From: an uncultured Bacteroidota bacterium
GTDB taxonomy: Bacteria > Bacteroidota > Bacteroidia > Flavobacteriales > Flavobacteriaceae
Length of the DNA: 54,654 nt
Direction of reading: 5' to 3'
Assembly: GCA_902593075.1 (NCBI GenBank)
Contig: CACJHA010000005.1
Span: 1 to 54,654, forward strand
Shown here: positions 1 to 54,654 of the stretch, one piece after another
How the letters are laid out: the number at the start of each line of letters is the position of its first letter
Numbering within the stretch: the first letter of the stretch is position 1
The notes under the pieces: generated by a model
Told to the model about the DNA's origin: nothing
Database searches by the model: none
The model's input: only the letters and a program-made list of their open reading frames with translations
Position numbers and translations under genes: made by a program

Positions 1-1
1 G

Positions 2-106
2 AGAGAAGATAATTTATCCATCAATGGTTTAACAAGATATGAACTGATTCCTTTAGTTGATGAAGGTATTAAGCTTGAATTTAATAAACAAAAAGCAATC
101 GCTTAA
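2..106 (+). CDS. 3' end of an unidentified CDS (truncated by window start)
   Basis: Open frame from base 2: REDNLSINGLTRYELIPLVDEGIKLEFNKQKAIA*; no family recognised. Confidence 0.4.
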   Translation, partial: REDNLSINGLTRYELIPLVDEGIKLEFNKQKAIA

Positions 107-118
107 ATTATTTCTAAA

Positions 119-300
119 GTTCCAAATGAAAAGTATTTCAGTAGAAGTGAAACAACTGATTTATTTCATGTTACTGGGTCACATTAAATAATTTGGAAAA
201 GCAAAACATACTTATTCCAAAGAGAATTGGTAGACGTGTACTTTATATAAGAGTCTGATGTTGTTAGAAAAATTAGATGAAGCGACGTGATTAAAGAATA
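119..300 (+). pseudogene. Degenerate excisionase/MerR-like helix-turn-helix protein (HTH_17 type)
   Basis: Joining frames gives EKYFSRSETTDLFHVTGS / TLNNLEKQNILIPKRIGRRVLYIR / ESDVVRKIR*SDVIKE, a typical excisionase-type HTH pattern with at least two frameshifts and an in-frame stop; no clear start. Confidence 0.6.
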
Positions 301-355
301 AAGTTATATTCGTTATGTAATTTTATAAACTGAGCACACCTTTGAGCACATCCTT

Positions 356-395
356 AAAAAAAACCCGTAAAACCTGTAGTAAAGGTTATTACGGG
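356..395 (-). terminator. Rho-independent terminator of tRNA-Phe
   Basis: Hairpin CCCGTAA-AACCT...AGGTT-A-TTACGGG (364-395) followed on the minus strand by 8 T (A run 356-363). Confidence 0.85.
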
Positions 396-404
396 AATTT
401 AAAG

Positions 405-477
405 TGGTACCTCCAGGAATCGAACCAGGGACACAAGGATTTTCAGTCCTTTGCTCTACCAACTGAGCTAAGGTACC
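405..477 (-). tRNA. tRNA-Phe (GAA)
   Basis: 73-nt cloverleaf on minus strand; acceptor GGTACCT/AGGTACC, discriminator A, anticodon arm AAGGA-CTGAAAA-TCCTT, T-arm GGTTCGA. Confidence 0.97.
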
Positions 478-486
478 GTTGATTTG

Positions 487-517
487 CAAATATATAATCT
501 CTTTTTTTCTTAGCAAA
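487..517 (-). promoter_or_regulatory. Bacteroidetes-type promoter for tRNA-Phe
   Basis: Minus strand TTTG-N19-TATATTTG, matches TTTG/TAnnTTTG (-33/-7) consensus, -7 element ends 10 nt before tRNA 5' end. Confidence 0.8.
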
Positions 518-564
518 TGTTTTTAAATTTTTAAACTTAACTGAATTTTAATTTATTTTTACAT

Positions 565-1284
565 ATGAATTTGATTGTAGATTGCGGAAATACCAATTTA
601 AAATATTTTATTTTCAAAGACCAAGAATTGTTGCTCAGCAACCTTTTTAGATGGGAAGATGACTGGTCTTTAAAAATTATAAACACTTTCCCTGATTTAA
701 AAAACATCTTGTTATCCGATGTTACGGGAAAATACAATACAGATGAAGTTGAAAAAAAATTTCCTAACAAAAACACTTACGAAGTAAAAGCTCTTAATTT
801 TCCTTTTGAAACAAATTATAACATAGAAAACCTTGGTGTCGATAGAATTGGTCTAATAGCAGCGGCAATTAATAAATTCCCAAAAGAAGATTGTCTAGTA
901 ATTGATGCTGGAAGTTGCTTGACTTTTGATTTGATATCTTCAAAATCAGTTCATAAAGGAGGATTAATTTCTCCTGGTCTTTTAGTTAGATATAAAAGTT
1001 TGTATCAACACACAAGTTCACTTCCGCTCATTAAGTTTGAAAACAATAAAACACAAATAGGTAAGGATACCAAAAATTCAATTCAATCTGGCATTTTAGA
1101 AGGATTCATTTTTGAAATAAATGGTCAAATAGAAAAATTTAAAAGAAAAATTCCAAACTTGAAGGTCATTTTAACAGGTGGTGACGCTAAATACTTGTAT
1201 AAAAGAATTAAAAATAGCATCTTTGCCGAGCAAGAATTTTTAGCATCGGGGTTAAATAACTTATTGAAATGCAACAAACTATAA
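565..1284 (+). CDS. coaX: Type III pantothenate kinase
   Basis: MNLIVDCGNTNLKYFIF N-terminus; VIDAGSCLTFD and GGLISPGL motifs. Confidence 0.93.
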   Translation: MNLIVDCGNTNLKYFIFKDQELLLSNLFRWEDDWSLKIINTFPDLKNILLSDVTGKYNTDEVEKKFPNKNTYEVKALNFPFETNYNIENLGVDRIGLIAAAINKFPKEDCLVIDAGSCLTFDLISSKSVHKGGLISPGLLVRYKSLYQHTSSLPLIKFENNKTQIGKDTKNSIQSGILEGFIFEINGQIEKFKRKIPNLKVILTGGDAKYLYKRIKNSIFAEQEFLASGLNNLLKCNKL

Positions 1285-2570
1285 TTTTAATTCGATTAAA
1301 ATTAATTTTATTTTTACTTTTTTTGAAGATTTCTTTCGCACAAAATAGTACGGCTTCTCCTTACTCTTTAGGTGGATTGGGAGATATAACTTTTAAGGGT
1401 AATGTTATAAACAGAATGATGGGTGGGGTAAGTGTTTTTTCAGATTCAATTCATGCAAACCTAAATAATCCAGCAAGTTTAGGAGAATTAAAATTGACTA
1501 CTTTTTCGGTTGGAATACATTATAAAAATACTCAATTAACTTCAAGTGATTTAAGAGACGATAGTAGAACAGGATCCCTTGATTACATAGCAGTATCAAT
1601 ACCAACTAAGTTTTTTTCATTCAGTTTTGGAGTAATCCCATATTCATCCGTTGGATATAGGTTACAGGCAAATAATCTTACCAAACAAGATGAAGTTGTA
1701 GTTTCTCGATATGAAGGAAGAGGTGGTACAAATAAATCATTTTTTACTGTAGGGTTTAAGATATTAAAATTCGTAAGTTTAGGAGGGACCGTAAATTATA
1801 ACTTTGGTAAAATTTCAACCCAGGCTTCAAGTCAAAATGAAAACATAGATTTTGGCACTTTTTTGAGCAGTGAATCCTCTTTATCAGGACTTGACTACGA
1901 ATTAGGAACTCATTTTAAATTTAACTTGTCAAAAAAATATATTATTGAGAGTTTTTTGACATTTAAACCTGAAAATAACTTAAACTCAAGAAACAAAAGA
2001 GTATATTTTACTCGTTCTCTACAAAATCAAAATATTGGTGATTTCAAAGAAGTCGATCTGACTTCCAGCAACTTAGATCTCGTAAAATTAAGAATTGGGC
2101 AAAGTTATAAATATGGTTTAAGTATTAGTAAAGACAAAAAATGGTTTTTAGGTTCTCAATATTCTTTTGCTCAATCAGAAAATTTCAAAAATGACTTCTT
2201 AAACCAAGGGAATATATCCTATGAAAATGCGAATTCAATCTCATTCGGTGGTTTTATAATTCCCGATTTCAGTTCTATAACCGATTATTGGAAAAGAATA
2301 GTTTATCGGGTAGGGTTTAGAAGCGAAAATACTGGTATAAAAATTGATAATAGTCTTTTAAAAGAAAGAGTTTACTCAATTGGAGCAAGTTTTCCAATGG
2401 GTGGATATTATAGTGCGAATAATGTATCAGGTTTTTCAAACTTAAATGTGGGTTTTGAACTTGGTACAAGAGGTATAAATTCAGGAAGTCTAATTAAAGA
2501 AAATTTTTGGGCTTTAAGAATTGGATTATCTTTGAACGATTTATGGTTTATTAAAAGAAAGTATAATTAG
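1269..2570 (+). CDS. Outer-membrane beta-barrel-like protein, signal peptide
   Basis: N-terminal signal peptide (ILFLLFLKISFAQ), alternating beta-rich pattern; follows coaX with 16-nt overlap. Confidence 0.7.
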   Translation: MQQTIILIRLKLILFLLFLKISFAQNSTASPYSLGGLGDITFKGNVINRMMGGVSVFSDSIHANLNNPASLGELKLTTFSVGIHYKNTQLTSSDLRDDSRTGSLDYIAVSIPTKFFSFSFGVIPYSSVGYRLQANNLTKQDEVVVSRYEGRGGTNKSFFTVGFKILKFVSLGGTVNYNFGKISTQASSQNENIDFGTFLSSESSLSGLDYELGTHFKFNLSKKYIIESFLTFKPENNLNSRNKRVYFTRSLQNQNIGDFKEVDLTSSNLDLVKLRIGQSYKYGLSISKDKKWFLGSQYSFAQSENFKNDFLNQGNISYENANSISFGGFIIPDFSSITDYWKRIVYRVGFRSENTGIKIDNSLLKERVYSIGASFPMGGYYSANNVSGFSNLNVGFELGTRGINSGSLIKENFWALRIGLSLNDLWFIKRKYN

Positions 2571-2572
2571 AA

Positions 2573-3961
2573 ATGAAAAGTAATACATATATAAAATATT
2601 TATTGTCCCTCATATTTGGGATTAACGTAATGGCACAAGAAAATGACGAATGCCCTCAATATTTATCAATTTTTGCAGAAAATGCTAAAGTAAAAAATTA
2701 CAAAGCTGCTTATGAACCATGGAGTTTAGTTAGAAGGGATTGTCCTGATTTAAATACTGCTATCTATGTATATGGAGAAAGAATACTTAAAGACAGATTG
2801 AAAAATAGTCCAGAGACTGAAAAAATTAACCGTCAAAATGATTTACTTAAGCTATACGATGATTGGGTCCAGTATTTTCCAACTAAAAAGGGCAGAAAGG
2901 ATATCGGTAATATTTTGTCAGCAAAAGCTCAGTCGATGATTGACTTTAAAATAGGCAGTAATCAAGAAATTTATTCAATTTTTGATGATGCTTTTAAAAA
3001 AGACTTAGAAAGTTTTTCAAATCCTAAGCGACTTTACAATTATTTTAAAATTTTGTATGAGATTTATAAAAGTAACAATGATAACATAACACCAGAAAAG
3101 CTTTTTGAAAAGTATGAAGATGTGTCAGAAAAGTTTGAATTTGAAAGTGTTAAACTAGCTAAAAATTTAGACAGAATTTTAAATAAAGAAGAAAGTGGAG
3201 AAGCCCTAACGACTAGAGATTTGAAGAACAGAAGAATATATGATGTAAATTCTAATGCGATAAGTATTTATTTAAAAAATTTGGACGCCATAATTTCAAA
3301 GGAATCTAGTTGCGAAAATCTTATACCGCTTTATGAAAGAAATTTTGACCAAAATAGACAAAATATAGTTTGGTTAAAAAGAGCTGCTAGTCGAATGGAT
3401 GCAAAGGATTGTTCTAATAGTCAACTTTTTGTAAAACTTGTTGAAGCACTACATTCAATTCAACCGTCGGCTGATTCAGCATATTATTTGGGTCTATTAA
3501 ATGATAAAAAAGGTGACAACAATCAAGCTTTATCTTATTACGAGGAATCAATAGCATTAGAGGATGACCCATATAAAAAAGCTAAAACTTTATACAAAAT
3601 AGCCTTGAAGTTTAAGCAAAGAGGAAGTAAGAAATCTGCGAGGAGTTATGCTCTGAAGGCACTTAAGTATCAACCCTCTCTAGGGAAAGCTTACTTAATG
3701 ATTGCTAACTTATATGCTACAAGTGCTAACGATTGTGGTCAATCACAATTTGAAAAAAGAGCAGTATACTGGCTAGCAGCAAATACAGCTAAAAAAGCAG
3801 CAAGAGTTGATGCCTCAATTAAAAAAGCAGCACTTAAAACTGCTGCAGCCTTCAATGGAAGAGCCCCTTCTAAGACGGATATTTTTACAGATGGAATGGA
3901 AGGTAAAGTAATTCAGTTTTCTTGTTGGATCAATGACAAGGTTAAAGTCCCTAATTTGTAA
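2573..3961 (+). CDS. TPR-repeat protein, secreted
   Basis: Signal peptide; TPR-like helices (SAYYLGLLNDKKGDNNQALSYYEESIAL... KAKTLYKIALKFKQRG). Confidence 0.75.
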   Translation: MKSNTYIKYLLSLIFGINVMAQENDECPQYLSIFAENAKVKNYKAAYEPWSLVRRDCPDLNTAIYVYGERILKDRLKNSPETEKINRQNDLLKLYDDWVQYFPTKKGRKDIGNILSAKAQSMIDFKIGSNQEIYSIFDDAFKKDLESFSNPKRLYNYFKILYEIYKSNNDNITPEKLFEKYEDVSEKFEFESVKLAKNLDRILNKEESGEALTTRDLKNRRIYDVNSNAISIYLKNLDAIISKESSCENLIPLYERNFDQNRQNIVWLKRAASRMDAKDCSNSQLFVKLVEALHSIQPSADSAYYLGLLNDKKGDNNQALSYYEESIALEDDPYKKAKTLYKIALKFKQRGSKKSARSYALKALKYQPSLGKAYLMIANLYATSANDCGQSQFEKRAVYWLAANTAKKAARVDASIKKAALKTAAAFNGRAPSKTDIFTDGMEGKVIQFSCWINDKVKVPNL

Positions 3962-4513
3962 GTGAAAATTCATCATTTAAAATATCAATATTTATTTTAT
4001 GTTTTATTTATAAATTTTACACATTCGTGTACTAACTGGGAAAAGTCTGAATTGAAAACAACTTCTGCAACAGATCCATTAGCAACATCTTTTGATATTA
4101 GAATGGTTTATACAGATTCATTGAAAATCAATTCTATTTTGACAGCACCTAAACACGAAGATTTTAGAAATTTATTTTTTAAATATTCAATTTTTCCAGA
4201 TGGCTTAAAGCTTGTCTTTTATGATAATTTTGGTTGTCCTAATATAGTTGAAGCTGACTATGGTACGATTTATAAGGACACTTCAATTTTAGATTTAGTT
4301 GGTAATGTTAAAATTTCATCCAGTAATGGTGACTATCTTGAAACCAATCAATTATATTGGGATGCAGAATCAGATTGGTTTTTTACCAATAAAAAATTTA
4401 AATTTTGGAATTCTGATTACGATGTTGCTGCTAAAAGATTAGATGCTAATAAACAATTTACAAAGTTTAATACGGGCAGATTAACCGGCACCATGAGTGT
4501 TGAAGAAAGATAA
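3962..4513 (+). CDS. lptC: LptC-like LPS export lipoprotein
   Basis: Lipobox-like FTHSC; OstA/LptC-type beta pattern (YKDTSILDLVGNVKISSSNGDYLETNQLYWD); GTG start. Confidence 0.7.
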   Translation: MKIHHLKYQYLFYVLFINFTHSCTNWEKSELKTTSATDPLATSFDIRMVYTDSLKINSILTAPKHEDFRNLFFKYSIFPDGLKLVFYDNFGCPNIVEADYGTIYKDTSILDLVGNVKISSSNGDYLETNQLYWDAESDWFFTNKKFKFWNSDYDVAAKRLDANKQFTKFNTGRLTGTMSVEER

Positions 4514-4515
4514 AA

Positions 4516-4698
4516 ATGGTTAAGTATCGAATATCAGAATTAATTTATTTAGTTATATCAATAATATCTTTAAGGGAAACCTACTTATTGTGGAGTTTGA
4601 ATCCAAAGAGGGCTTATCTTTTTCTTGGTTTCTTTATCGTTTCTATTTTTATGTTTTTTTTTAGAAGATCTATTAGAAAAAAAAAAAATGACTTTTAG
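4516..4698 (+). CDS. Small two-TM membrane protein
   Basis: 60-aa ORF with two hydrophobic segments, tightly packed between neighbours. Confidence 0.55.
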   Translation: MVKYRISELIYLVISIISLRETYLLWSLNPKRAYLFLGFFIVSIFMFFFRRSIRKKKNDF

Positions 4699-5967
4699 AT
4701 GAATTTAGATAATGTAGTTATCATTACTTGTTTGATTATGTCTGCTTTTTTTTCGGGGATGGAAATAGCATTTATCTCATGTAATAGAGTTTTTTTAGAG
4801 ATTGAAAAAAATAAAAAAGGAATAATAGCTAAAGTTCTAAAATATATAACATCAAACCCCTCAAAATTTATTACTGCTATGTTAGTTGGCAACAACTTTT
4901 GTCTAGTTGTATATGGAATATTTATGGGTGAAAAAATTATTCAAGTTTTATTTTCAGATTTAAAAATTGTGCCTTTACCTATGAATATTTTATTTATTCA
5001 AACTTTGATATCAACTTTTGTAATATTAATTACAGCTGAGTTCCTTCCAAAGGTTTTCTTTCAATTATATGCTAACCAAATGATAAAGTATTTTGCTCTT
5101 CCTAGTTCTTTTTTTTATATATTTTTTATGCCAATTAGTTTATTAATTTTGAGGGTTACAGATAATTTTTTGAGAGTTTTCTCAAATTCTAAGTCAGACA
5201 AAATTCAATTAACTTTTTCAAAAAATGAGTTGGGAGAATACATTGAAGAACAAGTAGAGGCAGTTAAAAATAAAGATCAACTAGATTCAGAAATAGAATT
5301 TTTTCAAAATGCTTTAGAATTTTCAGAAACAAAAGTAAGAGAGGTTATGATTCCTAGAGCTGAAATAGTTGGTATAAATAAATCTGAAAATATTTTAAAA
5401 TTATCTTCTTTGTTTGAATCCACAGGATATTCTAAAATTCCAGTTTATGATGAAAATATTGATGACATAATTGGTTTTGTACATGCCTTTGAAATGCTTA
5501 AAAAACCAAACTCAATTTCTGAAATTTTACTTCCAATTGAATATGTTCATGAACCTAATTTAATTACAGAGGTTTTGAAAAAATTAACAAGAAAAAGAAA
5601 GACCATTGCGGTAGTTTTAGATGAATATGGTGGAACTGCTGGATTACTAACGGTTGAAGATATAGTTGAAGAACTATTTGGTGAAATTGAGGACGAGTAC
5701 GATATAATCGATCACTATGAAAAAAAAATTAATTTAAATTCTTTTGAATTTTCAGCGAGATTAGAAATAGATTATTTAATTAGAAAATATAAATTGGATT
5801 TACCCCAAGATGAAAATTATGAAACTCTTGGTGGATTAATTTTCCATATAACTGGGGAAATACCCAAAAAAGGCACAGTCCTTTCAATAAATGACTTAGA
5901 GCTAGAGGTTGTTAGTGTTTTATCAAATAAAATTGAAAAGGTTGCTGTAAAAAAACTAAGTGATTGA
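4699..5967 (+). CDS. Hemolysin/CNNM-CBS-CorC_HlyC family membrane protein
   Basis: N-terminal TM (CNNM) plus REVMIPRAEIVGI CBS pair and C-terminal transporter-associated domain (YETLGGLIFHITGEIPKKG). Confidence 0.9.
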   Translation: MNLDNVVIITCLIMSAFFSGMEIAFISCNRVFLEIEKNKKGIIAKVLKYITSNPSKFITAMLVGNNFCLVVYGIFMGEKIIQVLFSDLKIVPLPMNILFIQTLISTFVILITAEFLPKVFFQLYANQMIKYFALPSSFFYIFFMPISLLILRVTDNFLRVFSNSKSDKIQLTFSKNELGEYIEEQVEAVKNKDQLDSEIEFFQNALEFSETKVREVMIPRAEIVGINKSENILKLSSLFESTGYSKIPVYDENIDDIIGFVHAFEMLKKPNSISEILLPIEYVHEPNLITEVLKKLTRKRKTIAVVLDEYGGTAGLLTVEDIVEELFGEIEDEYDIIDHYEKKINLNSFEFSARLEIDYLIRKYKLDLPQDENYETLGGLIFHITGEIPKKGTVLSINDLELEVVSVLSNKIEKVAVKKLSD

Positions 5968-6039
5968 TTTTAAACAAAAACTGTTTCACATTTTATTTTT
6001 AGTCAAGAAATTGTAAATTCGTGTCGTTAAATTATAAAA

Positions 6040-8151
6040 GTGGCTTTATTAGGTAAAATAAGGGAAAAGTCAATATTTCTCATAATAGTAATTGGACTAG
6101 CATTATTTGCATTTGTAATTTCTGGTGCTCTTGGGACTGAGAATTCAGACGATACTTTAAGCGTGCCAATAGGCACTGTAAACGGAAAGGATATTCCTTT
6201 AGAGAATTTTCGATTTATGGTGGAACAGACTGAAAGAAATTTTGGGTTAAGTACTATGCAAGCTGTAGATAATGTTTGGAAGCAATATATTAGGAATTTC
6301 GTATTTGAAAATCAGTTTGAAATTTTAGGCATTGATGCTGGCAGAGATCAAATAGAACAAGTTGTTTCTTCCACAGAGTCAATAGTAAATGATGAAAGAT
6401 TTACTAACGAAGCTGGTTTTTTTGATTTTGGGTTATTTACAGATTTTATTATTCAAATGAAAAACACTAATCCTCAAGCTTATGAATCATGGAAGCAACA
6501 GGAGCTTTCTATAATTTCCTCTGCCAAGGAAAATATTTATTTTGACCTTATCAAATCTAGTATAGCTGTTAGTGACAAAGATGCTCAAAATTTTTATCAC
6601 CTTGAAAATGACAATATAGATATTGAGTATGTAAAATATCCGTACTCAGAGATTTCAGATACAATTTTTAAATTGTCGGACCAAGACATTAAAAATTATA
6701 TTGAAAAAAATAAGGATCAATACAAAAGAGATGAATCTAGGTCTATTGAATATGTTTCTTTTTTTGAAAATGCTACAGAAGAGGACATAAATGACATAAG
6801 AGAATCAATAATAAATTTAACTAAGGACAAATATGAATATAATGATGTTTCCAAGCTAACTGACACCATCATTGGATTTTATAACACAAAATATTTGGAT
6901 GAATTTATTAATAGACACTCCGATGAGGAGTTTGATTCAATTTATTTAACTAAGGGTAAATTACCTTCAGAATATGCTGAAATCTTATTCAATCTTAAAA
7001 TAGGAGAGTCTTTTGGTCCGTATAAAGACATTAATAGTTTTAAAATTTCAAAATTAATAGATAGAAAAAAAAATAGTTCGATTAGGGCCAGCCATATTTT
7101 GATTTCTCACAATGAGTCAAACAGAAAACCTCCAAATGTTGAAAGGACAAAGGCAGAAGCAAAAAGATTAGCTAATAACTTATTTAAGCAAATTTTAAGG
7201 AACAAGAAGAAATTTGAAAATTTGGCTAAAGAGTTTTCAGATGGTCCTTCTAAATCACTAGGAGGAGATCTTGGTTTTTTCACTGAAGAGCAGATTGAAC
7301 CAGCTTTTTTTAGTTTTGCAAAAAAAAATAGAATAGGGAAAATTGGTTTAGTTGAGACATCTTTTGGTTTTCATATTATTAAAATCGTAGATAAAGAAGA
7401 TTTAGTTTTACTTGCAAGTCTTACTAAAAAAATTATACCATCTGATAAAACATCAAATGAAGTGTTTAAAAATGCAACTCAATTTGAAATGAATTCTTTA
7501 AATAACAATTTTAAAAATGCTGCGCAAGAAGGCAATTATAAAGTAAGGTATGTTCCTAACATTAATAAACTTGACGAAAACTTACCTGGTTTAACTTCAC
7601 AGAGGAGAATCGTTCAATGGATTTTTGATGATGTTACAGAGGTAGGAGAAATAAAAAGATTTGATTTGTCATTTGGCGGTTATGTAGTCGTAAAAATAAA
7701 TAATATAAAAGATAAAGGAACTTCTGACATCGATGAAGTAAGAGACGAAATTAGACTTAAGCTTTTAAATAAAAAGAAAGCGGATTTGATTATTAAAGAT
7801 AACGCGAATCTTAAATCTTTAGAAGAATTTGCTGCGAAAAACAAACTAGAAATTATAACTGCAAATGCAATAAATCAAAAAAGCGGAACTATTGTTGGAT
7901 CGGGAAATGAGCCCTTTATAGTTGGTAAAGCTTTTGGACTCGATGAATTACAAACATCAAAATTATTGATAGGTAACAGCGGCATTTTTAAACTCAAAAT
8001 AATAAAAAAAACTATTGCGGAAGATTTATCCGATTATTCAAATCTTGCATCTAAATTGCAATCAGAAGAAAGAGAGGATTTGCCAAGCTTAATTATCTCT
8101 GCTTTAGAAAATACTGCTGAAATCGAAGACAACAGATCGAACTATTATTGA
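6040..8151 (+). CDS. Peptidylprolyl isomerase, PpiD/SurA type
   Basis: N-terminal TM anchor MALLGKIREKSIFLIIVIGLALFAFV; parvulin domain RASHILISHN...LAKEFSDGPSKSLGGDLGFF; GTG start. Confidence 0.9.
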   Translation: MALLGKIREKSIFLIIVIGLALFAFVISGALGTENSDDTLSVPIGTVNGKDIPLENFRFMVEQTERNFGLSTMQAVDNVWKQYIRNFVFENQFEILGIDAGRDQIEQVVSSTESIVNDERFTNEAGFFDFGLFTDFIIQMKNTNPQAYESWKQQELSIISSAKENIYFDLIKSSIAVSDKDAQNFYHLENDNIDIEYVKYPYSEISDTIFKLSDQDIKNYIEKNKDQYKRDESRSIEYVSFFENATEEDINDIRESIINLTKDKYEYNDVSKLTDTIIGFYNTKYLDEFINRHSDEEFDSIYLTKGKLPSEYAEILFNLKIGESFGPYKDINSFKISKLIDRKKNSSIRASHILISHNESNRKPPNVERTKAEAKRLANNLFKQILRNKKKFENLAKEFSDGPSKSLGGDLGFFTEEQIEPAFFSFAKKNRIGKIGLVETSFGFHIIKIVDKEDLVLLASLTKKIIPSDKTSNEVFKNATQFEMNSLNNNFKNAAQEGNYKVRYVPNINKLDENLPGLTSQRRIVQWIFDDVTEVGEIKRFDLSFGGYVVVKINNIKDKGTSDIDEVRDEIRLKLLNKKKADLIIKDNANLKSLEEFAAKNKLEIITANAINQKSGTIVGSGNEPFIVGKAFGLDELQTSKLLIGNSGIFKLKIIKKTIAEDLSDYSNLASKLQSEEREDLPSLIISALENTAEIEDNRSNYY

Positions 8152-8159
8152 TTTATAAA

Positions 8160-9059
8160 TTATAACTTCATTTCTGAAAATGGTATTATTGTTTCATATC
8201 CTTTTTTAGAAAAATATTTTGGTGTTTCATTATCTCCAGAAGCAAGTATAAAATCACCTCCCCAAGAACCTAGGCTTTTAATCTGTCCATTAAAGTCTGT
8301 AAAAAGAATTCTTTGTATTGGTTTTTTGTAGATAATATTTGAAATTATTTCTTCATGCTCTTTTATCATTTCATTGAATTTTTTTTGATTTTTTTCTTTA
8401 ACGATCATGTCTCCTATTGAATTAATTTTTAATATTTCATTGTTAAATTCGTTTTTTTGATTTAAAAATTTTGTCACTTCTGTTTGAGTATCAACTTTTT
8501 TATTAAGGTGAATAAAAAAAAGATTGTCTTTGAATGGCGGGGAAAAGTTTGTTTGCATAATGTTATTAAATTCGTCTTTCTTTTCAAAAAAAATTGATTT
8601 TTTCGTTTTTGCCACGGCTATATCGTAGCCACTTCCTTTATAGGTCATTTTTAATAATTTATATGGATCTATATTTAGCCAATTAGAAATGTTATTAATA
8701 AGAGTTGATGAAGATCCTAAACCCCAATTTCTGTGAAATTCTAGATTTGTCGAAATTTTTAGACCCTGACCGGCAAATCCAGGTGAAAACTCATTTATTT
8801 TCTTTAAAAGTTTTGAAAGTGAATTAGTGTATTCTGTTTTTGTGTTTTTGGATTTTATTAATTTAAAATTTAAGTCAAATTTACAATCTATCCATTTTTC
8901 GTTATCAAAAGAATAAGCTTCCCACACTATATGTTTTTCTGTATTTTTTGCAACTGACATTTTTTGACCGTATTTTGTAGGTATTGCGAGTCCCTTAGCT
9001 CCTTTCAGAATAAGATATTCAGCTGTAATTAATAATTTCCCACAACTATAATAATTCAT
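8160..9059 (-). CDS. GHMP kinase family protein, GYDIA type
   Basis: GKLLITAEYLILKGAKGLA, WGLGSSSTLI, GSGYDIAVA. Confidence 0.9.
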   Translation of the reverse strand: MNYYSCGKLLITAEYLILKGAKGLAIPTKYGQKMSVAKNTEKHIVWEAYSFDNEKWIDCKFDLNFKLIKSKNTKTEYTNSLSKLLKKINEFSPGFAGQGLKISTNLEFHRNWGLGSSSTLINNISNWLNIDPYKLLKMTYKGSGYDIAVAKTKKSIFFEKKDEFNNIMQTNFSPPFKDNLFFIHLNKKVDTQTEVTKFLNQKNEFNNEILKINSIGDMIVKEKNQKKFNEMIKEHEEIISNIIYKKPIQRILFTDFNGQIKSLGSWGGDFILASGDNETPKYFSKKGYETIIPFSEMKL

Positions 9060-9060
9060 T

Positions 9061-10359
9061 CTATTTTTTATTAAGAAATTCCCTCACATTTTTATACGAC
9101 ACATCATTTTTTTTAAAATACTCAATAGCACTGTTTTTTTCAATTTGATTAGCACCAAGCTGGTTCAATATATTAAGTAAATGCATTTTCATATGTCCTT
9201 TTTGGATCCCTGTCGTCACTAATGATTTTATTGCAGAAAAGTTTTGTGCTAGACCCACGGCTGCAACAATTTGCATTAATTTGTCAGCATTAGGATTTCC
9301 AAGCAAATTATGAGCCCAATTCACTAATGGATGAAGTTTGGTCAAACCGCCGACAGTTCCAATTGATAAAGGAATCGTTAAATCAAAATAAAAGTAATCG
9401 TTTTTAATATAAGCGTTTGACAAACCTGAATAATTTCCATTTCTGGAAGCATAAGCATGAATCCCGGCCTCTACAGATCTAAAATCATTTCCAGTAGCGA
9501 TTACAACTGAATCTATACCATTCATAATTCCTTTGTTGTGAGTAACTGCTCTGAAAGTATCTACTTTAGAAATTTTTACAGCATTTATAAAATTTTCAAC
9601 CTTTAATTCATTATTTTTTTCTAAATCCTCGACTTTACACTCAACGCTCGATTTGACAAGGCAATTAGGAGTATAATTAGATAAAATACTCATTATAAAA
9701 TCAATTTTTTCATCAGTTATATCCAAAAATTTTTTTTCTTCAATATAAGATTTGAAAATCTCTGTTATTTTTTCAAGGCAAGTGTTTATGAAATTTGCTC
9801 CCATCGAATCAATTGTGGTAAATTTTACAAAAATTTGATAATAATAATCGATTTTATTATTCATATTAATAAGCTCTAAACTTTTAACACCACCTCCTCT
9901 TTTTTCCATATTTGATGTAAATGGTTTCAAATCTTTTATGATATTTTTTTTAATTTTTTTAAAAAAAGATTTAAGTTTTAGAGAAGAACCATTGTAAAAA
10001 AAATGTATCTGTCCGACTTTTTCTACACCCAAAATTTTAGTTTTAAATCCTCCGAGATTAGACCAAAATTTCGCTGAATTACAAGCTGCAGCAACCACAC
10101 TGCTTTCTTCTATTGCCATAGGTATGGTGTAATACTTACCATTAATTAAAAAATTAGGTGCTACCGCAAAGGGTAAATAAAAGTTTGATATCGCATTCTC
10201 TATAAATTCATCGTGGAGATTTTGAATTGATAAGTCATCATTTAAATATTTAAAGAGAATATTTTTTTCTTTTTTGTTGTTATGAAAATGGTTATTTATT
10301 ATCCAATCAATTTTTTCTAGCTTATTTTTTTTTGAGAAGCCATTCACAAAATTGTTCAT
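9061..10359 (-). CDS. Hydroxymethylglutaryl-CoA reductase (class II, degradative type)
   Basis: THNKGIMNGIDSVVIATGNDFRSVEAGIHAYASRNGNY; GTVGGLTKLHP; MQIVAAVGLAQNFSA. Confidence 0.93.
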   Translation of the reverse strand: MNNFVNGFSKKNKLEKIDWIINNHFHNNKKEKNILFKYLNDDLSIQNLHDEFIENAISNFYLPFAVAPNFLINGKYYTIPMAIEESSVVAAACNSAKFWSNLGGFKTKILGVEKVGQIHFFYNGSSLKLKSFFKKIKKNIIKDLKPFTSNMEKRGGGVKSLELINMNNKIDYYYQIFVKFTTIDSMGANFINTCLEKITEIFKSYIEEKKFLDITDEKIDFIMSILSNYTPNCLVKSSVECKVEDLEKNNELKVENFINAVKISKVDTFRAVTHNKGIMNGIDSVVIATGNDFRSVEAGIHAYASRNGNYSGLSNAYIKNDYFYFDLTIPLSIGTVGGLTKLHPLVNWAHNLLGNPNADKLMQIVAAVGLAQNFSAIKSLVTTGIQKGHMKMHLLNILNQLGANQIEKNSAIEYFKKNDVSYKNVREFLNKK

Positions 10360-10456
10360 AGCGTGGCAGTTTTGTTAAAGATACCATATTAGAAGAACAA
10401 TTTTTGAATGTTCTACAAAAGAAATTAACTTTAACATCAAATTTAATTTTGGAGTT

Positions 10457-12610
10457 TTGAGGTATATTTTATTTTTATTATTTTTCAACAGCGTTTTCTC
10501 ACAACAAAATTTACTCATTAATGAGGATATATGGAATTTTGAATTTGAGCAAAAAACTTACAAATCAATATACCATTTTAAAACAAAAAACTACTATTCA
10601 ACAATTGAAATTGACCGCAATCAAAAGAAGTCAAAAATTGTATTAAGAGCTTACGAAACTGGAGAAGTTGTTGATGTTATTTTAGATTCCTCATCTTCTG
10701 CGAAGATACCTTTTTTCACAGACTATTTTTTTTCAAGTGATGAAAAAAAAATAATTTTAGAAACTAATTCATATCCCCTTTACAGAAGATCTAAGTTAGC
10801 AGAATACTATACATATGATGTAATAAGTGATGAGATTAATTATGTTTTTAATGGTTTAATTCAAGAGCCTTTTTTCTCACCCGACGGTGAAAAAGTAGCA
10901 TTTGTTTATAACAGAAATTTATATGTTAAATTTTTAAAAAAGAATGTTATTAAACAAGTTACAGTCTCAGGAAGTGAAAATATAATCAATGGCATAGCTG
11001 ATTGGGTTTATGAAGAAGAATTTGGTTTAGTTCGTGCATTTGATTGGGATAAGGACAGTAATAATCTTGCATTTATTGTTTTTGATGAAACTGATGTTCC
11101 AAAATATTCAATGAAAATTTTTGGTAATAATTTGTACCCATTCGAATATAGTTTTAAGTACCCTAAAGCAGGTGAAATAAATTCCAGTTTAAATTTAAAA
11201 ATATATAATCTAGAAAGCGAAAAGACCAGTTCAATTGATTTAAGTATTAACAAAAATGATTATTATTACATCCCAAGATTAAAATTTAGTTCTTATTCAA
11301 ATAAACTATTCTTTCAATCCCTAAATAGACTTCAAAATAAATTATCATTAACAGCGTACGATCTAGATGCAAAATCAATTAAAACAGTATTTGAAGAAAA
11401 AGACAACAGATATCTGGATATTCAGGAAAAAATTTTTTTTTTAAATAATGATAATTTCTTGTGGATAAGTGATAGAAGCGGTTTTAATCACATTTATTTA
11501 GTAGAAAATGAGGGAAAAAGTTTAAACCAAATCACTAGTGGGAATTGGGATGTTGCAAAATTACTAGGTGTGAATGAAAATACGGTTTACTATTCTTCAA
11601 CTGAGGATAACTCAATCGAAAGGGTAATTTATAGAATAAATTTGAATGGTAAAAATAAAAAAGCCATTTCACCGAAAACTGGTTTTAATGGGGCATCATT
11701 TACATCTAATTATAAATACTTTATTCACACTTTTGAGGACAGCAACACACCTTTGGTTTATTACCTTAGAGAGAGTAAAACAGGAGAATTAGTCAGAAGA
11801 ATAATGGATAACAACGAACTTCTTAAAAAACTTGAACTTTACAGTCTTTCCACTAAAGTTTTTTCAAAAATAAACATCAATGGTCAAGAGCTGAATATGT
11901 GGATGATTAAACCAACTAACTTCAACCCTAAAAAAAAATATCCATTACTTATTTATCAATACTCAGGACCTGGGTCTCAAGAAGTTGAAAACAGATGGAA
12001 TAACAATCGAGACTTTTGGCATCAAATGTTAGCTCAAAGGGGTTACATAATTGCTTGTCTTGATGGAAGAGGAACAGGGTTTAAGGGTAAAAAATTTAAA
12101 AAAGTAACCTACAGACAACTTGCTAAATTTGAAACTGAAGACCAAATATCTTTTGCAAAATATTTGTCAAGACACCCCTACATTGATAAAAATAGAATTG
12201 GAATTTGGGGATGGAGTTATGGTGGTTTGATATCTACAAACTGTATTTTAAAAGGCAATGACATATTTTCACTTGCAATCGCTATTGCACCAGTCACCAA
12301 TTGGAGGTTTTATGACACAATTTATACTGAAAGGTTTATGGGACTACCAAAAAATAATTCGGAGGGTTATGATTTAAATTCTCCACTTAATTTTGCCCAT
12401 TTACTGGAGGGAGATTATTTATTAATTCATGGTTCTGCGGATGACAATGTGCATTTACAAAACACTATGCGTATGGTAGAAGAATTAATTCAAGAGGACA
12501 AACAGTTCGAATGGATGATTTATCCTGACAAAAACCATGGAATTTATGGAGGTAATACATCCATTCACCTGTACAATAAAATGACTACTTTTATAGAAAA
12601 GAAGTTATGA
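10457..12610 (+). CDS. S9 family dipeptidyl-peptidase IV-like serine peptidase
   Basis: DPPIV N-terminal propeller plus GWSYGG nucleophile elbow, HGSADDNV and DKNHGI; TTG start. Confidence 0.93.
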   Translation: MRYILFLLFFNSVFSQQNLLINEDIWNFEFEQKTYKSIYHFKTKNYYSTIEIDRNQKKSKIVLRAYETGEVVDVILDSSSSAKIPFFTDYFFSSDEKKIILETNSYPLYRRSKLAEYYTYDVISDEINYVFNGLIQEPFFSPDGEKVAFVYNRNLYVKFLKKNVIKQVTVSGSENIINGIADWVYEEEFGLVRAFDWDKDSNNLAFIVFDETDVPKYSMKIFGNNLYPFEYSFKYPKAGEINSSLNLKIYNLESEKTSSIDLSINKNDYYYIPRLKFSSYSNKLFFQSLNRLQNKLSLTAYDLDAKSIKTVFEEKDNRYLDIQEKIFFLNNDNFLWISDRSGFNHIYLVENEGKSLNQITSGNWDVAKLLGVNENTVYYSSTEDNSIERVIYRINLNGKNKKAISPKTGFNGASFTSNYKYFIHTFEDSNTPLVYYLRESKTGELVRRIMDNNELLKKLELYSLSTKVFSKININGQELNMWMIKPTNFNPKKKYPLLIYQYSGPGSQEVENRWNNNRDFWHQMLAQRGYIIACLDGRGTGFKGKKFKKVTYRQLAKFETEDQISFAKYLSRHPYIDKNRIGIWGWSYGGLISTNCILKGNDIFSLAIAIAPVTNWRFYDTIYTERFMGLPKNNSEGYDLNSPLNFAHLLEGDYLLIHGSADDNVHLQNTMRMVEELIQEDKQFEWMIYPDKNHGIYGGNTSIHLYNKMTTFIEKKL

Positions 12611-12628
12611 CAACTAATCCTATTTTAT

Positions 12629-14260
12629 TTGAAGGAAAGTGAATTTAAATTTAATGGCTCTCTTCTAAACCAAAGGACTATTTTTGACCACCCCTCAGGA
12701 TTATTTGTTCTTTTTTTTACAGAAATGTGGGAGAGATTCAGTTACTACGGAATGAGGGCGATATTAGTACTTTTTTTAACATCTTCATTACTAGACGAAG
12801 GATGGGCATGGGGGAGGGAAGACGCCCTGGTATTGTATGGTTGGTATACAGGTTTAGCTTATTTTACTCCTCTTATTGGAGGAATTATCGCTGATAAGCT
12901 TTTGGGTTATAGGAATGCAACTGTAATTGGGGCACTAATTATGGCTATCGGTCATGGATTTATGGCATTAGAATATTTTGATAATATTTTTTTCTTTCTT
13001 GGAATTGGTTTTTTAATTATTGGGAATGGATTATTTAAACCAAATATTTCATCAATAGTTGGACAACTATATAAAGACTCGGATATTAGGAAAGATGGAG
13101 CATATACCATTTTTTATATGGGTATAAATTGTGGAGCATTTCTAGGTATTTTATTATGTGGTTATCTAGGGGAAACTATTGGATGGCATTGGGGATTTGG
13201 AGTTGCTGGAATTTTTATGTTTTTTGGCATGTTGCAATTTTATTTTGCCCAAAATATTTTTGGTTCTATAGGACTTAAACCAGAAAAAAAAGTCAAAGAG
13301 GTTGATGAAATAAAAATTCATTCTCCAATTTCCTCAATTGAGTTGGATAGAATTTTAGTTATTTTAGTTTTTTCAGTTGCCACAATTTTTTTTTGGTGGG
13401 CTTTTGAACAAGCTGGAGGCTCAATGACAATTTTTGCAAATGATTATAGTAATAGAAACTTAACTGGTGAAGCTTCACTAATATTTAAAATAGTGAATAC
13501 CCTAATTACAATAGTTCCAATGCTACTTATAACATTTGTATTAATTAAATTGTTTAAAAATATTTTTCAAAAATATTTTCTATCAAACTTATTTCTTGGC
13601 ACTAGTTTTGTTTTAATTTGGGCGATAATTTTATTTATGCTAGGATTACTTCCTAAATTTATTCCATCTTTTTTAATTGACTATTTCGATTTTTTTAAAC
13701 ATTATGTTCCTTTTGAATGGAATGTTTCAGAAGTAGATGATACAGAAATTCCCGCCTCTTGGTTTTCAGTTTTAAATTCACTGTTTATAATAATTTTTGC
13801 TCCTATTTTTTCAATGCTTTGGGCTTCGAAATTTAACCCTAGTGGACCGGTTAAATTTTCAATTGGTTTAATACTGCTTGGTCTTGGTTTTGGATTTCTA
13901 GCTTATGGTTCAATGGCAATTCCATATGGTGCGAAAACTGCGAGTGTAAGTATATTTTGGTTGGTATTTGCATACTTATTTCATACTCTTGGTGAACTAT
14001 GTGTGTCACCTGTTGGTTTATCTTACGTTAGTAAACTTGCTCCAGTCAGACTTGTTGGATTAATGTTTGGATTTTGGTTACTTTCAAGTTTTTTTGCAAA
14101 TCTTATTGGAGGTTTTACTGGTAGTTATATTGACAAAATATCCTTAAAAGTTGGTCTTTCGGGATTCTTTTTAATTTTCAGTCTGGTTCCAATTTTAGTT
14201 GGAGCTATAATTTTTTTATTTAGAAACAACTTAATAAGAAGAATGCATGGGTATCACTAA
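12629..14260 (+). CDS. POT/PTR family peptide:H+ symporter
   Basis: FTEMWERFSYYGMRAILVLF signature; multiple TM segments; TTG start. Confidence 0.93.
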   Translation: MKESEFKFNGSLLNQRTIFDHPSGLFVLFFTEMWERFSYYGMRAILVLFLTSSLLDEGWAWGREDALVLYGWYTGLAYFTPLIGGIIADKLLGYRNATVIGALIMAIGHGFMALEYFDNIFFFLGIGFLIIGNGLFKPNISSIVGQLYKDSDIRKDGAYTIFYMGINCGAFLGILLCGYLGETIGWHWGFGVAGIFMFFGMLQFYFAQNIFGSIGLKPEKKVKEVDEIKIHSPISSIELDRILVILVFSVATIFFWWAFEQAGGSMTIFANDYSNRNLTGEASLIFKIVNTLITIVPMLLITFVLIKLFKNIFQKYFLSNLFLGTSFVLIWAIILFMLGLLPKFIPSFLIDYFDFFKHYVPFEWNVSEVDDTEIPASWFSVLNSLFIIIFAPIFSMLWASKFNPSGPVKFSIGLILLGLGFGFLAYGSMAIPYGAKTASVSIFWLVFAYLFHTLGELCVSPVGLSYVSKLAPVRLVGLMFGFWLLSSFFANLIGGFTGSYIDKISLKVGLSGFFLIFSLVPILVGAIIFLFRNNLIRRMHGYH

Positions 14261-14792
14261 AACCTTAATTTTGTTATTTTTTTTAATATTCAATCTATCT
14301 TATTCTCAACAGATTGTTTGGATGTCTTTGGATGAAGCACTAAAAGCACAAAAAATTAAGCCTAAAAAGATCATTATGGATGTTTATACTACATGGTGTG
14401 GACCATGTAGACTACTTGACAAGAAAACTTTTGGCAATCCTGATGTCTCAAGATATATCTCTCAAAATTTTTATGCTGTTAAATTTAACGCTGAAGGTGA
14501 CGAAGAAATATTTTTTTATGATAAAAAATTTTCTAATCCTAATTACAATCCAGACAGGAAAGGTAGAAATTCAACTCATGATTTAACTAAGTTTTTAGGA
14601 ATTAGAGGTTATCCGACGATTGTTTTTTTTAGTGAGGAAGGGGATCCAATTATACCTTTGACGGGTTATTTTAATGTTAGGCAAATTGAACCGTATTTAA
14701 AAATGATAAAAAGAGGTGACTATTCTGTTTTCAAAGACTCTGATGATATTGAAAAGTATATTGAAAACTTTGTATACAGATTTAGACAATAA
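14247..14792 (+). CDS. Thioredoxin-fold secreted protein
   Basis: Signal peptide; VYTTWCGPCRLLDKKTF; cis-Pro motif GYPTIVFF. Confidence 0.9.
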   Translation: MGITKTLILLFFLIFNLSYSQQIVWMSLDEALKAQKIKPKKIIMDVYTTWCGPCRLLDKKTFGNPDVSRYISQNFYAVKFNAEGDEEIFFYDKKFSNPNYNPDRKGRNSTHDLTKFLGIRGYPTIVFFSEEGDPIIPLTGYFNVRQIEPYLKMIKRGDYSVFKDSDDIEKYIENFVYRFRQ

Positions 14793-14799
14793 CTATTTT

Positions 14800-15894
14800 T
14801 CACATTTTAGTAATTAATTTCGCTACCTTTAAACTTGTTTTTTCTTTTCCTAATTTATTTCTTAATATCTCGTATTCTTTCTTAACCTTTAAAATATTTT
14901 CATTTTTTAAGAGTTGATACAATTCAGCAATAATATTCCTTTTTGAACAATCTTTTTGAATTAATTCCTTAACAACTTCTTTTTCCATTATAATATTTAC
15001 AAGAGAAATAAATTTTAGTTTAATAAATAGTTTGCCAACCAAATATGAAAATAAACTACTTTTATAACAAACAATTTGTGGTACATTAAATAGGGCAGTT
15101 TCAAGTGTTGCAGTTCCGCTAGTAACAATTGCTGCTGTCGAACTTTTTAAAAGATCATAGGTTTTATCATATACTATTTTAATTTTATCATCCTTCAATA
15201 TTTCACCATACCACTCTTTGCTTATATTTGAAACACCCGCAATTATAAACTCATAGTTAGAAAAATGATGTATAACAGATTTAAATACAGGCATCATCTT
15301 TTTAATTTCTTGCTTTCTACTTCCCGGCAAAAGTGCTATTACTGGTTTAGTAAATTTTAATTGAAATAAATCTTTATTTTTTTTCTCTTTATTAATGATC
15401 TCAACTAAGGGATGACCTACATAATATACATCAAGATCGTGCTTTTGTTTGTAGTAATCTTTTTCAAAAGGTAAAATTACATATAGATAGTCTATGTCTC
15501 GTTTTATTTTCTCAATTCTACTTTCCTTCCATGCCCATATTTGTGGACTAATATAAAAGTGGTTTTGAAAGCCATTTGTTTTGGCCCATTTGGCTATCAC
15601 CATGTTAAAACCGGGAAAATCTATATAAATTATCTTGTCTGGCTGGTAAGTATTAATGTCTTTCTTACAAAAACTAATATTTTTATAAATTGTATTTATG
15701 TTTTTTAAAACTTCCCAAAAACCCATAAAAGACAATTGATTTACGTGTTTAACTATTTCACCACCGATCTCTTTCATTTTTTCTCCGCCCCAAAATCTAA
15801 ATTTGGCTTTTTTATCAAGTTTTTTTATACTCTCCATAATTTTAGAACCATGTAAATCTCCAGAAGCTTCACCAGCTATAATATAGTATTTCAT
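14800..15894 (-). CDS. lpxB: Lipid-A-disaccharide synthase
   Basis: MKYYIIAGEASGDLHGS; PQIWAWKESRIEKIK; LLPGSRKQEI; SGTATLETAL. Confidence 0.96.
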   Translation of the reverse strand: MKYYIIAGEASGDLHGSKIMESIKKLDKKAKFRFWGGEKMKEIGGEIVKHVNQLSFMGFWEVLKNINTIYKNISFCKKDINTYQPDKIIYIDFPGFNMVIAKWAKTNGFQNHFYISPQIWAWKESRIEKIKRDIDYLYVILPFEKDYYKQKHDLDVYYVGHPLVEIINKEKKNKDLFQLKFTKPVIALLPGSRKQEIKKMMPVFKSVIHHFSNYEFIIAGVSNISKEWYGEILKDDKIKIVYDKTYDLLKSSTAAIVTSGTATLETALFNVPQIVCYKSSLFSYLVGKLFIKLKFISLVNIIMEKEVVKELIQKDCSKRNIIAELYQLLKNENILKVKKEYEILRNKLGKEKTSLKVAKLITKM

Positions 15895-16173
15895 TTATAG
15901 AATTTTTAAAACAGCAACAATAAAAACTAGAAGTAGAAGAGAGAATATCAATCCATATATATAACTTATTTTATTAAATTTTAATAAAACAAAAAATAAA
16001 GGAATATTTATTAAAGATCCTATACTAATCAAAGCCCCTAACCTTTTTTGAATAAAGAGGGATTTCATACTATATGAAATTGATTCGGGAGAAAAAATTA
16101 TTGTAAAAAAAATAATACCTATTAAAGTTGCAGTTATTCCAAATACAAAGCCTATTAGTTTTTTTTTAACCAT
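15895..16173 (-). CDS. Small hypothetical membrane protein
   Basis: 92-aa ORF with three hydrophobic segments between lpxB and surE. Confidence 0.7.
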   Translation of the reverse strand: MVKKKLIGFVFGITATLIGIIFFTIIFSPESISYSMKSLFIQKRLGALISIGSLINIPLFFVLLKFNKISYIYGLIFSLLLLVFIVAVLKIL

Positions 16174-16933
16174 TAAAGTCCCATTTTTTTAACTCTTTTA
16201 TATAATCCTTTGCGGTTAAATCAAACTTGATTGGAACTATTGAAGCGTAACCTTTTTTAAGTGCATACTCATCTGTTTCATTTGATTTGTCATTATCAAT
16301 GAAATCTCCAGTTAACCAATAGTATTCCTTTCCCATCGGGTTTTCTCTTTTGCAGAATTTTTCTTCCCAATGCGTATTTGCTTGCCTGCACACTTTTACT
16401 CCATTTACTTTTGATTTTGGAAAGTTTACATTAAGCACAATGTCACTAGGAAGTTTATTTTTAATAACATTACGAGTAATGGATATAATAAACTTTTCCA
16501 TGTGATCAAATTTTGCATTCCATCTATAATCAAGAACTGAAAAGCCAATGGATGGTACACCTTTAATCCCAGCTTCAATTGCCGCGCCCACTGTTCCGGA
16601 ATAAAGTACATTTACTGAAGAATTTGATCCATGATTAATTCCTGAAACACATATGTCAGGTTTTTTTTTTAATATTTCATTAATACCAAATTTTATACAA
16701 TCAGCAGGTGTCCCTGATAATTGGTACTCCAATTTAGCATTAGAATGATTATAACATCTAGAAACATACAATGGAGAATTTATTGTTATTGCCTGACTAG
16801 TTGCAGATTTTGGAGAATCAGGAGCTACAATTATAACATCTCCAATCATAGACATAATGTTTACGAGATACTTTAGACCAGGGGCTTTTATACCATCGTC
16901 ATTTGTAACAAGAATAAGAGGACGTTTAGCCAT
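16166..16933 (-). CDS. surE: 5'/3'-nucleotidase SurE
   Basis: ILVTNDDGIKAPGL; SGINHGSN; YSGTVGAAIEA. Confidence 0.96.
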   Translation of the reverse strand: MAKRPLILVTNDDGIKAPGLKYLVNIMSMIGDVIIVAPDSPKSATSQAITINSPLYVSRCYNHSNAKLEYQLSGTPADCIKFGINEILKKKPDICVSGINHGSNSSVNVLYSGTVGAAIEAGIKGVPSIGFSVLDYRWNAKFDHMEKFIISITRNVIKNKLPSDIVLNVNFPKSKVNGVKVCRQANTHWEEKFCKRENPMGKEYYWLTGDFIDNDKSNETDEYALKKGYASIVPIKFDLTAKDYIKELKKWDFNG

Positions 16934-17049
16934 CTTTAATATTTCTTTCTAAAGTTAGTAAATTACGAAACTGTAGTACTAAAATAATGTTAAAATCAAA
17001 TAAATAATTTTGCTTGGTTTCAAGCAAATACATAAATTTGAAATCTTTT

Positions 17050-19167
17050 ATGATAAAATCTGTATTTACAACACTCCTTTTATTTACACACGTTTCTGTC
17101 TATTGTTTAAATATTCAAAATCCATCTAAAGATAAATTACTAATTGAGATTGTTTCTTATGTTTTAAATAAAGGCCATTATTCCCCATCACAAATTAATG
17201 ATCAATTTTCAGAAGAGGTTTATAAAAACTTTCTCAATGGAGTTGATAGTCGACATTTATTTTTCATTCAAAGCGATATAGACTTTTTTGATTCATTTAA
17301 GTTTGAAATTGATGATCAAATTAAAATGTCTAAGATTGAATTTTTTAATCTTTCTCATCAAAGATACCTTCAGAGATTAGACCAAGTAAAGTCATTTTAC
17401 CCATCATTATTGAATCAATCATTTGATTTCAGCATAGATGAAAAAATAGATTTAGATTTTGAAAATACGTCTTATTCTAAATCATTATCGGAACTAAAAA
17501 AACAATGGAGAAAATTCTTAAAATTTAATGCACTTGGAATTTATTCAAATTTAAAAGAAGATGAAAATCGAAAAAAAGAAAAGAATCCAGAATATAATTT
17601 AAAAGCTGATAAAGAGATAGAAATTGAAACAAGAAAGGTACTCAAAGAAGATATGAAATATTTTTTTGAAGCAAGGTATGATCTCAATAGAAATGATTAT
17701 TTTTCTATCTACGTTAATTCAATTGCTCTTCAGTTTGATCCTCATACATCTTATTTTGCTCCAAGTGCTAAAGATAGATTTGATCAAAATATATCCGGAA
17801 AATTTGAAGGTATAGGTGCTAGACTAACAAAAAGAAACCAAGAAGTTGAAATTGTAGACATCATCTCTGGAGGTCCTGTCTGGAGAGAAAACTCTTTAAG
17901 ACCAGGAGATAAAATACTTAAAGTAACACAAATAAATGAAACTCCCGTTGATGTTGTTGGAATGCGTCTTGATGATGTTATTAAACTCATAAAAGGGCCT
18001 AAAGGTACTAAGGTGATTTTAACCGTAAAAAAAGTTGATGGCTCCATACTTGATGTAACCTTAACTAGGGACATTATTGAACTTGAAGAAGCTTTTGCAA
18101 AGTCAACAATCATTGAGAAAGATAATATTAGATATGGTTTAATTAATTTACCAAGATTTTATGTTGATTTTCAAGATTACGGTAAAAGAAATGCAGCCAC
18201 AGATGTCAAATATGAAATTCAAAAACTAAAAAAACAAGATGTCCAGGGAATTATAATTGATTTGAGAAACAACGGCGGCGGTTCTTTACAGACAGTTGTC
18301 GATATGGCTGGATATTTTATTGAAAACGGTCCCATAGTACAGGTAAAGTCAACTGGAGGTAAAAAACAAATTTTATTTGACACGGATAATGAAATTGAAT
18401 GGAATGGAGCTCTTGTTCTCATAGTCAATGAATTCTCTGCATCTGCATCTGAAATTTTAGCTGCTGCATTTCAAGATTACAGGAGAGGTATAGTTTTGGG
18501 TAGTAAGCAAACATATGGAAAAGGTACTGTTCAAAATATGATTGATTTAAATAAAATAATTTCTGGGAATACATATGGAGATTTGGGAGCAATGAAGTTA
18601 ACCACAGACAAATTTTATAGGATTAATGGGGGTTCAACTCAGTTAGAAGGCGTTAAAAGTGATGTTATTTTCCCAAATAGATATTCCTACATTGAGGTTG
18701 GTGAAAAGGACCAAGAAAACCCTTTAGAGTGGGATAAAATTACTCCAGCCTCTTACGAAACATTTATAAATGAAGATAGATTTTTAAGTATAATTGAAAA
18801 AAGTAAAAAAAGGCTTGAAATCAATCCATATGTAAAATTAATTGATGATCAAGCGAAACTAATCAAACAAAGACAAGAAAATTCTGAATTCACATTGAAT
18901 TATAAGGACTTAATTAAACAGAAGGAGATTGAAGATTTTGAGTCCGAAAAATTTAAAAAATTGAATGAATTCAACAACACATTATCTTTCTATCCCACTA
19001 ATACAGATTTAGAAAAGATTTCGAGTGATTCTATTTTAATTAAAAAAAGAGAACGTTGGGAAGAAACTTTATCTAAAGATATTTATTTAGATGAAGCTAT
19101 TAATATTTTAAAAGATTTAAGTAAAGCCGGAGTTGATTTCAAGCAAGTTGCCCAAGCCAGTAAATAG
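17050..19167 (+). CDS. S41 carboxy-terminal processing (Tsp/Prc) protease
   Basis: PDZ GIGARL...DIISGGPVWR; catalytic NEFSASASEI and KQTYGKGTVQ; start re-assigned from 17014 to ATG 17050 giving signal peptide MIKSVFTTLLLFTHVSVYC. Confidence 0.92.
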   Translation: MIKSVFTTLLLFTHVSVYCLNIQNPSKDKLLIEIVSYVLNKGHYSPSQINDQFSEEVYKNFLNGVDSRHLFFIQSDIDFFDSFKFEIDDQIKMSKIEFFNLSHQRYLQRLDQVKSFYPSLLNQSFDFSIDEKIDLDFENTSYSKSLSELKKQWRKFLKFNALGIYSNLKEDENRKKEKNPEYNLKADKEIEIETRKVLKEDMKYFFEARYDLNRNDYFSIYVNSIALQFDPHTSYFAPSAKDRFDQNISGKFEGIGARLTKRNQEVEIVDIISGGPVWRENSLRPGDKILKVTQINETPVDVVGMRLDDVIKLIKGPKGTKVILTVKKVDGSILDVTLTRDIIELEEAFAKSTIIEKDNIRYGLINLPRFYVDFQDYGKRNAATDVKYEIQKLKKQDVQGIIIDLRNNGGGSLQTVVDMAGYFIENGPIVQVKSTGGKKQILFDTDNEIEWNGALVLIVNEFSASASEILAAAFQDYRRGIVLGSKQTYGKGTVQNMIDLNKIISGNTYGDLGAMKLTTDKFYRINGGSTQLEGVKSDVIFPNRYSYIEVGEKDQENPLEWDKITPASYETFINEDRFLSIIEKSKKRLEINPYVKLIDDQAKLIKQRQENSEFTLNYKDLIKQKEIEDFESEKFKKLNEFNNTLSFYPTNTDLEKISSDSILIKKRERWEETLSKDIYLDEAINILKDLSKAGVDFKQVAQASK

Positions 19168-19171
19168 CAAA

Positions 19172-20431
19172 TTAAATACTAGTTTCGTTAAGTCTATTGG
19201 CATCAATATTTAAGTATACAAAAACTAAAGTTGTAAAAGTATACATACTAGAACCACCATAACTTATAAAAGGTAAAGGTATTCCGATTGTTGGCACCAA
19301 ACCAATTGACATCCCAATATTAATAAAAAAATGCATAAAAATTAAACTGGCAGTTCCGTAAGCATATGATCTTCCAAAAATGTTTTTTTGTTGTTCAGCT
19401 CGAAATAATATTCTTAAAATAAGTGATGTAAATAAAATTATAATAATAGAAGTCCCATAAAACCCCCATTCTTCACCAATTGTACTGAAAATATAATCAG
19501 TATGTTGCCTAGGTACAAACTTACCTTTAGTTTGAGTTCCTTGTAAAAACCCTTTTCCAGAGAGTCCTCCTGATCCAATTGCAATTATTGATTGATTCAA
19601 ATTATAACCAATTCCCATAACGTCTGTTTCCTTTCCCAAAAAAACATCTATTCTATCTTTATGTCTTTGAGAGAGTAAATCATTATAAACATAATTTATT
19701 GAATAAACATAGACACAGCTTAAAATAAAAACTATGATTAAAGGGGTTATTGAAACTTTTTTATTTATTTTCTTTGATAAAAAGTAAAAACAACTAAAAA
19801 ATCCAGTTAAAAAAACTGATACATAAAAAAATGGTTTAATGAGAGCAAAGAAAGCTAATATTAAAAATAGAGCTAGAAACAAAAGAAAATTTGGATTAAG
19901 TCCCTCTCTAAATAAAACGAATATAAAAGATAAAAAAATCAAAGCGGACCCAAAGTCAGGTTGAATTAAGGTTAATATTACTGGGATTGAAATAATTAGA
20001 AAAATCTGAATCAGAGAGCTTGTTTTTTTTAAGTCAATTTCAATTTCACTTAATAACTTTGCAACTGCTAAATTAGTTGCAAATTTTGCTATTTCTGTTG
20101 GTTGAATGCTGACTCCAAAGAAAGTATACCATGACTTGTGTCCATATACAGTGTTACCAAATGCGAAAAGACCTAACAATAATAGTATTGAAAATAAATA
20201 TATGAGACTTGAAAACCTTAGAAAGAATTTAGAAGGAGCAATTAAAATCAATATTCCTGAAATTAGAGAGAAAATAAAAAATACAAATTGTTTGAAAGCA
20301 AGATTATCAGCACTTATGTAGCTGAAGCTATCAATATCGTAAGTAGAAGAAAATATATTTGAAATCCCAGTAGCCACCAATAAAAAATATATTATAATCG
20401 TTATCCAATCTATTCGGAATGTTTTATTCAT
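19172..20431 (-). CDS. rodA: Rod shape-determining glycosyltransferase RodA (SEDS)
   Basis: SEDS motifs: GHKSWYTFFGVSIQPTEIAK; QPDFGSALIF; AIGSGGLSGKGFLQGTQ; PTIGIPLPFISYGGSS. Confidence 0.96.
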   Translation of the reverse strand: MNKTFRIDWITIIIYFLLVATGISNIFSSTYDIDSFSYISADNLAFKQFVFFIFSLISGILILIAPSKFFLRFSSLIYLFSILLLLGLFAFGNTVYGHKSWYTFFGVSIQPTEIAKFATNLAVAKLLSEIEIDLKKTSSLIQIFLIISIPVILTLIQPDFGSALIFLSFIFVLFREGLNPNFLLFLALFLILAFFALIKPFFYVSVFLTGFFSCFYFLSKKINKKVSITPLIIVFILSCVYVYSINYVYNDLLSQRHKDRIDVFLGKETDVMGIGYNLNQSIIAIGSGGLSGKGFLQGTQTKGKFVPRQHTDYIFSTIGEEWGFYGTSIIIILFTSLILRILFRAEQQKNIFGRSYAYGTASLIFMHFFINIGMSIGLVPTIGIPLPFISYGGSSMYTFTTLVFVYLNIDANRLNETSI

Positions 20432-22280
20432 TTATATTAAAATTTACTCCTGATAGTGGTTTATTATATTCATGTTCAAGGCTACCATTTAGCATTCTTT
20501 TTTCTAATCTTGGTCTAGTAATTGAATTTTTTAGGTATTTTTCAATCATCAAGCTTGAAATTGGAGCTGCCCATCTTGAACCCCAATATCCATTTTCAAT
20601 AAATGTAGCAATTGCAATTTTAGGATTTACTTTAGGGGCAAAGGCTATGAAGATTGAGTGATCAGTAAGTTGTGTTTTTTTTCCTTTAATTATTGTGAAA
20701 TTTTCTACCGTTCCGGTCTTACCACATACACTTAATCCATTTATTTTCGCAATTCTTGCAGTCCCTTGTTCTATTACTTTCTGCATACCATCAATTACAT
20801 CATAAAAATAATCTGTTTCAACCGCTGTGTTAATTTTTGATAGTTTAGTTTTTTCTTTGTCTCTAGTTTTAACAAAATGTGGGGTTAAATAATATCCTTT
20901 GTTGGCTATAGCACTTGTAAAATTTGCAAGTTGTATTGGAGTTACTAATACTTCTCCTTGACCTATTCCATTAGAAATTATGTTGGTTGCACTCCAATTT
21001 TCACCTTTATATAGGACATTGTAAAACTCTGAATTTGGAATTAAACCTGGTCTTCCAATCGGAAGATCATATCCTAAGTAATTTCCTAAACCAAAGCTCT
21101 CAAGATACTTCTTCCAAGTTTCAACTCCCATGGTGGCTGATTTAGAACTACTTATAAGATTAATGTAAGTTTTAGAGAAAAAAGTGTTGCAAGATTTGTG
21201 AATACTTTTAATTAAATCATTTTTAGTTCCATGTTTACAATTACAATCCATATGAGCGTTTTTAGCATAATAAAACCCTTTATTACAACTATGTTTGGTT
21301 TCACTGTCGATTACTTTTTCTTGTAATGCAATTAATGCATTAAGAGGCTTCAATGTTGATCCAGGAGAATATTGAGCAAGTAAAGCTCTATCAAACAATG
21401 GCTTAGAAATTGTGTCATTTGCAAGGGTTTTGTAATTCTTTGAACGCTGTCTACCAACTAAAATACTTGGGTCATAGGAAGGAGCTGAAATTAATGCCAA
21501 AACTTCACCAGTTTCTGGTTCAATTGCTACAATACCCCCTCTTTTATTCATCATTAGTTTTTCTCCATAAGATTGTAATTCAATGTCAATTGTTAAATTT
21601 ATGTTTTGTGCTTGGGAAGGTTCAATGTCATAGACACCATTTTTATAAGGACCAATAATCCTGTTAAATCTGTCCTTTTGTAGAAACTTTTTCCCTTTTT
21701 TTCCTCTTAACTCTTTTTCGTAGGATTTTTCAACCCCTTGCCTTCCAATTAAATCCCCTTGTCTATAATATTTATCTTTAATAAGATCTTCACTATTAAC
21801 CTCACTGACATAACCAAGAACATTGGCTCCAAAATTAACTCTATAATCTCGTATCGATTTTTTTTGAGTAAAAAACCCTTGAAATTTCCACATTTGTTCC
21901 TGAAGTTTTGCGTAGGTCTCCTTTGATATTTGATTTACAACAACTGAAGGCAATCTCATAGAAAACTTTCTTGCACTTTCTAAATTTATTATCAATTCTT
22001 TTTTATCGATACCAGTTATCTTACAAAAAGATAATGTGTCGAATGGAGACAAGTTTTCAGGAATAATCATAATATCATAGGCGGGTTGGTTTGAAACTAA
22101 AATCCTACCTTTTCTATCATAAATAAATCCACGTTCTGGATAGTCTTCTATTTCAATAATAGCATTATTTTCGGATAACTTGTCGTAGTCTTTATTTAAA
22201 ACTTGTAGACCAAAAAGTTTTATAAAAAAAATTGCACTAATTGCAATTGTCAATAATTTTAATAATTGAATTCTAATCAT
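20424..22280 (-). CDS. mrdA: Penicillin-binding protein 2
   Basis: PERGFIYDRKGRILVSNQPAYD; SPGSTLKPL; CGKTGTVEN. Confidence 0.96.
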   Translation of the reverse strand: MIRIQLLKLLTIAISAIFFIKLFGLQVLNKDYDKLSENNAIIEIEDYPERGFIYDRKGRILVSNQPAYDIMIIPENLSPFDTLSFCKITGIDKKELIINLESARKFSMRLPSVVVNQISKETYAKLQEQMWKFQGFFTQKKSIRDYRVNFGANVLGYVSEVNSEDLIKDKYYRQGDLIGRQGVEKSYEKELRGKKGKKFLQKDRFNRIIGPYKNGVYDIEPSQAQNINLTIDIELQSYGEKLMMNKRGGIVAIEPETGEVLALISAPSYDPSILVGRQRSKNYKTLANDTISKPLFDRALLAQYSPGSTLKPLNALIALQEKVIDSETKHSCNKGFYYAKNAHMDCNCKHGTKNDLIKSIHKSCNTFFSKTYINLISSSKSATMGVETWKKYLESFGLGNYLGYDLPIGRPGLIPNSEFYNVLYKGENWSATNIISNGIGQGEVLVTPIQLANFTSAIANKGYYLTPHFVKTRDKEKTKLSKINTAVETDYFYDVIDGMQKVIEQGTARIAKINGLSVCGKTGTVENFTIIKGKKTQLTDHSIFIAFAPKVNPKIAIATFIENGYWGSRWAAPISSLMIEKYLKNSITRPRLEKRMLNGSLEHEYNKPLSGVNFNINE

Positions 22281-22783
22281 TCTTTTGTGTTAAAGAGGTT
22301 AAGAATTGAAATAAGTATAATAAAAGTAAAGATTGAGTTTGCAATTGTCAATTTTAAAATCTTAAAAGTATGTGTCCAGTTAAAGTATGAATAAGCATTT
22401 AAAATTAATTCATGAATAATAATAATTAAAAGACAATACAAAATTCTATTAGAAATTAAAATTCCAGATGAAAAAGGGCTAGAAAAATCATCATAGTTTG
22501 GACCAAGAGAAAACTTAGTAATCAAAGGTCTTAAAAATGAAACCGTGACACAAGAAAGGCTATGGGATCCAGCAGATTGACTCAATATATCCATCATAAA
22601 ACCTAATAAAAAACCAATTACAATAAAATTAAATTGGTCCAAGTCGTATCTATGTGTAATTAATACTATGATGTAAATACTTGGATTCATAAATCCAAAC
22701 AGATTTATTCTATCAAATATTAGAAGTTGTAAGAAAATCAAAAAACAAGTAAGCAAAAATACTTTTGGGTAGTATTGATTCAT
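22277..22783 (-). CDS. mreD: Rod shape-determining protein MreD
   Basis: Position between mreC and mrdA; polytopic membrane protein. Confidence 0.85.
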   Translation of the reverse strand: MNQYYPKVFLLTCFLIFLQLLIFDRINLFGFMNPSIYIIVLITHRYDLDQFNFIVIGFLLGFMMDILSQSAGSHSLSCVTVSFLRPLITKFSLGPNYDDFSSPFSSGILISNRILYCLLIIIIHELILNAYSYFNWTHTFKILKLTIANSIFTFIILISILNLFNTKE

Positions 22784-22787
22784 TTTT

Positions 22788-23582
22788 TTATTTGTAAAGA
22801 GACTCTATTTCCAATTTATTTTTGTTTTTTAAAAAATAAACATTGTCTACATTAGTCATATTATTAATAAGTTTTACATTTATTGAATAATATCTTCCAT
22901 CATTTTTAACTTCTATGACCTTTCCAATAGGGATACCTTCAGGAAAATATGCTGACATGCCTCCAGTAACTATTGTGTCACCAATATCAATTTTATTTAT
23001 AATTGAAATATCAGAAAGGGTTACTTCATAGGGAACATTTCCTTCCCAAAACAAAGAACCAAAAGCATTTGATTTTTTATGTTTCGCATTGATTTTTATG
23101 TCTTTATGCAGAATTGAAAGAACAGATGAGAATTTTTTAGTAGTTTGATTAACTATACCAACAATTCCCTTACTGCCGATAACACCCATTTCTTCCTCAA
23201 CCATATCCGATGAGCCTTTATTAATTATTATAATATTTCTTGAACTAGACACATCATTTTTTATAACATAACCTGGAATTAAAGAGAATGGAGAACCATT
23301 ATATTTATCCTCAGTATTAGATTTTTGATTTTTATCAATGAGTAAAGACTTTAAATACAAGTTTTCTTCTTTAAGCTCTTTATTGACTTTTTTTAGTCGA
23401 AAATAAGAAGTTAAATTTTTTAAAGGCTCAGAAGCTTTACCGGTTAAGAAAATGCTAGCTTTAAAAATCTTTGATTTATGGTATTCACTTTGATAATACG
23501 AAAAAGATAAAATTATAGTTACAAAAAAGAAGTATAAAAATAAATTTTTATATCTCAGTATAAAACTAAGTAACCACTGCAT
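22788..23582 (-). CDS. mreC: Rod shape-determining protein MreC
   Basis: N-terminal TM, coiled coil, GSKGIVGIVNQTTKKFSSVLSILHKD. Confidence 0.93.
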   Translation of the reverse strand: MQWLLSFILRYKNLFLYFFFVTIILSFSYYQSEYHKSKIFKASIFLTGKASEPLKNLTSYFRLKKVNKELKEENLYLKSLLIDKNQKSNTEDKYNGSPFSLIPGYVIKNDVSSSRNIIIINKGSSDMVEEEMGVIGSKGIVGIVNQTTKKFSSVLSILHKDIKINAKHKKSNAFGSLFWEGNVPYEVTLSDISIINKIDIGDTIVTGGMSAYFPEGIPIGKVIEVKNDGRYYSINVKLINNMTNVDNVYFLKNKNKLEIESLYK

Positions 23583-23587
23583 TTGAC

Positions 23588-24616
23588 TTATTTAAGAAGA
23601 ATAGTTTTATATAAATCTATATTTTTAAGGGCAATTCCAGTTCCTCTTACTACGGCCTGAAGAGGATCTTCAGCAATATAAACTGGTAGATCTGTTTTGG
23701 TTGATATTCTCTTGTCTAGGCCTCTTAACATTGACCCTCCCCCGGCTAGATAAATTCCAGTGTTATATATATCTGCAGCTAATTCTGGTGGTGTTTGAGA
23801 AAGAGCCTCCATTATTGCATCTTCAATTCTAAGTATTGATTTGTCCAAAGCTCTGGCAACTTCTTTATGGGAAACAATTACTTGTTTGGGTTTACCTGAT
23901 AATAAATCCCTACCTTGAACTGACATCTCCTCTGGAGGATTATCCAAATCTTCAGTAGCAGAACCAACATTAATCTTAATTTTTTCAGCTGTCCTTTCCC
24001 CAACATACAAGTTATGTTGTCTTCTCATGTAATAAACTATATCATTGGTAAATACATCTCCTGCTATCTTGACTGATTTATCACAAACAATTCCAGAAAG
24101 AGCAATAACAGCAATTTCGGTAGTACCCCCACCAATATCTACAATCATATTTCCTTTTGGTTGTTTAATATCGATTCCGATTCCGATAGCCGCAGCCATA
24201 GGTTCGTGAATAAGATATACTTCTTTACCGTTTACTCTTTCAGCAGACTCTCTTACAGCTCTCATTTCAACCTCAGTTATACCGGAAGGAATGCAAATTA
24301 CCATCTTTAAAGCTGGAGTAACAACTTTCTTTTTTAAGGTTGGAACACTTTTAATAAGCATACTTATCATCTGCTCAGAAGCGTTGAAGTCAGCAATAAC
24401 TCCATCTTTGAGTGGTCTAATCGTTTTTATATTCTCATGAGTTTTACCCTGCATCATGCTAGCTTCGTGACCTATAGCAATAACTTTATTAGTAGATCTG
24501 TCAATAGCAACTATTGACGGGCTATCGACAACAACCTTATCTTTATGAATAATTAGAGTATTAGCTGTACCCAAATCTATTGCAATGTCTTCAGTAAGAA
24601 AATCAAAGAAACCCAT
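23588..24616 (-). CDS. mreB: Rod shape-determining protein MreB
   Basis: IDLGTANTLI; EPMAAAIGIG; IVDIGGGTTEIAVIALSGIV. Confidence 0.98.
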   Translation of the reverse strand: MGFFDFLTEDIAIDLGTANTLIIHKDKVVVDSPSIVAIDRSTNKVIAIGHEASMMQGKTHENIKTIRPLKDGVIADFNASEQMISMLIKSVPTLKKKVVTPALKMVICIPSGITEVEMRAVRESAERVNGKEVYLIHEPMAAAIGIGIDIKQPKGNMIVDIGGGTTEIAVIALSGIVCDKSVKIAGDVFTNDIVYYMRRQHNLYVGERTAEKIKINVGSATEDLDNPPEEMSVQGRDLLSGKPKQVIVSHKEVARALDKSILRIEDAIMEALSQTPPELAADIYNTGIYLAGGGSMLRGLDKRISTKTDLPVYIAEDPLQAVVRGTGIALKNIDLYKTILLK

Positions 24617-24659
24617 GAAAATCTATTAGTTTTTTAAAAAGTACTGCAAATTTAAGAAA

Positions 24660-26192
24660 TTAATGCTTAAAATGACGTATGCCAGTAAACACCATTTTCA
24701 TTTTATGTTTATCACAATAGTCAATTGATAAGTTATCTTTAATTGAACCCCCTGGTTGAATGATACATTTTATGCCCTCCTTGTTTGCAATTTCAACACA
24801 ATCTGGGAAAGGAAAAAATGCATCACTTGCCATCACCGCATTTTTTAGGTTAAAACCAAAACCTTTTGCTTTTTTAATAGCGTGTTCTAATGCATCAACT
24901 CTTGAACTTTGACCCATACCAGAGCCTAAAAGTTGAAAATTCTTTACGAGGACAATAGTATTAGATTTTGTATGCTTACTTACTTTTGATGCGAAGATTA
25001 AGTCATCAATTTCCTTTTTATTTGGAATTTCTTTGGTTACAAAATTTAAATTTTTTACAGAATCTGTTTTGAAATCATTTTCTTGAACTAAAAATCCGTT
25101 TAAGCAGGACCTATAGTTTAATATTTCTTTTTTATATATATTGTTTTTTAAAATTATTAAGTTCTTCTTTTCTTTTAATATTTCTAAAGCGTCTTGATTG
25201 AATTTAGGCGCTATTAACACCTCAAAAAACAACTTTTGTAACAATTTGGCAGTTACAAAATCGATCTCGGTATTGGAAATCAAAACCCCTCCAAATGCAG
25301 AAACTGGATCGCTCATGAGGGCACTTTTGTATGCTAATGAAATTGATTTTTTAGTTGAAATTCCGCAAGCATTATTATGTTTTAAAATTCCAAAAGTTGG
25401 GTTTTCTTTTTTAAATTCAGAAATTAGATTGACAGCATTGTCAATGTCAAGTAAATTATTGTACGATAGCTGTTTACCATGGATTTGTGAAATCTCTTTT
25501 TTTAAATCTCCGTAAAACCTAGCATTTTGGTGAGGATTTTCACCATATCTAAGTGCGGTATGATTGTTTGAGCTTATTTTAAGAGAATTAATTACTTTGT
25601 CTTTATTAAAGAAATTAAAAATTGTAGCATCATAATTTGATGAAACATCGAATGCTTTAACAGCGAATTTTTTTCTCATTTCTAAAGTTGTTTGTCCACC
25701 TAGATTTTTCAAAATTTTTAATATATCCTCATAATTTGATTTATCAGATATGCACAAAACATCAATAAAATTTTTTGCAGCTGCTCTAATAAGGGAAATT
25801 CCACCGATATCAATTTTTTCTATAATTTCCTTTTCGTTTTTAGTGGATCTAATTGTTTCTTCAAATGGATATAAATCTACAATTACTAAATCAATTTGAG
25901 GAATCTCGTAATCTAACAACTCTTTTTGATCTTCTTTTTTATTTTTTCTGTTTAATATTCCTCCAAATACTTTTGGATGTAAAGTTTTAACCCTACCTCC
26001 TAATATCGAAGGGTACGAGGTAATATCTTCTATGGGGATATATTTAATCCCTAATTTTTCAATGAATTGACCAGTCCCTCCTGTAGAATATATGATTATT
26101 TTTTCACGTTCAAGTTCCTTGATTATAGGTTCTATACCCTCCTTATCGAAAACAGAAACTAATGCCGAACGAATTTTGATTTTGGAACCCAT
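24660..26192 (-). CDS. purH: Bifunctional AICAR transformylase/IMP cyclohydrolase
   Basis: RSALVSVFDKEGIEPI; STGGTGQFIEKLGI; LRYGENPHQNARFYG. Confidence 0.97.
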   Translation of the reverse strand: MGSKIKIRSALVSVFDKEGIEPIIKELEREKIIIYSTGGTGQFIEKLGIKYIPIEDITSYPSILGGRVKTLHPKVFGGILNRKNKKEDQKELLDYEIPQIDLVIVDLYPFEETIRSTKNEKEIIEKIDIGGISLIRAAAKNFIDVLCISDKSNYEDILKILKNLGGQTTLEMRKKFAVKAFDVSSNYDATIFNFFNKDKVINSLKISSNNHTALRYGENPHQNARFYGDLKKEISQIHGKQLSYNNLLDIDNAVNLISEFKKENPTFGILKHNNACGISTKKSISLAYKSALMSDPVSAFGGVLISNTEIDFVTAKLLQKLFFEVLIAPKFNQDALEILKEKKNLIILKNNIYKKEILNYRSCLNGFLVQENDFKTDSVKNLNFVTKEIPNKKEIDDLIFASKVSKHTKSNTIVLVKNFQLLGSGMGQSSRVDALEHAIKKAKGFGFNLKNAVMASDAFFPFPDCVEIANKEGIKCIIQPGGSIKDNLSIDYCDKHKMKMVFTGIRHFKH

Positions 26193-26199
26193 ATTTAAT

Positions 26200-26661
26200 C
26201 TAAAATAAGTTTTTTGATATTAACTCATTAATTTGTTTTAGAAAATTTTCATCGTTTTTATCAAAAGCGTTTATTATCATTGAATCAATATCTATTTGAC
26301 CAATATTTTCACCATCTACAAAAATGGGTACCACGATTTCAGATCTAACATCAATGTCACAGGAAATATAATTTTTTTCTTTTGAAACATCGTCTACAAT
26401 AAGGGTTTTGTCAGTCTTTGCAACCTGGCCGCAAATTCCTTTACCAATTGGTATTTCTCTATGTTCGGTGGGTTTACCTGCAAAGCATCTAAGAATGAGT
26501 TTTTTTTTATCTTCATCTAAAAAATAGAACCCCACCCAATCATAATAATCAATTTTTTCTTTTAATAAACTACATATCTTCTCTAAAACTAACGTTTTAT
26601 TTGATGAATATTTATTTACAATATCAATACAATTTTGGAATAAGGTTGAATAGCTAATCAA
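26200..26661 (-). CDS. GAF-domain protein, free methionine-R-sulfoxide reductase-like
   Basis: WVGFYFLDEDKKKLIL...IPIGKGICGQVAKT...YISCDIDVRSEIVVPI. Confidence 0.85.
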   Translation of the reverse strand: MISYSTLFQNCIDIVNKYSSNKTLVLEKICSLLKEKIDYYDWVGFYFLDEDKKKLILRCFAGKPTEHREIPIGKGICGQVAKTDKTLIVDDVSKEKNYISCDIDVRSEIVVPIFVDGENIGQIDIDSMIINAFDKNDENFLKQINELISKNLF

Positions 26662-26729
26662 TGAAATTTAAAATTAGTATAATACACTGTTAAAATATAA
26701 TGTTTGTAATCACTATCCAAAAAAAACAT

Positions 26730-26737
26730 TAATTTTG
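26730..26737 (+). promoter_or_regulatory. Putative -7 element upstream of the metal cassette
   Basis: TAATTTTG matches TAnnTTTG; a TTG lies upstream at 26704 with longer spacing than usual. Confidence 0.45.
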
Positions 26738-26741
26738 TAGT

Positions 26742-27131
26742 ATGTTATTTAGAATTAAAATATTATTTATTCTTTTATTTTTCATACAAAGTAGAATAGC
26801 CCACGGGGTTAATATTCATTTTTGTGGGAATCTTGTAGCAGATTTTTCGTATTTACATGATGCTGAAGGTTGTGATATGCATAATCCTAAATCTGAAAAA
26901 GATCATCATATTTCTCAAAAAACTTGTTGTCATGACAAGGTAATTATTTACGATAAAAATCAACTTGAAACTGAATCCAAAACAACCTCGCTTTTCAACA
27001 CAGTAAGTAGTCAATCTTTTTATGAAAATATATTTATTGTAGACAAATATATCTTACCAAAGATACCAGAATTTCCACCGCCCAAAATACCTTCTTTTAA
27101 AAAAAATTGCTCTCTTGTTTTTTATGGATAA
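26742..27131 (+). CDS. HYC_CC_PP-like small secreted protein
   Basis: Signal peptide, HFCG, KTCCHDK, EFPPPKIP - matches the motif order that names the family. Confidence 0.75.
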   Translation: MLFRIKILFILLFFIQSRIAHGVNIHFCGNLVADFSYLHDAEGCDMHNPKSEKDHHISQKTCCHDKVIIYDKNQLETESKTTSLFNTVSSQSFYENIFIVDKYILPKIPEFPPPKIPSFKKNCSLVFYG

Positions 27132-27181
27132 TTAAATAGATATCTACGCTTTATATCTAATTAATTTAAATCTATAAAAAA

Positions 27182-29416
27182 ATGAAAATCATATTATCAA
27201 TTTTAAACTTTTTATTAATATTTAATGCTCTTTCAGCTCAAGAGAATATCAAAGGGCAGATTTTTTCAAAATCCAGTGAAAATTTGACGCCTCTCCCTGG
27301 AGTAAATATATATTGGCTAAATACTTCAATAGGAACTATTTCTAATGAAGATGGTAAATTTTCTATTTCAACAAATAGTAAAACAAACAAACTTGTATTA
27401 AGTTTCTTAGGATTTCAAACAGATACTCTAAAGATTGAAAAAAAGTCAAACATCTCACATGTAATGAAAGAGAGTAACCTTGGTGAATTAGATGAAATAG
27501 AAGTCACACAGAGAAGAAAATCTTTAAAGAGATCATATTTAAGTGCTCAAAATATAACCAAAATAAGTAGTGAGGAGTTATTAAAGGCTGCATGTTGTAA
27601 TTTATCTGAAAGTTTCGAAACAAACCCTTCAATTGATATTAATTTTTCGGATGCTCTGACAGGTACTAAACAAATAAACATGCTAGGACTTTCTAGCCCA
27701 TACATAATGATAACTCAAGAGAATATTCCTTTTGTAAGAGGAGCTTCTCAAGTATACGGTCTTACATACACTCCGGGACCTTGGATTGAAAGTATCCAAG
27801 TAACTAAAGGAACAGGAAGCGTTGTTAACGGTTTTGAAAGTATTGTCGGTCAAATAAACGCCGAATTAAAAAAACCCAGTTTAAGTAATCCATTTTTTTT
27901 AAATGCTTTTGCATCTGTAAACGGGAGAAAAGAATTTAATTTTCATTTTAACAAAACACTCAGTCAAAAGTTTAGTTTAGGAGTTTATGGGCATACAAGT
28001 CAACGTGTTATGATAACTGACAATAATGATGATGGGTTTTTAGACATGCCGAAAACTAGGCAAATAAATTTTTTGAAAAGATTACAATATACTGATGCAG
28101 AGAATGGTTTTGTAGGGTTTCTTAGTCTTAGGTTTTTAAATGATAAAAAAATATCTGGAGAAACTACTTTTAATGGAAGAAGTAATAATCTCAACTTTTC
28201 AAGTTGGGGGAGTGAAATTTTTACACAAAGAGCCGATGCAAGTTTAAAAATTGGATACGTGTTTCCTTTGATAACCTATCAAAGTATAGGTTTTCAAAGT
28301 GCTTATTCAAAACATAACCAAGAGTCATTTTTTGGTGTTAGAGATTACAATATCTCTCACGAAAGTTTATATAGCAACTTGATTTTCAATTCTATTATTT
28401 CTAATACTAAACACAAATTTAAAACCGGATTAAATTTTTCTAGAGATATTTATTTTGAAAGTGTTGATACGGATTTGTACAAGAGGACGGATGATGTTTT
28501 TGGAATGTTTTTTGAGTACACTTATGATAATCTTGAAAATCTTAATTTGGTTGCAGGATTAAGATTTGATAGCCATAATAACATTGGCACATTTTTATCT
28601 CCACGTCTTCATATAAGATACCAAGGATCGGAAAAACCTACAATCTTTCGATTTTCTGTTGGCCAAGGCAGAAAAGTAGGTAACATATTCGCTGAAAACC
28701 AAAATATTTTTGCATCGAATAGAACAATTCAAATTTTTCCTTCAAACGGTTCTATCTATGGCTTAAAACCTGAAATAGCGTGGAATTATGGACTAAGCAT
28801 CACTCGTAATTTTAACTTATTCAATAGAAATGCTGATATTATATTTGATTTTTACAATACAACTTTTTTGAATCAAGTTATAGCAGACTTTGAAAAGTTA
28901 CAATACATTCAATTTTACAATTTGTCCGGTAAAAGCTTTTCAAAAAGTTTTCAAATCGAATTGAATTACAAGGCTTCGAACAATATTTCAACAAGAATTG
29001 CATATAAGAACGAAAATGTTAGAACATCTTACAGGGATGGATTTAAAAGAAAACCATTAAGACCTTACTCAAGATTTTTCTTCAACATTGAGTATAACAC
29101 AGTTAACACTAAGGGAAAAGGGTGGAGGAATGATTTCACATACAATATTGTTGGAAAACAAAGGATTCCATCGAATTTGTTCCATTCAAACGGTTTTGTA
29201 GCATCGTCCTACAGCTTAATAAATTTTCAAACAGCAAAAGTGTTTTCATCTAAATTTGAATTATATTTAGGTGGAGAAAATTTGTTGAATGTGAGACAAA
29301 AAAATCCAATTATTGCCGCAGATAATCCTTTTGGAAGAAATTTCGACGCAAGTTTAGTATATGCACCAGTTTTTGGAAGATTTATCTATAGTGGAATAAG
29401 GTTTAACTTAAATTAA
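27182..29416 (+). CDS. TonB-dependent receptor with N-terminal carboxypeptidase-regulatory-like domain (probable metal receptor)
   Basis: Signal peptide, CarboxypepD_reg-like N-terminus (PLPGVNIYWLNTSIGTISNEDGKFSI), plug, beta-barrel ending in aromatic FNLN. Confidence 0.92.
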   Translation: MKIILSILNFLLIFNALSAQENIKGQIFSKSSENLTPLPGVNIYWLNTSIGTISNEDGKFSISTNSKTNKLVLSFLGFQTDTLKIEKKSNISHVMKESNLGELDEIEVTQRRKSLKRSYLSAQNITKISSEELLKAACCNLSESFETNPSIDINFSDALTGTKQINMLGLSSPYIMITQENIPFVRGASQVYGLTYTPGPWIESIQVTKGTGSVVNGFESIVGQINAELKKPSLSNPFFLNAFASVNGRKEFNFHFNKTLSQKFSLGVYGHTSQRVMITDNNDDGFLDMPKTRQINFLKRLQYTDAENGFVGFLSLRFLNDKKISGETTFNGRSNNLNFSSWGSEIFTQRADASLKIGYVFPLITYQSIGFQSAYSKHNQESFFGVRDYNISHESLYSNLIFNSIISNTKHKFKTGLNFSRDIYFESVDTDLYKRTDDVFGMFFEYTYDNLENLNLVAGLRFDSHNNIGTFLSPRLHIRYQGSEKPTIFRFSVGQGRKVGNIFAENQNIFASNRTIQIFPSNGSIYGLKPEIAWNYGLSITRNFNLFNRNADIIFDFYNTTFLNQVIADFEKLQYIQFYNLSGKSFSKSFQIELNYKASNNISTRIAYKNENVRTSYRDGFKRKPLRPYSRFFFNIEYNTVNTKGKGWRNDFTYNIVGKQRIPSNLFHSNGFVASSYSLINFQTAKVFSSKFELYLGGENLLNVRQKNPIIAADNPFGRNFDASLVYAPVFGRFIYSGIRFNLN

Positions 29417-29420
29417 AATT

Positions 29421-29768
29421 ATGAAAAAAATTATTTTTTTAATATTTATATCTTCTATGGTTTTTTCCCAAAAAAAAGATATTGTAGAGGAATCCTTTGA
29501 AGTTAACGGGGTATGCAAAATGTGTAAAGCACGAATTGAGAAAACTGCATTTAAACAAAAAGGGGTAAAAAATGCTGAGTGGGATATAAATAATCATTTG
29601 CTTACAGTTCTGTATGACAAAAGTAAACTTGATATATATCAAATTCACAAATCAATAGCTAAAGTAGGTCATGATACTTCAGAGGAGCAAGCACCGGATG
29701 AAATTTATGACAAATTACCAATGTGTTGTTTGTACAATAGAGAAGAAATAAAAAAAGGTAAACAATAG
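29421..29768 (+). CDS. Heavy-metal-associated (HMA) domain secreted protein
   Basis: Signal peptide; VNGVCKMCKARIEKTAFKQKGVKNAEWDINNHLLTVLYD ferredoxin-like HMA fold with CxxC. Confidence 0.88.
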   Translation: MKKIIFLIFISSMVFSQKKDIVEESFEVNGVCKMCKARIEKTAFKQKGVKNAEWDINNHLLTVLYDKSKLDIYQIHKSIAKVGHDTSEEQAPDEIYDKLPMCCLYNREEIKKGKQ

Positions 29769-29781
29769 TTTACCTTTTTTT
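29751..29781. terminator. Bidirectional terminator between HMA gene and groEL
   Basis: AAAAAAGGTAAAC-AATA-GTTTACCTTTTTT perfect 13-bp arms; poly-A/poly-T flanks; overlaps HMA stop codon. Confidence 0.85.
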
Positions 29782-29801
29782 AAAAAATGTGTTTAATAGT
29801 T

Positions 29802-31442
29802 TTACATCATTCCTGGCATACCGCCACCCATTGGAGGCATTCCACCTGCAGGTGCAGGAGTTTCCTCTTTGATGTCAACTAAAGCACATTCTGTTGTAAG
29901 AATCATTCCAGCTACAGAGGCAGCATTTTCCAGAGCAATCCTTGTAACTTTCGTAGGGTCAATAATACCTTCCTTGAGCATATCTACATATTTTCCTTCT
30001 TTAGCGTCATAACCAAAATTTTTAGCACTTTCCTCTACCTTAGCTACGACAACTGAACCCTCTCCTCCAGAATTTGAAACTATTGTCCTTAATGGAGACT
30101 CAACAGCATTGTTTACTATTTGTACTCCGGTTGCTTCGTCAGCGTTAACTCCTTTAATTTTGCCGAGAACTTTTTTAGCATTTAAAAGTGCAATACCACC
30201 TCCAGCAACTATACCTTCTTCAACTGCAGCTCTAGTTGCATGAAGAGCATCGTCAACACGATCTTTCTTTTCCTTCATTTCAACCTCTGAAGGTGCACCA
30301 ACATATAAAACTGCTACTCCACCTGATAGTTTAGCAAGTCTCTCTTGCAACTTTTCTTTATCATAATCTGAAGTAGTGTTTTCAATTTGTGATTTTATTT
30401 GATTTACTCTAGCAGTGATAGCTTTTGTATCTCCTGAACCATTTACAATTGTAGTATTATCTTTATCAATAGTAGCTTTTTCAGTAGTACCTAGCATTTC
30501 AATGGTTGTATTTTCCAGGGTAAAGCCCCTTTCTTCAGAAATAACTGTGCCACCAGTTAAAACTGCAATATCCTCTAGCATAGCTTTTCTTCTATCTCCA
30601 AAACCAGGAGCTTTGACTGCGGCAATTTTTAAAGAGCCTCGCAATTTATTTACAACCAAAGTTGCCAAAGCTTCTCCATCCACATCCTCTGCAATAATCA
30701 GAAGCGGCTTACTGGATTGAGCAACAGGTTCTAGTATTGGTAGCAAATCTTTCATTGCAGATATCTTTTTGTCATAAAGTAAAATATAAGGATTTTCTAA
30801 ATCAGCTTCCATTTTTTCTGAATCGGTAACAAAGTAAGGTGATAAATAACCTCTGTCAAATTGCATACCCTCTACTACTTCAACATATGTGTCTGTACCT
30901 TTTGCTTCTTCAACGGTAATAACACCTTCTTTTCCAACTTTTTCAAAGGCTTCTGTTATGAGACTACCTATAGTTTCATCATTATTTGCAGAAATACTTG
31001 CTACTTGTTTAATTTTTTCAGATGAATCTCCAACTTCTACAGATTGAGATTTCAATTCACCAACTATTGATTCTACTGCTTTACTAATACCACGTTTTAA
31101 ATCTAATGGGTTTGCACCTGCAGCAACATTTTTTAATCCTTCTTTCACAATATCTTGAGCTAATATTGTTGCTGTGGTAGTTCCATCACCAGCTAAATCA
31201 TTGGTTTTTGAAGCAACTTCTTTAACCATTTGTGCACCCATATTTTCAAGTGCATCTTCAAGCTCGATTTCTTTAGCAACAGTCACACCATCTTTTGTGA
31301 CTTGAGGTGCACCAAATGCTTTACCGATAATCACATTTCTACCCTTAGGACCTAAGGTAACTTTTACTGCATTAGCTAGAGCGTCAACACCTCTTTTAAT
31401 ACCATCTCTTGCATTAAGATCAAATTCTATTTTCTTTGCCAT
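29802..31442 (-). CDS. groEL: Chaperonin GroEL
   Basis: [28 protein letters not shown]-terminal [14 protein letters not shown]. Confidence 0.99.
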
Positions 31443-31452
31443 AATTTCTAAT

Positions 31453-31731
31453 TTATATAATTGCTAATATGTCGTTTTCTTTCATAATTAAATAATCTAT
31501 CCCTTCATGGTTTAGTTCAGTGCCTGAATATTTTCCATAAAGAACTACGTCTCCAACTTTAACTGTAACTGGATTATCTTTTGTTCCGGGACCAACAGCA
31601 ACTATATTTCCTTTTTGCGGTTTTTCCTTAGCTGTGTCAGGAATAATTATTCCAGAAGACGTTTTGGTCTCGGCTGCTGCAGGCTCAACTATGACCCTGT
31701 CAGCAAGTGGTTTTATATTTAATTTACTCAT
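31453..31731 (-). CDS. groES: Co-chaperonin GroES
   Basis: [36 protein letters not shown]. Confidence 0.98.
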
Positions 31732-31763
31732 AACTTTATATTGTAAGTTTTATATTTTTTTTT

Positions 31764-31834
31764 CACAAATTATGCCAATTTTATTTGTGTCAGTTTTTAA
31801 TTAAGATTTCTTCGTTCATCATGACAAGCTGACA
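31764..31834 (-). promoter_or_regulatory. Candidate groES control region (TGGCAT-N5-GTGA box plus TGACA repeats)
   Basis: Minus-strand TTGGCATAATTTGTGA resembles sigma54 -24/-12; plus-strand tgtca (31788) opposed to tgaca (31822) and tgaca (31830). Confidence 0.35.
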
Positions 31835-31835
31835 T

Positions 31836-32186
31836 TTAATTTTCAGAATTTGAGTTATCATTCTCTTCAAAAACTTCCTCTGGTAAGGTTTCAGGAATAA
31901 TTTCAATTTCAGAATCTTCGATTAACTTAGAATCAGACGGAACATTAGATGTGTTTGTTTCTAATCCAAAATTAGATAGTAAAATCAGTAATAGCAATAA
32001 TGATGCTAAAATCCAGGTACTCCGGTCTAAAAAATCAGTTGTTTTTTGAACCCCTCCCATTTGTTGACCTCCACCGCCAAATGAAGATGAAAGACCTCCT
32101 CCTTTAGGGTTTTGAACCATTATTACTAAAACTAGTAAAAAGCAAACAAACAAGATTAAAAGAACAAAAATTGAAAAAATACTCAT
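31836..32186 (-). CDS. secG: Preprotein translocase subunit SecG
   Basis: VIMVQNPKGGGLSSSFGGGGQQMGGVQKTTDFLDRSTW. Confidence 0.95.
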   Translation of the reverse strand: MSIFSIFVLLILFVCFLLVLVIMVQNPKGGGLSSSFGGGGQQMGGVQKTTDFLDRSTWILASLLLLLILLSNFGLETNTSNVPSDSKLIEDSEIEIIPETLPEEVFEENDNSNSEN

Positions 32187-32896
32187 GTTTTTTTGTTTTG
32201 TTTCTTTTGTAATTTTTTTATTTGGTTTGCAAAGAAACTACTTTTTTCTGGATATTTCAAACTTAATATCTTGTAAGCGTATAATGCTTTTTTAATTTTT
32301 TTTTGTTTTACATAAATTTTAGCTAGAGTTTCTGTCATTAGCTCTGATTTATTGAATTTGATATCTGATGCCAAGTTTAAAAAATCATGTTCACCACTTT
32401 TTTCCTTTCTATTGGTAATTTTTGGATTTTTTTCTAGAAATGAATCGATTATTTCAATTTTGGATTCCAACGGCCTATTTTCACTTTCTTTTTCAGAATT
32501 TGTATATGATAAGACCCAATCAACAAAAAACATTTTCTGTTCCTCTTCTGTAGATTCCTCTGTTTGAGGTATTCCTTCAATTTGATTTTCAAAACCTTTA
32601 GATTCTTTAATTTTAATTTTTTTTGATCTTTCTAGAATTTTAAATAGATTATTTTCATTATTTTCAATCCATTTGAAAATTAATTTTCTTCTTGAAGAAA
32701 GAATAGCTGTCTTCTTTAAGATTAAATCAAAATTAAACTGATCCTGAATTTTAAGTGACTTTAAATAAATTGCATGTGCTAATTGAAAATACGGAAATTC
32801 AAAGATGATGTTTTCTAATTCCTTTTTTTGATCAATACTTTCAGGATCAAATTTTGAAACTAAACTAATGAAATCTTTGGAACTTTTTTTTACCAT
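32183..32896 (-). CDS. Hypothetical protein, TPR-like C-terminus
   Basis: ETLAKIYVKQKKIKKALYAYKILSLKYPEKSSFFANQI. Confidence 0.7.
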   Translation of the reverse strand: MVKKSSKDFISLVSKFDPESIDQKKELENIIFEFPYFQLAHAIYLKSLKIQDQFNFDLILKKTAILSSRRKLIFKWIENNENNLFKILERSKKIKIKESKGFENQIEGIPQTEESTEEEQKMFFVDWVLSYTNSEKESENRPLESKIEIIDSFLEKNPKITNRKEKSGEHDFLNLASDIKFNKSELMTETLAKIYVKQKKIKKALYAYKILSLKYPEKSSFFANQIKKLQKKQNKKT

Positions 32897-33411
32897 TTTG
32901 CAAGAGAGGCGTTAAAAATATCTAATGTTATTCTTTCAAACAAGTCTTTGTTCGCTGCTGTTTTAATATCATAAAGTTGTTGGTCAGCGTCAAAATCATA
33001 AAAAAAAGAAAATCCCTGCTCAAATGAATCTTCTTCTTTTAATTTATTTCTATATCGGACATTCACCCTCATGGTTAATCTGTTTTGAGCCGCTGTATTG
33101 TTTGCTGTTGATGTAGTTGGAGTAATGCTATATTGAATGATTTCTCCTTCATATACTAAATCACCATTGTTTGTTACCAAATTTAAATTGGTTTGATTTA
33201 AAATTAAATCTTGCAGAGCTATTGTAAATTCTTGATCTAATCCTGGCTCAACAGTTGATCCAGGTCTGTTTCCAGCTACATTGTCGAAATAGTTTACCTG
33301 AAAGGTTTCAGTTCCCTCAGGTATTGAGGCTCCAGTGAATGAGTAAACTCCACACCTGACAATAAAGAGTGACAACATAATTAAAGTAAATAATTTTGAA
33401 GAATTAGTCAT
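32890..33411 (-). CDS. lptE: LptE-like LPS assembly lipoprotein
   Basis: LFIVRCGVYSFTGASIP lipobox; start re-assigned to ATG at 33411, giving a signal peptide and a short overlap with the upstream stop. Confidence 0.8.
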   Translation of the reverse strand: MTNSSKLFTLIMLSLFIVRCGVYSFTGASIPEGTETFQVNYFDNVAGNRPGSTVEPGLDQEFTIALQDLILNQTNLNLVTNNGDLVYEGEIIQYSITPTTSTANNTAAQNRLTMRVNVRYRNKLKEEDSFEQGFSFFYDFDADQQLYDIKTAANKDLFERITLDIFNASLAKW

Positions 33412-34660
33412 CTTGATTTTGGAGGTCATATTGTTTGATTTTTCTATAAAGAGTTCTTTCTGAAATCCCGAGCTCATCAGCAGCCAATTTTCTTTTTCCT
33501 CTACTTCTTTCGAGAGCTTTTTTTATTAATTCTATTTCCTTGTCCAGAAGGGACAGTGTTTCAACTTCTTCAATAGTTTCTGCATATTCAAAATTATTTG
33601 AATCTTTCTTATTTACATTATCTTTTTGAGAGTTTTCTTTATATAAACTCAACTCATTGCTATTTTTACTTACCTCATGGCTATTATTGTAAATTTTTTG
33701 AATAAGTCCTTCCTTTTCTTCTTGGCTAACATTTTTATCCATAAGTTTCATTGTGATTTTTTTTAATTCATTCAAATCATTTTTCATATCAAATAAAACC
33801 TTGTATAGAATTTCTCTTTCTGACGAAAAATCGCTTTCTGTTTTTTTATTTTTTATAATTGCTGGAAGTTGGCTCTTGGTATCAGGAAGATAATTTCTTA
33901 ATTTTTCTAAGGAAACAATTCTGTCTTTTTCCAAAACAGAAATTTGCTCGGCTATGTTTCTCAATTGTCTAATATTTCCTTGCCACTCGTATTCAACTAA
34001 AATTTTTATAGCATCCTCTGATAATTTAAGAGCAGGCATACGGTATTTTTCTGCAAAATCAGATGCAAACTTTCTAAAGAGTAGAGGTATATCCTGTTTT
34101 CTGTTTCTTAGTGGGGGGATGTTGATCTCAACGGTACTTAATCTATAAAAGAGATCTTCTCTAAATTTGTCTTTTTGAATGGCTTGATTCATATCCAAAT
34201 TTGTTGCAGCAACTATTCTTACATTTGTTTTTTGAACATTTGATGATCCAACTTTTATAAACTCGCCAGTTTCTAGAACCCTTAACAATCTAACTTGAGT
34301 AGCCATTGGTAGTTCTCCGACTTCATCTAAGAATATAGTTCCACCATCGGCGACTTCAAAGTAACCTTTTCTAGTCGAAGTTGCTCCTGTAAATGCCCCT
34401 TTCTCATGTCCAAACAATTCACTATCTATTGTTCCTTCAGGTATAGCACCACAATTTACAGCTATATATTTAGAATGTTTTCTGTGAGAGAATTGATGAA
34501 TAATTTTAGGAATATTTTCTTTTCCTACTCCACTTTCTCCTGTGACAAGCACCGATATATCTGTAGGTGCAACCCTTAAAGATTTTTCAATTGATCTATT
34601 GACACCTTCACTCATTCCAATAATTCCAAATCTTTGTTTAACGTTTTGTAAATCTGCCAT
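33404..34660 (-). CDS. Sigma54-interacting AAA+ transcriptional activator without receiver domain
   Basis: TGESGVGKE Walker A; FGHEKGAFTGAT; C-terminal Fis-type HTH KRKLAADELGISERTLYRKIKQY. Confidence 0.95.
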   Translation of the reverse strand: MADLQNVKQRFGIIGMSEGVNRSIEKSLRVAPTDISVLVTGESGVGKENIPKIIHQFSHRKHSKYIAVNCGAIPEGTIDSELFGHEKGAFTGATSTRKGYFEVADGGTIFLDEVGELPMATQVRLLRVLETGEFIKVGSSNVQKTNVRIVAATNLDMNQAIQKDKFREDLFYRLSTVEINIPPLRNRKQDIPLLFRKFASDFAEKYRMPALKLSEDAIKILVEYEWQGNIRQLRNIAEQISVLEKDRIVSLEKLRNYLPDTKSQLPAIIKNKKTESDFSSEREILYKVLFDMKNDLNELKKITMKLMDKNVSQEEKEGLIQKIYNNSHEVSKNSNELSLYKENSQKDNVNKKDSNNFEYAETIEEVETLSLLDKEIELIKKALERSRGKRKLAADELGISERTLYRKIKQYDLQNQDD

Positions 34661-36094
34661 TTATATATCTTTAGAAATTCTTAATCCATTACCAATTAGT
34701 GTAGCACTTGTACAATTTTCAATTCTTACATCAACAAAATCACCCGGAGAAAATTTTTTTTTAGGAAAAACAACAACAGTATTTTGAGTAGTTCTTCCAC
34801 TCCAAAATTCGTTCGATTTTTTTGACTCTTTTTCAATCAAAACACATACTATTTTATTTAAAAACTGCTGATTTCGAAAGTAACTATGATTTTTTTGCTT
34901 TAAAATTATCTCATTTAGTCGAATATTTTTTATTTCCATTGGCACATTATCAATAAATTGTTTCTGAGCCAAGGTTCCGGGTCTTTCAGAATATTTGAAC
35001 ATGTATCCATAGTCATATTTAATTGATTCCATCAAATTTAAAGTATCTAAATGGTCTTTATTATTTTCTGTAGGGAATCCAGTTATTATATCATGAGAAA
35101 TACTACAATTAGGAATTTTGTTTTTAATCTTGTTTATTAAAACTAAATATTCTTCTCTGGTATGGAGTCTATTCATTTTTTTTAAAATTTTATTGCTACC
35201 AGACTGGACGGGAAGATGAATGTGTTTACAAATATTTTTATATTTGGATATTACTTCGATGACCTCATCTGACATATCTTGGGGGTTTGAAGTAGAAAAT
35301 CGAATTCTCATTTTAGGTTTTTCCTGAGCTATTATCTCAAGTAAATTATTAAATCTCAAAGATGTTTTTTTTTGGAGTGACGATGCTTTCGGATAATCCT
35401 TTTTTAATCCTCCACCATACCAGAGATAACTATCAACGTTTTGTCCTAAAAGAGTTACTTCCTTAAATCCTCTTTTTTCCAGCAAATGGATTTCATTTAA
35501 TATACTTTTTGGATCTCTACTTCTCTCCCTTCCTCTGGTAAAAGGCACCACACAAAAGGTGCACATATTATCACAACCCCTAGTTATAGAAACGAATGCA
35601 GAGACTTTGTTCGAATTAATTCTTTCAGGAACAATTTTTTCATAAGTTTCGAATCTTGATAATTTTACATTAATAGCTTTTTCGTCATTACCAACCTTCT
35701 TTAGCAAATTGGGAATGTCCCTGTATGAATCTGGACCAACTACAAGATCTACAATCTTTTCTTCCTCCAAAAACTTTTTTTTAAGTCTTTCAGCCATACA
35801 TCCTAATACCCCAATCTTGACCTTGTTTTTCTTTTTTAATTTTTTATAAGCAGTTAATTTTTTTCTAATATTTTGCTCTGCCTTTTCTCTTATTGAACAA
35901 GTGTTAATTAGTATTAAATCGGACTCAATGGCATTTTCACACTTTTGATAATGATTATTTTTTAAAATAGACAAAACAACCTCGCTATCTGCAAAATTCA
36001 TTTGACAACCATATGTTTCAATATAAACTTTCTTTTTGTTACTTTTTGATTTAACAATGTTATCTGTTCTAGTTTCTGTAATGGTAGAGTTCAC
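34661..36094 (-). CDS. miaB: tRNA-2-methylthio-N6-isopentenyladenosine synthase
   Basis: KVYIETYGCQMNFADSE; SITRGCDNMCTFCVVPFTRGRERSR; C-terminal TRAM. Confidence 0.97.
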   Translation of the reverse strand: MNSTITETRTDNIVKSKSNKKKVYIETYGCQMNFADSEVVLSILKNNHYQKCENAIESDLILINTCSIREKAEQNIRKKLTAYKKLKKKNKVKIGVLGCMAERLKKKFLEEEKIVDLVVGPDSYRDIPNLLKKVGNDEKAINVKLSRFETYEKIVPERINSNKVSAFVSITRGCDNMCTFCVVPFTRGRERSRDPKSILNEIHLLEKRGFKEVTLLGQNVDSYLWYGGGLKKDYPKASSLQKKTSLRFNNLLEIIAQEKPKMRIRFSTSNPQDMSDEVIEVISKYKNICKHIHLPVQSGSNKILKKMNRLHTREEYLVLINKIKNKIPNCSISHDIITGFPTENNKDHLDTLNLMESIKYDYGYMFKYSERPGTLAQKQFIDNVPMEIKNIRLNEIILKQKNHSYFRNQQFLNKIVCVLIEKESKKSNEFWSGRTTQNTVVVFPKKKFSPGDFVDVRIENCTSATLIGNGLRISKDI

Positions 36095-36410
36095 TATAAT
36101 ATTTGATAAAATTTAAAATTCTTTTTTCATAAAATTTGAATTTTTTACCTGACTTTTATCTTACACTAAATCTTATTTCATTTTAAAAACAAAGTAATTT
36201 TTAAATATAAATATGTCTATCAGATTTTTTAGAATAATTTAAAAACGATTTCATTGACTAATAAATACATTTTTGTTATAATACAAATATAATAAATAAC
36301 AGACAAAATGTCAGTTTGGATTCAATAAATGAAAAATCAATCAATTGATTATCAGGCTTGATTTAAAACCTATTCTTTTATATAAAATTTAAAACAAAAA
36401 AAAATTAATA

Positions 36411-36418
36411 TACTTTTG
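36411..36418 (+). promoter_or_regulatory. Putative -7 element of topA
   Basis: TACTTTTG, TAnnTTTG type, 20 nt before ATG; no clear -33 TTG. Confidence 0.4.
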
Positions 36419-36438
36419 TCTTCTCAAATTATTAAATA

Positions 36439-38910
36439 ATGTCTAAAAATTTAGTTATTGTTGAATCGCCGGCCAAAGCAAAAACTATTGAAAGATTTTT
36501 AGGGTCTGACTTTAAAGTAACTTCTTGTTATGGCCATATTGTTGATTTACCCTCTAAAGAATTGGGAGTGAATATTGATCAAGGATTTCAGCCTAAATAT
36601 ATTGTTTCTAGTGACAAGAAGAAAGTTGTAACAAATTTGAAAAGTCTAGCAAAAAATGCTGAATTTGTATGGTTGGCTAGTGACGAGGATAGAGAAGGAG
36701 AAGCAATTGCTTGGCATTTGTCCAATGCATTGAAACTTGATGATAAAAAAACAAAAAGGATTGTTTTTCACGAAATAACAAAGAAAGCAATCTTGGATGC
36801 TATAGAGAATCCGAGAAAGATAAATTATGATTTAGTTAATGCTCAACAAGCTAGAAGAGTTTTAGACAGATTGGTAGGATATCAACTTTCTCCGGTTTTA
36901 TGGAAAAAAATTAAAAGTGGTCTGTCTGCTGGTAGAGTACAATCAGTCTCAGTGAGACTCATAGTTGAGCGTGAAAGAGAAATAAATTCTTTTTCAACAT
37001 CAGATTACTACAAAACAAACGCAGAGTTTTTAACTACTGACGGAAATAAGTTCAAAGCAATTTTTGAAAATGAATTTAAAGTTTATGACGAAGTTGAAAA
37101 ATTTTTGCAAAAAAACATAAAATCTGAATTTAGTGTTGTTTCAAGAACCACAAAGCCAGGTGTAAAAAGTCCTGCTGCTCCTTTTACAACTTCTACTTTG
37201 CAACAAGAGGCTTCAAGAAAACTTTCCTTTTCTGTAAGTAAAACAATGACATTAGCACAAAGACTTTACGAATCTGGACTGATCACCTATATGAGGACAG
37301 ATAGTGTTAACCTATCAAATGAGGCTAAATCTCAGGCAAAAGTTGAAATTATAAAACGATTTGGTGAACAATATTATAATGGGAGGGATTATAAAAACAA
37401 AAGTAGTAATGCTCAAGAAGCTCATGAGGCTATAAGACCAACTAATATGAAAGTTCAAAACATAACTGTCGATTATGATCAAAAAAGGTTGTATGAATTA
37501 ATTTGGAAAAGAACAATTTCATCACAAATGAGCCAAGCTGAACTTGAGAGAACTTCATTAAAAGTTGGATCAAATAATTATGAAAATGCATTTATTGCAA
37601 AAGGAGAAATATTAGTTTTTGAAGGATTTTTGAAGGTTTACCTTGAAGGTCTAGATGAAGAAGAAGAAAAAGTGCAAGGAATTCTACCCAACGTAAAAAT
37701 TGGTGATAAACTAAAATTAAATTCTTTGGAATCAATTCAAAGATTCACTAGACCTCCATCTAGATTTACAGAAGCATCATTGGTTAGAAAATTAGAAGAA
37801 TTAGGAATTGGTAGACCCTCAACATACGCCCCAACTATATCAACTATCCAAGCAAGAGGATATGTTTTGAAGGGTGAGAATGAGGGAATTGAAAGAAATT
37901 ATAAAAAAATCAAATTGCAAGAAGAGAAAATTATTTCTTCAACTTCAATTGAAAGAATATCCTCTGATAGAGGGAAACTAATTCCATCTGATATTGGGAT
38001 TATAGTAAATGATTTTTTAGTTAATAATTTTGAAGAAATTTTAAGTTATAATTTTACTGCCCTTGTTGAAAAGAATTTTGACAAAATTGCTGATGGAAAC
38101 GAGAACTGGAGTAAAATGATTGAAAATTTTTACACCAAATTTCAACCTGTTGTACAGCACGTCAAAGAAAATGCCAGTAGAGAATCAGGAGAAAGAATTT
38201 TAGGAGAAGATCCAAAAACTGGCAGAATTGTAAAGGTGAGATTAGGTAAATTTGGTCCAATCGCTCAAATTGGAGTAGTAGAAGATGAAGAAAAACCAGT
38301 CTTTGCTAGCCTTCAGCCAAATCAAAACCTTGAAAAGATTTCAATAGATGAGGCCCTCATGCTTTTTAAATTACCAAGAAAAGTTGGTGATTTTAATGGG
38401 AATGAAATTACTGCTAACAACGGAAAATTCGGTCCGTACATTAAATATGCTAACTTTTTTGTTTCAATTCCAAAAAATATTTCACCATTTGAAATAGATC
38501 TTGAAATGGCAATTGATTTAATAAGAGAGAAAGAAAAAGCCAACATGCCAATTCACGAATACAAAAATTTTCCTGTCACAAAAGGAAAGGGAAGGTTTGG
38601 CCCATTTATTAAATGGAATAACTTGTTTATTAACGTAAATAGTAAATTTGATTTTGAAAATTTATCTAAAGTAGATATTGAGTTTTTAATTGACGAGAAG
38701 TTAAAAAAGGAAGAAGAAAAGGTGATTAAAGTTTGGGAAGCTGAAAACATTAAGATTGAAAAAGCCAGGTGGGGACGCTTTAAAATTATTCATGAAAAAG
38801 GATTTGTGGAGTTATCCAAAGATTCTGAACCTACTAAGCTTTCGCTACCAGAAGTTAAAAAGATAATTAGTGATAATAAATCTGGTAAAACAAAGAAAAA
38901 AACAAAGTAA
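36439..38910 (+). CDS. topA: DNA topoisomerase I
   Basis: NLVIVESPAKAKTIERFLG; SDEDREGEAIAWHL; GLITYMRTDSVNLS. Confidence 0.98.
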   Translation: MSKNLVIVESPAKAKTIERFLGSDFKVTSCYGHIVDLPSKELGVNIDQGFQPKYIVSSDKKKVVTNLKSLAKNAEFVWLASDEDREGEAIAWHLSNALKLDDKKTKRIVFHEITKKAILDAIENPRKINYDLVNAQQARRVLDRLVGYQLSPVLWKKIKSGLSAGRVQSVSVRLIVEREREINSFSTSDYYKTNAEFLTTDGNKFKAIFENEFKVYDEVEKFLQKNIKSEFSVVSRTTKPGVKSPAAPFTTSTLQQEASRKLSFSVSKTMTLAQRLYESGLITYMRTDSVNLSNEAKSQAKVEIIKRFGEQYYNGRDYKNKSSNAQEAHEAIRPTNMKVQNITVDYDQKRLYELIWKRTISSQMSQAELERTSLKVGSNNYENAFIAKGEILVFEGFLKVYLEGLDEEEEKVQGILPNVKIGDKLKLNSLESIQRFTRPPSRFTEASLVRKLEELGIGRPSTYAPTISTIQARGYVLKGENEGIERNYKKIKLQEEKIISSTSIERISSDRGKLIPSDIGIIVNDFLVNNFEEILSYNFTALVEKNFDKIADGNENWSKMIENFYTKFQPVVQHVKENASRESGERILGEDPKTGRIVKVRLGKFGPIAQIGVVEDEEKPVFASLQPNQNLEKISIDEALMLFKLPRKVGDFNGNEITANNGKFGPYIKYANFFVSIPKNISPFEIDLEMAIDLIREKEKANMPIHEYKNFPVTKGKGRFGPFIKWNNLFINVNSKFDFENLSKVDIEFLIDEKLKKEEEKVIKVWEAENIKIEKARWGRFKIIHEKGFVELSKDSEPTKLSLPEVKKIISDNKSGKTKKKTK

Positions 38911-40058
38911 TGAGTTTGGAATATTTAGAACCTGTCTCAACGGAAGTCTTGGAATCCATTGAAGGACTTCCTGACCATGTATTAGGTAAAAATATGCTAA
39001 TTTTCACAAAGGATTCTGGTATACCTGATATATCGAACATTAAAATCTGCTTAATTTTTGTTAATGAGACTAGAAATAGTCATTACCAAATATCTAAATT
39101 CAATAGTAATGAATTTCGCAAGAAATTTTATAAACTTTATCCTGGAAATTGGAACTTTAAAATAGCTGACCTAGGAGATTTAACATCTGGCAAGAGTGTA
39201 GAAGACACATACTTTGCTTTAAGAGACATATGTGTTGAGTTAAAACAAACTGATACAATACCTGTTATTATTGGGGGAAGTCAAGATTTGACAATACCTT
39301 TATATGAGTCATTTTCAAAAAAAGATAATTCAATAAATATAGTAGCTGTGGACAATCGTTTTGATTTTACACAAGGAGAAAATCTTATATCAAGTAGATC
39401 ATATATGAACGATATTATTACTAAAAACCCCAGCAAACTAAATAATTTTACCAACTTAGGGTACCAAACATATTTGATTGCTCAAGAGGAATTAGATTTA
39501 ATGGATAAACTTTTTTTTGATTCTTTTAGATTAGGCGAGGTATTAAATGATTTAAAGATAACTGAACCAGTGTTCAGAGAAGCAGATATTGTAAGTTTTG
39601 ATATGAAAGTCTTAAATTCGTTAACAGATGGAACTTTATTGGAAGGTATGCCTAACGGTCTCGATTCTAAAGCAATATGCACAATGTCTCGTTATGCAGG
39701 TATAAGCGATAGATTGTCTATTGTCGGTTTTTTTGATTTACCAGATAATTCCTTCTTTCTAAAACTTTTTTCAGAAGTATTGTGGTATTTTGTAGAGGGT
39801 TTTAATTGTAGATTTGATGAATTTCCTATTGCGATAAGCCATGGTTTTAAAAAATACAATGTTTCCATGTCAGACAGAGAAATAGTATTTTACAAAAGCA
39901 TTAAAAGTGGCAGGTGGTGGATGGAAATGGATAATAAAAATTATATAGATAATAAAATAAAATCATCAACGTTATTATCATGCACACATCAAGATTATTT
40001 AGATGCATGCAATGATATTTTATCAGACAGATGGTGGAAAGCAACAAAACGAAGTTGA
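38910..40058 (+). CDS. Arginase/formimidoylglutamase-fold protein with degraded metal-binding motifs
   Basis: IPVIIGGSQDLTIPLYESF, VAVDNRFDF, VSFDMKVLN align with GGxHS, DAHxD and SxDxD motifs; located between topA and gldK. Confidence 0.8.
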   Translation: MSLEYLEPVSTEVLESIEGLPDHVLGKNMLIFTKDSGIPDISNIKICLIFVNETRNSHYQISKFNSNEFRKKFYKLYPGNWNFKIADLGDLTSGKSVEDTYFALRDICVELKQTDTIPVIIGGSQDLTIPLYESFSKKDNSINIVAVDNRFDFTQGENLISSRSYMNDIITKNPSKLNNFTNLGYQTYLIAQEELDLMDKLFFDSFRLGEVLNDLKITEPVFREADIVSFDMKVLNSLTDGTLLEGMPNGLDSKAICTMSRYAGISDRLSIVGFFDLPDNSFFLKLFSEVLWYFVEGFNCRFDEFPIAISHGFKKYNVSMSDREIVFYKSIKSGRWWMEMDNKNYIDNKIKSSTLLSCTHQDYLDACNDILSDRWWKATKRS

Positions 40059-40084
40059 TATTTTATAATTGAATCTTATCTTTG
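40055..40084 (+). promoter_or_regulatory. Bacteroidetes-type promoter of gldKLMN
   Basis: TTG-N19-TATCTTTG, 64 nt upstream of gldK ATG. Confidence 0.75.
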
Positions 40085-40147
40085 TAACATATAATATGTT
40101 TAAACATTACAAAATAATATTAAAATCTAAACGTTAGGGTAACAAAC

Positions 40148-41524
40148 ATGGGTAAATATTTATTAATTATATTATCAATTTTTCTGTTCCTAAGTTGTGG
40201 AAACAAAAGGGGTGAGTTAATTGGCGTTAAAGAAAAAAAATGGTTCCCTGAAAAACCATATGGTATGACTCTAGTTGAGGGAGGTGCATTTATTATGGGG
40301 AAACAAGATGATGATGTTGCCCAACTTAAAAACGCGACTGCTAAAACTGTTACTGTTAGATCATTTTACATGGATGAAACTGAAATTACCAATAGTGAAT
40401 ATAAACAATTTGTTCATTGGGTTAGGGATTCTATTGCGTTGTCTATGTTAGCTAGGGCCGTTTATGATCCTAACGCGACAGGCGAAAACGCCAACACGGA
40501 GGGTAGTGGAGAATATAATTTTAAAAATGCCGATACGGCTGATCAATCTCCATTTCAGAGATATATGCAAGAAAATTATTATGATTTATCAGAAGACGAA
40601 TTTGCTGGCAAAGCCTTAAATTGGGACCAGACACTAGAATGGGACCCAAATAGTTATGTTGATAAAGTTTATGTTGAGGTAATGGACAGTCTTTATCTTC
40701 CGCCTGAGGTTTGGTATAACGGAGAGATGAAGATTGATGTAAGCAAGTTAATCTATAAATATTCATGGTTTGATGCAGATTCTGCTGCAATAGTAAGAGC
40801 TAAAAATCCTCAATTTAGAGATAGACTTCCATTTATAAAGAAGGAGGAAATTGAAATATATCCAGACACAACAGTATGGATTAAGGATTTTAACTATTCA
40901 TATAATGAGCCCATGCATAACGATTATTTTTCACATCCTGCATACCAAGATTACCCAGTTGTTGGAATCTCATGGAAACAAGCTGTAGCATTTTGTAATT
41001 GGAGAACTCATTATAAAAACTCTTATCAAAAAGAAAAAAACAAACCTCTTGTAAATAATTTTAGGTTACCTACAGAGGCAGAATGGGAGTATGCAGCAAG
41101 AGGTGGAATACCTTCGGGTACTTATCCTTGGGGATCACCATACTTATTAAATGATAGAGGATGCTTCTTGGCAAATTTTAAACCTCTTAGAGGTGATTAT
41201 TCATCTGATCAAGCTATGTATGCAGTTGAAGCTAAATCTTTTTTACCTAATGATTATAATCTATATAACATGGCCGGTAATGTTGCTGAATGGACTGAAT
41301 CCTCATATGATGCTGGAGCCTACGAATATGTATCATCTTTAAATCCAAATATGTCACTAAATGATGAAAAAAGAAAAGTTGTCAGAGGAGGTTCTTGGAA
41401 GGATGTAGCTTACTTTTTACGAGTTAGCTCTAGGGATTACGAGTATCAGGACACAGCGAGAAGTTATATTGGATTTAGAACTGTTCAAGATTATTTGGGG
41501 TCAGAAAAAATAAAAATAAAATAA
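40148..41524 (+). CDS. gldK: Gliding motility/T9SS lipoprotein GldK
   Basis: Lipobox FLSCGNK; FGE-sulfatase fold (GGAFIMGKQDDD... FRLPTEAEWEYAARGG... RGGSWKD); followed by gldLMN. Confidence 0.95.
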   Translation: MGKYLLIILSIFLFLSCGNKRGELIGVKEKKWFPEKPYGMTLVEGGAFIMGKQDDDVAQLKNATAKTVTVRSFYMDETEITNSEYKQFVHWVRDSIALSMLARAVYDPNATGENANTEGSGEYNFKNADTADQSPFQRYMQENYYDLSEDEFAGKALNWDQTLEWDPNSYVDKVYVEVMDSLYLPPEVWYNGEMKIDVSKLIYKYSWFDADSAAIVRAKNPQFRDRLPFIKKEEIEIYPDTTVWIKDFNYSYNEPMHNDYFSHPAYQDYPVVGISWKQAVAFCNWRTHYKNSYQKEKNKPLVNNFRLPTEAEWEYAARGGIPSGTYPWGSPYLLNDRGCFLANFKPLRGDYSSDQAMYAVEAKSFLPNDYNLYNMAGNVAEWTESSYDAGAYEYVSSLNPNMSLNDEKRKVVRGGSWKDVAYFLRVSSRDYEYQDTARSYIGFRTVQDYLGSEKIKIK

Positions 41525-41560
41525 AAATTTTATCTTTAAAGAATACTTAAATTAAATAAA

Positions 41561-42202
41561 ATGGATGCAAAACAATTAAAAGGAAGATTAAGAAGAAAAA
41601 TTATCATGCATATGCTTTTCCAAATTGGGGGAGCTGTTGTTATTTTAGGAGCATTATTTAAAATTCTCCACTTAGAAATAGGTCCGATTACAGGAGGAGT
41701 CGTTTTAGGTTTAGGGCTGGGCACTGAAGCTATAATTTTCTTCGTAGGTGGAATCATGTTGGATGATGTAAAAGAAGAACAAGATGAATATGTCAGTAAA
41801 CATTCTGGCGGAAGTTCAGGGTCTGGATCAAAAGATGAAGGTCTTAGTTCCAAAATAGATACAATACTAAGGGAGGCCAAACTAGATGTTGGTTTGGTTA
41901 GTGGTCTTACAAAAAGTATTCAAAATCTTGAAAACACGGCAAGTTCTTTATCGCCAGCTTCTGATGCTGCAGCATCTTCTCAAAATTATGCTGAAGAATT
42001 AAACAAAGCTGCTGGACAGCTACAATCTCTTAACCAACTATATGCTTCGCAAGTTAAAAATGCAGGTCAACATAATAACTATAACGAACAAGTTTCCGAA
42101 AATGCTGAATTACTAAGAAGCCAAATGCAATCTCTTTCTGAGAATTTGGCCTCTCTTAATCAAGTTTATAAGGGAATGCTCTCTGCAATGAATAAAAACT
42201 AA
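41561..42202 (+). CDS. gldL: Gliding motility/T9SS inner-membrane protein GldL
   Basis: Two TM helices, FQIGGAVVILGALFKILHL and GLGTEAIIFFVGGIM. Confidence 0.94.
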   Translation: MDAKQLKGRLRRKIIMHMLFQIGGAVVILGALFKILHLEIGPITGGVVLGLGLGTEAIIFFVGGIMLDDVKEEQDEYVSKHSGGSSGSGSKDEGLSSKIDTILREAKLDVGLVSGLTKSIQNLENTASSLSPASDAAASSQNYAEELNKAAGQLQSLNQLYASQVKNAGQHNNYNEQVSENAELLRSQMQSLSENLASLNQVYKGMLSAMNKN

Positions 42203-42208
42203 GAAATT

Positions 42209-43789
42209 ATGGCAGGTGCAAAAGAAACCCCACGTCAGAAGCTCATTGCTCTGATGTATTTAGTGTTTATTACGATGCTAGCTCTTAATGTAAGTAAAGA
42301 GGTGCTCGATGGATTTGGGCAAATGTTTAAAAAGATAGCTAGTGCAAACGATAGAGTTGATCAAAGTAATGATATTTACTATAATAAAATAGAGGTAAAT
42401 GCTAAGGAAAAAGAAGGTAAGTGGATTGATAATAACAGAATTGCTATTGAAATTAAAAAAGAAGCGGATGAGTTTTATAACGAAATCCAAGCAATTAAAG
42501 ATCGTATAACTGAAAAACAGAGAGTGGATGACCCTGATCTCGTCGAATATTCTCGTATGGATAAAGGTGAACAATTAGATTTGGTTTTCTTTGATGCAAA
42601 TGGATTATCTGAAGAAGGAACTAAATTCATAGAAATGATTAGATCCTATAAAGGCCATGTTATTCAAGTTTTTGCCTCAAAATTTCCAAGATACACTGAA
42701 CTCGTTGAAGAAAGGTTCAATACTGGGGATTTGGAAGATATGGTTGTAACAAGAGATGGAACAAAGCAAACTTGGCTTCAGGCTAACTATGAAGGATTTC
42801 CATTAATTTCATCATTAGCAAAACTAACAATGATGCAAAATGATATAAGGCTTACTGAAAGCGATGTTTTGAATGCCTTACTTGGTAAAGAACTTGAAAT
42901 TGAGAGTAAGGTTAATACCTCAAATTATATCACTCTATTAAAAGCTGACAAGGGAGCGTATTACCAGGGAGAAAAATTTGACGGAAGCGTGGTTCTTGGA
43001 AGAAAAGGTGGAGCTCAAAATCCAAATAGTGTTGAACTTACATTGGATGGAAGAAAGTTAACTGAAGATGAATACGAAAAAATACCAGGAGGTGTTAAGT
43101 TGAATATTAGTTCTGGAAGGCCAGGTGATCGAAAAATAGAAGGTAATCTTGTCTTTTTAAATGAAGGTGAAGAATCAAAAATTCCAGTAAGCCAGTCTTT
43201 TGCTGTTATTGCAAAACCCAATTCTGCCGTAATTTCAGCTGATAAAATGAATGTAGTTTATAGAGGAGTTGAAAATCCAATGACTATCTCCATACCTGGT
43301 ATTGCTGATAACAAAATAAGAGTCTCTGCGCCTGGATTAAGAAAAACCAGAGGGAGTAAATATAATATGAGTCCTGGCAAAGGAAGAGAAGTTGCAATTA
43401 GAGCCTCTGCAACTCTTCCAGATGGTCAAAGTATTAATACTGTCACAAAGTTTAGAATCAAAAACCTTCCTCGGCCAAATGCATCTTTTCTTAATACAAC
43501 TCTTAGGGTTGCATTACCAAAAAGTTCTGTATTGAATGGTAGAGTTGGTGCTGTAATGGAAGATTTTGATTTTGATCTGACTTTAAAAACGATTAGTTTT
43601 AGAATTAAAGTACCTGGTTCTCCAACGATTAAGTGTGATGGGACAAGGATGTGTGATAGGGCAAAAAAAGCATTAGCTAGAGCCCGTTCTGGACAAGAAA
43701 TCAGTATTTTTGATTTAGAAGTTCAAAATCCAAAGAATCCATCATATAAATTTAAAAGAACATCGCCTGTTATTGTTGTAATCAATTAA
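42209..43789 (+). CDS. gldM: Gliding motility/T9SS protein GldM
   Basis: MAGAKETPRQKLIALMYLVFITMLALNVSKEVLDGF signature N-terminus. Confidence 0.97.
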   Translation: MAGAKETPRQKLIALMYLVFITMLALNVSKEVLDGFGQMFKKIASANDRVDQSNDIYYNKIEVNAKEKEGKWIDNNRIAIEIKKEADEFYNEIQAIKDRITEKQRVDDPDLVEYSRMDKGEQLDLVFFDANGLSEEGTKFIEMIRSYKGHVIQVFASKFPRYTELVEERFNTGDLEDMVVTRDGTKQTWLQANYEGFPLISSLAKLTMMQNDIRLTESDVLNALLGKELEIESKVNTSNYITLLKADKGAYYQGEKFDGSVVLGRKGGAQNPNSVELTLDGRKLTEDEYEKIPGGVKLNISSGRPGDRKIEGNLVFLNEGEESKIPVSQSFAVIAKPNSAVISADKMNVVYRGVENPMTISIPGIADNKIRVSAPGLRKTRGSKYNMSPGKGREVAIRASATLPDGQSINTVTKFRIKNLPRPNASFLNTTLRVALPKSSVLNGRVGAVMEDFDFDLTLKTISFRIKVPGSPTIKCDGTRMCDRAKKALARARSGQEISIFDLEVQNPKNPSYKFKRTSPVIVVIN

Positions 43790-43791
43790 AC

Positions 43792-44712
43792 ATGAATAAA
43801 TTCCTTTTCTTTTTCTTTTTGATTTTATCAAATTCCTTTGTTAGTGGTCAAGCAAATTTGCTTAACGCAAGAGTTCCTCAAGATGTTGGGGAGTTAAATG
43901 AAAAACAAGTTGAGGCTAATGATGAAGAGCCCTTATCATACGGATTTATTGATGATAGAGATGTTCTCTGGTCTAAAACCATATGGGAAATTATTGACTT
44001 GGATGAAAGAGTAAATTTTCCTTTATATTATCCCGAAGACCCAGCTAATTTGGGGGAAGAAAGGAAATCTCTTTTTGATGTAATTATGACCGGAATAAAA
44101 GATGGTGAAATAAAAGAAATATATACTGATGATGGTGGATACTTTAAAGAGAAAATGACTTATCAAGAAGTTTTAGATGCAACAAGGGGAGAATTTTTTT
44201 TAGAAGCATATACTGATTTGTATAACGATGGAGAGCGGGATCCAGAAGTTCTAAAGGAATATATTGTATATCCAGAATTATCATCTAAAGACATTTTAGA
44301 ATATCGTGTTAAGGGGACTTGGTATTTTGATAAGAGACAAGGAGAGATGAAGTATCGTTTACTAGGTATTGCTCCATGTGCTAGAGATGTTGCTGTTTAT
44401 GATCCACAATCAACACTTGATGCAGAAGAAAAAGATGAAACCTATCCTCTTTTTTGGCTATGGTACCCAGATGCACGTGCCGTCTTAAATAAAGCAAAAG
44501 TCTTTAATACTAGAAATTCCTCACAACCTATTACTTTTGATCATATCTTAAATTCTAGAAGGTTTAACGCAATCATTTATAAAGAAGAAAATGTTTATGA
44601 GGATAGAGAAATTACTAATTACATTCAAAAGGATGCTTTACAGCAACTTTTGGAGTCAGAAAGAATAAAAAATGTTATTCGAGATTTTGAACAAGATATG
44701 TGGAATAATTAA
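43792..44712 (+). CDS. gldN: Gliding motility/T9SS protein GldN
   Basis: DDRDVLWSKTIWEIIDLDERVNFPLYYP; end of gldKLMN. Confidence 0.95.
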   Translation: MNKFLFFFFLILSNSFVSGQANLLNARVPQDVGELNEKQVEANDEEPLSYGFIDDRDVLWSKTIWEIIDLDERVNFPLYYPEDPANLGEERKSLFDVIMTGIKDGEIKEIYTDDGGYFKEKMTYQEVLDATRGEFFLEAYTDLYNDGERDPEVLKEYIVYPELSSKDILEYRVKGTWYFDKRQGEMKYRLLGIAPCARDVAVYDPQSTLDAEEKDETYPLFWLWYPDARAVLNKAKVFNTRNSSQPITFDHILNSRRFNAIIYKEENVYEDREITNYIQKDALQQLLESERIKNVIRDFEQDMWNN

Positions 44713-44730
44713 GAAAATCTAAAACATTGA

Positions 44731-44758
44731 AAATGCCGCTAATAAAGCGGCATTTTTT
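44731..44758 (+). terminator. Rho-independent terminator after gldN
   Basis: AAATGCCGC-TAATAAA-GCGGCATTT followed by further T's. Confidence 0.9.
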
Positions 44759-44768
44759 TATTCCTTAA

Positions 44769-45821
44769 ATGAAAAAAGTTGATACAATTATTGTGGGAAT
44801 GGGAATTGCTGGGATTTGTTATGCGGAAACATTACATCAAAATAAAAAAAGTTTTTATGTAATTGATAATAAAAAAACAGGGTCTTCAAAAATTGCCGCC
44901 GGAATATTCAATCCTACAGTTTTAAAAAGGTATAATATGACATGGAATGGAGAAGAATTTCACAAAAATGCTATTATTTTTTTTAAAAAAATTGAGAATA
45001 AATACAAAAAAAAAATAATTTATAACCACGATATTTTAAAAGCATTTTCAAGCTTTTCAGATCAAAATAATTGGGCAGTTGCTTCGAATAAACCTGTTCT
45101 TAAGGAATTTTTAGATAGTAAAATACATACAAAAAAAATTAAAGGAATACTGACTGAATTTGGATATGGGTTAGTTAAGAAGTGTGGTAGAATTTCCACT
45201 CTAAATCTAATCAATGAATTTAAAAACAATTTAAAAGACAATTATCTTAATCTAGATTTTGATTTTTCAAAACTTTTTTCTGATAACAAAAAAATCGTTT
45301 ATGGCAATATTGTTGCTGAAAATATTATTTTCTGCGAGGGTTATGGTATTATCAGTAATCCATTTTTTAAAAATTTACCAGTAAAAGGTTCCAAAGGGGA
45401 ATTTTTAATTGTAAAAATTCCAAATTTGAATTTGAATCAAATTATTAAGAGATCATCAATTTTTATTATGCCATTAGGAAATGAAATTTATTGGGTAGGT
45501 GCTACATATGACAATTCAGATAAAAAAAACAGGCCTACTCAATTAAAAAAGGAGTGGTTAATTGAAAAACTTGAGAGTATAATTATGGAATCTTATAAAA
45601 TTATTGATCATAAGGCTAGCATAAGACCTTCAACAATAGATAGGAGGCCAATAATTGGCTCCCATCCAAATTATAAAAATATATACCTCCTAAATGGAAT
45701 GGGTTCTCGCGGAATTCTTCTTGCCCCAACATTGTCTTGTTGGTTGTATAATCATATTTATAAAAGCTCACCAATCCCTAAAGAAGCAGATATAAAAAGA
45801 TTTAAAGAGGTCAATATTTAG
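44769..45821 (+). CDS. FAD-dependent oxidoreductase (DAO family)
   Basis: VDTIIVGMGIAGICYAE Rossmann; ASIRPSTIDRRPIIGSHP; LLNGMGSRGILLAP. Confidence 0.9.
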   Translation: MKKVDTIIVGMGIAGICYAETLHQNKKSFYVIDNKKTGSSKIAAGIFNPTVLKRYNMTWNGEEFHKNAIIFFKKIENKYKKKIIYNHDILKAFSSFSDQNNWAVASNKPVLKEFLDSKIHTKKIKGILTEFGYGLVKKCGRISTLNLINEFKNNLKDNYLNLDFDFSKLFSDNKKIVYGNIVAENIIFCEGYGIISNPFFKNLPVKGSKGEFLIVKIPNLNLNQIIKRSSIFIMPLGNEIYWVGATYDNSDKKNRPTQLKKEWLIEKLESIIMESYKIIDHKASIRPSTIDRRPIIGSHPNYKNIYLLNGMGSRGILLAPTLSCWLYNHIYKSSPIPKEADIKRFKEVNI

Positions 45822-45859
45822 CTATTTTGTTGAAAATCAAATAATTTAGTGCTAAACAA

Positions 45860-48800
45860 ATGAAGAAACAGTTATTAATGAAGATTAAATACAATTTTTA
45901 TGTAGTATTTTCTTTACTTATAATTTCAATAAATCAGGTCTACTCCCAATTAAGTGACCTTCACTATATTCCACCTCTGACAAGTGGTCAAAGTAATGCC
46001 ATTTTTAAAAGACAGTATTTATACATTTCGACACCTGAAGCCTCTAATGTAGATGTTCAAATAACTCCGATTGGTGGAGCACCATTTAATGTAACTGTTT
46101 CAAATTCTAGCCCTTACAGATATGATATTGATAATACTGGTGCTGATCAAAATGGGGGACAACTCTATCTTGCAAGTCCTACTCTTACCGCTGGATCAAT
46201 AATCAATGATAAAGGATATATAATTCAATCTTCAAAAGAGGTATATGTAGGAGTAAGAGTTTTTGGTGACGAAATAGGCTCCAATACTTTTCCTCAAGCA
46301 GGCGCAATGACATCAAAAGGAAAATCAGCACTTGGGACATCTTTTAAAGCAGGAATGCCATTGATTCCAAATATAAATTATGGACAAGTTCAATTTATCT
46401 CTGTTATGGCGACTCTTGATAACACAAATATTACATTTGAGAACTTAGACTCTTCTGTTACCTATGCAGGTACTGTAACATCTTCCATTTCATCACTTAC
46501 AATCAATTTAAATAGGGGAGAGTCATATATTTTGGCGGCCTCTATTGATCAAGCAGGTGTAACATCTAGTACTTTAATTGGTACTTCGATTGTATCTAAT
46601 AAAAACATTGTAGTAAATTCCGGGGCTGCAAATAGTACTTTTGGATCTGGAAATCAAAGAGATTTTGGATTTGATCAAATTGTTCCTGAAGAAAAAGTTG
46701 GTAAAAAATATATTTTCACAAGAGGGAAGGGAGGAGACGCATGGGAAAATGTTTTACTTATCGCAACAGTTGACAATACTGAGATTTATTTAAATGGAAG
46801 CATAACTCCTTACACGACGATAAATAAAAATGAGTTTACAATTATTGAGGGTAATTATTATGATGCTGTATCAGTTCCAACTATTTATGCTAGAGCTACG
46901 GAAAATGTTTATGCTTTTCAAGGTATAGGGGGTTCTGCCGCAGAAAAAAATCAGGGTATGTTTTTTGTACCACCATTATCTTGTCTTGCTACAACAGAGG
47001 TAAATAATATTCCTGACATAGATAAAATAGGTACTGTTGACATGGCTGATAGTGAGCTATTTATAATTACAAAATCTGGAGCTACGGTACTTGTTACAGA
47101 TGATAATAATACAAACGTTAATGTCAATGCTCTCCCGGATGTAAGTTCAAACAATGCCAATGGGAATGCAGACTACATTGTTTACAATGTAGGGAGTTTA
47201 GAAGGGAATGTCAGTGTTAGATCAGAAGATGAACTTTATGTTTCTTATGTAAATAAAAATACTTCTGGTGCTTCTGGAGCATTTTATTCTGGATTTACAA
47301 AAAATCCAGAAATTAATCTCGATAAAATAAGTTTAACAGAAGATTTTTGTCTACCAAATGTAAATTTAGTTGTTGATGGAATTGGCTCTTATGATAGTTT
47401 TTCTTGGTGGTATGATGATAAAACTGGGGGAGGTTACTCAAACACGGGTGTTACAACTAGCCCGTTTTCACCTACGCTACCTGGAAAATACAAGGTCATT
47501 GCTCAAAAGCAGTGCGGTACAGATCCCATTCAACAGTTTGAGTCTAAGGAGGTAACTGTATCGGTTTGTCCTACAGATTTTGACTCAGATGGAGTTGCTG
47601 ATAATATTGATTTGGACGTTGATAACGATGGAATATTTAATAGTACGGAGTCTTTAGGCGCTGTTTCTTTCGATTTATTAGATATAATAAACCCTATAAT
47701 GAATTTGTCAACTGGTTCTTCAACAACAGCTTCTGTTTCTACTAATCTGTCATTAAGTTCTTCAATCACAAACTTAGTAGGTGACAATTCAGGTAATGCA
47801 ACATCAACGGTAGGGCCGGGAAGTACAGAAAAAATTAATTATAAATTAAATTTTACTGAAGAGTCTAACTTCCTACTAACAAATAGTGATAATAACACTC
47901 ATACAATTGTAGATGACGAATCATTTAGCATTTCAGTAGGACCAAATATTAAGACTTTAACTCTGTTAGATCCTGATAATCGACTTCTAATTGATACAAA
48001 TTTCGACGGGATTTTTGAATCTAGTGTCACATCTTTTACTGCGAACGAAATTTTATTTAAATACAATCCGACTCCCTCCGGGAACGCAGAATTTTCTTTT
48101 AATGCAAGAGAAGTCAGAGAAGTTAATATTCTTCATTTAAATGAAAGTATCTTGTCTACCTCAACTTTTGGATTTAAAATTTCACTAAAAGATCTTCCAA
48201 TAGATACAGATAGTGACTCGTTTTACGATTATAAGGATTTAGACAGTGACGATGATAGTTGTTACGATACTTTCGAAGCTGGTTTTAATGACCCAGACAA
48301 TAATGGTAGGTTAGGCACTGAACCAATAACATTAGATTCTTTGGGAAGAGTTATTGGACAGGGTGGGTATTTGATACCTTTAGATGCAGATTCCAACTCT
48401 ATTTTTGATTTTCAAGAGGCAACAGCTCTTGTTTCAATCACCTCTCATCCTACTTCTGTGTCTGTTTGCGTAAGCGACACAAATTCTTTTTCTGTGGTTA
48501 CTACAGACCCAGGTAATTCTATATACCAATGGCAAATATTTAATGGCTTGTCTTGGGACAATATCGGATGTACACCAGATAGCATACTATCAACAGTTAC
48601 AATTAGTGGAGATTTTACTAGCTCCAGCAATGCAGTATCAACCAACACAATTTTATCCCCAATTATGAATATCAATGGTAACTCTGGAACTGGTACAATT
48701 AGCTGGGATATAGATGTGGGGATTGATTTAGCGGTGGGAGAAGAGATTGAAAAGTGTGAATTAATTATGAGTTTGAATCCCGCTACTGGTAAATACATTG

Positions 48801-51800
48801 ATGATGGTCTTATATTTATAGTTGACGGGGTAACAATCATTGACTTTTCTCAAATACACTATGATAACAGACTTCCAGCAAATCCAAATGTGGTAGCTTT
48901 CAATTATGATGCCTCGTCAGTTAATCCTAATAATGGAATTTTTGACATTAATATGAACGGATATTGGGAATCATGGGCAGGTGAGGGAAACCCCTCTTTA
49001 GAGATTTCATCAGGAACTATAAAATTAATGTTAGACACAAGAAATGGAGAAAGGGAGGATGCGCTTCCATATATGGACCAAACAGTGCCGGGATTTGTAT
49101 TAAATCCTGGTTTCCAATATGATTGTAAAAATGGATTTAATTTGATTTTTGGTAATCAAAATGGGGATGGTACTGGAAGTATTAACGCTGATTTACAAGT
49201 AAAATATACATTTAAGCAGTGCGGCTATGATCCATCAGAAGCAAATTACACAGGAGTAAATTCTGCTACATTAATAGTTCAACCATTAGATACTTCACTT
49301 AATGGTAAAAAATATAGAGTTAAAACAAGAAAGCTAAATACCCAATGTGAGACCATTTCTGACGAGGCTACAATAAGTGTTTTCTCTCCTTCCATTGTTG
49401 TATCTCCAACATCATTTTCCAAAAGAGAAGATGACCCTAACGTACCTTTGGAGATAAGTTTAACTGGAACACCCTCTTCAGAGGTTTATTTGGATTTTGT
49501 AAATATTGACAACACAGAGATTGCAGTAAGTACAAGTACTTTGACTTTTACACCTTTAAATTGGAATGTTACTCAGACAATCACAATTGACCCTCAACTT
49601 GATTTCATTGTAGATGGCAATCAAAATTTCAATTTAGGATTATCAGTTAACACAACCAGTACGTTAAATTGTTATAATAATCTTTCAGATGTTTCAATTC
49701 CAACAGAAATAATAGACATAGATCAGGCTGGTTTTACCATAGTTCCTATCGATAATCTAACAGATGAAAGTGGGGATGAGGGATCCTTTTCGATAGTCAT
49801 GAATTCAAAACCAACTGATTTTGTTGATTTAGTTTTGACTTCCTCAGATCTAACAGAGGGTTCTGTACAGGCAACAGTGACATTTTCTCCTTTAAACTGG
49901 AATATTCCCCAAATTATAACGGTAACAGGTCTTCCCGATCCAGTACCCATCCAAGATGGTGCTATAAATTATCAAATTATTACAGGAGCTGTTAGTTCTA
50001 CAGATGCTGACTATAGTGCAATAGACCCTACAACGATAGATGACGTTGCAATGATAAATCAAGATCTCGATGGAGTAGGAATAGAATTAACTGTATTACC
50101 CGATAGCTTAACGACATATGTCTCTACAAGTAAAAAATCAGATAATTCTACCAGTGAAGATGGAGATACTCTTATTGTAGAATTTAATTTAACAACTCTA
50201 CCTCTTTTCTCAGCTGATGTTACTATTCCTTTGTCTATATTGGGAGACTTGGACGAGGTAAGTTTAAGTACCTCTTCTATAACCATATTGAATGCAAATT
50301 GGAATACCCCTTCTTTAAATAAGGTTATTGTAACAGGATTGGATGATGATATCATAGATGGTGACATAGCATTAAAACTTGTAACTGGTGATCCGCAGTC
50401 TGCAGACCCTGCATATGATAATCTAAATGCAATTGATGTTGCAGATGTAGACTTTTCAAATCTTGATAATGATAACCCAGGATTTTTAGTCGGTCCTATT
50501 TCAAACGATTTAGAGGAGGCTGGTAATCAGGCTAATTTTTTCGTTGTACTTAGCTCAAGACCTAACACTCAAGTTCTTTTAAATATATCAACAAATGATT
50601 CAACTGAGGCAGAAGTAGATGCTTCTTATCAAACTATAGTATTTAACCCAGCAGAGTGGAATATACCTCAAAATGTATACTTAAATAGTGTAAATGATGA
50701 TATTATAGATGGAGATAAGACAAGTACTATTTTAATATCTGTTGATGGGTCTTCGGATCCAAACTTTATAGGACTTGATAATCAGTCAATAAATGTTTTA
50801 ACCATAGATGATGATGAGTCCAATATTCTAATAACAGAAATTGACTTATTAACCAGTGAGGATGGAGATCAAGGCTTTTTTGAGGTTCGTTTAACTTCTA
50901 GGCCAGATTCTCCTGTTACAGTCAGCTTTTCTTCTTCAAAATTGAATGAAGGAACTGTAATACCAGAAATAACTTTTGACTCTTCTAACTGGGATGATCC
51001 TCAGCTTGTGTATGTAACAGGTATTGATGACTTTCCTCCTGTGACCGATGGTCCTCAAGATTATGATATTACTGTTTCCAATGTATTTTCTTTAGATCCA
51101 AATTACGGTACGATCGACCCAAATGCGTTTGATCCAATTACTTTTACAAACCAAGACAATGATTCACCAGCTGTAATTGTCAAAGTTATGAATGATGACT
51201 ACACAACTTCTGAGGACTTAGAATCGGTTATCATAGGTTTTAAGCTAACGTCAGAGCCCCTTAGTTGGGTTGATATTCCTGTGTCAATTGGAATCAACTC
51301 TGATGAGGTTGGGTTAACAGATAATGTAGTTAGAATAGAAAAAGAGAATTGGGATGATTTTTCTTTAAACCAAGTAACTCTAACAGGGATTGATGATTTT
51401 ATAATTGATGGGGATCAAACATTTGAATTTATTACTGGAGACCCTGTGTCATTAGATCTTTTTTATGGAGTTTTAAATGCGGATGATGTTGCTGATATAA
51501 ATTTGATAAATAAGGATAATGATTTTCCATTTTTAAATATTTCTGAACCTGAGATTCTATCAGAGGATAAAAATTCAACTAGTATATCAATCTCTTTAGG
51601 TAATAAACCTACGGGTAAAGTAAAAATAGTTTTTGAATTAACAGATGTGACAGAAGTATCAATTAACAAGCTAGAAATAGAATTTGATGAGTTTAACTGG
51701 AATGTTTCTCAAGAATTAGTTCTTTACGGAGTTGATGATCCTTTTTTAGACGGCGATATACAATCAAACTTAATTTTAAAGATTCATTCAGATACTGAAG

Positions 51801-52993
51801 ATATTAACTATCTAAATATGCAATCTGTATCTGTTGAATTAGTGACTCTTGATAATGAAAAGGACGTAGATTCTGACGGAGCAGGTGATGATTTTGATAA
51901 TTGTCCAGATATATCAAATCCAGACCAAAAAGATTTAGATGGAGATGGGATTGGTGATGTTTGTGATGATGACATTGATGGTGATGGAGTGCTAAATAAA
52001 ACAGAGACAATTGATAATACATCCAGTTATGACGCATGTAGTTTTCTACCTATGAGTGTCACATTGCCTATAACTGTTTCGGTTGATTGTGATTTAGATG
52101 GAGTAGATGATAAGGATGATATTGATGATGACAACGATGGTATTTTAGATGTTTTAGAAGGAGATGAAGATATTGATGGAGATGGTCTGCCTAACTCGGT
52201 TGACATTGATTCTGATAACGATGGTTGTTATGACGCGGTTGAAGCGGGCTTTAATGATGACGATAACGATGGAGTTTTAGGCACAGGATCTGTGATCTTT
52301 GACAGTGTAGGCAGAGTAATAAACCAAGGTGGATATACTCAACCTATAGATAGATCTGGAAACGGTATTCCTGATTTTAAAGAATATGGTGAAGAATTAT
52401 TTTTTACCGTTCAACCAACTTCCAAGAGAATTAATAACAATGCATTAGAGATTGAGGCTCAAATAAATATAAACGGATATGCAGGTTTTAGATGGCAAGA
52501 AAATGTAGGGACCACGGAAAATCCGTCATGGAGCAATATTTCCAATGACTCAAATTATTCTGGAGCAAATTCAAATATTTTACAGATAAGCAATTTAAAG
52601 GCAATCCCATCAGGAAGAGAGTTTAGACTCATTGTGGAAAACCTATTTAATATTTGTTATGCTAATTTAATTTCAGATGTTGTTACCTTTGGTAAAGTTG
52701 ATCTTTTTATTCCAAATGCATTTTCTCCGGATGGTGACGGAGTCAACGATACTTGGGAGATACGCGGAATCGAAAAAGCAGTTGGATATAAATTGATTAT
52801 CTTTAATAGATGGGGAATTAAAGTGTATGAGACAAATAATTATAAAAATGATTGGACAGGAACATCACAGACAGATTCATTTATCTCAAGAGACAACATA
52901 TTGCCTGAGGGGACTTATTTTTATTCTATTATATGGGGAAATCAAACAGAACCTAGCAGAGGATTTGTGTATATAAAAAGAAGAAATAATTAG
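45860..52993 (+). CDS. Giant (2377 aa) secreted protein: IgGFc-binding-like N-terminus, Ca-binding D-rich modules, seven NW repeats, T9SS type-B C-terminal sorting domain
   Basis: Signal peptide; [10 protein letters not shown]...[24 protein letters not shown]-terminus [51 protein letters not shown]...[10 protein letters not shown]. Confidence 0.93.
49390..51870 (+). repeat. Seven ~110-135 aa Calx-beta-like modules inside the giant protein
   Basis: Recurrent (T/S)xEDG...F.V.L.S.P...E.S....T....NW...Q.V.VTG.DD...DGD......DNDN. Confidence 0.85.
51870..52390 (+). repeat. Thrombospondin-type-3-like Ca-binding repeats
   Basis: [40 protein letters not shown]...[11 protein letters not shown]...[11 protein letters not shown]. 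Confidence 0.85.
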
Positions 52994-54654
52994 ATGAGAA
53001 CATTTTTTTTTTTTTTTCTAATATCAATATCACTTAATGCACAACTAAGTAAAATTCATTACATACCGCCAATAGCTTCATCTATAGGTGCACTACCTAA
53101 TCAAGGGCAGTATTTATATATTTCTACTCCAAGTATTTCAGATATAAATGTTTTGATAACTCCCGTTGGAGGAATATCAGAAGTTGTAACTGTGAGTAAT
53201 TCAAATCCGTATGAATATCAAATTCAAGGAACTAATGGAGCTGGAGTTTCCCAAATTACACTTGTTGGAAATAATACTAATCAAACTGCTCAAGTAAGGA
53301 ATGACAGGGGATATATAATTGAATCTGGTGAAGGTGAAATTTATGTTGCTTTACGTGTTTTGAACTCTGTACACGCAGGTGCTCTAGTAAGTAAAGGTGA
53401 CTCAGCATTGGGGACACAGTTTAAGATAGGAGGTTTTACAAACTATAATTCTGACCCTACTATGTCAACTTTCCTAAGTGTCATGGCATCGGAAGATGGA
53501 ACTCAATTAACTATAAACGATATAGATGAAAATGTAGATATTGTTGACTTGGATGAAGTTGCTTTGGGTAGCAATCCGGACAATAAATTAAATGATATAA
53601 TCGCAAATCTAAACAGAGGTGAAACGTTTACGATTATTGCCTTGGGGGCTGGAGGTGGGAACGTTCCAGCTGCCGTTGAATATAATTCAAATCATACATA
53701 TAATTCGGATGGACTGATAGGCACTAATATCTCATCTTCAAAACCTGTAATAGTAAATTCTGGGTCAATGAGCGGGGGATTTGGGCTCGCAAAATATTCA
53801 AGAGATTTTGGTTTTGATCAACTTGTAGATGTTACTAAAGTTGGCAAGGAATATATTTTTAAAAAAGGAACCGGGAGTAATTCGTGGGAAAATATTTTAC
53901 TTGTTGCAACAACAGACAACACCTCAATTACCATAAATGGTAACCCCATTTCAAATGGTAAAAACTTTTTAAAAGGAATAAATGTTCAAGGTTCTAGTCC
54001 GCCTCTTACATCTCAAGTAATTTCTGAAGGAGATTATTTTTTAATTGAAGGAGATTTTTATGATGTAAACGACAATATGTATGTTCAGTCTTCAGAGCCA
54101 GTATATGCCTTCCAGGGAATAGGATCTGGTTTTAGCGAAGCAAATCAAGGTCTTTTTTTTGTTCCTCCTCTTAAGTGCTCTAGTTTGGGAGACGTAAATA
54201 ATATTCCTGTAATTGACCAAATCGGTGGTTTCCCATTTGATGCCAGACTTATTGTGATTTCAAAAGTTGGTGCAAATATTACGATTACAGATAAAAATAA
54301 TTCAAATTCACCAATTGAGTCATTAATTGGCGGAGCATTATCTACACTTGGTACGGTAACGGCAAACACAAGTTATGTAACTTATTCTGTTTCAGGTTTA
54401 GAAGGGGATGTTTCGATTTTTAGCAATGATGAACTTTACGTAAAATATTTTAATAAAAGTGGTGCGGCCACATCTGGAGGATTTTATTCTGGTTTTGATT
54501 CGTCAGGAAATCTCAATACAAGTCTAGGCAAGATTGATGCAAGTCTAGATTTTTGCCTTCCAAATGCAAATTTAGTTGCAAATGGAGTAGACTCTTATGA
54601 TAGTTTTTCCTGGTGGTTTGATGATGAATCAGGATCAGGTTATTCAAATACAGG
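52994..54654 (+). CDS. Second giant IgGFc-binding-like secreted protein (paralog), incomplete at window end
   Basis: Open frame from ATG immediately after the previous TAG: MRTFFFFFLISISLNAQLSKIHYIPPIASS...[22 protein letters not shown]...[34 protein letters not shown]; not in the ORF track because it lacks an in-window stop. Confidence 0.9.
   Translation, partial: MRTFFFFFLISISLNAQLSKIHYIPPIASSIGALPNQGQYLYISTPSISDINVLITPVGGISEVVTVSNSNPYEYQIQGTNGAGVSQITLVGNNTNQTAQVRNDRGYIIESGEGEIYVALRVLNSVHAGALVSKGDSALGTQFKIGGFTNYNSDPTMSTFLSVMASEDGTQLTINDIDENVDIVDLDEVALGSNPDNKLNDIIANLNRGETFTIIALGAGGGNVPAAVEYNSNHTYNSDGLIGTNISSSKPVIVNSGSMSGGFGLAKYSRDFGFDQLVDVTKVGKEYIFKKGTGSNSWENILLVATTDNTSITINGNPISNGKNFLKGINVQGSSPPLTSQVISEGDYFLIEGDFYDVNDNMYVQSSEPVYAFQGIGSGFSEANQGLFFVPPLKCSSLGDVNNIPVIDQIGGFPFDARLIVISKVGANITITDKNNSNSPIESLIGGALSTLGTVTANTSYVTYSVSGLEGDVSIFSNDELYVKYFNKSGAATSGGFYSGFDSSGNLNTSLGKIDASLDFCLPNANLVANGVDSYDSFSWWFDDESGSGYSNT

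Follow-up and report, generated by a model that had tools for sequence, protein, structure and literature searches.

An operon pairing a TonB receptor with an invariant plug Cys-Cys pair and an HMA protein: a candidate copper acquisition system of Bacteroidota

Introduction

Three neighbouring genes in the window (the whole 54,654-nucleotide stretch of DNA analysed here, from an uncultured marine member of the Flavobacteriaceae) raise the question of whether their products, each bearing a pair of adjacent cysteines, act together on a metal and, if so, on which metal and in which direction. The first-pass annotation of this DNA had located the three reading frames and the three Cys-Cys pairs, and both were confirmed at the nucleotide level: Cys62-Cys63 in the HYC_CC_PP protein (HYC), Cys138-Cys139 in the receptor and Cys102-Cys103 in the HMA protein. 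We consider it likely, on comparative grounds, that the three genes form an operon acquiring a thiophilic metal, most probably copper, by handoff from the cysteine pair of the receptor plug to the HMA protein. The features concerned are the following.

26742..27131, plus strand: HYC_CC_PP family secreted protein, 129 aa
26925..26930, plus strand: codons of HYC Cys62-Cys63 (KTCCHDK)
27182..29416, plus strand: CC-plug TonB-dependent receptor, 744 aa, with signal peptide, CarboxypepD_reg_2, plug and barrel (Pfam PF13715, PF07715)
27593..27598, plus strand: codons of plug Cys138-Cys139 (KAACCNLSESF)
29421..29768, plus strand: periplasmic HMA protein, 115 aa, with CxMC and C-terminal CC-Leu-Tyr (PF00403, 33.2 bits)
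29514..29525, plus strand: HMA metal motif C32-K-M-C35
29724..29729, plus strand: codons of HMA Cys102-Cys103 (LPMCCLY)
29749..29782, no strand assigned: intrinsic-terminator-like hairpin at the operon end

Results and discussion

Organization and setting of the operon

The three plus-strand genes occupy positions 26742–29768 in the order HYC_CC_PP, TonB receptor, HMA, and the short gaps between them (50 and 4 bases) make it very likely that they constitute an operon. They are flanked by minus-strand genes, a GAF/fRMsr-like gene upstream and groEL downstream. The operon ends in a strong hairpin, located ahead of the oppositely oriented groEL and past the HMA gene, with A- and T-runs on both sides; its 15-pair stem was reported on the minus strand, and the plus-strand fold has an energy of −15.8 kcal/mol (z −4.5). 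A sigma-70 promoter scan gave no more matches than shuffled sequences. The location between fRMsr and groEL is common to several Flavobacteriaceae, which suggests vertical inheritance.

Gene order varies beyond this setting: it is HYC-TBDT-HMA in Flavobacteriaceae and HYC-HMA-TBDT elsewhere, or the genes are fused. The first-pass annotation had derived a handoff relay from the gene order; this argument was rejected, as the order differs among lineages. The relay itself gains its support from Cys-Cys conservation, gene co-occurrence, fusions and copper-related neighbours.

The receptor and its plug cysteines

The window receptor has the plug-before-β-barrel architecture of TonB-dependent receptors, with a plug scoring 33.5 bits against PF07715 and a profile that matches the barrels of Cir and FepA among PDB structures. 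Orthologues (E ≤ 1e-100), mostly 47–57% identical, are encoded in 153 of 251 Flavobacteriaceae genomes, which does not support a cassette special to the genome carrying the window. At a looser threshold (E ≤ 1e-60), homologues were found in 112 of 393 Bacteroidota genomes, and most genomes of this sample are without the receptor system.

The loci compared were picked by receptor similarity and not by neighbouring genes. The plug Cys-Cys pair is kept in 111 of 113 receptor loci across Bacteroidota, down to about 27% identity, usually within the motif K-A-A-C-C-N-L-x-E-S-F; the two loci without it are the weakest and most distant matches (26–27% identical), look like another receptor subfamily and were set aside, so that family counts, including the 111/111 for the pair, refer to 111 loci. 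Both Cys138 and Cys139 are invariant in alignment A1 (33 rows, 38% mean column identity). They are the only cysteines of the window receptor, and in 99 of the 111 receptors the pair provides the only two cysteines of the stretch that begins 40 residues ahead of it and runs to the C-terminus. Beyond the start Met, the only Cys, Met or His columns conserved at 70% or more are C138, C139 and four His. At 30 control loci for other TonB receptors, drawn from six of the genomes compared, the first 330 residues contain no Cys-Cys pair. The AlphaFold model of the receptor, built on a five-row alignment, was unusable (mean pLDDT 31), and the position of the pair in the plug is thus deduced from sequence only.

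Three further observations concern receptors. The barrel loop D-x-N-x-D-G-F-x-D-x-P is nearly invariant (window 28019–28051, receptor residues 280–290) and resembles a calcium-binding loop. A different TonB receptor subfamily (L002/L184 3690–5951, L129 and L130) has no plug Cys-Cys pair and carries C-N-V-C or D-C further along the plug. Finally, a genome of the same genus as that of the window (G066, 88% complete) has an HMA-MauE gene and no detectable receptor, reflecting either loss or an assembly gap.

The HMA protein and its fusion to receptors

The product of the third gene has the PF00403 fold with CxxC that characterizes HMA metallochaperones. Its structure prediction was good only for the core, which matches CopZ and MerP structures; in the fold search the top match was CopZ (6ff2), and ZiaA was matched in addition to MerP. 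The CxxC motif is kept in 93 of 93 HMA neighbours of the receptor and is invariant in alignment A2. The C-terminal pair is likewise invariant in A2, an alignment from which the three of 93 HMA neighbours without it were left out or for which they were unsampled.

In six loci (L091, L097, L100, L102, L104 and L105), the receptor chain itself begins with an HMA unit, complete with its own CxMC and CC-x-Tyr tail. Two of these fusions (L102, L104) contain two HMA units and apparently no CarboxypepD_reg domain, and another (L105) has a His-rich linker; the fused HMA of L091 and L105 scores below the Pfam cut-off, and its call there relies on our own profile and the motif. In a maximum-likelihood tree, the fused state needs at least two changes on well-supported branches, which suggests that the HMA-receptor fusion arose at least twice, in two separate clades. 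In a TonB receptor, the side with the Ton box is turned towards the periplasm, and the tethered HMA unit would therefore sit where the metal must emerge.

Linkage and co-occurrence across Bacteroidota

An HMA gene is linked to the receptor in 98 of 111 unique loci, adjacent in 92 and fused in six, and HYC lies upstream of the receptor in 94 of 111; at the 30 control loci for other TonB receptors, neither an HMA nor a HYC neighbour was found. Conservation of the cysteine pairs, which the first-pass annotation had wished to see checked together with co-occurrence of the genes, extends to the partners: the pair is present in 93 of 94 HYC neighbours and, at the C-terminus, in 90 of 93 HMA neighbours, counts biased towards CC-bearing proteins as the HYC and HMA profile seeds were chosen with CC motifs. 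Among the 393 Bacteroidota genomes, an HMA protein with the C-terminal pair (HMA-CC) occurs in 100 of 110 receptor genomes and 35 of 283 others (Fisher p about 1e-50), and receptor and HYC also co-occur (p 3e-23), both p-values overstating independence given that the genomes are related.

The window HYC passes the cut-off of the NCBIfam family NF047658 HYC_CC_PP (50.5 bits, cut-off 28), a name that gives no function and for which no paper was found in the literature searched, mostly without subscription journals. All three motifs, HxC, CC and PP, are present, as HFC (26–28), CC (62–63) and PP (113–114), and near-invariant in alignment A3. In this alignment, Cys28, Cys44 and Cys62-Cys63 are invariant and mean column identity is just 20%.

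An inner-membrane HMA-MauE protein is encoded in 22 of 111 receptor clusters. MauE proteins are linked with disulfide chemistry, and these clusters would fit an alternative in which the Cys-Cys pairs, together with MauE-like proteins, act as a thiol-disulfide redox chain through vicinal or shuttled disulfides and control folding or gating of the receptor instead of transferring metal. However, HMA-MauE occurs in just 27 of 393 genomes, far below the receptor (110), and the common partners of the receptor are HMA domains and copper genes; we regard a redox chain as very improbable. The same count rules out HMA-MauE as a universal inner-membrane partner.

In the window's own genome, which is 65% complete, no HMA domain was found besides those of the HMA protein and of HMA-MauE. 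At L184 14859–16018, the HMA-MauE fusion gene (G000 C24, 15275–16018) adjoins a gene whose product is small, secreted, of His/Cys type and ends in APP.

Copper context

Relatives of the two small proteins bear on the nature of the metal. Among HYC paralogues located away from the receptor, 16 of 20 sampled loci lie beside a CusA/CzcA-type RND pump (the one pump checked scores 808 bits against TIGR00914, cut-off 701). Transmembrane segment 4 of all 16 HYC-adjacent pumps carries an AIGxMVD-like motif and none has DFG, a combination that we take to mark CusA-type (Cu/Ag) and not CzcA-type (Zn/Co/Cd) pumps. Clusters of HYC, HMA-CC and CusA were seen at L193, L195, L196 and L205, HMA-CC stands beside CusA at L194, and at L187 and L188 it is fused to the C-terminus of CusB-like adaptors. 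Close to the receptor itself, a copper-translocating P1B ATPase (TIGR01511 above cut-off) is adjacent at L063 and L112, and CPC-bearing partial ATPases occur at L023, L040 and L067. At L058 and L059, additional copies of the receptor-HMA pair have as neighbour a tyrosinase that bears a sorting tail for T9SS. Tyrosinases are a family of copper enzymes. These CusA-type neighbours, CusB fusions, copper P1B ATPases and tyrosinases, beside paralogues or receptor operons, point to copper (or Cu/Ag) as the best-supported substrate over zinc or mercury, in line with the thiophilic metal proposed at first. The HYC and HMA-CC proteins together look like a portable periplasmic copper module, joined in Bacteroidota to the importer proposed here or else to an efflux system of the Cus type.

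That the substrate is some other transition or thiophilic metal (Hg, Zn, Ag, Cd) appears doubtful to us. Among NCBIfam models, MerTP matches the HMA protein best, with a score under the cut-off, and the fold search with this protein returned MerP and ZiaA, but the leading structural match is CopZ, no mer genes were noticed in the loci examined, and the neighbours (CusA-like TM4, TIGR01511 ATPase, tyrosinase) are of Cu/Ag type.

The main rival to import concerns direction. The set could serve copper/silver defence, sensing or scavenging periplasmic Cu(I)/Ag(I) and passing it to Cus pumps or CopA, with the receptor recovering or sensing the metal in the service of homeostasis. The presence of HYC and HMA-CC in Cus clusters and on CusB agrees with such a role, as do the copper ATPases of some receptor operons, these ATPases and the Cus neighbours being parts of efflux systems. 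Yet the window operon contains no RND pump gene and no CusA match was detected in the 111 receptor loci, many with only 1.5 kb flanks, and the tyrosinase beside a receptor operon requires copper. To our knowledge, all TonB receptors characterized so far are importers, which also speaks against defence. We consider this role unlikely, though somewhat less so than a change of metal.

Two other sets of loci are recorded here. At L186, L189 and L190, the partner fused to the HMA-CC unit is of DUF3347 type (Pfam-checked in L186) and has CPMY as a C-terminal motif, which makes for another periplasmic copper-like protein; P-type-ATPase-like genes lie near the fusion at L186 and L190. The window's genome also has a second metal-like cluster (L184, G000:C24, 10239–14530), which perhaps handles zinc or a different metal. 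Its products are a small, secreted protein of His/Cys type that ends in APP, a lipoprotein rich in His and a TonB receptor; a gene for a PepSY-like protein comes next on the opposite strand.

Proposed mechanism

Under the import reading, the TonB receptor would carry the metal, as Cu(I) or a copper chelate, through the outer membrane, an inward direction that we infer from the receptor class. The plug pair, in the first plug segment and some 30 residues past the presumed Ton-box region, would act as a metal ligand at the periplasmic exit. From there the HMA protein, with its CxxC and C-terminal pair, may pick up the metal by thiol ligand exchange and serve as a periplasmic copper carrier. The HYC_CC_PP protein could be a second periplasmic copper-binding partner acting as store, buffer or membrane-side acceptor. 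The copper carried would supply the assembly of cuproenzymes in the periplasm and, in certain relatives, reach the inner-membrane HMA-MauE protein; a heme-copper oxidase is encoded in the window's own genome. Taken as a periplasmic/outer-membrane handoff relay for a copper-type metal, this scheme is well supported by the genomic comparisons, the transfer step itself being presumed.

A more general proposition is that throughout this receptor class the plug pair passes the metal by direct thiol exchange to a dedicated, sometimes tethered HMA protein, leaving no free periplasmic metal, and that the same HYC/HMA-CC module serves Cus-type export elsewhere. In our judgement its chances are evenly balanced.

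Comparison with known systems

The copper site of OprC consists of plug Cys143 and Met147 (CxxxM) and a barrel HxM (PMC8610252). The OprC/NosA family (TIGR01778) and the window system both have a TonB-dependent receptor; its role in copper handling and the service of a plug cysteine as metal ligand (Cys143 in OprC) are demonstrated for OprC and presumed here. The window receptor differs in that its two cysteines are adjacent and lie nearer the Ton box, that neither a Met nor HxM is conserved, and that it is accompanied by HYC and HMA partners and, in relatives, by HMA fusions. Membership of OprC/NosA was rejected: TIGR01778 does not match the window receptor, the CxxxM-HxM site is absent, and nothing above the cut-off of this family was found in seven genomes, the window's own included.

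CrtA mediates TonB-dependent copper import linked to heme-copper oxidases (PMC12914433, 2026), an activity that the window receptor may share. It has no conserved Cys or Met, its operons mostly include PepSY_TM proteins, and it is found mostly in beta- and gammaproteobacteria (PMC12914433). The window operon has no downstream PepSY_TM gene and its receptor has the invariant pair, which sets it outside this family.

With regard to CusCFBA Cu/Ag efflux, HYC/HMA-CC paralogues of Bacteroidota, beside CusA or on CusB, may fill a CusF-like carrier place, whereas in the window operon a TonB receptor is encoded but no RND pump. The HMA fold and CxxC are shared with the metallochaperones MerP and CopZ, but the window HMA protein is secreted and has an extra conserved C-terminal tail, GHDT...CC-x-Tyr.

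A survey of copper genes in the flavobacterium Bizionia argentinensis reported a single OprC-like receptor, along with several CopZ-like proteins of the periplasm, and described no such cluster (PMC11213822). The literature searched on HYC_CC_PP, on copper TonB receptors of Bacteroidetes and on HMA-TonB fusions, mostly without subscription journals, yielded no description of the receptor/HYC/HMA system. The receptors therefore appear to constitute a new family of copper-type TonB receptors, unusual for its fusion to a chaperone.

Conclusions

This phylum-wide and apparently undescribed gene set could be a missing route of copper entry in Bacteroidota. It bears on how these bacteria acquire copper and on how a metal leaves a TonB receptor without being freed. 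With the plug pair as the only cysteines of the receptor, and with a metallochaperone fused to such receptors at least twice in evolution, the exit step becomes accessible to study through just two residues.
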